Program-made: the position numbers and the translations under genes
Notes under the pieces: model-generated
Seen by the model: the letters and a program-made list of their open reading frames with translations, nothing else
Told to the model about the DNA's origin: nothing
The model's database searches: none
Source of the DNA: an uncultured Pelagibacteraceae bacterium
GTDB taxonomy: Bacteria > Pseudomonadota > Alphaproteobacteria > Pelagibacterales > Pelagibacteraceae
Reading direction: 5' to 3'
Assembly: GCA_902520335.1 (NCBI GenBank)
Contig: CABYNS010000002.1
Span: forward strand, 1-64,000
DNA length: 64,000 bases
Shown: piece after piece, positions 1 through 64,000 of the stretch
Layout of the letters: each line of letters starts with the position of its first letter
How positions within the stretch are numbered: position 1 is the first letter of the stretch

Positions 1-252
1 GTGTTTCCAGATGATTTTGCATATTATTTATTAAAAGACGATAAAACATTAGTATTGATTAGCGCCGTGAAAAGTTTAAATGCTAATTTTAAATATGACA
101 TTGCCAGTAAAAAACTAGAGCTTTACCCAAGCACTGGTAAATTCGACTTTATAATCTCCTCATTTTCTAAAGATTGTGGTCATTATAAATTTGATGATAA
201 TTATAAATGTAATATCTACAAACCTTTGATTTCTAGTAATTTAATTAATTAA
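1..252 (+). CDS. Partial hypothetical protein, C-terminal 83 residues
   Basis: The reading frame is open from the first base of the window to a TAA at 250-252, so this is most likely the 3' end of a gene that begins outside; the GTG at position 1 is probably internal. The visible part mixes hydrophobic and charged residues, with two cysteines in the last third (in DCGHY and YKCNI), and has no motif I recognise. Its stop lies inside the 3' end of ftsY on the opposite strand (8 nt tail-to-tail overlap). I assign no function. Confidence 0.6.
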   Translation: MFPDDFAYYLLKDDKTLVLISAVKSLNANFKYDIASKKLELYPSTGKFDFIISSFSKDCGHYKFDDNYKCNIYKPLISSNLIN

Positions 253-1162
253 TTTGAGTAAAAGCTTCAGCAAATTTTTCTGCTTCAAACAATTGTAAGT
301 CGTCTACTTTTTCACCCAAACCAAGCGCAATAATTGGAATTTCATGTTTTTTTGCTAGCGCTAACAAAATTCCTCCCTTAGCTGTGCCATCTAATTTTGT
401 CATCACGATACCTGTTATCGGGATAATCTTATTAAATTCTTCGACTTGACTTAATACATTTTGACCTGACGTTGCATCTAAAACTAAAATAACATTATGA
501 GGTGCGTTGATATCTATTTTTTTTGTGACATTCGCTATCTTTTTATATTCTTCCATTAAATTTTTTTTATTTTGGAGTCTTCCCGCAGTATCTATCAAAA
601 CTTGATCAAAATTATTTTTAATAGCTTCATCCACAGCCTTAAAAGCAACTGAAGCGGGATCAGCTCCTTGAGATGATTTTACTATTTGAGCATCTACTTT
701 ATTTGCCCAATTTTCTAGTTGTTCAATTGCAGCGGCACGAAATGTATCTGAAGCTGCAAATATGACTTTACTGCCGTTAGTCCTCAATATTTTTCCTATT
801 TTACCGATAGTTGTTGTTTTCCCAACGCCGTTCACACCAGAAATTAATGTTGCATTAAGCTTTTCTTTTTTCTCAAAAAAAGATTTATTTTCCAAGGGTT
901 TCATCAAAGATATTATATATTCTTTTAAAATAGAGTTTATCTCTTTAGATAGATCTTTATTTGGATCAATTTTTTTTCTAGAGATTATTTCTTTTATTTC
1001 AGATGCAGCCTCAACTCCCACATCTGATTGAATTAAAAATTCTTCAATTTTATTTAAATTTTCGTCATTAATTTCCTTTTTAACAATTATTTCCTTAAGG
1101 CCAGATGTAAAAGCTGATGCGCTTTTCTTAAATCCGTTTTTAAATTTATCAAAGATTCCCAT
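245..1162 (-). CDS. ftsY: Signal recognition particle receptor FtsY
   Basis: SRP GTPase that docks ribosome-nascent chain-SRP complexes at the inner membrane for co-translational insertion. The 305-residue protein has a short N-terminal helical region (residues 1-90) without the long acidic A domain of E. coli FtsY, which is usual in alphaproteobacteria. The NG domain follows: P-loop GVNGVGKTTT at about 109-118, DTFRAAA, DTAGR, the guanine-specificity motif TKLDGTAKGG, and the C-terminal GLGEKVDDLQ. The start ATG shares one base with the dapF stop, so the two are co-transcribed. Its partner Ffh is encoded divergently about 1 kb away. Confidence 0.97.
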   Translation of the reverse strand: MGIFDKFKNGFKKSASAFTSGLKEIIVKKEINDENLNKIEEFLIQSDVGVEAASEIKEIISRKKIDPNKDLSKEINSILKEYIISLMKPLENKSFFEKKEKLNATLISGVNGVGKTTTIGKIGKILRTNGSKVIFAASDTFRAAAIEQLENWANKVDAQIVKSSQGADPASVAFKAVDEAIKNNFDQVLIDTAGRLQNKKNLMEEYKKIANVTKKIDINAPHNVILVLDATSGQNVLSQVEEFNKIIPITGIVMTKLDGTAKGGILLALAKKHEIPIIALGLGEKVDDLQLFEAEKFAEAFTQIN

Positions 1163-1986
1163 TACAATTTTATTTTTATTTCTTTAATATCTGAAACAGG
1201 TCCTTTCATATGAATAGAATTATTTTTATCTATTGAAATTGATAATTTTCCGGTTGCAAATTCTATATCGGTTTTATTTTCTGTAAGATTATTTAATTTT
1301 CCTGCATATGCTGTAGCACACGCTGCAGTTCCACAAGCTTTAGTAAGACCAGCTCCTCTTTCCCAAACTTTTACCTTGATCAAATTTTTATTAAAAATTT
1401 GCGCGATTGTGACATTACATTTTTCTGGGAAGATTTCGTGATTTTCTATCTCAGGGCCAATTTTTTCTATATTGAAATCCTCAATCCTTTTAACAAAAAA
1501 AACAACGTGTGGATTACCAACATTAATTGCAGTGCCACCTAAGTGCTCATTATTATTTATATCAATAATTTTTATATTTAAGTTTTTTGTATCCATTTCT
1601 TTTGATAAAGGTATTTCATCCCATTTTATCTTTGCTTTACCAATTTCTGTAGTAACAATTTTTTTTTCTAAAATTTCAGATTTTAATTTTCCAGATAGTG
1701 TATTTAAAATTATTAATTTGTTATTTTTTTCATTTGAAATTAAATTTGCAACACATCTAGTTCCATTTCCACATGCCCCAGACTCTCCTCCATCTGAATT
1801 AAAAAATCTTAAACCTGCATCTGCAGAACTATCTGTCTCAATAAATACTAGTTGATCACAGCCAATAAAATTTCTGTCACAAATTTTAACTATCTGATCC
1901 TTCGTCAAATTGGTAATTTTTTCTCTATTATCGATTATCACAAAATCATTACCCAATCCGTCCATTTTAAAACCTTTGATGTCCAT
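1162..1986 (-). CDS. dapF: Diaminopimelate epimerase
   Basis: Converts LL- to meso-diaminopimelate for lysine and peptidoglycan synthesis. It has 274 residues, the family's normal length. The two catalytic cysteines of the cofactor-independent epimerase are visible: Cys72 in the SGACGNGTRC motif and Cys218 in KACGTAACAT. It is transcribed ahead of ftsY with a one-base overlap and divergently from ffh. In many alphaproteobacteria a MiaB-like methylthiotransferase gene (mtaB) sits between dapF and ftsY; it is absent here. The ATG at 1986 gives the conserved N-terminus ending in the GLGNDF motif. Confidence 0.97.
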   Translation of the reverse strand: MDIKGFKMDGLGNDFVIIDNREKITNLTKDQIVKICDRNFIGCDQLVFIETDSSADAGLRFFNSDGGESGACGNGTRCVANLISNEKNNKLIILNTLSGKLKSEILEKKIVTTEIGKAKIKWDEIPLSKEMDTKNLNIKIIDINNNEHLGGTAINVGNPHVVFFVKRIEDFNIEKIGPEIENHEIFPEKCNVTIAQIFNKNLIKVKVWERGAGLTKACGTAACATAYAGKLNNLTENKTDIEFATGKLSISIDKNNSIHMKGPVSDIKEIKIKL

Positions 1987-2037
1987 ATATAGTTATTTAA
2001 CTTATTTATTGACTTTTTGAAGCTCTATTATAGTTTG

Positions 2038-2140
2038 TGGTAGTTTCCGCAAAAACATTAAATTTGCGGTGTCTTTGGAAACAAAGAGATCGACACTAGT
2101 CAGCGAGGGTTCGCCCACTAGTGCGATTACTGCTGTGTGT
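2038..2140 (+). ncRNA. Structured RNA leader upstream of ffh (candidate 'ffh' motif)
   Basis: Three hairpins can be drawn by eye on the plus strand. P1 is CCGCAAA (2047-2053) with TTTGCGG (2063-2069), 7 perfect pairs. P2 is TCTTTG (2072-2077) with CAAAGA (2082-2087), closing a GAAA tetraloop. P3 is ATCG-A-CACTAGT (2089-2100) with ACTAGTG-CGAT (2117-2127), 11 pairs with one bulged A, capped by an inner GCGA/TCGC stem. A weak -10 (TATTAT, 2026-2031) would start transcription near 2038. The GNRA loop favours the plus strand. It lacks the GGAAG/AGCA core of SRP RNA. From memory, a motif named after ffh was reported in a structured-RNA screen of Pelagibacter; I could not verify that. Ends are approximate. 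Confidence 0.75.
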
Positions 2141-2147
2141 AATAAAT

Positions 2148-3506
2148 ATGTTTGAAAATTTAACAAATAAATTTGAGGAAGTTTTTTCCTCTCTAAAAAA
2201 AGTCCCATCACTTGATGAAAATCAGGTTGATGAGGGATTGAGAGGAATAAGACAAGCTTTATTAGAAGCTGATGTGTCTCTTGAGGTTGCTAAAGATTTT
2301 ATTGAAAAGGTTAAACCAAAAGCATTAGGTCAAGAAATTATTAGATCAACATCACCTGGTGATATGGTGGTAAAGATTGTTTATGATGAATTAGTTAATC
2401 TTTTAGGTGAAAAAAATAACGATGTAAATTTAAATGCAGTTCCACCAGTGCCAATGATGCTCGTCGGGCTACAAGGTTCTGGTAAAACAACAACAACTGC
2501 TAAACTTGCGAGATATCTAGAGAATACAAAAAAAAAGAAAGTAATGATGGTCAGTTTAGATATTTACAGACCAGCCGCTCAAGAGCAGTTAAAATCTTTA
2601 GGTGAACAAAATAATATATTAACTCTTCCAATAATTGAAGGTCAACAACCCAGTGATATTTGTCAAAGAGCAATTAGTGCAGCAAACTTGAATGGCGCAG
2701 ATATTATCTTATTCGATACTGCTGGTAGAACACAAATAGATTTGCAGATGATGAGTGAAATTAAACAAATTGAAAATGCCATTAAACCTGCGGAGACGTT
2801 TTTAGTTGCTGACTCTCTCACTGGACAAGTAGCTGCATCAGTAGCAAAAGAATTTAATAATACAGTAAATTTATCCGGAATTATTTTAACAAGGGCAGAT
2901 GGTGATGCGAGAGGCGGGGCTGCTGTAAGTATGAAATTTGTTTCACAGGTTCCAATTAAATTTTTAGGTATTGGGGAAAAGATCGAAAATCTTGAAGTTT
3001 TTCATCCAGATAGAATTGCAAATAGAATTCTTGGGATGGGAGATATTGTTTCTCTTGTTGAAAAAGCAGCCCAAGATCTTGGGGAAGAAAATATAAAAAA
3101 AACAGAGGAAAATTTAAAAAAAGGACAATTCTCAATGCAAGATTATTTAACTCAACTGAGACAAATGAAAAAAATGGGAGGGATTGAAGGCATCATGTCT
3201 TTCATGCCAGGAGTTTCAAAGGTTAAATCTCAAATGGATGCTGCGGGTATTGATGAGAGTGTTATTACAAAAAATGAGGCTATAATTTTATCAATGACTA
3301 AAAAAGAAAGAGAGAACCCAAAAATAATTGATGGTTCCAGAAAAAAAAGAATTGCTAATGGCTCAGGAACTGATCCAGCCACTATCAATAAATTGTTGAA
3401 ACAATTTAAAATGATGTCTGAAATGATGAAGAAGATGTCAAAAGGAAATCTGAAAGGTATGTCTGATAAAGGAATACCCCCAGAATTATTTAATCAATTA
3501 AAATAA
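2148..3506 (+). CDS. ffh: Signal recognition particle protein Ffh
   Basis: SRP54 homologue that binds signal sequences and 4.5S RNA and partners with FtsY. The start is ATG 2148 (452 residues), because the upstream in-frame GTG at 2121 falls inside the RNA hairpin and would add a non-homologous extension. An N-terminal helical bundle (1-90) is followed by the GTPase domain (P-loop GLQGSGKTTT near 107; DTAGR; TRADGDARGG) and a methionine-rich M domain from about residue 300, with clusters such as MMSEMMKKMSKG near the end. It heads the ffh-rpsP-trmD-rplS operon. No clear Shine-Dalgarno precedes the ATG, so the structured leader may govern initiation. Confidence 0.97.
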   Translation: MFENLTNKFEEVFSSLKKVPSLDENQVDEGLRGIRQALLEADVSLEVAKDFIEKVKPKALGQEIIRSTSPGDMVVKIVYDELVNLLGEKNNDVNLNAVPPVPMMLVGLQGSGKTTTTAKLARYLENTKKKKVMMVSLDIYRPAAQEQLKSLGEQNNILTLPIIEGQQPSDICQRAISAANLNGADIILFDTAGRTQIDLQMMSEIKQIENAIKPAETFLVADSLTGQVAASVAKEFNNTVNLSGIILTRADGDARGGAAVSMKFVSQVPIKFLGIGEKIENLEVFHPDRIANRILGMGDIVSLVEKAAQDLGEENIKKTEENLKKGQFSMQDYLTQLRQMKKMGGIEGIMSFMPGVSKVKSQMDAAGIDESVITKNEAIILSMTKKERENPKIIDGSRKKRIANGSGTDPATINKLLKQFKMMSEMMKKMSKGNLKGMSDKGIPPELFNQLK

Positions 3507-3518
3507 AAAGGAGAGTAA

Positions 3519-3971
3519 ATGTTAAAATTAAGATTATCTAGAGGTGGCACAAAAAAGAGGCCTGTTTATAAGGTTGTTGTAGCTGACAGTCGATTTGCTA
3601 GAGATGGTAGATTTATAGAGAAAGTAGGTTTTTTTAATCCATTGTTACCAAAAGAAAAAAAAGAAAGAATTGGATTAGAGGCTGAGAGAATAAAATATTG
3701 GTTGGGTCAAGGTGCACAACCTACAACAAGAGTAGCTAGAATTTTAGGTGAGAATGAATTGATGCCTATGCCTGCTAATGGAAATAACCCACAAAAAGCA
3801 ATTCCAAAAAAAGATAGAAAAAAAGAAGGTTCGGAAGAAACTAAAAAGGAAGAGTCTCCAAAGGCAGATGCTGCTCCAGCTGGAGAAGCTAAAAAAGAGG
3901 AAGCGCCAAAAGCAGAAGCTAAAAAAGAGGAAGCGCCAAAAGCAGAAGCTAAAAAAGAAGAGAACAAATAA
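3519..3971 (+). CDS. rpsP: 30S ribosomal protein bS16 with a long charged tail
   Basis: Small-subunit protein needed for 30S assembly. Residues 1-80 are the canonical bS16 fold, beginning [14 protein letters not shown], with the family's RDGRF and GFFNP motifs. The remaining roughly 70 residues are a Lys/Glu/Ala/Pro-rich tail made of repeated [10 protein letters not shown] units, making the protein 150 residues against about 80-90 for the core. The tail DNA holds an exact 30-bp tandem duplication. A strong Shine-Dalgarno (AAGGAGAG) precedes the ATG, 12 bp after ffh. The usual next gene rimM is missing; trmD follows directly. Confidence 0.97.
3891..3950 (+). repeat. Exact 30-bp tandem repeat, two copies, inside rpsP
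   Basis: Two identical 30-bp units (3891-3920 and 3921-3950) are followed by a partial third copy. Each unit encodes ten residues of the [10 protein letters not shown] type, so length changes by whole units keep the reading frame. It is a likely site of slippage or copy-number variation between strains. Confidence 0.95.
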
Positions 3972-3985
3972 AGTAAAGGATATTA

Positions 3986-4672
3986 ATGTTGCAAGCTCAA
4001 GTATTTACACTTTATCCAGATATTTTTCCTGGGCCTTTAGGAAAAGGTCTTTATGGAAAAGCAATGTCTAAAAAAATGTGGAGTTTGAATGTGATAAATA
4101 TTAGAGATGCAGCTATAGACAAACATAAAACAGTTGATGATACTCCTTACGGTGGTGGAACAGGTATGTTATTAAAACCTGATGTTTTAGCAAATTCTAT
4201 CGATCAAAACATAAATAAAGGAGATAGGATTTTGTATCTTTCACCGAAAGGTAAAGTATTTAATCAAAAACTTGCGCAAGATCTATCATTAGAAAAATCT
4301 TTCTCATTAATTTGTGGTCATTTCGAAGGTGTTGACGAGAGAGTATTATCCACAAGAAATATTGAAGAGATTAGTATAGGAGATTATGTATTGTCAGGTG
4401 GAGAAACTGCTGCGCTAGTTGTACTTGATAGTGTATTGAGACTTTTACCTGGAGTCTTAGGGAATGATAAATCAGCTTCAGAGGAAACTTTTGAAAATGG
4501 CCTTTTGGAGTATCCACAATATACCAAACCCCAGATTTGGGAGGAAAAATCAGTTCCAGATGTGTTATTATCTGGTGATCACGCTAAAATTAAAGACTGG
4601 CGTTTATCTCAATCTGAGGCTATAACACGCGACCGAAGACCAGATTTGTGGCATAAATATAAGAAGATTTAA
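3986..4672 (+). CDS. trmD: tRNA (guanine-N1-)-methyltransferase
   Basis: SAM-dependent SPOUT methyltransferase that makes m1G37 in tRNAs and so prevents +1 frameshifting. The 228-residue length is normal. The N-terminus has the TLYPDIF motif, then GGGTGM, and the trefoil-knot SAM site with [14 protein letters not shown] and [10 protein letters not shown]. The C-terminus ([16 protein letters not shown]) is the tRNA-binding part. It follows rpsP by 14 bp with an AAAGGA ribosome site. In most bacteria rimM lies between rpsP and trmD. Confidence 0.97.
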
Positions 4673-4688
4673 TTTGTTAAATATAAAA

Positions 4689-5264
4689 ATGAAAACAATA
4701 GAAGAAATAAACCAAAATAACGTTAAAAAAATTCTTTCTGAAAAAAAGATCCCTGATTTCTTTCCTGGTGATGTTGTTAAAGTTGGTGTCAGAATTACAG
4801 AGGGAAAGAAAGAGAGAATTCAATATTTCGAAGGTGTTTGTATAGCTAAAAAAAGTAGAGACATTAACTCCTCTTTTACTGTTAGAAAAATATCTTTTGG
4901 AGAAGGTGTTGAAAGAACTTTCCCGTTGTATGGAACTGTTATTGACTCAATCAAGGTAATTCGTTCAGGAAAAGTAAGAAGAGCTAAACTGTATTATCTA
5001 AGAGATAGAACTGGAAAATCTGCGAGGATCGCTGAAAAAATAAGAAAAAAAATTGGTATTGATATTGACGTTAAGCCTGAGACTGTTACTGAAGAAAATC
5101 TAGCGCCAGTTGAAAAAGAAAGTGCACCAGAATCTGCAAAAGAGGTTACCCCAACTGTAGAGCCTAAAAAAGAAGAAACCCCAAAAACAGAGATGAAGAA
5201 AGAGGTGCCCAAAGCTGAAATTAAAACTGAAAAAAAACTTGAAAATTTACAGGAAAAAAAATAA
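4689..5264 (+). CDS. rplS: 50S ribosomal protein bL19 with a charged C-terminal tail
   Basis: Large-subunit protein at the 30S-50S interface. ATG 4689 gives 191 residues beginning MKTIEEIN, which fits the family; a TTG at 4674 would add five residues. The core spans about residues 1-115 ([10 protein letters not shown], the [10 protein letters not shown] strand, the [11 protein letters not shown] motif, and [19 protein letters not shown]). About 75 further residues form a Lys/Glu/Pro/Thr-rich tail resembling that of bS16 three genes upstream. It is the last gene of the ffh-rpsP-trmD-rplS block, 11 bp before leuC. Confidence 0.96.
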
Positions 5265-5275
5265 TTTTTTTCTCA

Positions 5276-6679
5276 ATGCCCAATACTCTTTACGATAAAA
5301 TTTGGAACGAACATTTAGTTCATCAGCAAGAAGATGGAACAGCTTTATTGTTTGTTGACAGACACTTAGTTCATGAAGTCACAAGTCCGCAAGCCTTTGA
5401 GGGATTAAGAAATTCTAAACGTAAAGTAAGACACCCAAAATTGACATTAGCTGTTGCAGATCATAATGTTCCGACAACGGATAGGTCAAAAGGTATTTCA
5501 GACCATGAATCTAAAATTCAAGTTGAAACTTTAGAGGCTAATTGTAAAGAGTTTGGTATTAAACTTTTTGGAATGAGCGATAAGAGACAAGGAATTGTTC
5601 ATGTCACAGGGCCTGAACAGGGTTTTACTCAACCTGGTACAGTTATTGTCTGTGGTGATAGTCATACAGCAACACATGGAGCGTTTGGTGCATTAGCTTT
5701 TGGTATTGGAACTTCAGAAGTAGAGCATGTTTTAGCAACTCAAACATTAGTTCAAAAAAAAGCAAAGAATTTTAGAATAAATGTCAACGGCACACTTCCA
5801 TTAGGTGTTACATCAAAAGATGTAATTCTTCAAATAATTGGAAAAATTGGAACTGCGGGAGGAACAGGATGTGTAATAGAATATGCAGGTGATCTAATTA
5901 AATCGCTTAGTGTTGAGAATAGAATGACAATTTGTAATATGACAATTGAAGGTGGTGCAAGGGCAGGATTAATTGCTCCTGATGAAAAGATATTTAGATA
6001 CTTAGAAGGTAGACCAATGTCTCCTAAAGGAGATGATTGGGATAAAGCACTAGATAATTGGAAAAATTTAAATACTGATGAAGGTGCCAAGTTTGATAAA
6101 GAGGTAAACCTAACTGCCAATGAAATTTCGCCAATGATAACTTGGGGAACTTCACCTCAGGATGTTATTACGATAGATGAAAGAGTACCAAATCCAAAAA
6201 ATGAGAAAGATGATGATAGAAAAAATTCTTTGGAACGAGCCTTAAATTATATGGGCTTGAAACCAGATATGGCAGCTAAAGATATTAAAATTGATAAAGT
6301 TTTCATTGGGAGCTGTACTAATGGGAGAATTGAAGATTTAAGAGAGGCTGCAAAAATTTTAAAAGATAAAAAAATTGCCTCTCATGTTCATGCGATGGTT
6401 GTTCCTGGATCAGGGCTAGTTAAAGAACAAGCAGAACAAGAAGGATTAGATAAGATTTTTGTAAAGTCAGGATTTGAATGGAGAGAGCCAGGTTGTTCAA
6501 TGTGTTTAGCAATGAATGCAGATAAATTAAAACCAGAAGAAAGATGCGCTTCTACATCAAATAGAAATTTTGAAGGTAGGCAAGGGAGAGGTGGAAGAAC
6601 CCATTTAGTAAGCCCAGGTATGGCAGCAGCAGCAGCAATATCTGGAAACCTTGATGATGTGAGGAAATATCAAAATTAA
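5276..6679 (+). CDS. leuC: 3-isopropylmalate dehydratase, large subunit
   Basis: Aconitase-family Fe-S subunit that, with LeuD, isomerises 2- to 3-isopropylmalate in leucine synthesis. It has 467 residues, full length. The three [4Fe-4S] ligands are visible: Cys347 in IGSCTNGR, and Cys407 and Cys410 in [11 protein letters not shown]. The N-terminal [14 protein letters not shown] and [12 protein letters not shown] motifs are typical of bacterial LeuC. It opens a leuC-leuD-leuB block and lies one base before leuD, so subunit synthesis is coupled. No promoter is evident in the 11-bp gap after rplS. Confidence 0.98.
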
Positions 6680-6680
6680 C

Positions 6681-7286
6681 ATGCAAAAATTTAACACTTT
6701 AAAGAGTATACCAGCGTATTTGCCAATAGTTAATATCGATACAGATATGATTATTCCAAAACAATTTTTAAAAACAATTAAAAGAACTGGACTGGGCAAA
6801 AATTTATTTTTTGAGATGAGATATGACGATCAAGGTAAAGAAATAAATGATTTTGTTTTAAACACAGATCCTTACAACAACTCAAAAATTTTAATTGCTG
6901 GAAAAAATTTTGGTTGTGGTTCTTCAAGAGAACACGCTCCATGGGCATTATTAGATTTCGGTATCACGTGTGTGATAAGTTCTAGTTTTGCAGATATCTT
7001 TTATAACAACTGTTTTAAAAATGGAATTTTACCAATAATTTTAGATGATGATAAAATTAAAGAGCTATCAGAGTATGCAAAAAGAAAAGAAGAAATTTTT
7101 ATAGATCTTAAGGAAGAAAAAGTTGTTTTTGGAAATAATGAATTAAAATTTAAAGTAGACTCGTTTAAAAAAAAGTGTTTGTTAGAAGGATTAGACGATA
7201 TAGCTCTTTCATTAAAAAAATCTGATAAAATAGAAATTTTTGAAAAAGATTTAAAAGTCAAAAAGCCCTGGGTGTTTAATGATTAA
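6681..7286 (+). CDS. leuD: 3-isopropylmalate dehydratase, small subunit
   Basis: Swivelling-domain partner of LeuC. The 201-residue length is normal. It shows [16 protein letters not shown] near the start and the substrate-loop motif [13 protein letters not shown], followed by [18 protein letters not shown], all diagnostic of LeuD. It begins one base after the leuC stop, and its 3' end overlaps the leuB start by 8 nt, as expected for an operon making stoichiometric proteins. Confidence 0.98.
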
Positions 7287-8385
7287 AGTTAAAAAAAGAA
7301 GAGTGTTATTGTTACCAGGTGATGGAATAGGTCCTGAAGTGATTGCAGAGGTCAAAAAAGTAATCAATTGGTTTAATGATAAAAAATCTTTAGATTTTGA
7401 AATTGATGAGGATTTAGTTGGAGGAATTTCTTTTGATAAGCATGGAACACCTCTTACTGATGAAGTTTTTTATAAAGCATTAGAGAGCGCTGTAATAATG
7501 TTAGGTGCAGTTGGTGGACCAAAATGGGATGGTGTAGAATTTTCAAAAAAACCTGAGAGAGCCCTTTTAAAACTTAGAAAAGAACTAAAACTTTTTGCTA
7601 ATTTAAGGCCAGCAATATGCTTTGAACAATTGGTAAATGCTTCAACTTTAAAACCAGAAATTGTATCGGGTTTAGATATTTTAATAGTTAGAGAATTAAC
7701 TGGTGGAGTATATTTTGGTGAACCAAGGGGAATTAAACCAATAGAAAATGGAGAAAGAAAAGGAGTAAACACTCATACTTATACTAGTAGTGAAATTATT
7801 AGAGTAGCCAGAGTTGCTTTTGACTTAGCTAAAAAAAGATCAAATAGAGTCATATCTTGTGAAAAATCTAATGTAATGGAAGCGGGTCAACTTTGGAAAG
7901 AAGAAGTGCAATCATTACATGATAAAGATTATAAGGATGTTGAGTTAAGTCATATGTTGGCTGATAATTGTGCAATGCAATTAGTAAGAAACCCAAAACA
8001 ATTTGATGTAATCTTAACTGATAATTTATTTGGTGACATGTTATCAGATGAGGCTTCTATGTTAACAGGTTCTCTTGGATTACTACCTTCTGCATCATTA
8101 GGTGCAAAAAATAAGGATGGCGAAATGAGAGCTATGTATGAACCTATTCATGGTTCAGCTCCAGACATTGCTGGAAAAGGAGTTGCTAATCCTATCGCCT
8201 CAATTTTGAGTTTTGCTATGGCACTAAGATATTCTTTAAATTTAGATAAAGAGGCAGAGGCCCTAGAAAAGGCTGTACAAGAGGCTCTTAATGATGGATT
8301 AAGAACAAAAGATATAATGTCTGATAAAATGAAAGAAGTTTCTACTTCTCAAATGGGTGATGCGATCATTTCAAAATTGCAATAA
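7279..8385 (+). CDS. leuB: 3-isopropylmalate dehydrogenase
   Basis: NAD-dependent oxidative decarboxylase giving 2-ketoisocaproate, the last pathway-specific step before transamination. It has 368 residues, standard length. Motifs include [11 protein letters not shown] at the N-terminus, [13 protein letters not shown], the metal-binding [17 protein letters not shown] region and the NAD-binding [18 protein letters not shown]. It overlaps leuD by 8 nt. A 26-bp AT-rich gap separates it from the DMSP-related cluster, where I see no terminator and no convincing promoter. Confidence 0.98.
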
Positions 8386-8411
8386 TTAATTAATTATCTT
8401 AAAGTCATACT

Positions 8412-10175
8412 ATGCCAAGCTATACCGCTCCTGTTGACGATATGATGTTTCTATTCGAGAAACTTAGAAATAATCAAAAATATAATGAGTTAGAAAAATA
8501 TAAAGAGGTAACAACTGATTTAGTAAAAGATATTTTACAGGAGGCAGCGAAGATTAATCAAAATTTAATTTTACCGTTAGCTAAAGCTGGTGACGAAAAT
8601 CCTGCAGTTTTAGAAAATGGAGTAGTAAGAACTCCTCCAGGTTATAAAGAAGCTTACAAAAAATATATTGAGGACGGATGGACTTCATTATCTTGTGATC
8701 CAAAATATGGGGGTCAAGGTATGCCAAAAACTGTAAGTGCATTTTTTGATGAAATGCTTTCCTCAGCAAGTTTATCTTTTAAATTATACAGCGAACTAAG
8801 TATAGGTGCATATAATTGTATTAATCATCATGCTACAGACGATATAAAAAATAAATATTTACCTAAAATAGTTGAGGGAAAATGGAGCGGCACTATGTGT
8901 TTAACTGAGCCAGTATGTGGTACCGATTTGGGTTTACTAAGAACAAAAGCTAAGAAACAAACTGACGGAACTTATAAAATAAGTGGTCAAAAAATATTTA
9001 TTACATCTGGTGATCATGATTTAACTGAGAATATTATTCATCTAGTTTTGGCAAGAGCTGATGACTCTCCAGCAGGCACGAAAGGAATAAGTTTGTTTTT
9101 AGTTCCAAAATTTGTGGTTAAAGACGATGGAACAATTGGACCAAGAAATGGGATATCTACAGGATCTATAGAGACTAAGATGGGAATAAAGGGATCAGCA
9201 ACTTGTGTATTAAATTTTGATGATGCTACTGGATACATGATAGGTGCTAAAGAAAAAGGATTAAGTGCAATGTTCACCATGATGAATCTTGAAAGAATAG
9301 TTGTTGGTATACAAGGATTAGGTATTTCAGAAATTGCTTATCAAAATTCACTTACTTATGCAAAAGAGAGAAAACAAGGAAAATCAAATAATTCTAATTC
9401 AAAAAATGGTGCAGATTTTATAATTGAACACGCCGACATTAGAAGAACCCTACTTAATATGAAATCAATTATTGAAGGTGAAAGAGCTTTATGTTTTTGG
9501 TTGTCGCAGCAAACTGAAGTAAGTTTAAATCATCCAGATGAAAAAACCCGTCAGGAAGCCTCAGATTATGTTTCCCTCATGACTCCTGTGGTAAAATCAT
9601 TATTCACAGATTTAGCAATGGAAATAACAAGTGATGCTATGCAAATTCATGGTGGATATGGATACACTAAAGATCAAGGAATAGAACAATTATATAGAGA
9701 TAATAGAATTACACCTATCTATGAAGGTACAAATTCGGTCCAAGCTTCAGATCTAGTTTTCAGAAAATTATCAAATAAAAATGGCAATATAATTAATAAA
9801 TTTTTAGATCAAGTTAAGTCAGAGTGTAAAACTGACAATGAAAAAATTAAACCATTTTTATCAGAATTTAACAAGAATTTAGACACTCTTAAAAAATTTA
9901 GTGATTGGATGACAGATAAAGCAAAGACAGAAAAAGATGATGTTAGCGCAGGGGCTAATGATTACCTTAAAACTTTAGGTTATGTATCTATTGCATATGC
10001 ATGGATTAAGGTTCTAGAGGTGAGTTTTAAAGATTATGAGGAAAATAAAAATTTTTATAATGATAAAATAGACACTGCTAGATTTTATTTTGACAAAGTA
10101 TTACCTAGAGCTGAACATCACTATAAGTCTGCAATTTCTGGAAGTTCAAATATTATGAATTTCAAGTTCAATTAA
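8412..10175 (+). CDS. dmdC: Acyl-CoA dehydrogenase, DmdC-like (3-methylthiopropionyl-CoA dehydrogenase)
   Basis: Flavoprotein expected to oxidise 3-methylthiopropionyl-CoA to methylthioacryloyl-CoA in DMSP demethylation. At 587 residues it belongs to the long acyl-CoA dehydrogenase subfamily that includes DmdC. It shows the FAD/substrate motifs MCLTEPVCGTDLG and KIFITSGDHDL, and the C-terminal QIHGGYGYTKDQGIEQLYRD; the catalytic base is probably Glu438 in IYEGTN. The substrate is inferred from the neighbouring ligase and dmdA; motifs alone would allow a general acyl-CoA dehydrogenase. The stop abuts the next start with no gap. Confidence 0.88.
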   Translation: MPSYTAPVDDMMFLFEKLRNNQKYNELEKYKEVTTDLVKDILQEAAKINQNLILPLAKAGDENPAVLENGVVRTPPGYKEAYKKYIEDGWTSLSCDPKYGGQGMPKTVSAFFDEMLSSASLSFKLYSELSIGAYNCINHHATDDIKNKYLPKIVEGKWSGTMCLTEPVCGTDLGLLRTKAKKQTDGTYKISGQKIFITSGDHDLTENIIHLVLARADDSPAGTKGISLFLVPKFVVKDDGTIGPRNGISTGSIETKMGIKGSATCVLNFDDATGYMIGAKEKGLSAMFTMMNLERIVVGIQGLGISEIAYQNSLTYAKERKQGKSNNSNSKNGADFIIEHADIRRTLLNMKSIIEGERALCFWLSQQTEVSLNHPDEKTRQEASDYVSLMTPVVKSLFTDLAMEITSDAMQIHGGYGYTKDQGIEQLYRDNRITPIYEGTNSVQASDLVFRKLSNKNGNIINKFLDQVKSECKTDNEKIKPFLSEFNKNLDTLKKFSDWMTDKAKTEKDDVSAGANDYLKTLGYVSIAYAWIKVLEVSFKDYEENKNFYNDKIDTARFYFDKVLPRAEHHYKSAISGSSNIMNFKFN

Positions 10176-11792
10176 ATGAGCCATTACGAAACTAATCTTG
10201 ATAAAAATGATGCAAATTATGTTCCATTAACACCTTTGACTTTTTTAAAAAGAGCTTATGAAATTTATCCCAATTATGAAGCAGTTATTTATGAAGATAG
10301 GAAATATACTTGGAGTCAAGTTTATAAACGAACTGTAAAATTTGCTAGCGCACTTAATAAAATTGGAGTTAGCAAGGGTGATACTGTCTCGTTTTTAGCT
10401 TTTAATACCCCTGAAATTTTTGAAGGACATTATTCAGTTCCAATGACAGGTGCAGTTCTTAATACTATTAATATTAGATTAGATGCTAAGACAATTGCGT
10501 ATATTTTAGAACATAGTGAGGCAAAAGTTTTAGTTGTTGATAGGCAACTTCATATTGAGGTAAAAAAGGCCCTTAATACTTTAAAAAGAAAAATAATAAT
10601 AATTGATATCAACGATAAATTTGCAGACCAATCCAAGTGTGAGAAAATTGGAGAATTAGAATATGAAAGTTTTTTAAATACTGGTGATGAAAATTATAAT
10701 TGGGAAATGCCGGAAGATGAATGGCAAGCATTATCACTTAGTTATACTTCAGGAACTACTGGAAACCCTAAGGGAGTGGTTTATCATCATAGAGGATCAT
10801 ATTTGATGTCAACTGGAAGTGCAGTTGCATGGAATATGCCAAACAGATTAAATTTTTTGACTATTGTGCCCATGTTTCATTGCAATGGTTGGGGTTATCC
10901 GTGGACTGTTCCCATGTTAAATGGAAGAACTATTTGCTTAAGAAATATTGATGTTAAGAAAATTTTTGAATTAATTGATAAATATGATGTCACTCATTTT
11001 GGAGGGGCGCCAATAGTGCTCAATATGATTACAGGAGCTCCTGCGTCCGACAGAAAAAAGCTAAAAGAAAAAGTTTATGTATTGACCGCTGGAGCACCGC
11101 CACCAAGCATCATATTTAAAAAAATGAAAGAACTTGGATTCGAAGTAATGCATGTCTATGGATTAACAGAAACATATGGTCATGTTACTCAATGTGCTTG
11201 GAACGACTCTTGGGATGAATTTGATGAAGAAAAGCAGAATGAGATAAAGGCAAGGCAAGGAGTAAGATACCCTAATACAGAGGGAATTACAGTTATGGAC
11301 CCTGAGTCAATGAAAGAGGTACCAAAAGACGGAAAAACGATTGGTGAAATTATGATTAAAGGAAATGTCGTTATGAAGGGATATTTCAAAGATAAAGATG
11401 CTACAGATAAAGCTATGGGTGGTGGATGGTTTCATTCCGGAGATTTGGCGGTCATGCATCCAGATGGATATGTTAAAATTCAAGACAGATCCAAGGATAT
11501 CATTATTTCTGGAGGTGAAAATATTTCTTCAATCGAAATAGAAAACACTTTAGCAAAGCATCCATCAGTTTCTATTGCAGCAGTAGTAGCAAAACCAGAT
11601 GAAAAATGGGGCGAAGTTCCATGTGCATTTATTGAGATGGTCCAAGATAAACCAGTTACAGAAAAAGAATTAATAAGTTTTTGTAAAGAAACCCTTGCTG
11701 GTTTTAAAGTGCCGAAACAAGTTGTTTTTTGTGAATTACCAAAGACTTCAACAGGTAAAATTCAAAAATTTGAATTAAGAAAAAAATTTTAG
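10176..11792 (+). CDS. dmdB: Acyl-CoA ligase, DmdB-like (3-methylthiopropionate-CoA ligase)
   Basis: Adenylate-forming enzyme expected to activate 3-methylthiopropionate, the product of DmdA, to its CoA thioester. Its 538 residues carry the AMP-binding signature SYTSGTTGNPKGV, MFHCNGWGYPW in the acyl pocket, TAGAPPP, YGLTETYGH, the hinge DRSKDIIISGGENIS and the catalytic lysine (about Lys528) in STGKIQKFEL. The sequence resembles medium-chain acyl-CoA synthetases, so the substrate rests on context: it lies between the DmdC-like gene and dmdA, in one operon. Confidence 0.88.
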   Translation: MSHYETNLDKNDANYVPLTPLTFLKRAYEIYPNYEAVIYEDRKYTWSQVYKRTVKFASALNKIGVSKGDTVSFLAFNTPEIFEGHYSVPMTGAVLNTINIRLDAKTIAYILEHSEAKVLVVDRQLHIEVKKALNTLKRKIIIIDINDKFADQSKCEKIGELEYESFLNTGDENYNWEMPEDEWQALSLSYTSGTTGNPKGVVYHHRGSYLMSTGSAVAWNMPNRLNFLTIVPMFHCNGWGYPWTVPMLNGRTICLRNIDVKKIFELIDKYDVTHFGGAPIVLNMITGAPASDRKKLKEKVYVLTAGAPPPSIIFKKMKELGFEVMHVYGLTETYGHVTQCAWNDSWDEFDEEKQNEIKARQGVRYPNTEGITVMDPESMKEVPKDGKTIGEIMIKGNVVMKGYFKDKDATDKAMGGGWFHSGDLAVMHPDGYVKIQDRSKDIIISGGENISSIEIENTLAKHPSVSIAAVVAKPDEKWGEVPCAFIEMVQDKPVTEKELISFCKETLAGFKVPKQVVFCELPKTSTGKIQKFELRKKF

Positions 11793-11800
11793 GAAAATAA

Positions 11801-12577
11801 TTGATATTCCAACTAGAAAACAAAAACATTCATGTATCCGACTCTGGTCAGGGTATAGATATGAATAAAGATACGATAGTATTTTTACATGGAAGTGGTC
11901 TCTCACACATTGTTTGGTCGCTAGCTGAACAATTTTTTTCATCAAAAAATTATAATGTATTATCTATAGATTTACCTGGACATGGAAATTCAGATGGTCC
12001 TTGTTTAGATAGTATTGAAAAAATTGCTGATTGGATGGAAAAAGTATTTGATAAATTAAAATTAAAAAACTTAATTTTAGTTGGTCATTCTCAAGGATGT
12101 TTAGAAATACTCGAATATTCTTCAAGATATAAAGAGAGACTCAAAAAATTAGTTTTTGTTGGAGGTTCAAATAAAATGCCGGTACATCCGGATCTAATTG
12201 AATTAGCTGAAAGCGGACACTCAGACGCTGTTAAATTAATGATGAAATGGGGATATGAGGGTTCAAAAAAGTTTATTGGTGGTAACCCTGTAGAAAAAAT
12301 CATCCAATCGCCGAGAGATATAAGTGAAATTTTGGCTGTTGATTTAAATGCATGCAACAATTATTCAAATGGCTCTGAGGCTGCAAAAGTAATTGATCTA
12401 CCATCGATGCTTATATTTGGAGAATTAGATAAAATGGTTAATTTAGAAGCAGGAAAAAAATTCTCTAATTTGATTAAAAATTCAACTACTCACGTGATCA
12501 AAGGATGTGGCCATATGATAATGATTGAAAAAGCATTCGAAATGAGAGAAAAGATTTTAGAATTCTTAAATAAATGA
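11801..12577 (+). CDS. Alpha/beta hydrolase of the DMSP cluster
   Basis: A 258-residue alpha/beta-hydrolase-fold protein with the oxyanion-loop HGSG, a GHGNSDG loop, the nucleophile elbow VGHSQG, an acid candidate in FGELDKMV and the catalytic His in [11 protein letters not shown]. Nothing in the sequence fixes the substrate. TTG 11801 is the likely start: it has an AGGA ribosome site six bases upstream, and the next ATG would delete the first beta strand. Its stop overlaps the dmdA start (ATGA), so translation is coupled. A thioesterase or ester hydrolase role in DMSP breakdown is inference from position. Confidence 0.85.
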
Positions 12578-13683
12578 AAAGTTATCCAATAGCTAAATCA
12601 AGAAGAGTGAGAAGTACTCCGTATACTTCAAGAATTGAAAATCAAGGTGTGACTGCCTATACAGTTTATAATCATATGCTGTTACCGGCAGCATTTGGAT
12701 CTTTAGAGGAATCCTGTGATCATTTAAAAAAAAATGTTCAAGTATGGGATGTATCAGCAGAAAGACAGGTTGAAATTTCAGGCAATGATGCAGCGAAACT
12801 TGTTCAACTTATGACCTGTAGAGATTTATCCAATTCCAAAATTGGCAGATGTTATTATTGCCCAATAATTGATGAAAGCGGAAATTTAGTAAATGACCCA
12901 GTTATTTTAAAGCTAGCTGAAGATAGATGGTGGATCTCAATTGCTGACTCCGATGTTATTTTTTTTGCAAAAGGATTAGCATCAGGCAATAAATTCAATG
13001 TAAAAATTTTTGAGCCTAATGTTGATATCTTAGCAATTCAAGGACCCAAATCTTTTGATTTGATGGAAAAAATTTTTGGTAAGGAGATAAAAGAGTTAAA
13101 ATTTTTTGGATTTGATTATTATGATTTTGAGGGTGTAAAACATTTAATTGCTAGATCTGGTTGGTCAAAACAAGGAGGTTTTGAGATCTATGTTGAAAAT
13201 ACTAAATCTGGATTAGATTTATATGATCAACTCTTTGTATTAGGAAAAGAATTTAACGTAAAAGCTGGATGTCCAAATTTAATTGAAAGAATAGAAAGTG
13301 GTTTACTTTCTTATGGAAATGATTTTGACAATAATGATAATCCATTTGAATGTGGTTTTGAAAAGTATGTTAATTTAGATACAGATATAGATTTTTTAGG
13401 TAAAGAAAAATTGAAAAAGATTCAAAAAGACGGGATCAAAAGAAAATTAATGGGTGTTCAGATTGATATTAGCAAAATTAATTTAACTAAATCTCTTAAT
13501 ATCAAAGATGAAAAAGGAAATTTAATTGGGGATTTAAGATCTGCCTGTTATTCACCTCATTTTAAAAAGTCTATAGGTATTGCAATGATAAATGAGCCGC
13601 ATTGTAAAGCATCTGCTACAGGATTATTGGAAATTGATGGAAATTTAATAGCTGTAAAAGTTTGCGATTTACCTTTCATCTAG
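12574..13683 (+). CDS. dmdA: Dimethylsulfoniopropionate demethylase
   Basis: Tetrahydrofolate-dependent enzyme of the GcvT (aminomethyltransferase) fold that moves one methyl of DMSP to THF, giving 5-methyl-THF and 3-methylthiopropionate. Its 369 residues match the Pelagibacter enzyme as I remember it. Recognisable blocks are [19 protein letters not shown] and [16 protein letters not shown] near the N-terminus, [18 protein letters not shown], and the IQGPKS and [13 protein letters not shown] segments. It could be confused with other GcvT-like proteins, but adjacency to ligase and dehydrogenase genes supports DmdA. It overlaps the hydrolase stop by 4 nt. Confidence 0.93.
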
Positions 13684-13698
13684 TATAAACCCTACATC

Positions 13699-14706
13699 AT
13701 GAATATAGCAATAGTAGGAGCAACAGGTAATGTTGGAAGAAAAACTCTGGAAGTTCTCGAAAAAAAAGGACTTACTTTAGGAAATCTTTACTTGGTTGCT
13801 TCGTCTAAAAGCGCTGGAAAAAAAATTTATTTTCAAGGTAAAGATGTTGTGGTGAGTGAATTAGAAAATTTTGATTTTTCTAAAGTTAAAATCGCTTTTT
13901 TTGCAGCAGGTGGTAAAATTTCTGAAAAATTTGCTGAAAAAGCAGCCAAGCATTGTTTAGTAATTGATAATTCTAGTTTTTTCAGAATGGATCCGGATGT
14001 TCCTTTAATAGTCCCGCAGGTAAATTCAGATGATTTAAACAATGTTAAAAAAAATATTATTGCAAATCCTAATTGTTCAACAGCACAATTAGTAATCGCA
14101 TTAAAGCCGTTACATGATTTATTTATAATTAAAAGAATAGTTGTTTCAACATACCAATCTGTTTCTGGTGCTGGTAAAGCATCAATGGATGAATTGATTA
14201 AACAAACTAAATTAGCTTTAGATGGAAAAGATATTAAATCTGAAAATTTTACAAAACCAATCGCTTTTAATGCTATTCCACATATCGATGTTTTTTCAGA
14301 AGATGGCTACACGAAAGAAGAGTTAAAAATGAGAAACGAGACTAAAAAAATCTTAGATGACAAAATCGATATAACAGCAACATGTGTTAGATTACCAATA
14401 TTTATTTCTCACTCAGAGTCGGTAAATATTCAATTTGAGAAAAGTTTTTCGTTAGAACAAATAAAAAAAGCATTGAATAGTTTTGACGGTTGCAAAGTAA
14501 TTGATGAAAGAATTGATGGAGGTTACTCGACACCATTAGAAGCAGAAGGAAAAGATGAAACTTTTATTTCAAGGATTAGAGAAGATAAAACAATAAAAAA
14601 TGGATTAAATTTGTGGATTGTATCTGATAATCTTTTAAGAGGTGCTGCATTGAATGCAGTTGAAATAGCTGAAACATTAATTAAAAATAATTTTTATGGA
14701 AAATAA
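13699..14706 (+). CDS. asd: Aspartate-semialdehyde dehydrogenase
   Basis: Makes aspartate semialdehyde from aspartyl phosphate for lysine/DAP, threonine and methionine synthesis. It has 335 residues. The N-terminal Rossmann motif is GATGNVGRKTLEVL; the catalytic Cys lies in NPNCSTAQLV; the TYQSVSGAGKASMDEL and RLPIFISHSESVNI regions, the latter with the active-site His, are typical of bacterial Asd. Its last 11 bases overlap the sdhC start, so it is transcribed into the succinate dehydrogenase genes. Confidence 0.97.
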   Translation: MNIAIVGATGNVGRKTLEVLEKKGLTLGNLYLVASSKSAGKKIYFQGKDVVVSELENFDFSKVKIAFFAAGGKISEKFAEKAAKHCLVIDNSSFFRMDPDVPLIVPQVNSDDLNNVKKNIIANPNCSTAQLVIALKPLHDLFIIKRIVVSTYQSVSGAGKASMDELIKQTKLALDGKDIKSENFTKPIAFNAIPHIDVFSEDGYTKEELKMRNETKKILDDKIDITATCVRLPIFISHSESVNIQFEKSFSLEQIKKALNSFDGCKVIDERIDGGYSTPLEAEGKDETFISRIREDKTIKNGLNLWIVSDNLLRGAALNAVEIAETLIKNNFYGK

Positions 14707-15079
14707 AACTCCTTTATCGCCACATATTCAAATTTATAGATGGCATATTTCTTCTTTGGTTTCTATTACTCACAGAATTACAGGAATAATAAATATTATT
14801 GGAATTACTTTTATTTGTATTTGGTCTTGTTTACTTCTTCTTGGCGAAAATAATTATGAAGCAATTAATTTATTTTTAAAATCATTATTTGGAAAATTTA
14901 TAATTTTGGGAATCACATGGTCTTTTTCATTTCAAATATTAAGTGAAATCCGACACTTGATAATGGATCTAGGTTATGGTTTTGAACTGAAGATAACTAG
15001 AATTACGGGTTTAATAGTAATATTTGGATCAATAATTTTGACGATTATTTTTTTTACATTAGGAAAAAATTTTATTTAG
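14696..15079 (+). CDS. sdhC: Succinate dehydrogenase cytochrome b556 subunit
   Basis: Membrane anchor of complex II that binds haem b and ubiquinone. The 127-residue protein begins with the conserved LSPHIQIYRW and SSLVSITHRITG segments and has three hydrophobic helices. The haem-ligand His is present in SEIRHLIMDLGYG. It overlaps asd by 11 nt and precedes sdhD by one base. Confidence 0.96.
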   Translation: MENKTPLSPHIQIYRWHISSLVSITHRITGIINIIGITFICIWSCLLLLGENNYEAINLFLKSLFGKFIILGITWSFSFQILSEIRHLIMDLGYGFELKITRITGLIVIFGSIILTIIFFTLGKNFI

Positions 15080-15080
15080 T

Positions 15081-15404
15081 ATGATTAGTGCGACTAAAAA
15101 ATGGATTTTTTTAAAGATAAGTGGAATTTTGCTAGTGCCATTGATGACATGGTTTATTTTAAATTTCACACTGATTTATGATAAAGAATACTTAAATTTA
15201 ATAGAATTTTTTGCAAAGCCTTTATCTAAATTTTTGTTTAGCATTTTTATAATAAATGCTTATTTTTTTTCAGCTTTAAGTATAAGTGAGGTTTTTGAGG
15301 ATTATATTAAAAATGATAAAATCAAAAGTGTCGCAAATAAGCTTTTATATGCATCAGCAGTAGTAATTCCTCTAATTACAATTATATTAATTTCTAGATT
15401 ATGA
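15081..15404 (+). CDS. sdhD: Succinate dehydrogenase hydrophobic membrane anchor
   Basis: Second membrane anchor of complex II, recognised mainly by its place between sdhC and sdhA, its size (107 residues), its three predicted helices and the quinone-site EDYI motif. Family members usually have a His about 11 residues before the DY pair (HAW.G...DY in E. coli); an ungapped alignment puts Phe there and the helix contains no His. It overlaps sdhA by 4 nt. Confidence 0.88.
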
Positions 15405-17176
15405 GTTCATATAAAATAGTAGATCATGAATATGACGTTGTAGTCCTAGGTGCTGGTGGTTCCGGCTTAAGAGCAGCTGTTGGTTTAAGTGAAGCAGGAT
15501 TAAAAACTGCATGTATTTCAAAAGTATTTCCAACAAGAAGTCATACTTCTGCTGCACAAGGTGGAATTTCAGCTGCCCTTGGAAACATGGGCGAAGACGA
15601 TTGGCGTTGGCATATGTATGACACTGTAAAAGGAGCAGATTGGTTAGGAGACCAAGATAGCATTGAGTACCTTTGCAAAGAAGCCCCTAAGGCAGTTATA
15701 GAATTGGAAAAATATGGCGTCCCATTTAGCAGAACAGAGGATGGCAAAATTTATCAAAGACCTTTTGGTGGTATGACCAAAAATTATGGAAATGGAATAG
15801 TCCAAAGAACATGTGCTGCAGCTGATCGAACAGGACACGCAATTTTGCACACTCTATATGGTCAAGCTTTAAAACATAAGACAGAGTTTTTTATTGAGTA
15901 TTTTGCTCTCGATCTTTTAATGAAAGATGGGGAATGTAAAGGATTGATAGCATGGAATTTAAATGATGGAACTATTCATCGATTTAGATCTCATATTGTT
16001 ATTATAGCTACAGGTGGCTACGGAAAAGTTTACTATTCTGCAACATCTGCTCATACATGTACTGGTGATGGAAATGCAATGGTGCTAAGAGCAGGTCTAC
16101 CGTTACAAGACATGGAGTTTGTACAATTTCATCCAACCGGAATTTATGGACACGGCACCTTAATAACAGAGGGTGCGAGAGGTGAAGGAGGTTATCTTAC
16201 AAATTCTAAAGGTGAAAGATTTATGGAAAGATACGCGCCTAAAGCTAAGGACTTAGCATCACGTGATGTTGTAAGTAGGTCAATGTCAATTGAAATTAAT
16301 GAAGGAAGAGGAGTTGGAAAAGATCAGGATCATGTTCATTTGAACTTAAGTCATCTAGATAAAGAAATTATAGAAAGTAGATTGCCAGGTATAACAGATG
16401 CAGCAAGATTATTTGCCAATGTAGATGTTACTAAGGAACCAATTCCGGTTGTACCTACAGTTCATTACAACATGGGTGGTATACCAACTAATTATAAAGC
16501 AGAAGTTTTGACTGTAAATGGTTCTGAAAAAACTGTTCCAGGACTTATGGCTATAGGAGAAGCAGCTTGTGTTTCAGTTCATGGAGCAAATAGATTGGGG
16601 TCTAACTCTTTAATTGATCTTGTTGTTTTTGGAAGAGCAGCTGCAAAAAGAGCTGCCGAACTAGTTAAACCTGGTACACCACATGAGGAGATCAATGAGT
16701 CAGAAACTCAAAAATGTTTAGATCGTTTTGATAAGATTAGAAACTCCGATGGAGATATTGGTACTGCTGAACTAAGACTGTCCATGCAAAAAACAATGCA
16801 ATCAAAATGTGCGGTTTTTAGAACAGAGAAAACACTTAAAGAGGGTGTTGATGAAATACAACAAACATTTGATGGATTAGATTCTTTATCAGTTAAAGAT
16901 AAATCATTAATATTTAATACTGACCTAGTAGAAACTTTAGAATTTGATAATTTAATTAGACAAGCTGTTGTGACAGTTGACTCCGCTTATAATAGAAAAG
17001 AAAGTAGAGGAGCTCATGCAAGAGAAGATTATCCAAAAAGAGATGATGAGAAGTTTATGCAACATACATTAGCTTGGTGTGATGGAAAAAAATCAAAAAT
17101 AAGTTATAGAGATGTTCATAAGTCTACATTAACCAATGAAGTACAGTATTTTCCACCTCAGGAGAGAGTATATTAA
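15401..17176 (+). CDS. sdhA: Succinate dehydrogenase flavoprotein subunit
   Basis: Catalytic FAD subunit of complex II (591 residues). The dinucleotide fold [17 protein letters not shown] begins at about residue 13; the covalent FAD attachment site is His48 in [10 protein letters not shown]; the active-site segments [25 protein letters not shown] and [21 protein letters not shown] are intact. The coding region is full length and overlaps sdhB by one base. Confidence 0.98.
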
Positions 17177-17955
17177 TGGTGCAAATCAGTTTACCTGAGA
17201 ATTCCAAAACAAAAAAAGGTAAATATTTTAAGGACAAAACCGGCTCAAAAAATTTAAGAAAAGTTAATGTATATAGATGGGATCCATCATCAGGAGAAGG
17301 TCCGAGAATAGACACATATGAGGTCGATATGGATAACTGCCCATCTAAAGTATTAGATATTTTAAATAAAATTAAAAATGAAATAGACCCCACTCTTGCT
17401 TACAGACGATCATGTGCTCACGGTGTATGTGGATCCTGTGCAATGAACATGGGTGGCAAAAACGGTCTTGCTTGCACAACACCTCATGAAAATATTGATG
17501 GAGATATTGATATTTATCCGTTGCCACACTTAATAGTTAAAAAAGACCTAATCGGAGATTTAGATGGTTTATACAAGCAATATAAATCTATTGAGCCATG
17601 GTTAAAATCGAGTTCAAAATCTGAGTCAGCTGAATTAATTCAGTCAAAAGAAGATAGAGCTAAGCTTGATGGTGCTTATGAATGTATTATGTGTGCTTGT
17701 TGTTCTACTTCTTGCCCAAGTTATTGGTGGAATGGAGATAAGTATTTAGGACCAGCAGTTTTATTACAAGCTTATAGATGGATTATCGATAGTAGAGATG
17801 AGGAAAGACAAGCTAGATTAAAAAAAGTAGCTGATGAACTTAAATTGTATCGTTGTCATACTATTTTGAACTGTACTAGTGCATGCCCTAAAGGTTTAAA
17901 CCCTGCAAAGGCAATTGCTGAAATAAAGAAAATGTTAGCAACAGCTAATATTTAA
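17176..17955 (+). CDS. sdhB: Succinate dehydrogenase iron-sulfur subunit
   Basis: Electron-transfer subunit of complex II (259 residues) with three Fe-S clusters. The [2Fe-2S] ligands lie in [15 protein letters not shown] plus the cysteine of GLACTT; the [4Fe-4S] and [3Fe-4S] ligands lie in [16 protein letters not shown] and [17 protein letters not shown]. The YRCH/ACPKG C-terminal arrangement is conserved. It begins at the base that ends sdhA and is followed by a 42-bp spacer containing a strong hairpin before mmsA. Confidence 0.98.
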
Positions 17956-17965
17956 ACAATAGACT

Positions 17966-17996
17966 AATAGGAATTTTTACTCTAAAAGATCCTATT
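17966..17996 (+). promoter_or_regulatory. 14-bp hairpin immediately upstream of mmsA
   Basis: The two 14-nt arms (17966-17979 and 17983-17996) enclose a 3-nt CTC loop. Reading inward they form seven perfect pairs (AATAGGA with TCCTATT), one A-A mismatch, one T-G wobble and five A-T pairs. The hairpin ends one base before the mmsA ATG, occupying the ribosome-binding region. No T-tract follows it, so it is not a standard intrinsic terminator; translational control, RNA processing or transcript stabilisation are possible. Confidence 0.7.
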
Positions 17997-17997
17997 C

Positions 17998-19491
17998 ATG
18001 AAATTAATTGAACATTTTGTAGGTGGAAAGATAATTCCCGGAAGTTCAGATAAAAAAGGAAAAGTTTTTAACCCCGCTACTGGTGAACAGGAAAAGCAAG
18101 TAAGACTTGCCTCCTCAAGTGATTTAGATCAAGCAGTAGAGATTGCAAAAAAAGCTTTTGAGACATGGTCATTAAAACCTTCACTTCAAAGAGCAAGGAT
18201 AATGTTTAAATTTAAAGAGTTAATTGAAAAAAATTCTGATGAATTGACACAATTAATTGTTTCTGAACATGGAAAAGTTTATGAGGATGCAAAAGGCTCA
18301 TTAACACGAGGATTAGAAGTTGTAGAATTTGCTTGTGGAATTCCTCATTTACTTAAAGGAGAATTTTCAGAAAATGTAGGGACAGATGTTGACAGCTGGT
18401 CAATGCGTCAACCACTAGGTGTTGTTGCTGGAATAACACCATTTAATTTTCCAGCTATGGTCCCGATGTGGATGTTTCCAATTGCTATTGCATGTGGAAA
18501 TACATTTATATTAAAGCCATCAGAAAAAGACCCCTCTTGTGCAATAAGATTAGCAGAATTATTGAAAGAAGCTGGTCTTCCAGACGGTGTATTTAATGTG
18601 ATAAATGGAGACAGAGAAGCAGTAGATGCAATTTTAAATAACAAAGATATTAAAGCAGTTAGTTTTGTTGGTTCAACTCCTATTGCTAAATATATTTATG
18701 AAAATTCAGCAAAAAATGAAAAAAGAGTTCAGGCATTAGGAGGAGCTAAAAATCATTTAGTAGTAATGCCAGACTGTGATTTAGATGGTGCTGTGAATGG
18801 GTTAATGGGTGCAGCTTATGGCTCCGCTGGAGAAAGATGTATGGCTCAGTCAGTAGCTGTAGCAGTTGGTGATATTGGAGATGAACTAGTTTCTAGATTA
18901 TCAAAAAAAGCAGAGGCTTTAAAAGTTGGACCAGGAATGGACAAAAACTCAGAAATGGGCCCTTTAGTCACTAAAGAACATTTAGAAAAAGTAAAAACTT
19001 ATGTTGATTTGGGTGTAAAAGAGGGTGCGAAATTGGTTGTCGATGGAAGAAATTTAAAGTTACAAGGATATGAAAATGGCTTTTACATTGGCGGCTGTTT
19101 ATTTGATAACGTGAAAAAAGATATGAGGATTTATAAAGAGGAAATATTTGGCCCAGTTCTATCTGTAGTTAGAGTTAAAACTTTTGAGGAAGCTTCAAAA
19201 TTAATAAATGATCATGAATACGGAAATGGCGTAAGTATTTATACAAGAGATGGAGACGCTGGAAGAACATTTGCAAGCAAGATTCAAGTTGGAATGGTTG
19301 GTATAAATGTACCAATACCTGTTCCGATGGCTTTTCATAGTTTTGGTGGCTGGAAGAGGTCTTTGTTTGGAGATAGTGCGATGCATGGGATGGAAGGAAT
19401 AAAATTTTATACTAAATTAAAAACGATAACTTCAAGATGGCCCTCAGGAATTAGATCTAATGCTGAATTTGTGATGCCAACAATGAAATAA
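17998..19491 (+). CDS. mmsA: Methylmalonate-semialdehyde dehydrogenase (acylating)
   Basis: CoA-acylating aldehyde dehydrogenase that turns methylmalonate or malonate semialdehyde into propionyl- or acetyl-CoA. It has 497 residues. The N-terminal HFVGGK is typical of MmsA; GVVAGITPFNFPAMVPMWM, the cofactor loop SFVGSTPIAKYIY and the catalytic Cys281 in GSAGERCMAQS identify the subfamily. The conserved Glu of hydrolytic ALDHs is replaced in the ALGGAKNH segment, as expected for CoA-dependent members. It sits inside the TCA gene run, between sdhB and mdh. Confidence 0.95.
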   Translation: MKLIEHFVGGKIIPGSSDKKGKVFNPATGEQEKQVRLASSSDLDQAVEIAKKAFETWSLKPSLQRARIMFKFKELIEKNSDELTQLIVSEHGKVYEDAKGSLTRGLEVVEFACGIPHLLKGEFSENVGTDVDSWSMRQPLGVVAGITPFNFPAMVPMWMFPIAIACGNTFILKPSEKDPSCAIRLAELLKEAGLPDGVFNVINGDREAVDAILNNKDIKAVSFVGSTPIAKYIYENSAKNEKRVQALGGAKNHLVVMPDCDLDGAVNGLMGAAYGSAGERCMAQSVAVAVGDIGDELVSRLSKKAEALKVGPGMDKNSEMGPLVTKEHLEKVKTYVDLGVKEGAKLVVDGRNLKLQGYENGFYIGGCLFDNVKKDMRIYKEEIFGPVLSVVRVKTFEEASKLINDHEYGNGVSIYTRDGDAGRTFASKIQVGMVGINVPIPVPMAFHSFGGWKRSLFGDSAMHGMEGIKFYTKLKTITSRWPSGIRSNAEFVMPTMK

Positions 19492-19494
19492 TAA

Positions 19495-20459
<965 letters not shown>

Positions 20460-20460
<1 letters not shown>

Positions 20461-21620
20461 TGAATATACACGAGCATCAGGCAAAACAAATTTTAAAAAA
20501 ATTTGGAGCGATTGTACCAGAAGGTGTATTTGGTTTAACAGTTGAGGAACTTTTAAAGAAATGTAAGTCATTAAAAACAGAAAAATATGTTTTAAAAGCT
20601 CAAATTCATGCAGGTGGAAGAGGGAAAGCGGGAGGTGTTAAAATTCTGAATAATCTCGAAGAACTTGAGAAATCAGCCAAAGAGCTTTTAGGAAAAAAAT
20701 TAATAACTCATCAGACAGGACCTGAAGGAAGAGAAGTTAAAAGATTATATGTTGAAGTTTCATCACATATCGAGAAAGAATTTTATTTATCATGTTTGGT
20801 AGATAGAGCTACCTCAAAAATTGCTTTTATCTCTAGTGATCAAGGTGGAATGGACATAGAGGATGTAGCAAGCAAATCACCTGACAAAATTTTGACAACT
20901 AAAGTAGAATTAAAAGAAGAAATTTCAAATGAGGAGTGTGAAAAGATTATTCAAATATTTAAATTAGAGAACAATCCAAAAAACGAGGCAATATCTTTAA
21001 TTAAATCAATCTATAAGATGTTTGTTGAAACTGACGCAAATATGGTCGAAATAAACCCTTTAATACTCACAAAAGAAAAAAAAATTATTTGTTTAGATGC
21101 AAAGGTAAATTTTGATAGTAACGCTTTGTTTAGACATCCTGAAATTTTAGAACTTAGAGATTTGAATGAGGAAGATCCTACTGAAATTGAAGCTAGTAAA
21201 TATGACCTAGCTTATATCAAATTAGATGGCAACATTGGATGCATGGTTAATGGAGCTGGTTTAGCAATGGCCACTATGGATATAATAAAATTATATGGAG
21301 AGGAGCCAGCAAATTTTTTAGATGTTGGCGGGGGAGCATCAAAAGAAAAAGTCTCAGCAGCTTTTAAAATAATTTTGTCAGATAAAAATGTTAAAGGTAT
21401 ATTAATCAATATTTTTGGTGGCATAATGCGATGTGATGTTCTGGCTCAAGGTGTTGTAGATGCTGCAAAAGAAATGAAAATCAATGTCCCTTTAGTAGTA
21501 AGACTAGCTGGTACAAATTTTAAAGAGGGCAAACAAATTTTAGATACCTCAGGTTTAAAATTAATATCTGCTGAAAACTTGGATGATGCAGCAAAAAAAA
21601 TTGTTGAGGCAATTAAGTAA
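20460..21620 (+). CDS. sucC: Succinyl-CoA synthetase, beta subunit
   Basis: ATP-grasp subunit (386 residues) of succinyl-CoA ligase, which makes ATP or GTP from succinyl-CoA. It starts with the invariant NIHEHQAKQIL; the nucleotide-binding AQIHAGGRGKAGGVK and EINPLILT segments and the C-terminal GGIMRCDVLAQGVV power-helix region are intact. It is directly followed by sucD without a gap. Confidence 0.98.
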
Positions 21621-22496
21621 ATGTCAGTTTTAGTAAATAAAAATACTAGATTAATCTGTCAAGGATTTACAGGATCCCATGGAACATTTCACTCTGAGCA
21701 AGCAATTAAGTATGGAACAAATTTAGTTGGAGGAGTAACACCAAAAAAAGGTGGTCAAAAACATTTAGGCCTTCCAGTTTTTAATACAGTGAAAGAGGCA
21801 AAAGACTCTGAAGGAGCTAATGCAACAATGATATACGTCCCAGCCAAATTTGCAGCCTCAGCAATTATCGAAGCAATAGATGCATCTATAGAACTGATCG
21901 TATGTATAACTGAAGGTATCCCTGTTCAGGACATGTTAAAAGTTAAACAGAAATTAAATAATTCAAAAAGTAGACTGATTGGCCCCAACTGCCCAGGAGT
22001 CATAACTCCTGATGAGTGTAAAATCGGCATTATGCCTGGCAGCATTCATAAAAAAGGAACAGTTGGAATAGTTTCAAGATCAGGAACTTTAACCTATGAA
22101 GCAGTAGCGCAAACAACAGAAAATGGGCTAGGACAGTCAACTTGCATTGGAATTGGAGGCGATCCCATAAATGGTACAAATTTTATAGATTGTCTAGATC
22201 TATTTTTAAAAGACGAAGATACTCAATCGATTTTAATGATTGGTGAAATCGGTGGGACAGCCGAGGAAGAGGCTGCAGATTTTATTAATAATCATAAAAT
22301 AAAAAAACCAATTGTTGGATTTATAGCTGGCGTTACTGCTCCGCCAGGACGAAGAATGGGTCATGCAGGAGCCATAATATCAGGTGGAAAAGGTGGTGCG
22401 AAGGAAAAGATAAAAAAAATGGAGGATTGTGGAATAACTATGGCAAACTCCCCATCAAAGATTGGAAAAACATTATTAAGTAAATTGTCTAATTGA
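21621..22496 (+). CDS. sucD: Succinyl-CoA synthetase, alpha subunit
   Basis: CoA-binding subunit (291 residues) that carries the phosphohistidine intermediate. Motifs: [17 protein letters not shown] for CoA binding, [23 protein letters not shown], and the active-site His248 in [13 protein letters not shown]. It follows sucC immediately. A 35-bp gap precedes sucA. Confidence 0.98.
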
Positions 22497-22531
22497 AAAA
22501 TTTCTTTCTAGGTCTATATTAATGAGTATCA

Positions 22532-25405
22532 ATGTCATCCTCTAAAAATCTCGAATTTGAAAAAACTGCTTTCTTAAGTAAATCCAATAGTGCTTTTATT
22601 GAAGATATGTATCTTAAGTTTGTTAATAACGATCCATCTTTGCCTGACAGTTGGAAAATTTATTTTAATCAGATTGGCGATGAAGCAGACATAATTGTAA
22701 ATGAAATAAATGGCCCTTCTTGGAATCCATCAAAAAAAGTGTCTATAAAAAAATCAGAAAATTTAAATAACAGTAACGAAAATCAAGATGAAGTAGTTTC
22801 AAGAGTTTCTAATGCAAATTCTATAAAGGCAGTTGCTATGATCAGGTCATACAGACAAAGAGGTCATTTGATCGCCAAATTAGATCCTTTAGGACTTTTA
22901 AAAGCAGATTATTTAGACGAACTTCACCCCGAGTCATATGGGTTTAGGAAAGAGGAGTATAATGATAAAATTTTTTTAGATGGGGTCATTAATAGGCAAC
23001 ATTCTAGTATTTCTGAAATTTTAAAATTTTTAAGGGACAAATATTGCGGGTCTTTAGGCTATGAATATATGCATATTTCAAATCCAACAGAAAGAAAATG
23101 GTTTAGAGATAGAGTTGAAAAATCTGATGACTTTAAATTTACTCAGAACGGAAAAGAGGCTATCCTTAAAAAACTAATTCAAGCTGAAGGCTTTGAAAAA
23201 TTTTTACATACAAAATATGTTGGTACAAAAAGATTTGGTTTAGATGGAGGTGAAAGCTTAATCCCTGCTCTTGAACAGATAATTAAAATTGGCGGTCAAT
23301 CAAAAATAAAAGAAGTTAAAATAGGAATGTCTCATCGAGGAAGACTTAATGTATTAGCCAATGTTCTACAAAAATCCTATAAAAGAATTTTTAATGAATT
23401 TGCTGGAGAGATAAGTTCAAAATCTGAAGATGACACAGGAGATGTAAAGTATCATTTAGGCGCGTCATCAAATAGAGAATTTGATGGAAACTCGGTTCAT
23501 GTAAGTTTAACAGATAATCCATCACACCTTGAAGCAGTAAACCCGGTAGTTTTAGGACAAACAAGAGCAAAACAATATTTTCATAAAGATAAAGAGAGAA
23601 ATAAAGTTATACCAATTTTAATTCATGGTGACGCTGCTTTTGCAGGCCAAGGGGTTGTAGCTGAATGTTTTGCTATGTCTGGTCTCCCAGGACATAATAC
23701 AGGTGGAACTATTCACATTATAGTTAATAACCAAATAGGATTTACAACAAGTCCAAGATTTGCAAGATCATCTCCTTATCCTTCTGATATTGCTAAAATG
23801 GTTGAAGCACCAATCATTCATGTTAATGGCGATGATCCTGAGGCGGTTGTTTATGCTGCAAGAATAGCAACTGACTTTAGATTAAAATTTAACAGAGATG
23901 TTGTAATTGACTTAATTTGTTATCGAAGATTTGGTCATAATGAGGGGGATGAACCATCTTTTACTCAACCACTTATGTATAAAAAAATCCGTTCACATCC
24001 CTCACCTATCCAAGTTTATAGTGAAAAATTAGTGAAGGAAGGGTCAATTACAGATGATTATTTAAAAAAATCAATAAAAGAATTCAAGGACTTACTTGAT
24101 GATCAGTATAAAAATGCAAAAAATTATAAGCCTAAAATTGAATGGTTTGAAGGCACATGGTCAAGATATAAACCTGAGAGAGGAAAAGATAAAAGGGGTG
24201 TTACAGGTTATGATATTAAAAAACTTAAAGGTATTTCCGAAAAGATAAATACAATTCCAAAAGAAATTAATATCCACAAAACTATTGCAAAAGTCTTAGA
24301 AAATAGAAGATTAAGCGTAAATAATGAGGAAAAAATTGATTGGTCTACTGCTGAAGCCTTAGCATTTGGATCTTTGTTAGAGGAAGGGTATCCAGTTAGA
24401 TTGGTTGGTCAAGACTCGGGGAGAGGTACATTTAGTCAAAGACATTCAGTATTAAGAAATCAAATAGATAACTCTCGATATGTACCACTAAACAAAATAT
24501 CTCAAAAACAAAAAAATTTTGAAATTGTAGATAGTTTCTTATCTGAATTAGCTGTCCTAGGTTTTGAATATGGCTATAGCTTAGTTGAACCAAATACACT
24601 AACAATTTGGGAGGCTCAATTCGGTGATTTTGCTAATGGTGCACAAGTAGTTATAGATCAATTTATCGCTTCAGGAGAAAGAAAATGGTCAAGAGCATCT
24701 GGATTAGTTATGTTGTTACCACATGGCTATGAAGGCCAAGGTCCTGAACATTCTTCTGCTCGATTAGAAAGATTTTTACAGTTATGTTCAAATGACAACA
24801 TGCAGGTGATGAATTGCACAACACCAGCAAATTATTTTCATGCATTAAGAAGACAAATGCATCGAGATTTCAGAAAACCTTTAATTATAATGACTCCAAA
24901 ATCTTTACTTAGACACAAACATTGTGTTTCAAACTTAATTGATTTTAGCAAACAAAATACTTTTCATAGAGTTTTGTGGGACCATGCAACAGATCCAAAG
25001 GTAAAAGGTTTTATTAAATTGAAAAAAAAGGAAAAAATTAAAAAAGTAATTTTATGTTCAGGAAAAATCTATTTTGATTTGCTTGAAGCTAGAGAAAAAT
25101 TTAAAAGAAATGATCTTATATTTTATAGAATTGAGCAACTTTATCCTTTTCCAGTTAAGGCACTTGCAAAAGAGCTTAAACCTTATGCTAAAAAAGGTAA
25201 ATTTTATTGGTGTCAGGAAGAGCCAAAAAATATGGGTGCTTGGTTTTCAGTACGAGATTATATCCAATGGACATTAGATAATATAAAGGCTAATAATAAA
25301 CAGATTTCTTATATTGGAAGAAGTCCAGATGCATCACCAGCTACTGGTTATGCAAAAAGACATGTTTCACAACAACAAGAAATTATTAAGAAGGTTTTTG
25401 AATAA
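22532..25405 (+). CDS. sucA: 2-oxoglutarate dehydrogenase E1 component
   Basis: Thiamine-diphosphate-dependent decarboxylase of the 2-oxoglutarate dehydrogenase complex, 957 residues, near full length. The N-terminus has the E2-binding pattern FVNNDPSLPDSWKIYF; further landmarks are GMSHRGRLNVLANVL, the THDP-binding GDAAFAGQGVVAE plus NNQIGFTT, CYRRFGHNEGDEP, and the C-terminal LPHGYEGQGPEHSSARLERF. It sits between sucD and the E2 gene, within the TCA operon. Confidence 0.98.
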   Translation: MSSSKNLEFEKTAFLSKSNSAFIEDMYLKFVNNDPSLPDSWKIYFNQIGDEADIIVNEINGPSWNPSKKVSIKKSENLNNSNENQDEVVSRVSNANSIKAVAMIRSYRQRGHLIAKLDPLGLLKADYLDELHPESYGFRKEEYNDKIFLDGVINRQHSSISEILKFLRDKYCGSLGYEYMHISNPTERKWFRDRVEKSDDFKFTQNGKEAILKKLIQAEGFEKFLHTKYVGTKRFGLDGGESLIPALEQIIKIGGQSKIKEVKIGMSHRGRLNVLANVLQKSYKRIFNEFAGEISSKSEDDTGDVKYHLGASSNREFDGNSVHVSLTDNPSHLEAVNPVVLGQTRAKQYFHKDKERNKVIPILIHGDAAFAGQGVVAECFAMSGLPGHNTGGTIHIIVNNQIGFTTSPRFARSSPYPSDIAKMVEAPIIHVNGDDPEAVVYAARIATDFRLKFNRDVVIDLICYRRFGHNEGDEPSFTQPLMYKKIRSHPSPIQVYSEKLVKEGSITDDYLKKSIKEFKDLLDDQYKNAKNYKPKIEWFEGTWSRYKPERGKDKRGVTGYDIKKLKGISEKINTIPKEINIHKTIAKVLENRRLSVNNEEKIDWSTAEALAFGSLLEEGYPVRLVGQDSGRGTFSQRHSVLRNQIDNSRYVPLNKISQKQKNFEIVDSFLSELAVLGFEYGYSLVEPNTLTIWEAQFGDFANGAQVVIDQFIASGERKWSRASGLVMLLPHGYEGQGPEHSSARLERFLQLCSNDNMQVMNCTTPANYFHALRRQMHRDFRKPLIIMTPKSLLRHKHCVSNLIDFSKQNTFHRVLWDHATDPKVKGFIKLKKKEKIKKVILCSGKIYFDLLEAREKFKRNDLIFYRIEQLYPFPVKALAKELKPYAKKGKFYWCQEEPKNMGAWFSVRDYIQWTLDNIKANNKQISYIGRSPDASPATGYAKRHVSQQQEIIKKVFE

Positions 25406-25411
25406 TTTGAA

Positions 25412-26737
25412 ATGAGTGAAAAAATTTTAGTCCCAGTTTTAGGTGAGAGTATTACAGAAGCTACAGTATCTAAATGGTTAAAGAATAAAGGAGAAACGGT
25501 TGATGCAGATGAGCCTATTGTCGAACTAGAAACTGACAAAGTCAATCTAGAGGTGCCGTCACCTGTTACAGGAAAATTAAATGAAATTAACTTCCAAGAT
25601 GGATCGACTGTAAAAGTTGGAGAAATTTTAGGTTCAGTTACTGAAGTTGAAGGTGAAATTAAAAAATCGAATGAAATAAAGAAAATCCAGCCTTCAAATT
25701 TACAGAAAAATGAGGAACTTAAAGAAAAAGATAATGTAATAAAGTTAGATCCAATTAAAGAACAGACAGAATTAGATTTATTTGAGGAAAAGAATAATAA
25801 AAACGAAGTAAATGAAGAGCCACTTGTTTTAACAGAGGAAGTAAAAAATACTAAAATAGAGGAAAATTCTAAAGAGGAAAACCAAAAATTATCCCCAGCT
25901 GTAAGAAAAATGGTCAACGAAAATAATATTGATATTAAGTCAGTAAAAGGATCTGGAAAAGATGGAAGAATTCTTAAAGGTGACTTAATAAGTTTGATGG
26001 GAGTTAATCCTCCACCTTCAGAAAGAAAAATTAAATATGGTCAAGAAGAGCGTATTAAAATGACCAGGTTAAGACAAACTATAGCTAAAAGACTTAAGCA
26101 AGCGCAGGAAAATGCAGCTTTACTTACCACTTTTAATGAAGTGGATATGACAAATATAATGAATATGAGAAAAGAAAATCAAGAGGATTTCCAAAATCGA
26201 TATGGTATTAAGCTTGGTTTCATGTCATTTTTTGTAAAGGCTTGCATAGTAGCTTTAAAAAATTTTCCTGCTGTCAATGCTGAGATTGATAACGATACAA
26301 TTGTTTACAAAAATTATTACAATATAAGTTTTGCAGTTGGAACAGATAAAGGCCTCGTAGTTCCAGTTTTGAAAAATGCAGATGAACTATCTTTTGCAGA
26401 TATTGAAAAGAATATTAAAGAAATTTCTGAAAAGGCAAAAGACGGAAAACTTGTAATTGAAGATCTTCAAGGAGGCACTTTTACTATTAGTAATGGTGGA
26501 GTTTATGGTTCAATGCTTTCAACTCCAATTTTGAATTTACCTCAGTCTGGAGTGTTAGGGATGCACAATATTGTTGATAGACCCATTGTAGTTGATGGAG
26601 AAATCAAGATTCGACCAGTAATGTATTTAGCTTTATCTTATGATCATAGAATTATTGACGGTAAAGAGTCTGTATCATTTCTTAAAATGATTAAAGAAAG
26701 TCTTGAGGACCCTAGAAGGTTATTTTTGGATATTTAG
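25412..26737 (+). CDS. sucB: 2-oxoglutarate dehydrogenase E2 (dihydrolipoyl succinyltransferase)
   Basis: Core of the 2-oxoglutarate dehydrogenase complex (441 residues). One N-terminal lipoyl domain has its lipoylation site at Lys43 in ETDKVNLEV. An acidic linker rich in Glu, Lys and Asn (about 80-150) leads to the E1/E3-binding domain [15 protein letters not shown]. The catalytic acyltransferase domain ends with [13 protein letters not shown], which contains the active-site His and Asp. It lies 6 bp after sucA and one base before lpd. Confidence 0.97.
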
Positions 26738-26738
26738 A

Positions 26739-28139
26739 ATGTCGGAAAAATTTCAAGCAGTAGTTATAGGAGGTGGCCCAGGAGGTTATGTTTGCGCAAT
26801 TAGACTTGCCCAATTAGGTTTAAAAACTGCATGTATAGAGTCCAGGGGATCTCTTGGTGGTACATGCCTAAATATTGGTTGTATCCCTTCAAAAAGCTTG
26901 CTTAATTTATCTGAGGAATTTCACAAAGTTAAAGGTTTGGCAAATAAAGGTATTGAAATAGGAGAAGTAAAACTAAATCTTGATAAAATGATGAAGAGCA
27001 AGGACAAAGCAGTCACTGTTCTTACAAAAGGTGTAGAATTTCTTCTAAAAAAAAACAAAGTTACCTATTTTAAAGGTCATGGAAGTTTTAAATCAAAAAA
27101 TGAAATCTTAATAAAAGATGATCAAAAAAAAGAAACCATAATTCAAACTGAAAAAACAGTTATAGCCACAGGATCTGTACCAGTATCTCTACCGGGCGTC
27201 GAAATAGATGAAAAAATAATAGTTTCATCAACTGGAGCTCTAAAATTAGAAAAAGTGCCCAATAAAATGGTTGTTGTTGGTGGAGGTTATATCGGCTTAG
27301 AGATGGGATCAGTGTGGTCAAGACTTGGTGCGAAAGTAGAAGTTGTTGAGTTCTTGGATCATATAACACCTGGTATGGATAAAGAAATTTCGTCTGAGTT
27401 TATGAAAATTCTTAAAAAGCAAGGAATGAAGTTTAATATGCAAAATAAAGTTGAAACAATTCAAAAAAATAATTCAGGCGCAGTGGTCTCAACAATTGAT
27501 AAAGATGGAAATAAAAATAATTTTGAATGTGATGTAGTTTTAATTTCAGTTGGTAGAAAGCCAAATACAGATGGTTTAAATTTAAAAAATGCCGGGGTGG
27601 GTTTAGATGAAAAAAATAGAATAAAAACTGATAAGAAATTTAAAACAAATATTGAAAATATTTATGCAATAGGTGATGTGATTGTTGGACCCATGCTTGC
27701 ACATAAGGCTGAAGATGAGGGTATAGCAGTTGCAGAAAATATTGTAGGTCAATCAGGTCATGTAAACTATGATACAATACCAGGTGTGGTGTATACCTCA
27801 CCAGAGGTTGCCTCAATTGGGAAAACAGAGGAGCAATTAAAAGAATTAAATAAAAGTTATAAGGTTGGTAAATTTTCATTCATGGCCAACTCTAGAGCTA
27901 AAGCTATAGATGATGCAGAAGGTTTTGTGAAAATTCTTGCAGATGCTGAGACAGATAAAGTTTTAGGCGCACATATAATTGGCCCTCATGCTGGAGAATT
28001 AATTGCTGAAATCGGTGTTGCAATGGAATTTGGTGCAAGCGCTGAGGATATAGCAAGAACCTGCCATGCTCACCCAACTTTTTCTGAAGCTGTCAAAGAA
28101 GCTGCGTTATCAGTAGATAAAAGAGCAATACACTCTTAA
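26739..28139 (+). CDS. lpd: Dihydrolipoamide dehydrogenase (E3)
   Basis: FAD/NAD flavoprotein that reoxidises the lipoyl groups of E2. ATG 26739 yields 466 residues starting before the AVVIGGGPGGYVCAIRLA fold; the longer in-frame start at 26703 would overlap sucB. The redox-active disulfide lies in GGTCLNIGCIPSK, the NAD fold is VVVGGGYIGLEMGSVW, and the C-terminal HAHPTFSEAVKEAA carries the catalytic His. It completes mdh-sucCDAB-lpd and may also serve other 2-oxoacid dehydrogenases. Confidence 0.97.
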   Translation: MSEKFQAVVIGGGPGGYVCAIRLAQLGLKTACIESRGSLGGTCLNIGCIPSKSLLNLSEEFHKVKGLANKGIEIGEVKLNLDKMMKSKDKAVTVLTKGVEFLLKKNKVTYFKGHGSFKSKNEILIKDDQKKETIIQTEKTVIATGSVPVSLPGVEIDEKIIVSSTGALKLEKVPNKMVVVGGGYIGLEMGSVWSRLGAKVEVVEFLDHITPGMDKEISSEFMKILKKQGMKFNMQNKVETIQKNNSGAVVSTIDKDGNKNNFECDVVLISVGRKPNTDGLNLKNAGVGLDEKNRIKTDKKFKTNIENIYAIGDVIVGPMLAHKAEDEGIAVAENIVGQSGHVNYDTIPGVVYTSPEVASIGKTEEQLKELNKSYKVGKFSFMANSRAKAIDDAEGFVKILADAETDKVLGAHIIGPHAGELIAEIGVAMEFGASAEDIARTCHAHPTFSEAVKEAALSVDKRAIHS

Positions 28140-28161
28140 TTTTTTTTCATATTATAAAAAT

Positions 28162-30117
28162 ATGAAATACCCGATTCTACTACCTAATATTTTTAATCAT
28201 CCTTTTACTTATGAAAGTGAAATTGATCTTAAGCTAGGTGAATTTGTTCTAGTCCCTTTTGGAAAATCTAAAATAACAGGTGTGGTATGGGATGAATTTG
28301 AAAAAAACGACAATAAGAAATTTAAAATAAAAAGTATTCAAAAAAAATTAGACGTAGCTCCACTAAAGAAAGACACAATAAATTTTTTAAATTGGTTTGC
28401 TGAGTATAATTTAATACCAAAGGGAATGGCGTTAAAACTAGTTTTATTGAGCAGTAATGCAATAGAGAAAATGGAAAAAAAAATTTATGAACCGTATAAT
28501 AATAAAATAAAAAAAAATTCCTTTAAACTATCTATTAATCAAATCAGATCCTTAGAAAAAATGAGTTATTCAAATCAAAAATTTAGAGTTCATGTTTTAC
28601 AAGGAACAACAGGATCGGGTAAGACTTTAGTTTATTTTGAGGCGTTAAAATCTTTAATAGAGAAGGGTTTTCAATCATTAATTCTTTTACCAGAAATAGG
28701 TTTGACCAGTCAGTTTGAGCAAAAATTTTCAGAATATTTTGGATTTAATCCAGCGATTTGGCACTCTGGTATCTCAAAAAAGAAAAAAGAAATAATTTGG
28801 AGTGGCATTTCCTGTGGTGAAATTAAAGTTGTCATTGGTGCAAGATCTTCTTTATTTTTACCGTTTAAAAAATTAGGAATAATAATTGTTGATGAGGAAC
28901 ATGATCAATCTTTCAAACAAGATGAAGGTGTTACATATAATGCACGAGATATGGCAATTTCAAGAGCATCATTTGAAAACATTCCTGTCAACTTGATTAC
29001 AGCTGTTCCTTCCATAGAAACTTTTGAAAATATTAAAACGGGAAAATATGAAGTCTCTAGACTAAGTGAAAGGTATAGAAATGCTGCACTACCCAATTAT
29101 GAAATCATTAATTTAAATAATACAAAACTTGAGAAGCAATCATGGTTATCAGCGAAAATAATTGAAAAAGTTAATCTACATCTTGAAAAAAAAGATCAAG
29201 TTTTGTTTTTTTTGAATAGAAGAGGTTTTTCACCTAACGCATTATGTAACAAATGTTTTTCAAGCTTCACATGCCCAAATTGTACAATAAATTTAGTTTA
29301 TCATAAGAATAAAAATAATTTGATATGTCATTATTGTGGTTTCAAATCACAGTTAAAAAGAAATTGTAAGAAAGGTGATAATTGTGAATTTGTCTTTAGC
29401 GGACCAGGTGTTGAAAGAATTTCTGAGGAAGTTAAAAGAAAGTTTCCTGGAAAAAAAATTGATATTTTCTCAAGTGATACGATGAATAAAAAAGACTCAA
29501 AAGAAAAAATTAGAAAAATAATTAATAATGAAATTCAGATTTTAGTAGGAACTCAATTAATATCAAAAGGTTTTCATTTTCCTCACTTGAATTGTATTGT
29601 TGTTGTAGATATTAATCTTTCATCTCATGGTCACGATCTAAGAGGGGCTGAAAAGAATTTACAACTTTATCATCAGCTTTCAGGAAGAGCTGGTAGAACT
29701 GGAAAACCAGCGACAGTTTATTTTCAAACCTATGAAAATAATTCTAAAATGATCTCTGAAATAACAAACGAAAATCCAGATATCTTTTTAGAAAGAGAGT
29801 TAGAAATAAGAAAAAAAAATAAACTTCCTCCTTATCAAAGATTTATTTCTTTAATCCTCACAGGAGAAAATGAAAAAAAATTAGAAAAAGAAGCTTTTAA
29901 TTTCAAGAATTTTATTGCAAACAAAATTAACGGCAAAATTTTGGGTCCTGTGAATGCACCAATATTTAGAATAAAAAAAAAATTTAGGATAAGACTTTTG
30001 ATAAGAGGATCAAAATCAATGAAAATGCAAAATTCTTTAGCTAAAATTATTCCAAAATATAAATTTTTTAAGGGAATAAAACTTTCAGTTGATGTTGATC
30101 CAATAAACTTCAATTAA
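28162..30117 (+). CDS. priA: Primosomal protein N' (replication restart helicase PriA)
   Basis: DEAH-type 3'-5' helicase that reloads the replisome at stalled forks. At 651 residues it is shorter than the roughly 730 of E. coli, but its parts are present: the N-terminal 3'-end-binding domain, Walker A GTTGSGKTLVY, the DEEHD box, zinc-binding cysteines between about residues 370 and 415 (CNKC, CPNC, CHYC, NCKKGDNC) and the helicase motif HQLSGRAGRTG. It lies 22 bp after lpd. As in many alphaproteobacteria it is just upstream of the atp genes. Confidence 0.96.
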   Translation: MKYPILLPNIFNHPFTYESEIDLKLGEFVLVPFGKSKITGVVWDEFEKNDNKKFKIKSIQKKLDVAPLKKDTINFLNWFAEYNLIPKGMALKLVLLSSNAIEKMEKKIYEPYNNKIKKNSFKLSINQIRSLEKMSYSNQKFRVHVLQGTTGSGKTLVYFEALKSLIEKGFQSLILLPEIGLTSQFEQKFSEYFGFNPAIWHSGISKKKKEIIWSGISCGEIKVVIGARSSLFLPFKKLGIIIVDEEHDQSFKQDEGVTYNARDMAISRASFENIPVNLITAVPSIETFENIKTGKYEVSRLSERYRNAALPNYEIINLNNTKLEKQSWLSAKIIEKVNLHLEKKDQVLFFLNRRGFSPNALCNKCFSSFTCPNCTINLVYHKNKNNLICHYCGFKSQLKRNCKKGDNCEFVFSGPGVERISEEVKRKFPGKKIDIFSSDTMNKKDSKEKIRKIINNEIQILVGTQLISKGFHFPHLNCIVVVDINLSSHGHDLRGAEKNLQLYHQLSGRAGRTGKPATVYFQTYENNSKMISEITNENPDIFLERELEIRKKNKLPPYQRFISLILTGENEKKLEKEAFNFKNFIANKINGKILGPVNAPIFRIKKKFRIRLLIRGSKSMKMQNSLAKIIPKYKFFKGIKLSVDVDPINFN

Positions 30118-30152
30118 CGAATAAAAAGAGGCATTTTTGACATATCAGTCAC

Positions 30153-30181
30153 TTGAAGACACAAGGGTCATATGCTAATTA
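30153..30181 (+). promoter_or_regulatory. Putative promoter of the atpHAGDC operon
   Basis: A sigma70-like pair, TTGAAG (30153-30158) and TAATTA (30176-30181), is separated by 17 bp in the 108-bp priA-atpH gap, the largest gap inside the 33-kb plus-strand run. The predicted start near 30188 leaves a roughly 40-nt leader containing the AGAGG ribosome site at 30214-30218. Confidence 0.5.
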
Positions 30182-30225
30182 GAGCCTGAATTTTAAATAA
30201 TCTTCAACATTATAGAGGAAACAAG

Positions 30226-30783
30226 TTGAGCAAAGATACAGGATTTTCAATTTCATCAGCTGAAAGGTATTCTCTCGCACTTTTTGAGCTTTCAGAAGAA
30301 AATAATTTATTGAGCCAGATAGAAGAACAATCTTTATCTGTATTAAATCTAATTAATCAAAGTAAAGATTTTTTTAATTTGATTAAAGATCCCACTACTA
30401 GCCAAGAGGATCTCTCAAAGGTGATAAATAAAATAGCTGCTAGTAATAAATTTGATAATTTATTTAAAAATTTTTTAAATTTCTTAATTCAAAAGAGACG
30501 TTTCTTTTATATAGAACGAATTCTTAAAAGTTTTATTGAAATTTGTTCCAAAAAAAGAGGTGAGCTTATAGCTGAATTGAAATCAGCAAAAAAATTATCA
30601 AGTGATGAAATTAAAAAAATTACAGATGAGTTATCAATGAATTTTAGCTCTAAAATAAAATTAAACTATAAATACGATGAAAGTTTAATAGGAGGTCTGG
30701 TAGTTCAAGTTGGAAGTACTATGGTTGACTCCTCAATTAAAAATAAATTACAGCAAATTGAAAATAGAATGATAGAGGCATAG
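30226..30783 (+). CDS. atpH: ATP synthase F1 subunit delta
   Basis: Peripheral-stalk subunit that links F1 to the b subunits (185 residues). The start is TTG 30226, with an AGAGG ribosome site seven bases upstream; the N-terminus then reads SKDTGFSISSAERYSLALFEL, the usual delta/OSCP opening. The C-terminal DESLIGGLVVQVGSTMVDSS motif is diagnostic. It ends one base before atpA. The membrane-sector genes (atpIBEF) are not in this window, which matches the split arrangement of alphaproteobacteria. Confidence 0.95.
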   Translation: MSKDTGFSISSAERYSLALFELSEENNLLSQIEEQSLSVLNLINQSKDFFNLIKDPTTSQEDLSKVINKIAASNKFDNLFKNFLNFLIQKRRFFYIERILKSFIEICSKKRGELIAELKSAKKLSSDEIKKITDELSMNFSSKIKLNYKYDESLIGGLVVQVGSTMVDSSIKNKLQQIENRMIEA

Positions 30784-32319
30784 ATGGAAATAAATCCTTC
30801 AGAAGTTACAAAAATATTAAAAGAACAAATCAAAAATTTTGGTGAAAAAGCCGAAGTTGCAGAAGTAGGGCAGGTATTATCAGTTGGAGATGGTATCGCA
30901 AGAATTTATGGTTTGGATAATGTGCAAGCTGGTGAAATGGTGGAATTTGCAGATGGATCAAAAGGAATGGCTCTTAATTTAGAAAGTGAAAATGTTGGTG
31001 TTGTAATTTTTGGTGAAGATAGAAATGTAAAAGAGGGTGATGTAGTAAAACGTACAGGTAACATTGTTGATACTCCTGTTGGAAAGGAATTGTTAGGAAG
31101 AGTTGTAGACGGTTTAGGTAATCCTATTGATGGAAAAGGTCCATTTGATAAAAATATTAAAAAAACTAGAGTAGAAGTAAAAGCACCAGGAATTATTCCT
31201 CGTCAATCAGTCAATGAACCAATGCAAACTGGATTAAAATCAATCGATAGTTTGGTTCCAATTGGAAGAGGTCAAAGGGAATTAATTATTGGTGACAGAC
31301 AAACGGGCAAAACTGCAGTTGCGGTGGATGCAATTATTAATCAAAAAAAAATAAATGAATCCGGTGATGAAAAGCAAAAATTATATTGTATTTATGTTGC
31401 AGTTGGACAAAAAAGATCAACGGTAAGACAAATTCAAAAAACTTTAGAAGAAGCAGGTGCAATGGAGTACACAACTATTGTTGCAGCTACAGCATCAGAT
31501 TCTGCGCCATTACAATTTTTAGCACCATACACAGGATGTGCTATGGGTGAGTATTTTAGAGATAATGGAATGCATGCACTTATTATCTATGATGATTTAT
31601 CTAAACAAGCTGTTGCGTACAGACAAATGTCTCTATTATTGAGAAGACCTCCAGGCCGTGAGGCTTATCCGGGAGATGTATTTTATCTACATAGTAGATT
31701 ACTTGAAAGAGCTGCAAAGTTAAGCGACGAGCACGGTGGTGGTTCATTAACAGCACTTCCAATTATTGAAACACAAGGAGGAGATGTTTCTGCATTTATT
31801 CCTACTAATGTAATTTCAATTACTGATGGTCAAATATTCTTAGAAACAGAATTATTCAACCAAGGTATAAGACCAGCAATTAACGTTGGGTTATCAGTAT
31901 CCAGAGTTGGATCATCAGCTCAAACAAAAGCTATGAAAAAAGTTTCGGGATCGATGAAACTAGAATTAGCACAATACAGAGAAATGGCAGCATTTGCTCA
32001 ATTTGGATCTGATTTGGATGCATCTACACAACAACTTTTAAATAGGGGCTCAAAACTAACCGAACTTCTAAAACAAAAACAATACTCACCATTGACTGTT
32101 GCTGAACAAGTAATATCAGTTTTCTGCGGTGTTAAAGGATATCTCGATGATATTGATTTAAAAGATGTATCAGAGTTTGAAAACAAAATTATTAATAAAT
32201 GTAAATCAGATAAACCTGAAATAATTGATGCAATTCAAAGCACTGGAAAACTTGATGAAGATAAAGAAAAGCTATTGGTAGAAGTAATTACTCAGCTGAA
32301 AGGAACCTTTAAATCTTAA
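30784..32319 (+). CDS. atpA: ATP synthase F1 subunit alpha
   Basis: Non-catalytic nucleotide-binding subunit (511 residues). Walker A is [12 protein letters not shown]; the [32 protein letters not shown] stretch region (quoted in parts: [22 protein letters not shown]) and the family signature [17 protein letters not shown] are intact. It follows atpH without a gap and precedes atpG by 6 bp. Confidence 0.99.
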
Positions 32320-32325
32320 TGTAAT

Positions 32326-34618
<2,293 letters not shown>

Positions 34619-34619
<1 letters not shown>

Positions 34620-35011
34620 TGAGCGAAGAGTTTAAAATTGAAATTGTAAACCCAGAAAAATCTTTTTTAGTAAAAGAGGATGTTTTAGAGGTTGTTGTAC
34701 CTGCATTTGAGGGTGAAATGGGGATTTTAAAAGATCACATATCAATTATTTCTTTTTTAAAACCTGGAATAATTAAAGTATTTTCGAAATCAGGTGATGA
34801 AAATTATTATGTGGAAGATGGAATTATTGAATTTAAAAATAATAATTTATCTATCTTAACAAGCGCAATATTCTCTGTGACAGATTTAGATAAATCTAAA
34901 CAAGGGGACTTACTCAAAAAAGCTGAGGCGGAAGCAAGCAAATCTGAAATAAGTGATCAGGCTAAATATTTAGCAGATCAAAAAGTTGAAGTTCTAAGAT
35001 CGATTAACTAA
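34619..35011 (+). CDS. atpC: ATP synthase F1 subunit epsilon
   Basis: Rotor and regulatory subunit (130 residues). The N-terminal beta sandwich has FEGEMGILKDHISIIS and the VEDGIIEFKNNNLSIL strand region; a short helical C-terminus follows. It ends the plus-strand run that began at ffh. The last 18 bases, including its TAA, overlap the 3' end of the convergent Nudix gene, so there is no room for a separate terminator. Confidence 0.96.
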
Positions 35012-35479
35012 TAATAACTCTAATTTTTTTTTAATTTCTTGATAGACGTGTAATTTAAAATCTACCACAACTTTTGTTAAGGATTCTAATTCAATCCATT
35101 TCCACTCAAGAAATTCAGGTTTTTTTGTTCTAATATTTATCTCACTATCCTCTCCAGTAAACTTCATTATAAACCATTTCTGTTTTTGTCCTTTATACTT
35201 ACCCTTCCAAATTATACCCAATAAGTGATCTGGTAATTCATATGTTATAAAACCATCTAATTCTTTAATAAGCTCTACTTTTGTAATACTAGTCTCTTCC
35301 TTTAACTCCCTGTATGCGGCGGTAAGAAAATCCTCACCTTCATCAATACCTCCTTGTGGCATTTGCCAAAAGTTTTTTGGGTTGTCTATTCTTTTTGCAA
35401 CGAAAATTTTATCTTCTTGATTAAGAACAACAATGCCTACACCACTACGTAGTGGCAGATTTTTATATTGTTCTTTCAT
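34994..35479 (-). CDS. rppH: RNA pyrophosphohydrolase (Nudix)
   Basis: Nudix hydrolase expected to remove pyrophosphate from mRNA 5' ends and so start decay. It has 161 residues with the N-terminal LPLRSGVGIVVLNQEDKIF and FWQMPQGGIDEGED, and the Nudix box ending in RELKEETSI. The PQGGIDEGE and EW.W.E signatures match RppH/invasion protein A rather than other Nudix types. It directly follows ctpA and is the last gene of the rplU-to-rppH run. Confidence 0.93.
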   Translation of the reverse strand: MKEQYKNLPLRSGVGIVVLNQEDKIFVAKRIDNPKNFWQMPQGGIDEGEDFLTAAYRELKEETSITKVELIKELDGFITYELPDHLLGIIWKGKYKGQKQKWFIMKFTGEDSEINIRTKKPEFLEWKWIELESLTKVVVDFKLHVYQEIKKKLELLLVNRS

Positions 35480-36619
35480 TTAACCGTTTAAAAGTTTTAA
35501 TGCGTAACTTAGTTGATTATCAGTATCAGTCTTAATCCTAAATTCATCGGTATCTTCATTAATCTCAATATCAGGACTTACTCCAACTTCAGAAATTGAT
35601 TTACCAGATGGTAAGTAATATTTTGCAACAGTGAGTCTTATTGCTCCTTTATTCTTTAGTGGAATAATTGATTGCACTGAACCCTTTCCATAACTATTTT
35701 CGCCTAAAATAATTGCTCTTTTATGATCTTGTAGTGCTCCAGCAACTATTTCTGAAGCAGATGCAGAACCGTAATTAATTAATACAACCAAAGTTTTGCC
35801 ACCTATCAAATCTCCTTTTTTGGCAAACCATTTTCTATTTTCAGAGGCCTTTCTACTTTTAGTAGATACAATCTCCCCATTATCTAAAAAAAAATCTGAT
35901 ATCCTTATAGCTTGTGATAACAACCCTCCAGGATTATTTCTTAAATCTAGTATATATGAATTTATATTTTCATTTTTTTCAAATTCTTTGATTTGCTTTC
36001 TTATTTGTTCACCACTATTTTCATTGAAAGAAGTTAATCTAAGATAACCAACGTTATTTTTTAAAAGATCAGCTTTAACTGATTTAATTTGAATTATTTC
36101 TCTTACAATTTCAAACGTTAAAGCTTTTTTTTGTCCAATTCTTCTTACAGTTAAAATAATTGATGAACCTACAGGTCCTCTCATCAAGTCTACAGCCTCA
36201 CTTAGTGATTTACCTTGTACCTGAATATCGTCTATCTTTATGATGTAGTCGCCAGCTTTAATCCCAGCTCTAGATGCTGGAGTATCGTCGATAGGGGAAA
36301 TTACTTTTACAACCCCAGACTCCATATTTACCTCTATTCCCAAGCCACCAAATTCACCACTTGTTTCAGTCTGCATTTCGTTAAAAATTTCAGGTGACAT
36401 ATATGCTGAATAAGGATCTAGTGATTGAAGCAAACCATCTATTGCAGCATCCATACTTTCAGATTGATTTATTTCATCGACATACTCTTTATTAATTTTT
36501 TCTAATACTTCTCCAAATAAATCTATTTTCTTATAAACGTCATTTTCAGCTGCAACGACAGGATTAAAAGTTGAAAACTTTAGAAAAAATATACTGATGA
36601 TAAAAAAAATTTTCCTCAT
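35480..36619 (-). CDS. ctpA: Carboxy-terminal processing protease (S41)
   Basis: Periplasmic tail-specific serine protease, 379 residues from ATG 36619. A signal peptide (MRKIFFIISIFFLKF, cleaving after VVAA) precedes the N-terminal helical region, a PDZ domain (about 85-165; GGLGIEV, AGDYIIKIDD) and the S41 catalytic domain with Ser in YGSASASEIV and Lys in YGKGSVQSI. A longer frame reaching 36736 lacks a signal and is rejected. The ATG overlaps the rsfS stop (ATGA), so translation is coupled. Confidence 0.95.
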   Translation of the reverse strand: MRKIFFIISIFFLKFSTFNPVVAAENDVYKKIDLFGEVLEKINKEYVDEINQSESMDAAIDGLLQSLDPYSAYMSPEIFNEMQTETSGEFGGLGIEVNMESGVVKVISPIDDTPASRAGIKAGDYIIKIDDIQVQGKSLSEAVDLMRGPVGSSIILTVRRIGQKKALTFEIVREIIQIKSVKADLLKNNVGYLRLTSFNENSGEQIRKQIKEFEKNENINSYILDLRNNPGGLLSQAIRISDFFLDNGEIVSTKSRKASENRKWFAKKGDLIGGKTLVVLINYGSASASEIVAGALQDHKRAIILGENSYGKGSVQSIIPLKNKGAIRLTVAKYYLPSGKSISEVGVSPDIEINEDTDEFRIKTDTDNQLSYALKLLNG

Positions 36620-36966
36620 ATTATAAGTTTTTCTTTTGGAATAAATTCTGACCACATTTTTTCTAATTCGTAAAATTTTCTTTTTTCTGGATGAAATATG
36701 TGGACAATTAGATCTATTCCATCCACCAGTTTCCACTCAGTACTATCTTTTCCCTCGATTTTTGAATCTTTCATTCCATAATCCTTGAATTTTTCTAAAA
36801 CTTGCTCAGAAAGTGACTGGATATGTCTAGATGACGTACCACTTGCAATAATCATGTATTCAGCCATTGAACTTTTATCTTTAAGATTGATGCTAACAAT
36901 GTCTAAAGCTTTATTAATATCTAAAGTTTGAATTATGATTTTTTTTAAATCAGAAATTTTGTCCAT
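36616..36966 (-). CDS. rsfS: Ribosomal silencing factor RsfS
   Basis: A 116-residue protein that binds uL14 and blocks subunit joining when nutrients are low. It shows KALDIVSINLKDKSSMAEYMIIASGTSSRH in the core (seen as DKSSMAEYM and IASGTSSRHIQ), plus GKDSTEWKLVDGIDLIVHIF and the YELEKMW tail, all typical. It overlaps nadD by one base and ctpA by 4 nt. In many alphaproteobacteria rlmH and an M23 peptidase gene lie between rsfS and ctpA; neither is present here. Confidence 0.95.
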   Translation of the reverse strand: MDKISDLKKIIIQTLDINKALDIVSINLKDKSSMAEYMIIASGTSSRHIQSLSEQVLEKFKDYGMKDSKIEGKDSTEWKLVDGIDLIVHIFHPEKRKFYELEKMWSEFIPKEKLII

Positions 36967-37526
36967 TAATTAAACAAATCATACCAAATTTTTCTCAATT
37001 GAGAAGAAGAAATATTGACCTTTTCAAATTCAATAAATTTCAAATTTTCTCTATTTAATCTTTTATATGTAGTTGAATTTAATGATTTTTTTTTATAACC
37101 ATGTCTATCAAATACTATTATTTTACATTTCTGTGAAATTAATTTCCATTTATACCATTTGTGAAATTTTATTAAATTATCAGCACCCATTATAAAATAA
37201 ATTTTGTTTTTTTTGTTCTTTGAAATATGATTTATTAAATCAAAAGTTTTATTCGATTTAATTGTATCTTCATAAAATTTTACTTTAATTAATTTACTTG
37301 ATCCAATAATTTTTTTGCAATGTTTGATTCTATTATCCAAACTTGTATGTGTCTTTTTTTTAAAAGGATTTTTTTTTGTTATAGCCCAAATAACATTTCG
37401 TAATTTAAATCTTTTAATTGCTTCTTTTGAGATTGTTAAGTGACCTTTGTGTGCAGGATCGAAAGATCCACCCAGGATCCCAATTTTATTTTTTCTTGTA
37501 ACCAATTTACTTTCTAATTTTACCAT
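36966..37526 (-). CDS. nadD: Nicotinate-nucleotide adenylyltransferase
   Basis: Adenylates nicotinate mononucleotide in NAD synthesis. It has 186 residues with the nucleotidyltransferase motif GILGGSFDPAHKGHL near the N-terminus and a C-terminal SSSQLRK corresponding to the ISSTxIR motif. ATG 37526 overlaps the proA 3' end by 20 nt; a TTG at 37505 would avoid the overlap and still keep the fold, so the start is uncertain. The Lys-rich composition suits the AT bias. It is coupled to rsfS by a one-base overlap. Confidence 0.93.
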   Translation of the reverse strand: MVKLESKLVTRKNKIGILGGSFDPAHKGHLTISKEAIKRFKLRNVIWAITKKNPFKKKTHTSLDNRIKHCKKIIGSSKLIKVKFYEDTIKSNKTFDLINHISKNKKNKIYFIMGADNLIKFHKWYKWKLISQKCKIIVFDRHGYKKKSLNSTTYKRLNRENLKFIEFEKVNISSSQLRKIWYDLFN

Positions 37527-38756
37527 TACTTGTTACTTGATATTTGTAGGAAATTAGTTGTTTAAGTCCTACAGGTCCTCTTGGTGGAAGAACATTTGTC
37601 GAAATTCCAACCTCACCACCAAATCCAAATTCACCACCATCTGCAAATTGTGTAGATGTATTGTGCATCGCTATTGAACTTTTAACTCCCATTAAAAATT
37701 TTTTAGCAGTTTTTTTGTTTTTAGTAATAATACAATCAGTATGCATAGTTCCATATTTATTAATATGAGAAATAGCCTCTTGTAAGTTTTTGACAGATTT
37801 TACAGAAACGGTAGCAGATAAATATTCTTTTGACCAATCTTTGATTGATGCTTTTTTGATTTTACCTTTATAAATTTTTCTTATTTTATTATCCCCAATA
37901 ATTTGACAACTTTTTTCCTCTAATATCTTTAATATATGAGCTCCAAACTTTTTGATTATACGCTCGTTAAGCAAAATTGTTTCAGTTGCTCCACAAATCG
38001 CTGTATTTCTTAATTTTGCATTTACAATTATTTTGGTAGCAATTTTCGGATCCGCATCTTTATCTACATATGAATGACAAACACCTTCTAAGTGACCAAT
38101 AGTTGGAATTTTAGAAATGCTTTGTACTTTTTTAACTAAATTTCTACCCCCTCTTGGTATGATTACATCAATAAAATTAGTCATTTTAGTGAGTAAAAAA
38201 TCTACCACTTTTCTATTCTTTATATCGATGAATTGAACAAAGTTTTGATTAACTTTATTAATCTTTAAAGCTTTTCTAAATAAATTTGATAAAATTTTAT
38301 TAGAATAAAAGGCCTCAGAACCACCTTTCAAAATAACTGGATTTCCAGATTTAAAACATAATGATGCTACATCCGAGGTTACATTTGGTCTACTTTCATA
38401 AATTACACCTATTACTCCTATCGGGATTGATATTTTTGAAAATACAAGTCCATTAGGTCTTTTCCATCTTTCAATAACATTATGAACTGGATCCTTTAAC
38501 TTAATTATTTTTTGGATTGAATAAATAATACCCAAGATTTTTTTTTCATTTAAAATAAGTCGATTTATTAAATTATCTCTAAGCTTAATTTTGATAGCCC
38601 GATCTACATCTTTTTTATTTTCTCTAAGAATTAAGTGCTTATTTTTTTTTATCATTTTAAGATAATCATTTAAAACTTTATTTTTTTTATAAGTATTTAT
38701 TGGTTGAGCAAACGCTTGTTTTGATCTTTCTCCAATATTAATTAATATCTTTCTCA

Positions 38757-38757
<1 letters not shown>
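37507..38757 (-). CDS. proA: Glutamate-5-semialdehyde dehydrogenase (gamma-glutamyl phosphate reductase)
   Basis: NADPH-dependent second step of proline synthesis (416 residues). The ALDH-like fold shows IPIGVIGVIYESRPNVT, LKGGSEAFYSN, IIPRGGRNLV and the catalytic Cys in RNTAICGATETIL, then the C-terminal STQFADGGEFGFGGEVGIS motif. The start shares one base with the proB stop (TAATG), as expected for paired enzymes that channel an unstable intermediate. Confidence 0.97.
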
Positions 38758-40860
<2,103 letters not shown>

Positions 40861-40863
40861 CTA

Positions 40864-41118
40864 TTAATTGGGTTTTACTGAAACAAAAGTTCTATCTGAC
40901 TTTGTTTTTTTAAAAACTACTTTACCTTTTATTACTGAAAAAATTGAGTGATCTTTACCCATTCCCACGTTTTCTCCAGGAAATATTTTTGTACCCCTTT
41001 GTCTTACAATAATGTTTCCAGGAATAACAGATTGTCCGCCGTACTTTTTGACACCAAGTCTTCGCCCAGCACTATCACGTCCATTTCTAGAAGATCCGCC
41101 TGCTTTTTTTGTTGCCAT
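40864..41118 (-). CDS. rpmA: 50S ribosomal protein bL27
   Basis: Large-subunit protein whose N-terminus reaches the peptidyl-transferase centre. It has 84 residues: [21 protein letters not shown] followed by [18 protein letters not shown] and the [12 protein letters not shown] end. It starts directly with MATKKAGG, without the cleaved N-terminal extension of Firmicutes. It lies 13 bp after rplU. Confidence 0.98.
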
Positions 41119-41131
41119 AGTTAATTCCTAG

Positions 41132-41530
41132 TTATTTACTAGCCTCTTTTTTTGTTTCTGTCTTTTTTGTTACCTTAGAAACTTTTTCAGCTTCTGAGAG
41201 AATTTTACCATCTTTTGAAAAAATTTTATTTATTCTAATCATAGAATATTCCTGTCTATGCCCATTTTTTCTTCTTGAGTTATGTCTTCTTCTTTTTTTA
41301 AAAATTAATACAGTCCTATTTTTGCTATTTTTAATTAAGTCAGCTTCAACTTTTGCACCATTTACCATTGGGGCTCCAACTTCTATTTTACTGTCATCTC
41401 CGTAAGCTAAAATTTCATTAAATTCTATTTTTGAATTAGCTTTAACAGCTGTTAATTTCTCAATTTTCAAAATCTCTCCAGATTTGACTTTGTATTGTTT
41501 ACCACCTGTTTTTATGACTGCGAATGACAT
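41132..41530 (-). CDS. rplU: 50S ribosomal protein bL21 with a charged tail
   Basis: Large-subunit 23S-binding protein. The core (residues 1-103) begins FAVIKTGGKQYKVKSGEIL and contains the signature KKRRRHNSRRKNGHRQ. A further 29 residues form a Lys/Glu/Thr/Val-rich tail (KVTKKTETKKEASK) like those of bS16 and bL19 in this window. It heads the rplU-rpmA-obgE-proBA-nadD-rsfS-ctpA-rppH run and has a good upstream promoter. Confidence 0.97.
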   Translation of the reverse strand: MSFAVIKTGGKQYKVKSGEILKIEKLTAVKANSKIEFNEILAYGDDSKIEVGAPMVNGAKVEADLIKNSKNRTVLIFKKRRRHNSRRKNGHRQEYSMIRINKIFSKDGKILSEAEKVSKVTKKTETKKEASK

Positions 41531-41556
41531 ATAAATACCCTAAATTTTGTTAAGGC

Positions 41557-41584
41557 AATATAGTCTGAGCAAGCCTATAGTCAA
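41557..41584 (-). promoter_or_regulatory. Promoter of rplU-rpmA-obgE operon
   Basis: On the minus strand TTGACT (41584-41579) and TATATT (41562-41557) are separated by 16 bp in the 64-bp gap between gloB and rplU. Transcription would begin near 41550, leaving about a 20-nt leader with an AGGG element shortly before the ATG. Confidence 0.6.
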
Positions 41585-41594
41585 GTTTTATAAA

Positions 41595-42314
41595 TCAAAA
41601 ATTATCCTTTAAATCTCTTAATTTTGAAAAACTTTCAACATCTTTAGCTTTAAGAAATAAATTGCATTCCATTTCATCAGATAAAATTGATGGAATGGTG
41701 GGATGGCCATTTTTTATTTTTTCTTTAATTTCTTCAATTTTACTTTTCAAATTTGAATTATCAGGATCATTTAACTCACAAAATTTTGAATTTTGTAATG
41801 TATATTCATGGCCGCAATATATCTGAGTATCTTTTGGAAGTTCTTTTATTTTTTTTAATGAATTGAACATCTGTTCATAAGTTCCTTCAAAAATTCTACC
41901 ACATCCTAAAGAAAATAAGGTATCCCCAGTAAAAATTTTTTTTTCCAAAAAAAAATGAAAGGCAATATGCCCACTTGTATGACCTGGAATGTGATAAATT
42001 TTCGCCTCAAAATTTTCGCCTTTCCATTTTTGATTATCTTCCACAAGTACATCAATTTCTGGAATACGATCTTTATCTTCTTTAAATCCAACTATTTTAG
42101 AATTATATCTTTTTTTTAATTCTAAGTTGCCACCTACATGATCATAATGATGATGAGTATTAAGAATATATTTTAACTCAATATTATTACTTTCAACATA
42201 TTTCATAATTGGAGCTGCCTCACCAGGGTCAACAACACATCCAATACCTTTAGCGTCATCGATTAACAGGTAACTATAATTGTCTTGTAAACACTTAATT
42301 ATTTCTATTCTCAT
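41595..42314 (-). CDS. gloB: Hydroxyacylglutathione hydrolase (glyoxalase II family)
   Basis: Metallo-beta-lactamase-fold thioesterase that hydrolyses S-lactoylglutathione in methylglyoxal detoxification. It has 239 residues with the metal motif THHHYDHVGG, GHTSGHIAFHF, TGDTLFSLGCGRIFEGT and the YCGHEYT His; the C-terminal glutathione-binding helices appear (residues about 170-239). It starts one base after the metW stop, so it shares the SAM-II-controlled metX-metW transcript. That tie to methionine genes is seen in position only. Confidence 0.93.
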   Translation of the reverse strand: MRIEIIKCLQDNYSYLLIDDAKGIGCVVDPGEAAPIMKYVESNNIELKYILNTHHHYDHVGGNLELKKRYNSKIVGFKEDKDRIPEIDVLVEDNQKWKGENFEAKIYHIPGHTSGHIAFHFFLEKKIFTGDTLFSLGCGRIFEGTYEQMFNSLKKIKELPKDTQIYCGHEYTLQNSKFCELNDPDNSNLKSKIEEIKEKIKNGHPTIPSILSDEMECNLFLKAKDVESFSKLRDLKDNF

Positions 42315-42315
42315 C

Positions 42316-42912
42316 TTATTTTTCTATTAAGAATATACCTAATTCTGCAAATAAATTTTTATAAAATAAATTAGAATTATTAATATTAGATATATTTTTA
42401 TTTGTCAGAGCTAAAGATTTAAAGATTTTAAAGTTTATAATTTTTGAAAATTTAACAAAATCTTTGATTGTACACATATGAATATTTGGGGTGTTATACC
42501 AATCATTTGGTAATGATTCTGTGATTGGCATTGTTCCTTTGATAAGTAAATTTAATCTTACTTTCCAATGACCAAAATTTGGAATTGTTATGATTGCTTT
42601 TTTTCCAACTCTTAAAAGTTCTTTTATAACAATCTCAGGATTTACGAAAGCTTGTAAAGTTTGACCTAGGACAACATAATCAAAAGAATCATTTGGAAAT
42701 TGTTTTAAATCTAATTCCGCGTTTCCTTCAATTACAGTAAGTCCTTTTGATACACAGGTTTGAACTTTATCCTTTGAAATCTCAATTCCTCTCGCATCAA
42801 CATTTTTATTTCTTTTTAATGAATCCATTAATGTTCCATCATCACAACCAACATCTAAAACTCTTGTTTTTTCTTCTATTAAATCGACTATTATTTTATA
42901 TTCTGTCTTCAC
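42316..42912 (-). CDS. metW: Methionine biosynthesis protein MetW
   Basis: SAM-dependent-methyltransferase-like protein that accompanies MetX in proteobacteria and is needed for full homoserine acylation. It has 198 residues with RVLDVGCDDGTLMDSL as the SAM-type motif I, the FDYVVLGQTLQA segment and IPNFGHWKVRLNLL, both highly typical of MetW. It begins 2 bp after the metX stop. Confidence 0.96.
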   Translation of the reverse strand: MKTEYKIIVDLIEEKTRVLDVGCDDGTLMDSLKRNKNVDARGIEISKDKVQTCVSKGLTVIEGNAELDLKQFPNDSFDYVVLGQTLQAFVNPEIVIKELLRVGKKAIITIPNFGHWKVRLNLLIKGTMPITESLPNDWYNTPNIHMCTIKDFVKFSKIINFKIFKSLALTNKNISNINNSNLFYKNLFAELGIFLIEK

Positions 42913-42914
42913 TA

Positions 42915-44033
42915 TTATCTCTCTGAGTAAGATTTATTTAAAAAATTTTTAAGGGTTTTTAAAAAGTCTGGAACATCTAATAAAAAAGAATCATGACCTT
43001 TGTCAGATTTTATTTCAACAAATCCAACATCAGCACCAATTGCATTAAGAGCGATAACTATATCTTTATTTTCTTGGGTTGGATAAAGCCAGTCTGAGGT
43101 AAAAGATATTACAAAAAACTTAGCCTTAGTTTTTTTGAATGCATTAGATAAATTACCATCAAATTGTTTAACTAGATCGAAATAATCCATTGCTCTTGTT
43201 ATATAAAGATAACTATTAGCATCAAATCGATCTACAAAAACAGATCCTTGATATCTTAGATAACTCTCTATTTGAAAATCTGCATCAAATCCAAATTTAA
43301 GAGCATCTCTTTCTTGAAGTTTTCTTCCAAATTTTTCTTGTAAACCTTTTTTAGACAAATAAGTTATATGTGCAGCCATTCTCGCTACTGATAACCCTTT
43401 ATCGGGAAGAGTATTATTAGATAAATATTTTCCGTCTGACCAGTTATGATCTGATGCTATCGCTTGTCTACCCAATTCATTAAAAGCAATATTTTGAGCA
43501 GAATGATTAGAGGTACATGCGATTGGTACTACTGTACTAGCTTTATCTGGATAATTACTAATAAATTGTAAAACTTGCATTCCTCCCATCGATCCACCAA
43601 CAACTGAAAAAAGTTTTTTGATTTTAAAATGATCTAATAGATTTACTTGTGCATTCACCATGTCATTAATAGTAATTATAGGAAAATCTGTGCCGTAAAT
43701 CTTATTTGTATCGGGATTTTTGTGGCTTGGACCATATGATCCCATACAACCACCTATAACATTTGCACAAATAACAAAATATTTATTTGTATCTATTGAT
43801 TTGTTGGGACCCACTGCATAAGACCACCAACCATCTTTTTTTGTGATAGGATTAATTCCCGTAACAAATTGATCACCGGTAAGTGCATGAAAAACAAGAA
43901 TCGCATTATCTTTATTTTTATTAAGTGAACCATAAGTTTCATAGGCTAGTGGATAATTATTAATAGTTTTACCACAATCAAGCTTTAATGGTTTTTTAAT
44001 AATAAGTGTTTTTATATTCTCTTTAATATTCAT
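42915..44033 (-). CDS. metX: Homoserine O-acetyltransferase (MetX family)
   Basis: Acylates homoserine for sulfur incorporation into methionine (372 residues). The alpha/beta-hydrolase fold has HALTGDQFV, GGCMGSYGPSHKNP, the nucleophile elbow VGGSMGGMQVL and the catalytic His in KGHDSFLLDVPDF. Recent work shows some MetX enzymes use succinyl-CoA; the acyl donor cannot be read from the sequence alone. It is the first gene after the SAM-II riboswitch, with metW and gloB downstream. Confidence 0.95.
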   Translation of the reverse strand: MNIKENIKTLIIKKPLKLDCGKTINNYPLAYETYGSLNKNKDNAILVFHALTGDQFVTGINPITKKDGWWSYAVGPNKSIDTNKYFVICANVIGGCMGSYGPSHKNPDTNKIYGTDFPIITINDMVNAQVNLLDHFKIKKLFSVVGGSMGGMQVLQFISNYPDKASTVVPIACTSNHSAQNIAFNELGRQAIASDHNWSDGKYLSNNTLPDKGLSVARMAAHITYLSKKGLQEKFGRKLQERDALKFGFDADFQIESYLRYQGSVFVDRFDANSYLYITRAMDYFDLVKQFDGNLSNAFKKTKAKFFVISFTSDWLYPTQENKDIVIALNAIGADVGFVEIKSDKGHDSFLLDVPDFLKTLKNFLNKSYSER

Positions 44034-44071
44034 AATTTTTAATGCTAATTATTGAATTGTGAGGAAAAAAA

Positions 44072-44120
44072 CTTTTTTAGCGGTTTTTTTAAAGCGCTCG
44101 CAATTCAGGTAAATCAGCGC
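44072..44120 (-). promoter_or_regulatory. SAM-II riboswitch aptamer upstream of metX
   Basis: Read on the minus strand, GCGCTGATTTA (from 44120), a GCGAGCGC arm ending at 44094 and GCTAAAAAAG (44081-44072) reproduce the SAM-II consensus in order and spacing. P1 is GCGCT (44120-44116) with AGCGC (44098-44094). SAM-II is a pseudoknot aptamer known mainly from alphaproteobacteria upstream of metA/metX/metC, where SAM binding represses expression. Here the ATG at 44033 is 38 nt beyond the aptamer, which is separated from it by a T7 run, and no clear Shine-Dalgarno is visible. Confidence 0.92.
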
Positions 44121-44126
44121 ATAAAT

Positions 44127-44155
44127 TTTGTACAAGATGTTATTTAGTATGTCAA
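44127..44155 (-). promoter_or_regulatory. Promoter of metX-metW-gloB
   Basis: On the minus strand a perfect TTGACA -35 (44155-44150) is followed, after 17 bp, by a TACAAA -10 (44132-44127). Transcription would start at about 44120, placing the first base at the beginning of the SAM-II aptamer, so the riboswitch lies at the very 5' end of the transcript. Confidence 0.75.
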
Positions 44156-44227
44156 TTTTTAAAATATTTGAACTAATACTATATGAAAAGTTGTTATTTT
44201 ATTTATAAAGAGGCTAAAATTTAAAAG

Positions 44228-45313
44228 ATGACAACTGTAAAATTTAAAAAATTTGATATTGAGGCTTATCAACCTGGTAAATCAACTGTCAAGAGACTAA
44301 AGAAAATAATCAAACTTTCAGCGAATGAGTCAGCTCTTGGTGTAAGTGTGAGGGCCAAGAAGGCAATATCAAATAAAAAACTAAAATTTTTTAGATATCC
44401 AGACGGAAAGTCTAGAGAATTACGAAGCCAGATTTCAAAAAAATTTGATTGTAATAAAGAAAAAATAATTTGTGGTGCTGGCTCAGACGAAGTTATACAA
44501 ATGTTATGTCAGCTTTTCCTTAAACCAAAAGATGAGGTAATCCTTCCTCAATTTAGTTTTTTGATGTACAGAATATACGCAAAAATAGTTGGAGCAAAAG
44601 TTGTTTTTGCAAAAGAAAAAAATTTTAAAGTTTCTGTTTCGGAAATAATTAAAAAAGTAAACAGTAAAACTAAAATGGTATTTCTTGCAAATCCAAATAA
44701 TCCAACTGGCACTTACTTGACTAAGTTTGAATTAATTAATTTAAGAAAAAGATTAAGAAAAAATATTTTGCTTGTTGTAGATGATGCTTATGCAGAGTAC
44801 ATGCAAAATAAAGATTATAAATCTGGTTTAGATTTATTTAAAAACAAGCAGAATGTTTTTATATTAAGGACATTCTCAAAAATCTACGGATTATCATCTT
44901 TAAGAGTTGGGTGGGGATATGGTTCAAAAAAAATTATTGATGCCTTGAATATTATTAAACCTCCATTTAATGTTAATGAAATAGCTCAAAAGGCAGCAAT
45001 TGAGTCGCTTAAAGATAAAAAATTTATTACACGTTCTGTAAAACATAATTATTTTTATGCAACAAAATTAAAAGATTTTTTGAGCAATTATGATATTAGT
45101 TCAAATAAAGTCTCTGCCAATTTTTTATTATTGAACTTTAACAAATGTAAACTAAGAGCTAAAAGTTTTTATGAAAAATTAAAAAGAAAAGGAATCATTT
45201 TAAGGTCTACCGAAGAAGGTTATAAAATAAAGAATATGCTACGATTAACTATTGGATCTAAAGAGGAAAATATAAAATTTATTAAAGCAACACAAAATAT
45301 ATTTAGAAAATGA
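44228..45313 (+). CDS. hisC: Histidinol-phosphate / aromatic aminotransferase
   Basis: PLP-dependent class I/II aminotransferase (361 residues). Visible blocks: KLSANESALG at the N-terminus, FRYPDG, ICGAGSDEVIQML, LANPNNPTGTY, DDAYAEY, and the PLP lysine in LRTFSKIYGLSSLRVGWGY. Next to tyrA it probably also transaminates aromatic precursors, as HisC-type enzymes do in many alphaproteobacteria; the single true substrate cannot be fixed. It overlaps tyrA by 4 nt. Confidence 0.93.
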   Translation: MTTVKFKKFDIEAYQPGKSTVKRLKKIIKLSANESALGVSVRAKKAISNKKLKFFRYPDGKSRELRSQISKKFDCNKEKIICGAGSDEVIQMLCQLFLKPKDEVILPQFSFLMYRIYAKIVGAKVVFAKEKNFKVSVSEIIKKVNSKTKMVFLANPNNPTGTYLTKFELINLRKRLRKNILLVVDDAYAEYMQNKDYKSGLDLFKNKQNVFILRTFSKIYGLSSLRVGWGYGSKKIIDALNIIKPPFNVNEIAQKAAIESLKDKKFITRSVKHNYFYATKLKDFLSNYDISSNKVSANFLLLNFNKCKLRAKSFYEKLKRKGIILRSTEEGYKIKNMLRLTIGSKEENIKFIKATQNIFRK

Positions 45314-46206
45314 GAAACATATTGATTATTGGCTGTGGATTATTAGGTTCTTCTTTAGTAAGGAAAATTTCACAAAAAAAAATTGCGAAAAAAATATTTA
45401 TTTACGAAAAATCGCAATCTAATATTGCTAAAATAAAAAAGCTCAAATTACCTGGAACAATAGTTAATTCACTAAAAGATGGTTTGGTAAATTCAAACTT
45501 AGTGATTGTTTGTACATCAACGAGTGAATATAAAGAACTTATTCTTAAGATTAATAAAACTATTTTGCCAAAGACACTAATTACTGATGTAGGCTCTTCA
45601 AAAATAGAATCATCAAAAATTATTAAAAAATTTTTGAGGCGCGGTATAAATTGGATAAGAAGTCATCCTATCGCAGGATCGGAGGTTAGTGGACCAGAAT
45701 TTGGAAAAGCTGATATGTTTGAGGATAAATGGTGTGTTTTAATTAAGGATAAAAAAACAAGTCTTAAGAATTTAAAATTTTTAATTTCTTTTTGGAAAAA
45801 AATAGGCTCAAAAACTGTTATTATGAATCCGGAAAAACATGATAAAGTTTTTTCTATCACAAGTCATTTACCACATTTAATTGCCTATAATTTGGTTAAA
45901 TCAGCTCAAGATTTTGAGAAAATTCTTAAGTTTGGTCTTATTAAATACAGTGCTGGGGGGCTGAGAGATTTTTCAAGAATAGCTGCTTCAAATGAAATTA
46001 TGTGGAGAGATATTTTTTTTGATAACAAAGCTAATGTTACAAAAGCGATAGATTTGTTTATCAAAAACTTAAAATCTTTCAAAAAAGATATAAATTCTAA
46101 GAATAATAAATCAATTTTAAAAAAATTATCGCAAACTAAAAAGGTTAGATCTAAAATTATTAAATTAAAACAGGATGTAAACAAACCTGACTTTGGTAGA
46201 GATTAA
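45310..46206 (+). CDS. tyrA: Prephenate (cyclohexadienyl) dehydrogenase
   Basis: Oxidises prephenate or arogenate toward tyrosine. It has 298 residues with the NAD motif IIGCGLLGSSLVRKI, TDVGSSK, SHPIAGSEVSGPEFG with the substrate-site His, and TSHLPHLIAYNLV. It is coupled to hisC by an ATGA overlap. Its TAA shares the TTAA tetranucleotide with the stop of the convergent NlpC/P60 gene. Confidence 0.95.
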   Translation: MRNILIIGCGLLGSSLVRKISQKKIAKKIFIYEKSQSNIAKIKKLKLPGTIVNSLKDGLVNSNLVIVCTSTSEYKELILKINKTILPKTLITDVGSSKIESSKIIKKFLRRGINWIRSHPIAGSEVSGPEFGKADMFEDKWCVLIKDKKTSLKNLKFLISFWKKIGSKTVIMNPEKHDKVFSITSHLPHLIAYNLVKSAQDFEKILKFGLIKYSAGGLRDFSRIAASNEIMWRDIFFDNKANVTKAIDLFIKNLKSFKKDINSKNNKSILKKLSQTKKVRSKIIKLKQDVNKPDFGRD

Positions 46207-46955
46207 TAACTACTAATATTACTTACTTTTTTAACTTTTAGATTTGCTGTTTTATCAATTAACTTGATTGTTTGCATTGTCGACATTTCTATCACTTTTT
46301 TTTTTGGTCCATAAGCATGAATAAATCTAGACTTACTTATACATACACCAACATGTCCTTTCCAAAATATGACATCTCCTTTAAGTAAATTTTTAATTTT
46401 TTTTTGCTTACTAAATCTTATTTGGTCTTTTGTATCTCTTGGGAAAAATATTCTATTATAATAAAAATAGATTTGAATTAATGCTGAACAATCAATACCA
46501 ATACAAGTTTTTCCACCCCATAAGTATTTTGTGTTTAAAAAAGATTTGAATATTTTGATATAATTTTTTTCATAATGATCAATACTTTTAATATCAATTT
46601 TTTTGATCCATTTATTTTTTTCAAATTCTACATACTTTTTGTTTTCATTTCTAACACATACACCAGATCCATAATACAGATGATGATTTGAAGATAAAAA
46701 TTTTTTACCTTTTTTAAAAAAAATTCTAGATTTAATTTTTGAAATTTTAAAAGACGGATTAAAATTTTTTAAAAAATTATCGTTTTTAATATATCCAATA
46801 TAATTGTCATAATTAGTCTTTATTTTTATCCATTTTTTTCTTTTTAATAAAATTTTAAATTTCTCTCCATATAGAATTTGTGAAACCACTTCAGAGTTGG
46901 TAGATGGTTTAAAGTAAATGTTAGCTACAGATTTATTTAAAAAATTATTTTTCAC
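46203..46955 (-). CDS. NlpC/P60 endopeptidase with SH3 domain
   Basis: Probable gamma-D-glutamyl-diamino-acid endopeptidase acting on peptidoglycan or its fragments (250 residues). An N-terminal bacterial SH3 region (about 8-60; VANIYFKPSTNSEVVSQILYG motif region) is followed by the NlpC/P60 domain with the catalytic Cys in GIDCSALIQIYFYY and His in GDVIFWKGHVGVCI, plus the third residue probably His in RFIHAYGP. There is no obvious signal peptide, which suggests cytoplasmic cleavage of imported muropeptides. It is translationally linked (11-nt overlap) to an AmpG-like permease. Confidence 0.9.
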   Translation of the reverse strand: MKNNFLNKSVANIYFKPSTNSEVVSQILYGEKFKILLKRKKWIKIKTNYDNYIGYIKNDNFLKNFNPSFKISKIKSRIFFKKGKKFLSSNHHLYYGSGVCVRNENKKYVEFEKNKWIKKIDIKSIDHYEKNYIKIFKSFLNTKYLWGGKTCIGIDCSALIQIYFYYNRIFFPRDTKDQIRFSKQKKIKNLLKGDVIFWKGHVGVCISKSRFIHAYGPKKKVIEMSTMQTIKLIDKTANLKVKKVSNISSY

Positions 46956-48336
46956 TTAGTTTAAGTTTATTTTTCATAATCAATAAAATTATTAAGGAAG
47001 GAATTACCATTAGTGCAGTTAAAATAAAAAATATTCCCCAATCACCATTTAACCAATCAACAAGGGCACCAGATGAGGAGGCTAAAGTTGTTCTACCAGC
47101 AGTTCCAATTGATGCTAAGAGTGCATATTGAGTTGCTGTATAGGCTCTATCTACGAGCATAGATATAAAAGCCACAAAAGCTACTGTTGCAAATGCAGCA
47201 GCTATATCATCAAAAATGACTGCGATAGCAAATAAAAGTTCAGATTTATCACTCCAAGCCAATACACTAAATAAAAGGTTTGTACTTGCCATCATTACTC
47301 CAGCAAAAAACATTGCTTTTAAAACTCCAGATCTTATTACAAAAAGCCCACCCAAAAGAGTAAAAGTCACAGTAGTGATCCAACCTAACGTTTTAGAGTA
47401 AATAGCAATATCTGATTTACTAAAGCCTATTTCTTTATAAAAAATTATAGACATTCTTCCAAGAAATGCCTCTCCCACTTTAAATAAAAAAACAAATCCT
47501 AAAATTCCTATAGCAATCGAAAAGCCATTCTTTTTAAAAAAACTAATAACTGGGCCACTTATTGTTCCAGCAACCCATGTTATCAATTTTGTAAATATAT
47601 TTTCATTTTTAAATTGAGATGATATCAATTTATCATTTTCTTTTTGTTGATTTTGTCTATTTAAATTTCCAGACTCATCAATGAAAATTAAGCCAATGTT
47701 CATAAAAATTACTAAAATACCCAAAATTAGAAAAGTTAGTTGCCAATAATTTTCAAAACCAATCTTTTGTAGAATGTCTGCTGCAAATAATGATAGTACT
47801 CCACCTAATTTGTATCCTGACCACCAACCAACAACTGCCATTGCAGCCCCAGCAGCCATTGATTTTCCCTCATTTTCACCAATCTGCTCAATTCTTAAAG
47901 CATCAACTGTTATATCTTGAGTTGATGATGCTATAGCAATTATTAAGCCCACTGAAACAACCAAGGCTAAATTTTCAGACGGATCGAGTAAACTCCAAAG
48001 AGCAAGTGAGAGTAAGATGATAATTTGCATCAAAACAATCCATCCTCTTCTGTGACCTATTTTTTTCGTTAAAAATGGTATTTGTATTCTATCTATTAAG
48101 GGTGCCCATAAATAATTAAAAGCATAAACTGCAAAAATTAATCCAGCCCATCCAACAGTAGATCTACTTAATCCATCTTCTTTTAACCATAAACTTAGAC
48201 TACTTCCAATCAAAACCCATGGAAAACCAGATATTGCACCAAGCAATAAAATTTTGAGCATTCTTTTATCAAAATAAACTGAGAACATTTCAGACAAAGA
48301 ATTCTTTTTAATTTCTATCAAATTTAATTCCTCCAA
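46945..48336 (-). CDS. ampG: AmpG-like muropeptide MFS permease
   Basis: Major-facilitator membrane protein (463 residues, about 12-14 helices). It has the AmpG-type opening LLGAISGFPWVLIGSSLSLWLKEDGLSRSTVGW (seen as GAISGFPW and LKEDGLSRSTVG), the GHRRGWIVLMQ loop and STQDITVDALRIE, all characteristic of peptide/acetyl-CoA-type AmpG transporters. Its neighbour is an NlpC/P60 endopeptidase, which supports a role in importing anhydro-muropeptides for recycling. It overlaps trkH by 13 nt and the peptidase by 11 nt. Confidence 0.88.
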   Translation of the reverse strand: MEELNLIEIKKNSLSEMFSVYFDKRMLKILLLGAISGFPWVLIGSSLSLWLKEDGLSRSTVGWAGLIFAVYAFNYLWAPLIDRIQIPFLTKKIGHRRGWIVLMQIIILLSLALWSLLDPSENLALVVSVGLIIAIASSTQDITVDALRIEQIGENEGKSMAAGAAMAVVGWWSGYKLGGVLSLFAADILQKIGFENYWQLTFLILGILVIFMNIGLIFIDESGNLNRQNQQKENDKLISSQFKNENIFTKLITWVAGTISGPVISFFKKNGFSIAIGILGFVFLFKVGEAFLGRMSIIFYKEIGFSKSDIAIYSKTLGWITTVTFTLLGGLFVIRSGVLKAMFFAGVMMASTNLLFSVLAWSDKSELLFAIAVIFDDIAAAFATVAFVAFISMLVDRAYTATQYALLASIGTAGRTTLASSSGALVDWLNGDWGIFFILTALMVIPSLIILLIMKNKLKLSEK

Positions 48337-49763
48337 AAAGATGGTAAAAATAATACAAGGATTGCAAACAATTCTAATCTACCCAAGATCATACCAAAAC
48401 TTAAAATCCACTTAGAGATATCAGGTAGTGATGAAAAATTTCCGTTTGGTCCAATAGTTGAGCCTAGGCCAGGGCCTACATTTGAAATAGATGTTGCGGC
48501 ACCAGAAATTGAAGTAATAAAGTCAAGACCTGTCAAAGATAATAATGCTGTAATTGTAAAAAAAATTACCAGGTACATATAAATGAAAGAGATGATTGAT
48601 GCGGTAAATTTATCATCAACAGGACTTTGGTTATATTTTAGAACAAAAACTCCTTTAGGATAAATAATTTTTTTAAGTTGATTCAAAACAAATGAATAAA
48701 GTATTTGAAATCTGAATATTTTTATACCACAAGTTGTTGAGCCAGCACATCCACCAATAAACATTAAGCCTATAAATATAATTAAAGGAAATCCACCCCA
48801 GTTATCAAATTGTGCATTAACATATCCAGTCCCTGTCAAAATTGATATTACATTAAATAAAACTGTTCTGAGGTTTAGTTCAGATGATTTATCAAAAAAT
48901 AAATAAATTGATAAGATCAAAATACTTATTAAGATTATTTTCAAAAAAGTTCTAATTTGAATATCTGAAAAAAAAATTTTTCTGTCACCGTTTAAGAATT
49001 TAATATAAGCGATAAAAGGTAAACTACCTAAGATAATAAAAATCATTGCTGAAATTTCTATTGAAAAACTATTAAAGAAACCGATGGATTCGTTATAGTT
49101 TGAAAATCCCCCGGTTGCTATTGTTGTCATAGAATGAGTTATACTATCAAAAGTATCCATCCCAAGGATCTTATATGATATTGCACAAAGTGCAGTAAGA
49201 CTTGAATAAATATAAATTAATCTCAATGCAATTTCTTTCGATTTAGGAAGAATTTTTTCAGACGAGTCACTGTTAGAAATTTTGAATAATTGCATACCAC
49301 CAACATTCATTATTGGCATCAAAGTGATCGCCATGACAATTATTCCAATACCACCCAACCATTGAAGAATTGCTCTCCAAAGCAAAATCGCTTTAGGCAT
49401 CTGCTCTAAATTTGGAATTATTGTAGAACCAGTTGTTGTAATACCTGACATACTCTCGAAAAAAGCATTAGTGAATGAAAAATTGACTTCAGAAAATATT
49501 AGAGGAAGTGAGCCAAAAATTGCAATACTTAGCCAAGATAACGCTGTTAATAAAAAAGCTTGTTGTAAACTTAATTTCTTATCATGATCAAGATTAGATA
49601 AAAAAAATAGAGTACCAAAAATAATTGTAATAATAGAGGCGCCAAAAAAAGAAGAGTCAATTTCTTTGAAAAAAAATTGAACAAATATTGGTATCAACAT
49701 AAAAATCCCAAGAATTATTTGAAGAATTCCAAGAGTAAAAAAAACAGTTTTATAATTAGACAT
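48324..49763 (-). CDS. trkH: Trk-type potassium uptake protein TrkH
   Basis: Membrane K+ translocating subunit (479 residues). Four pore-loop repeats carry selectivity-filter glycines: SGITTTGST, TIATGGFSN, LTGTGYVN and ISNVGPGLGS. A conserved LQWLGGIGIIVM motif precedes the first pore helix boundary. The regulatory NAD-binding partner TrkA is not in this window. It is the first gene of a three-gene minus-strand cluster with ampG and the NlpC/P60 gene, transcribed divergently from lysS. Confidence 0.95.
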   Translation of the reverse strand: MSNYKTVFFTLGILQIILGIFMLIPIFVQFFFKEIDSSFFGASIITIIFGTLFFLSNLDHDKKLSLQQAFLLTALSWLSIAIFGSLPLIFSEVNFSFTNAFFESMSGITTTGSTIIPNLEQMPKAILLWRAILQWLGGIGIIVMAITLMPIMNVGGMQLFKISNSDSSEKILPKSKEIALRLIYIYSSLTALCAISYKILGMDTFDSITHSMTTIATGGFSNYNESIGFFNSFSIEISAMIFIILGSLPFIAYIKFLNGDRKIFFSDIQIRTFLKIILISILILSIYLFFDKSSELNLRTVLFNVISILTGTGYVNAQFDNWGGFPLIIFIGLMFIGGCAGSTTCGIKIFRFQILYSFVLNQLKKIIYPKGVFVLKYNQSPVDDKFTASIISFIYMYLVIFFTITALLSLTGLDFITSISGAATSISNVGPGLGSTIGPNGNFSSLPDISKWILSFGMILGRLELFAILVLFLPSFWRN

Positions 49764-49851
49764 TTTGATAGAACATTATTTTATGGTAAATAAATTTCAA
49801 CTCTATAAGAATAAGTTAAATCGTTAATTTAAGATTATATTTGAATTAATC
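49764..49851. promoter_or_regulatory. Divergent promoter region between trkH and lysS
   Basis: This 88-bp AT-rich gap must hold promoters for both directions. A plausible plus-strand pair is TTGATA (49765-49770) and TAAATA (49787-49792) with a 16-bp spacer. On the minus strand TTGAAA with TAATGT 16 bp away would give a very short trkH leader. Both are weak matches; the assignment is tentative. Confidence 0.3.
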
Positions 49852-51414
49852 ATGATTAAAAAAGAGAATTTTGATAAAACAAGTGCATGGCCTTTCGTTG
49901 AAGCAAAAAAAATGCTTCGGGAAAGAAAATCTTTTATAGAAAAAAAAGGCAAAATAATTCTCCAAACAGGTTATGGCCCTAGTGGACTTCCACATATAGG
50001 AACTTTTGGAGAAGTTGCAAGGACATCAATGATTGTGAATGCCTTAAAATATTTGACTGATTTACCAACCGAAATCATTACTTTTTCAGATGATATGGAC
50101 GGTTTTAGAAAAGTACCTGACAACGTTCCACAAAAAGAATTATTAGAAAAAAATTTACACAAACCGCTTACCAATGTGCCTGATCCCTTTCAAAAATTTG
50201 ATAGTTTTGGTGAGCATAACAATGAAATGTTAAAAAAATTTTTGAACAATTTTAAATTTAAATATAATTTTAAAAGTTCAACATCACTTTATAAATCGGG
50301 TTTCTTTAACTCTTCTCTCCAAGTTATTTTAGAGAATTATGATGGTATAATGAATATAATACTTCCTACACTAGGAAAAGAGAGACAAAAAACGTACAGT
50401 CCATTTCTTCCAATTTGTCCGGTTACAGGTCATGTTCTAGAAATACCTGTAAAAAATATTAATAAAGAAAAATCTATTATTGTTTTTGATAATAATGGAA
50501 AAGATTTGGAAACAAGCATTTATGATGGAAATTGTAAATTACAGTGGAAAGTTGATTGGGCTATGAGATGGTATGCGCTAGATGTTGATTTTGAAATGTA
50601 TGGAAAGGATCTTATAGAGAGCGCAATACTTTCAACAAAAATTATCAAATTGATTGGAAAAACAAATCCCTCAGGGTTTGCATATGAACTATTTTTGGAT
50701 GAAAAAGGAGAGAAGATTTCAAAATCAAAGGGAAACGGCATCACTATTGATCAATGGTTAGAGTATGCTTCTCCTGAAAGTTTGTCGCTGTATATGTACC
50801 AAAATCCAAAAAGAGCAAAAAAACTTTACAAAGAAATAGTCTCAAAAACTGTCGATGATTATTTGGATCTGATTGAGAAAGCAAAAAATCAAAATGAGTT
50901 ACAGCTACTTATGAATCCTGTATGGCATGTTCATAATAGTTTGGTGCCCAAAGAAAACATGATTATGTCTTTTTCAATGTTATTAAACTTGGTCGAAACA
51001 AGTAATGCTGACAGCAAAGAACTTCTATGGAAATTTGTTAAAAAATATAAAAAAGACATTTCGGAGAAAGATAATCCTATTTTTGATAATTTAGTAGGCT
51101 ATGCAATAAAATATTTTAACGACGTAATAAAATTGAAAAAAAAATATAAAAAACCTAATGGTGAAGAAAAAAAAGCTTTAGAAGCTCTAGTAAAAACTTT
51201 AGATAAATGTGACGACAAAATGAAACCAGAAGATATTCAAACAATGATATATTCGACTGGTAAAGAAAATGGATACACTGAGAACCTTCGAGATTGGTTT
51301 AAATTAATTTACGAAGTAGTTTTTGGAGACGAAAACGGACCAAGGATGGGTTTTTTTATAAGTTTTTTTGGTGTGAAAGAAACAAAAGATCTTATATTAA
51401 ATAAAATTAAATAA
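49852..51414 (+). CDS. lysS: Lysyl-tRNA synthetase, class I
   Basis: Charges tRNA-Lys. At 520 residues it is the class I (archaeal-type) enzyme used by alphaproteobacteria in place of the class II LysRS of most bacteria. The Rossmann signatures are PHIGTFGEVART (HIGH equivalent) and KISKSKGNGI (KMSKS equivalent); the AMRWYALDVDFEMYGKDL segment (AMRWYALDVDFEMYG) is also typical. The C-terminal third is a helical anticodon-binding region. Its stop overlaps the pyrD start by one base. Confidence 0.97.
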   Translation: MIKKENFDKTSAWPFVEAKKMLRERKSFIEKKGKIILQTGYGPSGLPHIGTFGEVARTSMIVNALKYLTDLPTEIITFSDDMDGFRKVPDNVPQKELLEKNLHKPLTNVPDPFQKFDSFGEHNNEMLKKFLNNFKFKYNFKSSTSLYKSGFFNSSLQVILENYDGIMNIILPTLGKERQKTYSPFLPICPVTGHVLEIPVKNINKEKSIIVFDNNGKDLETSIYDGNCKLQWKVDWAMRWYALDVDFEMYGKDLIESAILSTKIIKLIGKTNPSGFAYELFLDEKGEKISKSKGNGITIDQWLEYASPESLSLYMYQNPKRAKKLYKEIVSKTVDDYLDLIEKAKNQNELQLLMNPVWHVHNSLVPKENMIMSFSMLLNLVETSNADSKELLWKFVKKYKKDISEKDNPIFDNLVGYAIKYFNDVIKLKKKYKKPNGEEKKALEALVKTLDKCDDKMKPEDIQTMIYSTGKENGYTENLRDWFKLIYEVVFGDENGPRMGFFISFFGVKETKDLILNKIK

Positions 51415-52460
51415 TGTTTTCAAATTTAAGATCTTTGATTTTCAAATTAGATCCTGAGACAGCTCATAGTTTAGCTATAAAATCACTAAAATTTAATTTT
51501 ATTCCAAATATTTTAGATGAAGAAAAAAATAATCCCCTTTTTAAGACAAGATTATTTAATAAAGAAATAGAAAATCCAATTGGTATGGCTGCAGGATTTG
51601 ATAAAAATGCTGAGGTATATAATTCATTGTTCAATTTAGGTTTTGGTTTTGTCGAAGTAGGAACTGTTACACCGTTAGAACAATACGGAAATCCTAAACC
51701 TAGAGTTTTTAGACTGGTAGAGGATGAGGCTCTCATAAATAGACTTGGTTTCAATAATCTAGGATCAAAAAATATCGTAGATCGAATTAAAAGAAATAAT
51801 CCAACTGGCTTACTTGGAATTAATATTGGACCCAATAAAGACTCAGAAGATAGAACAAATGATTATATACAGTGTTTGAAAACATTTAACGGGTTATCTG
51901 ATTACATCACTATCAATATTTCTTCACCAAACACAGAAGATTTAAGAAACTTTCACGATCAAAAAAAATTAGATGATCTTTTAAAACTAATTGAAAAAGA
52001 GAAGAGAGATCTTAACTCTAAAACACCTATAGCAGTAAAAGTGTCACCAGATATAAATGACAAAGAAATTACAAAAATTTCTGAAGTGCTTTTAAATAAT
52101 AAGATAGAAGCAACTATTATTTCTAACACATCTGATACAACAAGAGAAAATTTACAAAATACTCAAAGTCATCAAAAAGGAGGACTATCTGGGAAACCTA
52201 TAGAGTCCAAATCTTCTGAGTTGATTAGAAAATTTTATAAAGTTTTAAAAGGTAGAATCAAAATCATAGGTGTAGGTGGCGTAGACTCTGGCAGATCTGC
52301 TTATCAAAAACTTTTAGCTGGAGCTGATTATTTACAACTTTATACAGGCATGGTTTTTAGAGGTCCAAATATTGTCAGTCTCATTAAAAAAGAGCTAAAG
52401 GAAATATTACTTAAAGAAGGTGTAAAAAACTTTAAAGAAATAGTGGGAAAAAAGGATTAG
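51414..52460 (+). CDS. pyrD: Dihydroorotate dehydrogenase (quinone), class 2
   Basis: Membrane-associated flavoprotein of pyrimidine synthesis (348 residues). The N-terminal helix region LDPETAHSLAIKSL is typical of class 2 enzymes. NPIGMAAGFDKNAEVY, GFVEVGTVTPLEQYGNPKPR (as VEVGTVTP and GNPKPRVFRL), NISSPNTEDLR with the catalytic Ser, VKVSPD and GVGGVDSG are intact. It follows lysS with a one-base overlap and is separated from rpmB by 56 bp holding a promoter. Confidence 0.97.
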   Translation: MFSNLRSLIFKLDPETAHSLAIKSLKFNFIPNILDEEKNNPLFKTRLFNKEIENPIGMAAGFDKNAEVYNSLFNLGFGFVEVGTVTPLEQYGNPKPRVFRLVEDEALINRLGFNNLGSKNIVDRIKRNNPTGLLGINIGPNKDSEDRTNDYIQCLKTFNGLSDYITINISSPNTEDLRNFHDQKKLDDLLKLIEKEKRDLNSKTPIAVKVSPDINDKEITKISEVLLNNKIEATIISNTSDTTRENLQNTQSHQKGGLSGKPIESKSSELIRKFYKVLKGRIKIIGVGGVDSGRSAYQKLLAGADYLQLYTGMVFRGPNIVSLIKKELKEILLKEGVKNFKEIVGKKD

Positions 52461-52475
52461 AATAATCTAATAAAC

Positions 52476-52504
52476 TTGACGCCATCAATATCTCACTTTA
52501 TATA
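52476..52504 (+). promoter_or_regulatory. Promoter of rpmB-yhhQ
   Basis: TTGACG (52476-52481) and TATATA (52499-52504) with a 17-bp spacer lie in the pyrD-rpmB gap. The predicted start is near 52511, only about six bases before the rpmB ATG at 52517, so the transcript would be nearly leaderless. Confidence 0.65.
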
Positions 52505-52516
52505 GTCGAACAAATT

Positions 52517-52831
52517 ATGACAAAAAAATGTGAATTAACCGGAAAAAATCCAATGAAAGGTCATAACGTTAGTCATGCTAACAATAAGACAAAAAGAAGA
52601 TTCTTACCTAATTTAAAAAAAGTAAAATTCACAAGTGAACTTTTAAAAAGAAGCTTAAAATTGACAGTTAGTAATGCAGGGATAAGATCAGTAGATAAAA
52701 AAGGTAGCTTTGATGAATTTTTAAAATCCGTAAAGAATAAAAATTTATCCCCTAGATTAAAAAAACTAAAAAAAAGCTTATTAATTAAATCTCCGTTTCA
52801 AAAAAAGACAGTACAATCTAAAACAGCTTAA
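52517..52831 (+). CDS. rpmB: 50S ribosomal protein bL28
   Basis: Large-subunit protein of 104 residues, opening [25 protein letters not shown], of which CELTGK and [15 protein letters not shown] are the family signature. It has the longer alphaproteobacterial form with a basic C-terminus. Its last base is the first base of the yhhQ start codon. It has its own promoter with almost no leader. Confidence 0.97.
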
Positions 52832-53385
52832 TGAGTAAATCGTTTTTACTTCTATCATTTTTGATGGGTATTGTTGTCCTTTCATCTAATTATCTCGTTC
52901 AGTTTCCAATAAATTACTACGGCTTAAATGAAATATTAACCTATGGAGCTTTCTCTTATCCGGTCGCTTTTTTAATCACAGATTTAGCTAATAGATCTTA
53001 TGGAAAAATAGTTGCTAGAAAAATTGTATATTTTGGTTTTGTGCTAGGAATTGGTTTTACAGTTTTATTTTCTACTGATTTTGCAGATTTTATATCTATT
53101 CGTATAGCGATTGGGTCTGGAGTTGCATTTTTGACCGCACAATTATTAGATGTCCAAATATTTGATAGATTAAGAAAAAAAGAATGGTTTGTTGCACCAT
53201 TAACATCCTCAATGATAGGCTCAACAATTGATACATTTTTATTTTTTTCAATATCATTTTATGGAACCGGCGTGCCATGGGTTACACTTTCGATTGGAGA
53301 TTTGATTGTAAAAGTAATAGTAGCTTTAATCATGCTGATACCATTTAGATTGCTTTTAAAAACTTTTAAGCCAATTAAAGCTTAA
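52831..53385 (+). CDS. yhhQ: Queuosine precursor transporter (VUT family, YhhQ-like)
   Basis: Small integral membrane protein (184 residues) with about six helices. Motifs FPINYYGLNEILTYGAFSYPVAFLITDL (seen as GAFSYPVAFLITDLANRSYG) and LLDVQIFDRLRKKEWFVAP match the YhhQ/VUT family, whose members import queuosine precursors such as preQ0/preQ1. Whether the substrate is a queuosine precursor here is inference from the family. It shares a one-base overlap with rpmB and its stop codon shares TTAA with the convergent speB-like gene. Confidence 0.9.
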   Translation: MSKSFLLLSFLMGIVVLSSNYLVQFPINYYGLNEILTYGAFSYPVAFLITDLANRSYGKIVARKIVYFGFVLGIGFTVLFSTDFADFISIRIAIGSGVAFLTAQLLDVQIFDRLRKKEWFVAPLTSSMIGSTIDTFLFFSISFYGTGVPWVTLSIGDLIVKVIVALIMLIPFRLLLKTFKPIKA

Positions 53386-54257
53386 ATTAAAAATTTATAA
53401 GACAATATTTTATAAGCTAGTTTTGCAACAAGAAAGTTGTAAGAATTAAAACCTTTTATAGGTGCTAATTCATTAATGTCAGCACCAACAATGTTTGAAT
53501 TTTTTGCGGCTATTTTAATTATATTGAGTGTCTCATCCCATAATAATCCACCTGGTTCAGGAGTTCCGGTAGCTGGCATAATACTTGAGTCAAACCCATC
53601 GACATCAAATGTTAAATAAACTGTCTTATTTTTTATAAGTTTTTTAAATTTTTTTAAATTCCACCTAGACTTATCTTTTGCCCAAAAAATATTTATTCTT
53701 GATTTATTTTTTTTTAAGAATGGAATTTCACTTTCTGATATATTTCTAATTCCAAAAGATATTAATGATATATTGTTATGGTCCAAGCACCTTCTTATTG
53801 CTGATGCATGAGAAAATTTTTCTCCATTATAACTATTTCTTAAATCAGCATGCGCATCAAAATGTAAGAGACAAATTTTTTTGTGTTTTTTAATAAATGG
53901 ATTAATACATCCCGGTGTAATTGAATGTTCTCCTCCAAACGTGAGAGGAAAAAGCTTTTTATCTAAAATTTCTTTATTTATTTTTGACATTTTCTCGAGT
54001 GCTTTTTTGATGTTTTTGTCAATCTTAAAGGGCTTTAATGTTTTAATCCCAATTTTTTTATAAGGCTCACAATTTAGCTCTTCATCATATAATTCCACTT
54101 GATGAGAGGCTTTTATAATTTCTTTAGGTCCGTTTCTGGTGCCACCCCCGTAACTAACAGTTTTTTCAAGCCCAAATGGAACTACAACAACTTTCTCTTT
54201 GAAATTAAATTTATTGTCGACTCCTAAAAATCCATTTTTATTTGATAAATATTTCAA
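53382..54257 (-). CDS. speB: Ureohydrolase (agmatinase/arginase family)
   Basis: Binuclear manganese hydrolase (291 residues). Metal-binding motifs are TFGGEHSITPG, LLHFDAHADLRNSY and LTFDVDGFDSSIMPATGTPEPGG. The TGTPEPGG form resembles agmatinases, which release putrescine; arginase or guanidinobutyrase activity cannot be excluded. It is the third gene of a minus-strand polyamine cluster, 3 bp after the deoxyhypusine-synthase-like gene, supporting a role in putrescine supply. Confidence 0.87.
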   Translation of the reverse strand: MKYLSNKNGFLGVDNKFNFKEKVVVVPFGLEKTVSYGGGTRNGPKEIIKASHQVELYDEELNCEPYKKIGIKTLKPFKIDKNIKKALEKMSKINKEILDKKLFPLTFGGEHSITPGCINPFIKKHKKICLLHFDAHADLRNSYNGEKFSHASAIRRCLDHNNISLISFGIRNISESEIPFLKKNKSRINIFWAKDKSRWNLKKFKKLIKNKTVYLTFDVDGFDSSIMPATGTPEPGGLLWDETLNIIKIAAKNSNIVGADINELAPIKGFNSYNFLVAKLAYKILSYKFLI

Positions 54258-54260
54258 TTT

Positions 54261-55304
54261 TTACTCAAAAATTTTTGTGAATTTTTTCTTATGCCTACTT
54301 TTCCACTCACCTTTGTGATAAGCGTCGCTAGCTATTAGGGGTAGTACACTAGTAGCTTCAGCAAATACCATCTGTTCTTTGGTAACATCAACTTTACCCC
54401 ATGAACTTGCTTCCTTTAATGTTGAACTACTACATGCACCATCTCTAGAGTCGGCAACTGTAATTTGCACAGCATATTTATGCATATCGACTTCTTTGCC
54501 CAATAATTCAGCACAAATTATAGTGTCTTGAATAAAATTTTTTGGGACACCACCACCAATCATAAATAAACCAGAACCTTTTGAGCGTATTTTAATTTCG
54601 GTTAATTCTCTAAATTCTCTTACAGAGTCGATAGTAATATGTTTTTTTGGATTTTTTTCTTGATGCATAACCAAACCAAATCCTGCACTAGAGTCAGTAA
54701 AAGCTGGGCAAAAAATTGGAACATCATTATCGTATGCTGTTTCAACCAAAGAGTCTTTTTTAATAGAATTTTTTTTTAAATATTTACCCATTTCTTTAAT
54801 AAATTCTCTGGATGTATAGCTTCTAGGTTCCAAGGTATCCGCGATTTCACATATTTTTTTATCACAAATCTGTAACTCATCTTCGTCTATGTATGTGTCG
54901 TAAATTCTATCGATATAATTTTTTCTTAATTCAGTATCATCTTGGAATTGAGAACCTTGATAGTGTTTAAAACCAAGAGCTTCAAAAAAATCCATGTCAA
55001 TTATTGAAGCGCCAGTCGCCACTATTGCATCAACCATATTATATTTAACTAAATCTTTATAAATATTCATACAACCGGCAGCAGATGTTGAACCTGCTAA
55101 TGTTAAAAAAATTGTACATTCTTTGTCTTTCAACATTTCATTATAAATATCGGCTGCGTTTGCTGTTTCTCTCGAAACAAAAGACATTTTTTTCATGGAA
55201 GAAATAATCTTTCTAGAGTCAAAAGATGTAATATCAATATGTTCTACAGGTTTTTTTAAGAAATCTTTTTTACTATTGTGACCAAGATTTTTATTTTCTG
55301 ACAT
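54261..55304 (-). CDS. Deoxyhypusine synthase-like enzyme (probable homospermidine synthase)
   Basis: A 347-residue member of the deoxyhypusine synthase family, which transfers the aminobutyl group of spermidine via NAD. It shows ECTIFLTLAGSTSAAGCM, DAIVATGASIIDMDFFEALG (DAIVATGAS), PIFCPAFTDSSAGFG, GGGVPKNFIQDT and the catalytic lysine at about Lys304 in SSWGKVD. Bacteria lack the eIF5A target, and known bacterial members have been linked to homospermidine synthesis from putrescine. This role fits the flanking decarboxylase and ureohydrolase but is inference. It overlaps the decarboxylase gene by one base. Confidence 0.88.
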   Translation of the reverse strand: MSENKNLGHNSKKDFLKKPVEHIDITSFDSRKIISSMKKMSFVSRETANAADIYNEMLKDKECTIFLTLAGSTSAAGCMNIYKDLVKYNMVDAIVATGASIIDMDFFEALGFKHYQGSQFQDDTELRKNYIDRIYDTYIDEDELQICDKKICEIADTLEPRSYTSREFIKEMGKYLKKNSIKKDSLVETAYDNDVPIFCPAFTDSSAGFGLVMHQEKNPKKHITIDSVREFRELTEIKIRSKGSGLFMIGGGVPKNFIQDTIICAELLGKEVDMHKYAVQITVADSRDGACSSSTLKEASSWGKVDVTKEQMVFAEATSVLPLIASDAYHKGEWKSRHKKKFTKIFE

Positions 55305-56488
55305 TAAGCAACTAGAGTAGCTTTGTCTGAATTCTTATCATACATAGACATTATTGGTGTATCCTCAACCTCATAAATCTCATCAGAGTAATAACCATTA
55401 AATTGAGTTCTAAAAGTTAAACCATATGATCCTAATTGACCAAGTTCAATATAATCATTTTCTTTAATATTATTTGGAAGCAGGAAAGGACCTTTCATAT
55501 AATCCATACTGTCACATGTTGGTCCATAAAAATCAAATGCAGTCATTTTTTTTGAAATAATCTTACTTGAATTTTCTTTAATTAATTTTGATGGAAAAAC
55601 TATATTAGGTGTTCCAGCATCAAAAAGTGTGCCGTAAGTACCATCATTAATATAAAGTTTTTGTTTTTTTCTTAAATTAACTCTCACAATTGTTGATCCA
55701 CTTTCTGCAACCAAAGCTCTACCAGGTTCACAAATAATTTGAGGCATATTCTTTAAATCTAAATTTTCTAAACCCTTCTTAATTTCCTCCATATAATTAT
55801 CTAAAGATTGTGGCACAAGATCAGGATAAATTGTTGGGAAGCCTCCACCGATATTAATATAATCTGGAATTATTTTAGTTTTTTTAATTATACTTCCCAC
55901 TTCTTCAATTCCTTTAGAATATGAAATCGGATGCATACATTGGGAACCAACATGAAAACTTAAACCAATTTTTTTTGAATGAAGTTTCGCAAGCCTTAGC
56001 AGTCCTGAAGCTTCAGAATTTAATGCACCAAATTTTTTAGATAAATCTATTTCGGCATGTTCATTGGAAACAGCAACTCTAATAAATAATTCTAAATCTT
56101 TAGCATTACCTGTCGTTTCAATAATCTTAATTAATTCATCTTTAGTATCTAATGCGAAAGTTTTTATTCCAAAATTAAAATATGCTTCTTTAATACTTTC
56201 TCTACTTTTAACTGTATGCATAAAAGAACATTTTGCAGTATTATTAAATTTCTTTACTGCTTTGATTTCTTCGATAGACGCAACATCAAATTGATTAATT
56301 CCACTTTTAATCAAAGTTTTGATAACTTCAGGATGGGGATTAGTTTTAACAGCATATAGTATTTTACCTGGGAAATTATTTTGAAAGAATTTTGAAGCAG
56401 AAAGAATAGAATTCTTTCTTATACAATATACAGGTTTTTCCGGTTTCAGTTGATTAACTAATTCTTCAACCGACTTAAATTTTTGCAT
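55304..56488 (-). CDS. Ornithine/lysine decarboxylase (fold III, PLP)
   Basis: PLP-dependent alanine-racemase-fold decarboxylase of 394 residues from ATG 56488; a longer frame to 56518 would run through the homopolymer leader and is rejected. The PLP lysine is Lys48 in LYAVKTNPHPEV; other landmarks are AKKFGALNSE-type HVGSQ (SFHVGSQCMHP), INIGGGFPTIYP, CEPGRALVAESG and GPTCDSMDYM, whose Cys marks eukaryote-like ODCs. Ornithine is the likelier substrate, though related alphaproteobacterial enzymes also use lysine. It is the first gene of the polyamine cluster. Confidence 0.88.
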   Translation of the reverse strand: MQKFKSVEELVNQLKPEKPVYCIRKNSILSASKFFQNNFPGKILYAVKTNPHPEVIKTLIKSGINQFDVASIEEIKAVKKFNNTAKCSFMHTVKSRESIKEAYFNFGIKTFALDTKDELIKIIETTGNAKDLELFIRVAVSNEHAEIDLSKKFGALNSEASGLLRLAKLHSKKIGLSFHVGSQCMHPISYSKGIEEVGSIIKKTKIIPDYINIGGGFPTIYPDLVPQSLDNYMEEIKKGLENLDLKNMPQIICEPGRALVAESGSTIVRVNLRKKQKLYINDGTYGTLFDAGTPNIVFPSKLIKENSSKIISKKMTAFDFYGPTCDSMDYMKGPFLLPNNIKENDYIELGQLGSYGLTFRTQFNGYYSDEIYEVEDTPIMSMYDKNSDKATLVA

Positions 56489-56609
56489 TATAAATGCCCC
56501 CCAAAAAAAATTTAACAAAAAAAAAGTCTTTTTATTTAAAAAAACTTTAATAATCGAGCAATTAATTCAATAGTTATTCAATGTAAAGCAAATAATGGCC
56601 TATTGAATT
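56489..56609. promoter_or_regulatory. Leader and operator region between the decarboxylase and regA
   Basis: Divergent 148-bp gap. On the decarboxylase (minus) side the leader holds T9 (56525-56517), T8 (56510-56503) and G6 (56502-56497), the G6 lying 8 nt before the ATG like a Shine-Dalgarno. On the regA side a perfect 10-bp inverted repeat has AATTCAATAG at 56564-56573 and CTATTGAATT at 56600-56609, with another ATTCAAT in the 26-bp spacer. It could be an operator for a dimeric regulator or an RNA stem in the regA leader. Confidence 0.5.
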
Positions 56610-56636
56610 GTGAAAAAAAATATCCATATCTTAACC

Positions 56637-57200
56637 ATGAAAAACCAAGCTCAATTACAAAATCTAGCTGATTTTGACAATAAATCCCTATTGATTGTGG
56701 ATGATGACAATCCATTTAGAGAAAGATTAGCTAGGGCCATGGAAAAGAAGGGATTTGAGGTCTTACAAGCTGAGAGTGTGCAAAAAGGAAAAGAAATGGT
56801 TAAAGTAAAAAAACCAGGTTTTGCAGTAGTGGATCTTAGGTTAAATGATGGAAATGGGTTGGAGGTTGTAAAAGAAATTCAATCATCAAATTCACTAAGC
56901 CGAATTATAATGCTAACAGGATATGGAAATATTCCAACTGCTGTAGCTGCAATCAAAGAAGGTGCTATTGACTATTTGGCTAAACCGGCAGATGCAGACG
57001 ATGTAGAAAAAGCATTATTAGCAGATCCATCAAAAAAAGCTGCACCACCTGAAAACCCAATGTCAGCAGATCGGGTTAAATGGGAACATATTCACAGAGT
57101 ATTTGAATTATGTAACAGAAATGTTTCAGAGACGGCAAGAAGACTCAAAATGCATAGAAGAACTCTTCAAAGAATATTATCTAAAAGATCACCTAAATAA
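56637..57200 (+). CDS. regA: RegA/PrrA/ActR-type response regulator
   Basis: Global redox/energy response regulator of alphaproteobacteria. ATG 56637 gives 187 residues, close to RegA; an upstream in-frame GTG (56610) lies against an inverted repeat and is less likely. The receiver domain has SLLIVDDDNPF, phosphoacceptor Asp66 in FAVVDLRLNDG and MLTGYGNIPTAV. A Pro-rich linker leads to a Fis-type HTH, NVSETARRLKMHRRTLQRILSKR (quoted motif VSETARRLKMHRRTLQ). The cognate kinase RegB is not adjacent. Confidence 0.93.
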   Translation: MKNQAQLQNLADFDNKSLLIVDDDNPFRERLARAMEKKGFEVLQAESVQKGKEMVKVKKPGFAVVDLRLNDGNGLEVVKEIQSSNSLSRIIMLTGYGNIPTAVAAIKEGAIDYLAKPADADDVEKALLADPSKKAAPPENPMSADRVKWEHIHRVFELCNRNVSETARRLKMHRRTLQRILSKRSPK

Positions 57201-57744
57201 TTTTTTTAAATTTTATAATTTTTTTTGCTATTAAAGTAAGTAGACAAATTTTGAAAATTTCAGCTATTAAAAATGGCATTACACCTAATTTAAAAATAGG
57301 TTTATCCCAACCAATTAAAGTACCTAGCCACAGAATCCCCAAGATATAAATTGTTGAAACTGAAAATATTAATTTTAAAAAAATTAAAAAATAATTATCT
57401 TCATTTTTGACTAGCGAGGCTAAAAAACATGCTGATAGAAATCCAATTAAATAACCCATTGTTGGACCTGTAAAATAAGCTAAACCAACTCCTCTCTCAG
57501 GAGAATTAGAAAATACAGGCAAACCCAATATACCTTCTAATAAGTATAAACTTACAGTGGCTAAAGCTATTTTATATCCGAAGCTAATACCTAAAAATAA
57601 AACTACGAATGTCTGCATAGTCATTGGAACTGGATAAAAAGGTATCTTGATTTTGGCAGAAATTGTAAGAATTATTGACCCTATAAAGATAATCAATAAT
57701 GATTTTAAAAGCTGGTTTTGAGTATTTTGCTTTATTAGTTCCAT
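57193..57744 (-). CDS. bioY: Biotin transporter BioY
   Basis: Substrate-binding (S) subunit of an ECF-type biotin importer (183 residues, about six helices). The N-terminal KIPFYPVPMTMQTFVVLFLG and the LYLLEGILGLPVFS motif are characteristic. Neither bioM/ecfA nor bioN/ecfT appears nearby; solitary BioY proteins can transport biotin. It stands alone between convergent regA (8-nt overlap) and divergent polA. Confidence 0.93.
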   Translation of the reverse strand: MELIKQNTQNQLLKSLLIIFIGSIILTISAKIKIPFYPVPMTMQTFVVLFLGISFGYKIALATVSLYLLEGILGLPVFSNSPERGVGLAYFTGPTMGYLIGFLSACFLASLVKNEDNYFLIFLKLIFSVSTIYILGILWLGTLIGWDKPIFKLGVMPFLIAEIFKICLLTLIAKKIIKFKKII

Positions 57745-57790
57745 AAAAAATAATACTCTTATTTTTATCTTTAATCTATATTAAATTTTA

Positions 57791-60565
57791 ATGAATCAGA
57801 TTCAAAAAACAGATCATTTTTATCTTATTGATGGATCAGGTTATATATTTAGAGCATATTATGCCTTACCACCATTAACTCGAAAAAGTGATGGACTGCC
57901 GACGGGAGCAGTAAGTGGTTTCTGCAGTATGTTGTTTAAACTTCTTGAAGATTCGAAATCAAAAGAAAATCTACAGAAACCAACTCATTTTGCTGTTATT
58001 TTTGACTCAGCGAGAAAGACTTTTAGAAATGAAATTTATAGTGATTACAAAGCCAATCGATCTGAGGCTCCAGATGACTTGGCGCCACAATTTGAATACA
58101 TAAGAAAATCAGTTTTAGCTTTTAATTTACCTTCTGTTGAACTAGTTAATTATGAAGCAGATGACTTGATCGCAACTTATGTTGATCAGATTTTAAAAAA
58201 AGGAGCAAAGGTAACAATAGTTTCATCAGATAAAGATTTAATGCAATTATATAGAAAAGATGTTCGTATTTTTGATCCAATGAAAAATAAGTTCATCTCT
58301 AATGAGGATGTAAAAAACAAATTTGGAGTAGATCCAGATAAAGTTATAGATGTTCAGGCTCTAGCTGGGGATAGCAGTGATAACGTTCCTGGTGTTCCTG
58401 GAATTGGTGTAAAAACTGCAGCAGAGTTAATTAATAAGTATGGTGATTTAGAGACACTTTTAAAATCAGCAGATGAAATCAAACAAAATAAGAGAAGGGA
58501 GACTTTACTAAACAACAAAGATAAAGCTTTAATAAGTAAAAAATTAGTAACATTAAAGCACGATGCTCCAATTGACATGAAACTCAATGATTTTGAATTA
58601 AAGAGAATTGATAAAGATAAACTTTATAAATTTCTAAGAGAAATGGAGTTTAATAGGTTACTTAGCTCTGCTATTTCTGCTTATGGGGAGCCAGATTTTA
58701 GTAGTAAAAAAAAAGATATTCAATTAAGGGAAAAAAAAGTTGAAATTGATAAAAAAAATTATTTCCTAGTAACAGAGCACAGTAAAATTGATGAATGGAT
58801 TAAGGAGGCTGAAGAAATAGGAGAAGTTGCAGTGGATACAGAAACAAATTCTTTAGATCCTCATCAAGCTGATTTAGTCGGAGTATCTTTGAGCTCTAAG
58901 ATTGGAAAAGCTTGTTATATACCAATAGGACATAATTCAAATAAGTGCATTGATAAAGACATAGTGCTTAAAAAATTAAAACCTTTACTTGAAGATCCAA
59001 GTATCAAAAAAATAGGTCAGAATATTAAATTTGATTTTATTGTATTTTTTAATCATGGGATAACGCTATCAGCGATGGAGGATACCATGCTCATGTCTTA
59101 TGTGCTTGATGCTGGAAAAAATAGACACAATATGGATACGTTATCTGAAATTCACTTGAGTCATAAAACAATAAAATTCAAAGAATTAGTTGGTTCTGGA
59201 AAAAAACAGATAAATTTTAGCGAAGTCGATTTAGAAAAAGCAAAAGATTATGCCGCTGAGGACGCTGACATAACTTATAGACTATATAAAAAATTCTATA
59301 AAAGTTTGAAAGAAGAAAAAATGATAAATATTTATGAAATTTTTGAAAAGCCATTACTTAGAATTTTAGCTGATATGGAAATACACGGTATTAAAGTTGA
59401 TAAAAAGTTTCTCAAAACATTATCCACTAAATTTGAAAAGAAGATTGAAAAAATTCAGAAGGAAGTTTTTAAAATTTCCAAGAAAGAATTTAATATTGCT
59501 TCTCCAAAACAACTGGGTGAAATTTTATACAATGATCTTAAGATTGCAGACTTAAAAAAAACTAAAAAGGGAAGTTTTGCAACAAGCGCCTCAGTACTAG
59601 AAGATCTAGCTTTTAAAGGTCATAAATTTCCACAATTAGTATTAGATTGGAGACAGGTTTCGAAGCTAAAAAATACTTATTCAGACTCTTTACCCGAACA
59701 TATTAATCCTAATACAAAAAAAGTTCATACTTCTTTTTTATTAGCAGCAACGACTACAGGACGATTAGCTTCAAGTGATCCTAACTTGCAAAATATTCCA
59801 ATTAAATCAGAAGATGGTAGAGATATTCGCAAAGCTTTTGTTGCTGACAAGGATAATATTTTGATTTCAGCAGACTATAATCAAATTGAAATGAGAATTT
59901 TAGCTGATTTGGCTGATGTTAAAGAATTAAAAAAAGCTTTTCAAAATAATGAGGATATACACTCTTTAACTGCTAGCCAAATTTTTAATATTGATATTAA
60001 TAAGGTGAATCAAGATCAAAGAAGAAAGGCTAAAGCCATAAACTTTGGAATAATTTACGGAATTTCACAGTATGGATTAGCGAAGCAAATAAATGTCTCT
60101 AATTTTGAAGCGGACGAGTTTCTAAATTCATATTTCTCAAAGTTCCCCGAAATAAAAGTTTATATGGATCGAACAATTAAATTTTGTAGAAAAAGCGGTT
60201 ATGTAAGTAATATTTTTGGAAGAAGATCTCATTTTATAAATATAAATGATAAAAATTATAATGTCAGAAACTTTCAAGAACGTGCAGCAATTAATGCTCC
60301 AATACAAGGGTCGGCTGCTGAAATAATGAGATTAGCAATGATAAGAATTGATAAAAAATTAAAGGAGCAAAAACTTAATAAAACAAAGATGTTACTTCAA
60401 ATCCATGACGAACTAATTTTTGAAAGTCCCAAAAATGAAGTAAAAAAAATATCCAAAGTGATAATTGAAGAAATGTCTAGCGTTGCTGAGAGTGATCAAC
60501 ATTCTTTCTCAATACCTCTTACAGTAGATTTAAACACTGGAGAAAATTGGGGTACATTACATTAA
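57791..60565 (+). CDS. polA: DNA polymerase I
   Basis: Repair and Okazaki-fragment polymerase with all three domains (924 residues). The 5' nuclease domain has FYLIDGSGYIFRAYYA, YEADDLIATY and LAGDSSDNVPGVPGIGVKTA (seen as AGDSSDNVPG). The 3'-5' exonuclease keeps its acidic residues in VDTETNSLDP, GQNIKFDF and AAEDADIT, so proofreading is probably intact, unlike in some thermophiles. Polymerase motifs A, B and C are DYNQIEMRILA, RRKAKAINFGIIYGIS and LQIHDELIFE. Confidence 0.98.
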   Translation: MNQIQKTDHFYLIDGSGYIFRAYYALPPLTRKSDGLPTGAVSGFCSMLFKLLEDSKSKENLQKPTHFAVIFDSARKTFRNEIYSDYKANRSEAPDDLAPQFEYIRKSVLAFNLPSVELVNYEADDLIATYVDQILKKGAKVTIVSSDKDLMQLYRKDVRIFDPMKNKFISNEDVKNKFGVDPDKVIDVQALAGDSSDNVPGVPGIGVKTAAELINKYGDLETLLKSADEIKQNKRRETLLNNKDKALISKKLVTLKHDAPIDMKLNDFELKRIDKDKLYKFLREMEFNRLLSSAISAYGEPDFSSKKKDIQLREKKVEIDKKNYFLVTEHSKIDEWIKEAEEIGEVAVDTETNSLDPHQADLVGVSLSSKIGKACYIPIGHNSNKCIDKDIVLKKLKPLLEDPSIKKIGQNIKFDFIVFFNHGITLSAMEDTMLMSYVLDAGKNRHNMDTLSEIHLSHKTIKFKELVGSGKKQINFSEVDLEKAKDYAAEDADITYRLYKKFYKSLKEEKMINIYEIFEKPLLRILADMEIHGIKVDKKFLKTLSTKFEKKIEKIQKEVFKISKKEFNIASPKQLGEILYNDLKIADLKKTKKGSFATSASVLEDLAFKGHKFPQLVLDWRQVSKLKNTYSDSLPEHINPNTKKVHTSFLLAATTTGRLASSDPNLQNIPIKSEDGRDIRKAFVADKDNILISADYNQIEMRILADLADVKELKKAFQNNEDIHSLTASQIFNIDINKVNQDQRRKAKAINFGIIYGISQYGLAKQINVSNFEADEFLNSYFSKFPEIKVYMDRTIKFCRKSGYVSNIFGRRSHFININDKNYNVRNFQERAAINAPIQGSAAEIMRLAMIRIDKKLKEQKLNKTKMLLQIHDELIFESPKNEVKKISKVIIEEMSSVAESDQHSFSIPLTVDLNTGENWGTLH

Positions 60566-60570
60566 TTTAT

Positions 60571-60605
60571 TTGCCCAAATTAGAACAATTTAGTATTTTT
60601 ATAAT
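60571..60605 (+). promoter_or_regulatory. Possible promoter of chvI giving a leaderless transcript
   Basis: A consensus TATAAT at 60600-60605 lies only five bases before the chvI ATG at 60611, so initiation would fall on or next to the start codon. The only -35 candidate, TTGCCC at 60571-60576, is 23 bp away from that -10 but 17 bp from an alternative TATTTT. Tentative. Confidence 0.35.
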
Positions 60606-60610
60606 TAAGT

Positions 60611-61318
60611 ATGCAAAAACAAACTATTGCCTTAGTAGATGATGACAGAAATATTCTAACCAGCTTAAGTATTGCTCTAGAAAAAGAAGGGTTTAAAGTT
60701 CAGACTTACATTGATGGAGAGAGTGCATTAATTGGATTAACCAGGACACCGCCAGATCTAGCTATTGTTGATATAAAGATGCCAAAAATGGATGGTGAGG
60801 AATTGCTCAAGAAATTGAGAAAAAAAACCTCGTTACCAGTTATATTTCTGACTTCTAAAGATGATGAAATTGACGAATTACTAGGACTAAAATTAGGTGC
60901 TGATGATTTTGTAAAAAAATCAGGTGGTTTTTCAATTAAAGTTTTAATTGAAAGAATTAGAGTTCAACTCAGAAAAAAAGATTCCAAAGATACTCTTGAG
61001 GAAAATAAAAGTATTATATCGCATGGAAAATTAAAACTTGATCCGTCTCAATTAGAGTGCGAATGGAATGGGAAACAATTGCCTGATAAATTGACTACCA
61101 CAGAATTTTTACTTGTAAAAGAGCTAGCCAAAAGACCAGGAATTATAAAAGAGAGAGCTCAATTAATGGACATAGCTTATAGAGAAGATACAGATATTGA
61201 GGATAGAACAATTGATAGTCACGTTAAAAGAATCAGAAAAAAATTCAAAAAAGTTGATCCTGAATTTTCAGCTATAGAAACTAGATATGGAAGCGGATAT
61301 AGATGGAATGTTAGTTAA
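60611..61318 (+). CDS. chvI: OmpR-family response regulator ChvI
   Basis: Transcription factor of the ChvG-ChvI system, which in rhizobia and relatives responds to acid or envelope stress (235 residues). The receiver has ALVDDDRNILT and the phosphoacceptor Asp54 in AIVDIKMPKMDG; the C-terminal winged helix has LTTTEFLLVKELAKRPG and RTIDSHVKRIRKKF, ending in ETRYGSGYRW. The stop overlaps the chvG start (TAATG), as usual for this pair. Confidence 0.95.
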   Translation: MQKQTIALVDDDRNILTSLSIALEKEGFKVQTYIDGESALIGLTRTPPDLAIVDIKMPKMDGEELLKKLRKKTSLPVIFLTSKDDEIDELLGLKLGADDFVKKSGGFSIKVLIERIRVQLRKKDSKDTLEENKSIISHGKLKLDPSQLECEWNGKQLPDKLTTTEFLLVKELAKRPGIIKERAQLMDIAYREDTDIEDRTIDSHVKRIRKKFKKVDPEFSAIETRYGSGYRWNVS

Positions 61319-62859
61319 TGCTCAGCTATTTTCTTAAGAACTTATCAATTTTAAAAAAATTTTTATTCATAAATTCTATTTTTTTCACAATAATAGGCCT
61401 GTTCACATTCGTTTATTTGAAAAATGTCCAACCAAATTTAATTAAAAAAAAATCCTCAAATCATATTGAGGTTATCAATAATACAATTGATAATCTAACA
61501 AGATTAAATGTAAAATTTGTTGAAAAAGATATTAGAAAATTTTTGTTTTCAACAAGATTTCTTTTTCAGAACTTGGATAGAGTAATATTTTTTGATAATA
61601 AACTTAATCTAATAGGAGACACTGATACATTAGACTTAGATCCAAGATCATTTTCACAAAGGTTGGATACTATTGAGTTAGAAGTGTTAGACTCAACAAC
61701 AACAAAAAAAATCACTGAAGAAAAAAATATAGATATTGGAAATGAAAATAATGTATCTTTAAATGATGTTCTTTTAAATTACGCATCGTCCAAAAATTTT
61801 GGAATCCCTTTTACATTTACCGAGGAAGAATTTAATAAATTTAAATTGACCACCATCAAGAACGTGATGAAGGATGGAGAAAATATAGGATATTTAGCAA
61901 TAACAGAAAATGCTAATGATATAAAAGCTGCCATAGATGAAAGAAAAACTTTTGTAATTAGGACTGCAATTGCAGTTGGTATCGTAATATTGATTTTTTC
62001 GTTTGTCTTAAATCGATATTTTTTAAAACCAATTAAAAATTTAGTCAGTTATACCAAAATTATAAAAAATAAAGATACGAAAAAAACAAATATAGATACC
62101 TTAAAATTAAGAAATGATGAACTTGGTTTGCTCTCTAATTCTTTGGATGATATGACTTTAGAATTACAAAAAAGAATTTCACATGCAGAAAATTTTTCAA
62201 CTGATCTTGTACATGAAATTCGTAATCCATTGGCATCATTAAAAAGTGCATCAGAAATTTTACATGATACACAAAACTCTGAACAGAGACTTAAATTGAT
62301 TAATATTTTAAGCCACGATGTACAAAGAATTGAAAGATTGATTACTGATTACTCACAAATGTTAAAAGATGAAGTTGCATTAAGTAAAGAAAAAATAAAA
62401 AAAATAGATATTGAGCCAATAATTAAGTCAGTAGTAGATGATTTTAATAATATTTATAAAGTAAAAAGAGGAATTAATATTTCTTATAAAAATGATGGTA
62501 AAAATAAATATTTAATTTATGGAATCGAAAACAGAATTGAACAAATCATTGCAAACCTTTTAGATAATGCGATTTCTTTTAGTGATGATAATAAAGATGT
62601 AATTGTGCAAGTTTCGAAATCAGAGGATAGTAAAGTGTACATAAAAATATTAGATGAGGGACAGGGTTTTAAAGAAAAAGATACGAATAAAATATTTAAA
62701 AGATTCTACAGTAACAGACCAGATAAATTTGGACAGCATTCTGGCTTAGGGTTAAATATAGTAAAAAATTTAGTTGATTTACATAATGCCACAATCAAAG
62801 CATCTAATAGACAAGATAAAAAAGGAGCGAGTATGGAAATAGAGTTTCCAAAAGTTTAA
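61318..62859 (+). CDS. chvG: Sensor histidine kinase ChvG
   Basis: Membrane sensor kinase, 513 residues. A first transmembrane helix (about residues 15-35) and a second (about 215-235) flank a periplasmic domain; a HAMP-like region follows; the dimerisation domain carries His299 in DLVHEIRNPLASLKS; the ATPase domain has N-box NLLDNAISFSDDN, DEGQGF and HSGLGLNIVKNLV. It is followed by ahcY without the hprK and PTS genes found in many relatives. Confidence 0.95.
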   Translation: MLSYFLKNLSILKKFLFINSIFFTIIGLFTFVYLKNVQPNLIKKKSSNHIEVINNTIDNLTRLNVKFVEKDIRKFLFSTRFLFQNLDRVIFFDNKLNLIGDTDTLDLDPRSFSQRLDTIELEVLDSTTTKKITEEKNIDIGNENNVSLNDVLLNYASSKNFGIPFTFTEEEFNKFKLTTIKNVMKDGENIGYLAITENANDIKAAIDERKTFVIRTAIAVGIVILIFSFVLNRYFLKPIKNLVSYTKIIKNKDTKKTNIDTLKLRNDELGLLSNSLDDMTLELQKRISHAENFSTDLVHEIRNPLASLKSASEILHDTQNSEQRLKLINILSHDVQRIERLITDYSQMLKDEVALSKEKIKKIDIEPIIKSVVDDFNNIYKVKRGINISYKNDGKNKYLIYGIENRIEQIIANLLDNAISFSDDNKDVIVQVSKSEDSKVYIKILDEGQGFKEKDTNKIFKRFYSNRPDKFGQHSGLGLNIVKNLVDLHNATIKASNRQDKKGASMEIEFPKV

Positions 62860-62904
62860 AGAGTTTTATTGATTAATTAATTTTTAATTGTTAGAAGAGC
62901 CACG

Positions 62905-64000
62905 ATGGAAGACTATAAAGTAAAAAATTTATCACAAGCAGAATTTGGACGAAAAGAAATTTCAATTGCTGAAAGTGAAATGCCAGGACTTATGGCTTTA
63001 AGGGAGGAGTATGCTGGAAAATCCCCTTTAAAGGGTGCAAAAATTATAGGTTGTTTGCATATGACAATACAAACAGCAGTATTAATTGAAACCTTAGTAG
63101 ATTTAGGTGCAGAAGTAAGATGGTCATCTTGTAACATTTTTTCTACTCAAGACCATGCAGCAGCAGCGATAGCAAAAGCTGGTATTCCAGTTTATGCCTG
63201 GAAGGGAGAAACAGAGGAGGAATATGTTTGGTGCATAAAACAAACTATTGAAGGTAAGAAAAGTTGGAAACCTAATATGCTTTTAGATGATGGTGGAGAT
63301 TTAACAGCAATGATGCACAACGAATATAAAGATTTATTAAAAGATGTTAAAGGAGTTTCGGAAGAAACAACTACAGGGATAAAAGCTTTGAATAAAATGG
63401 AAAAAGAAAATTCTTTGTTGATTCCAGCAATTAATGTGAATGATTCTGTTACCAAATCAAAATTTGATAACTTATATGGGTGTAGAGAAAGTTTAGTTGA
63501 TGGAATTAGAAGAGCCACTGATGTAATGATGTCAGGAAAAATTGCAATTGTTGCAGGCTTTGGTGATGTTGGAAAAGGAAGTGCTGCATCATTAAGGCAG
63601 AGTGGGGCTCGTGTGTTGGTTACTGAAGCAGATCCAATATGCGCATTGCAAGCTGCAATGGAAGGTTATGAGGTTGTTTTAATGGATGAAGCAATTAGTA
63701 AAGCAGATATAGTTGTAACTGCGACTGGTAATAAAGATATTGTTACAGCTGACCATATGAGAGATATGAAGGATAGAGCAATCTTATGTAATATCGGACA
63801 TTTCGATAATGAAATCCAAGTTGAAGCTTTGAAAAATTACAAATGGACTGAAGTAAAACCCCAAGTACATGAAATTGAACTACCTAGCAAAAAAAGAATA
63901 ATTTTATTGGCAGAAGGTAGATTAGTAAATTTGGGTTGTGCTACAGGGCATCCAAGTTTTGTAATGAGCGCTTCTTTCACAAATCAAGTTATTGCTCAAA
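62905..64000 (+). CDS. ahcY: Adenosylhomocysteinase (3' truncated by window)
   Basis: Hydrolyses S-adenosylhomocysteine to adenosine and homocysteine, closing the methyl cycle. The frame is open from ATG 62905 to the window end (about 365 codons of an expected 420-470). Visible motifs: [46 protein letters not shown], the NAD fold [34 protein letters not shown] ([14 protein letters not shown]), NIGHFDNEI and [20 protein letters not shown]. The start follows chvG by 45 bp. Confidence 0.98.

Follow-up and report, generated by a model that had tools for sequence, protein, structure and literature searches.

The ffh gene of an uncultured member of the Pelagibacteraceae (SAR11) raises the question of what a strongly folded RNA does in front of the gene for the SRP protein Ffh. 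The control of Ffh levels in cells is poorly understood, and Meyer et al. (2009, PMC2704228) state that neither transcriptional nor translational regulation of Ffh had been described. The original prediction, which was made on a stretch of 64,000 nucleotides (referred to here as the window), pointed to a candidate RNA from Pelagibacter named for ffh and proposed a cmscan comparison with Rfam. The comparison returned the family RF01793 (ffh) at positions 2079-2132 with 54.4 bits against a gathering cut-off of 35, covering model positions 1-52 of 52, and no other Rfam family exceeds its cut-off within the 64-kb window. RF01793 is indeed the RNA meant there. It is described from Pelagibacter as one hairpin with a bulge and two invariable cytosines, located upstream of ffh and beside dapF, detected in metatranscriptomes and with no known function (Meyer et al. 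2009, PMC2704228). As this description dates from 2009, the element itself is already known and not new. The open-licence literature yielded neither a function nor a printed mechanism for it.

The RNA in the window shares with RF01793 the same hairpin (P4), the same site before ffh and the same two conserved cytosines: P4 ends 24 nt before the ATG of a confirmed ffh gene on the same strand, C2101 and C2116 are both present, and the stem covaries in an alignment of 87 rows. The Rfam model, however, spans only P4 with 15 nt upstream and 7 nt downstream. What is added here is a promoter signal, two further hairpins (P2 and P3), a U-tract in many relatives and its absence from SAR11, a pair of exclusive folds and a wider presence in the class.

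Operon and genomic context

In the window dapF and ftsY lie on the minus strand while ffh, rpsP, trmD and rplS lie on the plus strand (Table 1). The gene for the SRP receptor, ftsY (noted at 245-1986 on the minus strand), and ffh are thus divergent, with dapF and the leader between them. The ATG of ffh lacks a Shine-Dalgarno sequence, just as the original prediction had it, and across SAR11 a Shine-Dalgarno-like word precedes ffh in 9 of 51 loci by a strict and 15 of 51 by a loose definition. The same genes recur downstream of the element elsewhere. From a scan of named genomes, which returned 68 stretches, many of them chance matches in other phyla, 29 were chosen by hand and 20 of these have Ffh. 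S16 follows in each of the 17 loci whose sequence continues for more than 2 kb, while TrmD was found in 13 of the 20 and L19 in 10. One locus (L149) has no L19 match in the 3.4 kb after TrmD. The gap between rpsP and trmD in the window is only 14 nt and therefore leaves no rimM between them. Both bS16 and bL19 carry long C-terminal extensions rich in Lys, Glu and Ala, and the extension of rpsP holds repeats.

Table 1. Features of the ffh leader and its operon in the window
Feature	Position	Strand	Evidence
Predicted sigma-70-like promoter	TTGACT 2009-2014, 16-nt spacer, TAGTTT 2031-2036	+	Conserved TTGAC; hexamers by reading
P2 hairpin	CCGCAAA 2047-2053 with TTTGCGG 2063-2069	+	Paired in 94.6% of cells (56 SAR11 sequences); double changes at 2/7 pairs
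P3 lower extension	CGGU 2067-2070 with AUCG 2089-2092	+	RNAalifold consensus; columns 33/54/79 change together
P3 upper hairpin	TCTTTG 2072-2077, loop GAAA, CAAAGA 2082-2087	+	Double changes at 6/6 pairs; 93.6% of cells paired
P4 (Rfam ffh hairpin)	2094-2123	+	RF01793 match; 99.8% paired cells in 87 class-wide sequences
P4 outer stem	2094-2100/2117-2123	+	
P4 conserved C·C mismatch	C2101, C2116	+	Both columns invariant in 87 rows of alignment A2
P4 neighbouring position pair	A2102·C2115	+	
P4 inner stem	2103-2106/2111-2114	+	
Tail between P4 and start codon	2124-2147	+	Occupies place of U-tract and UUUGG of many other Alphaproteobacteria
ffh (SRP protein Ffh)	2148-3506	+	PF00448, PF02978, PF02881
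rpsP (bS16)	3519-3971	+	PF00886
trmD	3986-4672	+	PF01746
rplS (bL19)	4689-5264	+	PF01245

Structure of the SAR11 leader

The original prediction described three hairpins which correspond to P2, the upper part of P3 and P4, the last of these pairing CACTAGT with ACTAGTG and, around a bulged A, GATCG with CGATT. All three lie where they had been placed and covary in SAR11, and the compensatory changes on which the prediction had been staked are present, with 113 double-change cells in an alignment of 56 SAR11 sequences compared with 37.5 in shuffles. This alignment (A1) was drawn from 62 distinct SAR11 segments, from which six near-copies were removed by hand to leave 56, and its related sequences do not count as independent events; across it, 94.0% of the cells of the three-hairpin structure pair. 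In the window the region 2036-2160 folds better than its shuffles (-38.2 kcal/mol, z -3.46), as does the Rfam match at 2079-2132 (z -4.71). Folding energies here and below come from a thermodynamic model, and the start site, too, is a prediction.

Two further pairings were rejected. The outer extension of P4 (GATCG/CGATT) is poorly kept, with one pair unpaired in 20, another in 17 and two more in 9 of the 56 sequences. For a helix between the 5' end and the tail (P1), matched sequences slightly beat permuted ones in non-SAR11 loci (33/5000) but not in SAR11 (792/5000). This test is confounded by base composition. A control of upstream sequence against tail is also lopsided (36/3000, 125 non-SAR11 loci), and the 5' strand of P1 probably lies upstream of the predicted start site.

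The original prediction also held that the leader could switch between mutually exclusive pairings, which proves right in kind and wrong in detail. The letters of the competing helix it put forward, GTGTC (2069-2073) with GACAC (2092-2096), are present, but among 56 relatives the helix shows no double change (0), and its scores are reached by every one of 500 shuffles. The exclusive pairings that do covary are those of the 3' arm of P2 and the base of P3, which have CGG (2067-2069) in common, so that a long P3 excludes the base of P2. RNAalifold applied to the 56 SAR11 rows picked this long P3, with its base of CGGU and AUCG making use of the CGG of the P2 arm. Columns 33, 54 and 79 of the alignment read G-C-G in 47 of 56 rows, A-U-A in 8 and G-U-G in 1; a single column thus covaries with both of its partners, one base keeping P2 and P3 pairing alike. 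On a tree of the SAR11 ffh coding DNA (55 rows, as L128 has no ffh for the tree) the A-U-A type requires at least two changes.

The two folds are close in predicted energy at the moment when P4 has just been made, with -27.4 kcal/mol for the P2 fold and -26.8 for the long-P3 fold, 0.6 apart, if transcription of the window starts near 2043. Once the tail extends to 2128 the P2 fold is favoured (-33.0 vs -27.4), as it is over 2043-2150 (-34.1 vs -30.1), and the tail pairing behind this advantage is poorly conserved among the 56 SAR11 sequences. P2 and P3 overlap by at least 2 nt in 45 of 52 SAR11 and in 27 of 67 non-SAR11 loci, some of the latter probably by chance. Clear overlaps at CGG are seen for example in L003, L005, L008, L009 and L023, while L030 and L075 have a short P3 that is separate from P2. 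The overlap is a feature of SAR11 and some others and not of the class, and therefore cannot be a general switch.

P4 across Alphaproteobacteria

The part of the leader that is common to the class is P4. A second alignment (A2), which covers P4 and the tail in 66 non-SAR11 and 21 chosen SAR11 sequences, has standard pairs in 99.8% of the cells of its 11 stem pairs and double changes at 10 of the 11. At one pair 23 cells are U-G, which pair only on the plus strand and would read A·C on the other; these wobbles together with the promoter signal indicate that the plus strand is the one transcribed into the structure. The mismatch is C·C in 67 of 67 non-SAR11 and 51 of 53 SAR11 loci detected by a finder whose score favours C·C, and in 57 of 59 new loci detected by one that gives C·C no advantage. 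The position pair next to it varies in the 67 non-SAR11 loci (A·C 29, C-G 16, A·A 7, G-U 6, G-C 5, U-A 3, U·U 1), and so does the loop, while the stem forms a closed hairpin. The upstream parts of the leader differ between groups. One locus, L033, yielded no P4 core.

A covariance model built from A2 (R1) detects P4 in 148 of 240 alphaproteobacterial genomes at E 0.01, a count that is not independent as the same genomes supplied most of the model rows; the Rfam model finds it in 82 of the 240 at the looser E 0.1. A fair test is provided by 60 new loci outside the R1 training set, which are the better-scoring of the unused matches; 11 unused genomes with weaker matches (E 1.1e-4 to 0.003) were left out, as was a further weak match in G238. 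Ffh lies downstream on the same strand in 59 of these 60 loci, which argues for action in cis; in 58 it is within about 75 nt of the match and in L286 at 519 nt, and L316 is the one locus without Ffh. In a scan of 299 genomes across the phylum all 72 genomes that match at E 0.001 belong to the Alphaproteobacteria, and at least 14 alphaproteobacterial genomes have no match. The element is present in 281 of 297 genomes of one family (that of G444, presumed to be Rhizobiaceae) and, by the Rfam model, in 131 of 147 genomes of the order to which the window belongs; such presence counts are lower bounds, as the stricter filters that Infernal applies in large scans lose weak matches. A further 16 weak or repeat RF01793 places entered none of the counts; seven of the 16 (L210, L211, L213, L215, L219, L223 and L224) lack any sign of ffh and resemble chance matches. 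Dongia mobilis, Oceanibaculum pacificum and Oleispirillum naphthae are among the named carriers in which Ffh lies downstream, and we take them to belong to Rhodospirillales groups. For the Rhodospirillales, Meyer et al. (PMC2704228) reported no carriers.

Promoter, tail and U-tract

The predicted promoter would set the transcription start near 2043. TTGAC occurs 55-130 nt upstream of P4 in 57 of 57 SAR11 loci and in 63 of 67 and 44 of 59 other loci, compared with about 2% of control windows. A scan with a generic promoter consensus did not list the proposed promoter of the window and gave no excess in the region (2 found, 1.4 expected).

Downstream of P4 the non-SAR11 loci have a U-rich tail at a fixed spacing with a consensus of about GCGNUUUNNNUUUGG. 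A run of four or more T within the first 10 nt after P4 is found in 30 of 66 non-SAR11 loci, where 300 draws of a null gave a mean of 2.8 and a maximum of 7, and in 23 of 59 new loci, so that 53 of 125 non-SAR11 loci, under half, possess it. In SAR11 the run is seen in 1 of 50 loci (null 5.3). The window has a stable hairpin between the predicted promoter and the first gene, the outer stem of which is G-C at only 3 of 7 pairs, and no U-tract directly after it. The terminator-like U-tract of the relatives and its absence from SAR11 had escaped the original prediction. The median distance from the end of P4 to ffh is 46 nt in non-SAR11 loci, 35 nt in the new loci and 24 nt in SAR11; among non-SAR11 loci it does not differ by T-run (Mann-Whitney p 0.31), and the 337 nt of L137 are probably due to a missed start, a GTG lying nearer.

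A conserved UUUGG stands at +10 to +14 after P4 in non-SAR11 loci, 3' of the U-tract, for which no pairing partner was found. A pairing of this motif with the C·C region was rejected for lack of covariation. No antiterminator was found that holds across the class, and pairing between a P4 arm and the tail shows no covariation. A hairpin within the tail (P5) was likewise rejected, with a mean z of -0.13 in 66 non-SAR11 and +0.72 in 54 SAR11 loci. Among the 66 it falls below -3 only in L005 and L009, where a long hairpin in the tail (14 mismatch-free pairs in L005 and 11 in L009) takes in part of the 3' arm of P4 and therefore excludes P4. Neither of these two loci has a U-run.

Published RNAs at the same site

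An RNA has been reported from the corresponding place in Sinorhizobium meliloti. Listed as an sRNA, sm5/SmelC778 is 115 nt long (3522269-3522383) and occupies the gap between dapF and ffh; a sigma-70 promoter is assigned to it and a Rho-independent terminator is predicted for it (PMC2573895, PMC2873474). Four loci of the presumed Rhizobiaceae (L359-L362) have TTGAC 101-102 nt before the model match and a U-run after P4. Counted by hand, they span about 109-115 nt between the predicted start and the last position of the U-rich tract, which fits the published 115 nt. This agreement in geometry suggests that sm5 is the same element, although the published passages available do not tie sm5 to the ffh motif. 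An 'ffH leader RNA' was detected by RNA-seq in Bartonella bacilliformis (PMC7717549). In Mesorhizobium huakuii 7653R the predicted sRNA MH_s5 is annotated as RF01793 ffh in an intergenic region labelled Pb (PMC5596092), and it is perhaps a plasmid copy away from the chromosome.

Proposed mechanism and alternative explanations

As in the original prediction, the best reading is that of a leader acting on its own operon. The RNA would be a cis-acting 5' leader of ffh-rpsP-trmD-rplS, widespread in Alphaproteobacteria, which starts from its own predicted promoter just before P2 and probably folds in the order P2 and P3, then P4. A protein or some other effector may bind at the C·C mismatch of P4. 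The anatomy of P4 and the U-tract in many non-SAR11 species is that of an attenuator resembling an intrinsic terminator, at which RNA polymerase may either stop and release a transcript of about 110-115 nt or read through into ffh; the published S. meliloti data support such termination. Promoter, leader hairpins and a terminator-like hairpin with U-tract before the first gene liken many of the relatives to known intrinsic-terminator attenuators. The element differs from these in the conserved C·C of its stem, in that no antiterminator was found class-wide, and in SAR11 by the missing U-tract. In SAR11, where the U-tract is absent, P2, P3 and P4 are under pairing constraint and a median of 24 nt separates P4 from the start codon, control would probably be exerted at translation initiation or mRNA stability, the translational step being suggested by this distance alone. 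The overlap between the bases of P2 and P3 may act there as a switch between the two covarying folds, which leave the P4 stem uninvolved. Taken as a whole, attenuator-like in many Alphaproteobacteria and probably near translation initiation in SAR11, this reading is held with slightly better than even confidence.

If the leader is an attenuator, protein targeting and ribosome components would be tuned together by one small hairpin in much of a large bacterial class, and SAR11 would illustrate how a streamlined genome keeps a sensor and changes its output; SAR11 kept the folded RNA and lost the terminator-like signal present in many relatives. The model makes specific predictions, namely a stop at the U-tract and a dependence on the C·C mismatch. 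In a bolder version, which is doubtful in its entirety, the class-wide attenuator would couple the supply of Ffh to that of bS16 and bL19 by way of a single effector, which recognises one C·C in a terminator hairpin. SAR11 would have swapped the output by dropping the U-tract and keeping the sensor hairpin, now read by means of two mutually exclusive folds close to the start codon. In that case the effector would be either an RNA-binding regulator of a novel type or an already known operon protein with a new site.

An alternative is autogenous feedback, in which one of the operon's products (Ffh, bS16, bL19 or TrmD) would attach to P4 at its C·C mismatch and reduce the operon's expression. Such feedback would name the sensor of the attenuator-like leader rather than replace it, and it is a serious candidate that falls short of even probability. 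The hairpin is kept beside ffh, rpsP comes next wherever there is room for it, and a conserved internal mismatch in a covarying stem resembles a protein site. The leader likewise resembles the bL19 leader (RF00556) and other ribosomal-protein leaders in standing before an operon with ribosomal protein genes, but RF01793 alone exceeds its Rfam cut-off in the window. Ffh recognises the symmetric loop and GGAA tetraloop of helix 8 in SRP RNA (4.5S). Mimicry of SRP RNA by P4 was rejected, as these helix 8 features are absent when P4 is read beside the SRP RNA candidate, a separate locus with 34.3 bits (under the cut-off of 40). Complementarity to the SAR11 SRP RNA is not above that of shuffles (-42.4 vs a mean of -40.4), which speaks against the feedback. 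A ribosomal-protein leader may instead mimic the rRNA site of its protein; of the rRNAs for such a comparison the assembly has a partial 16S, and no 23S was found in it.

A leader that merely stabilises or insulates the 5' end of the mRNA, without regulation, would account for three stable hairpins at the 5' end and for the lack of a known ligand or condition, but the conserved C·C, the U-tract of many relatives and the two exclusive covarying folds exceed the needs of a stabiliser and make this explanation improbable. Slightly more improbable still is a trans-acting sRNA that derives from the ffh leader and acts by pairing with the mRNAs of other genes. The records from S. meliloti and B. bacilliformis as an sRNA would fit it, as would the conserved UUUGG of the tail, for which no pairing partner was found; against it, nearly every matching genome has a single match beside ffh, and the conserved part is a closed hairpin with a variable loop. 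A metabolite riboswitch, finally, would explain a structured leader with a conserved internal element but is very improbable, given that this element consists of a small hairpin with one mismatch, that the upstream parts differ between groups in a manner unlike a ligand pocket, and that the operon is not metabolic.

Variant loci

The element occurs once in nearly every matching genome, the exceptions being G007, G080, G238, G912 and G939. Three matches are reported for G912. In G939 three copies of P4 lie 690 nt apart on one contig (C11, 2272-3704), which may represent an assembly repeat or a real amplification. In Hyphomicrobium sp. CS1BSMeth3 (L173) the element is located about 790 nt upstream of the Ffh match, far beyond its distance in the other loci compared, and something has therefore been inserted between the element and ffh.
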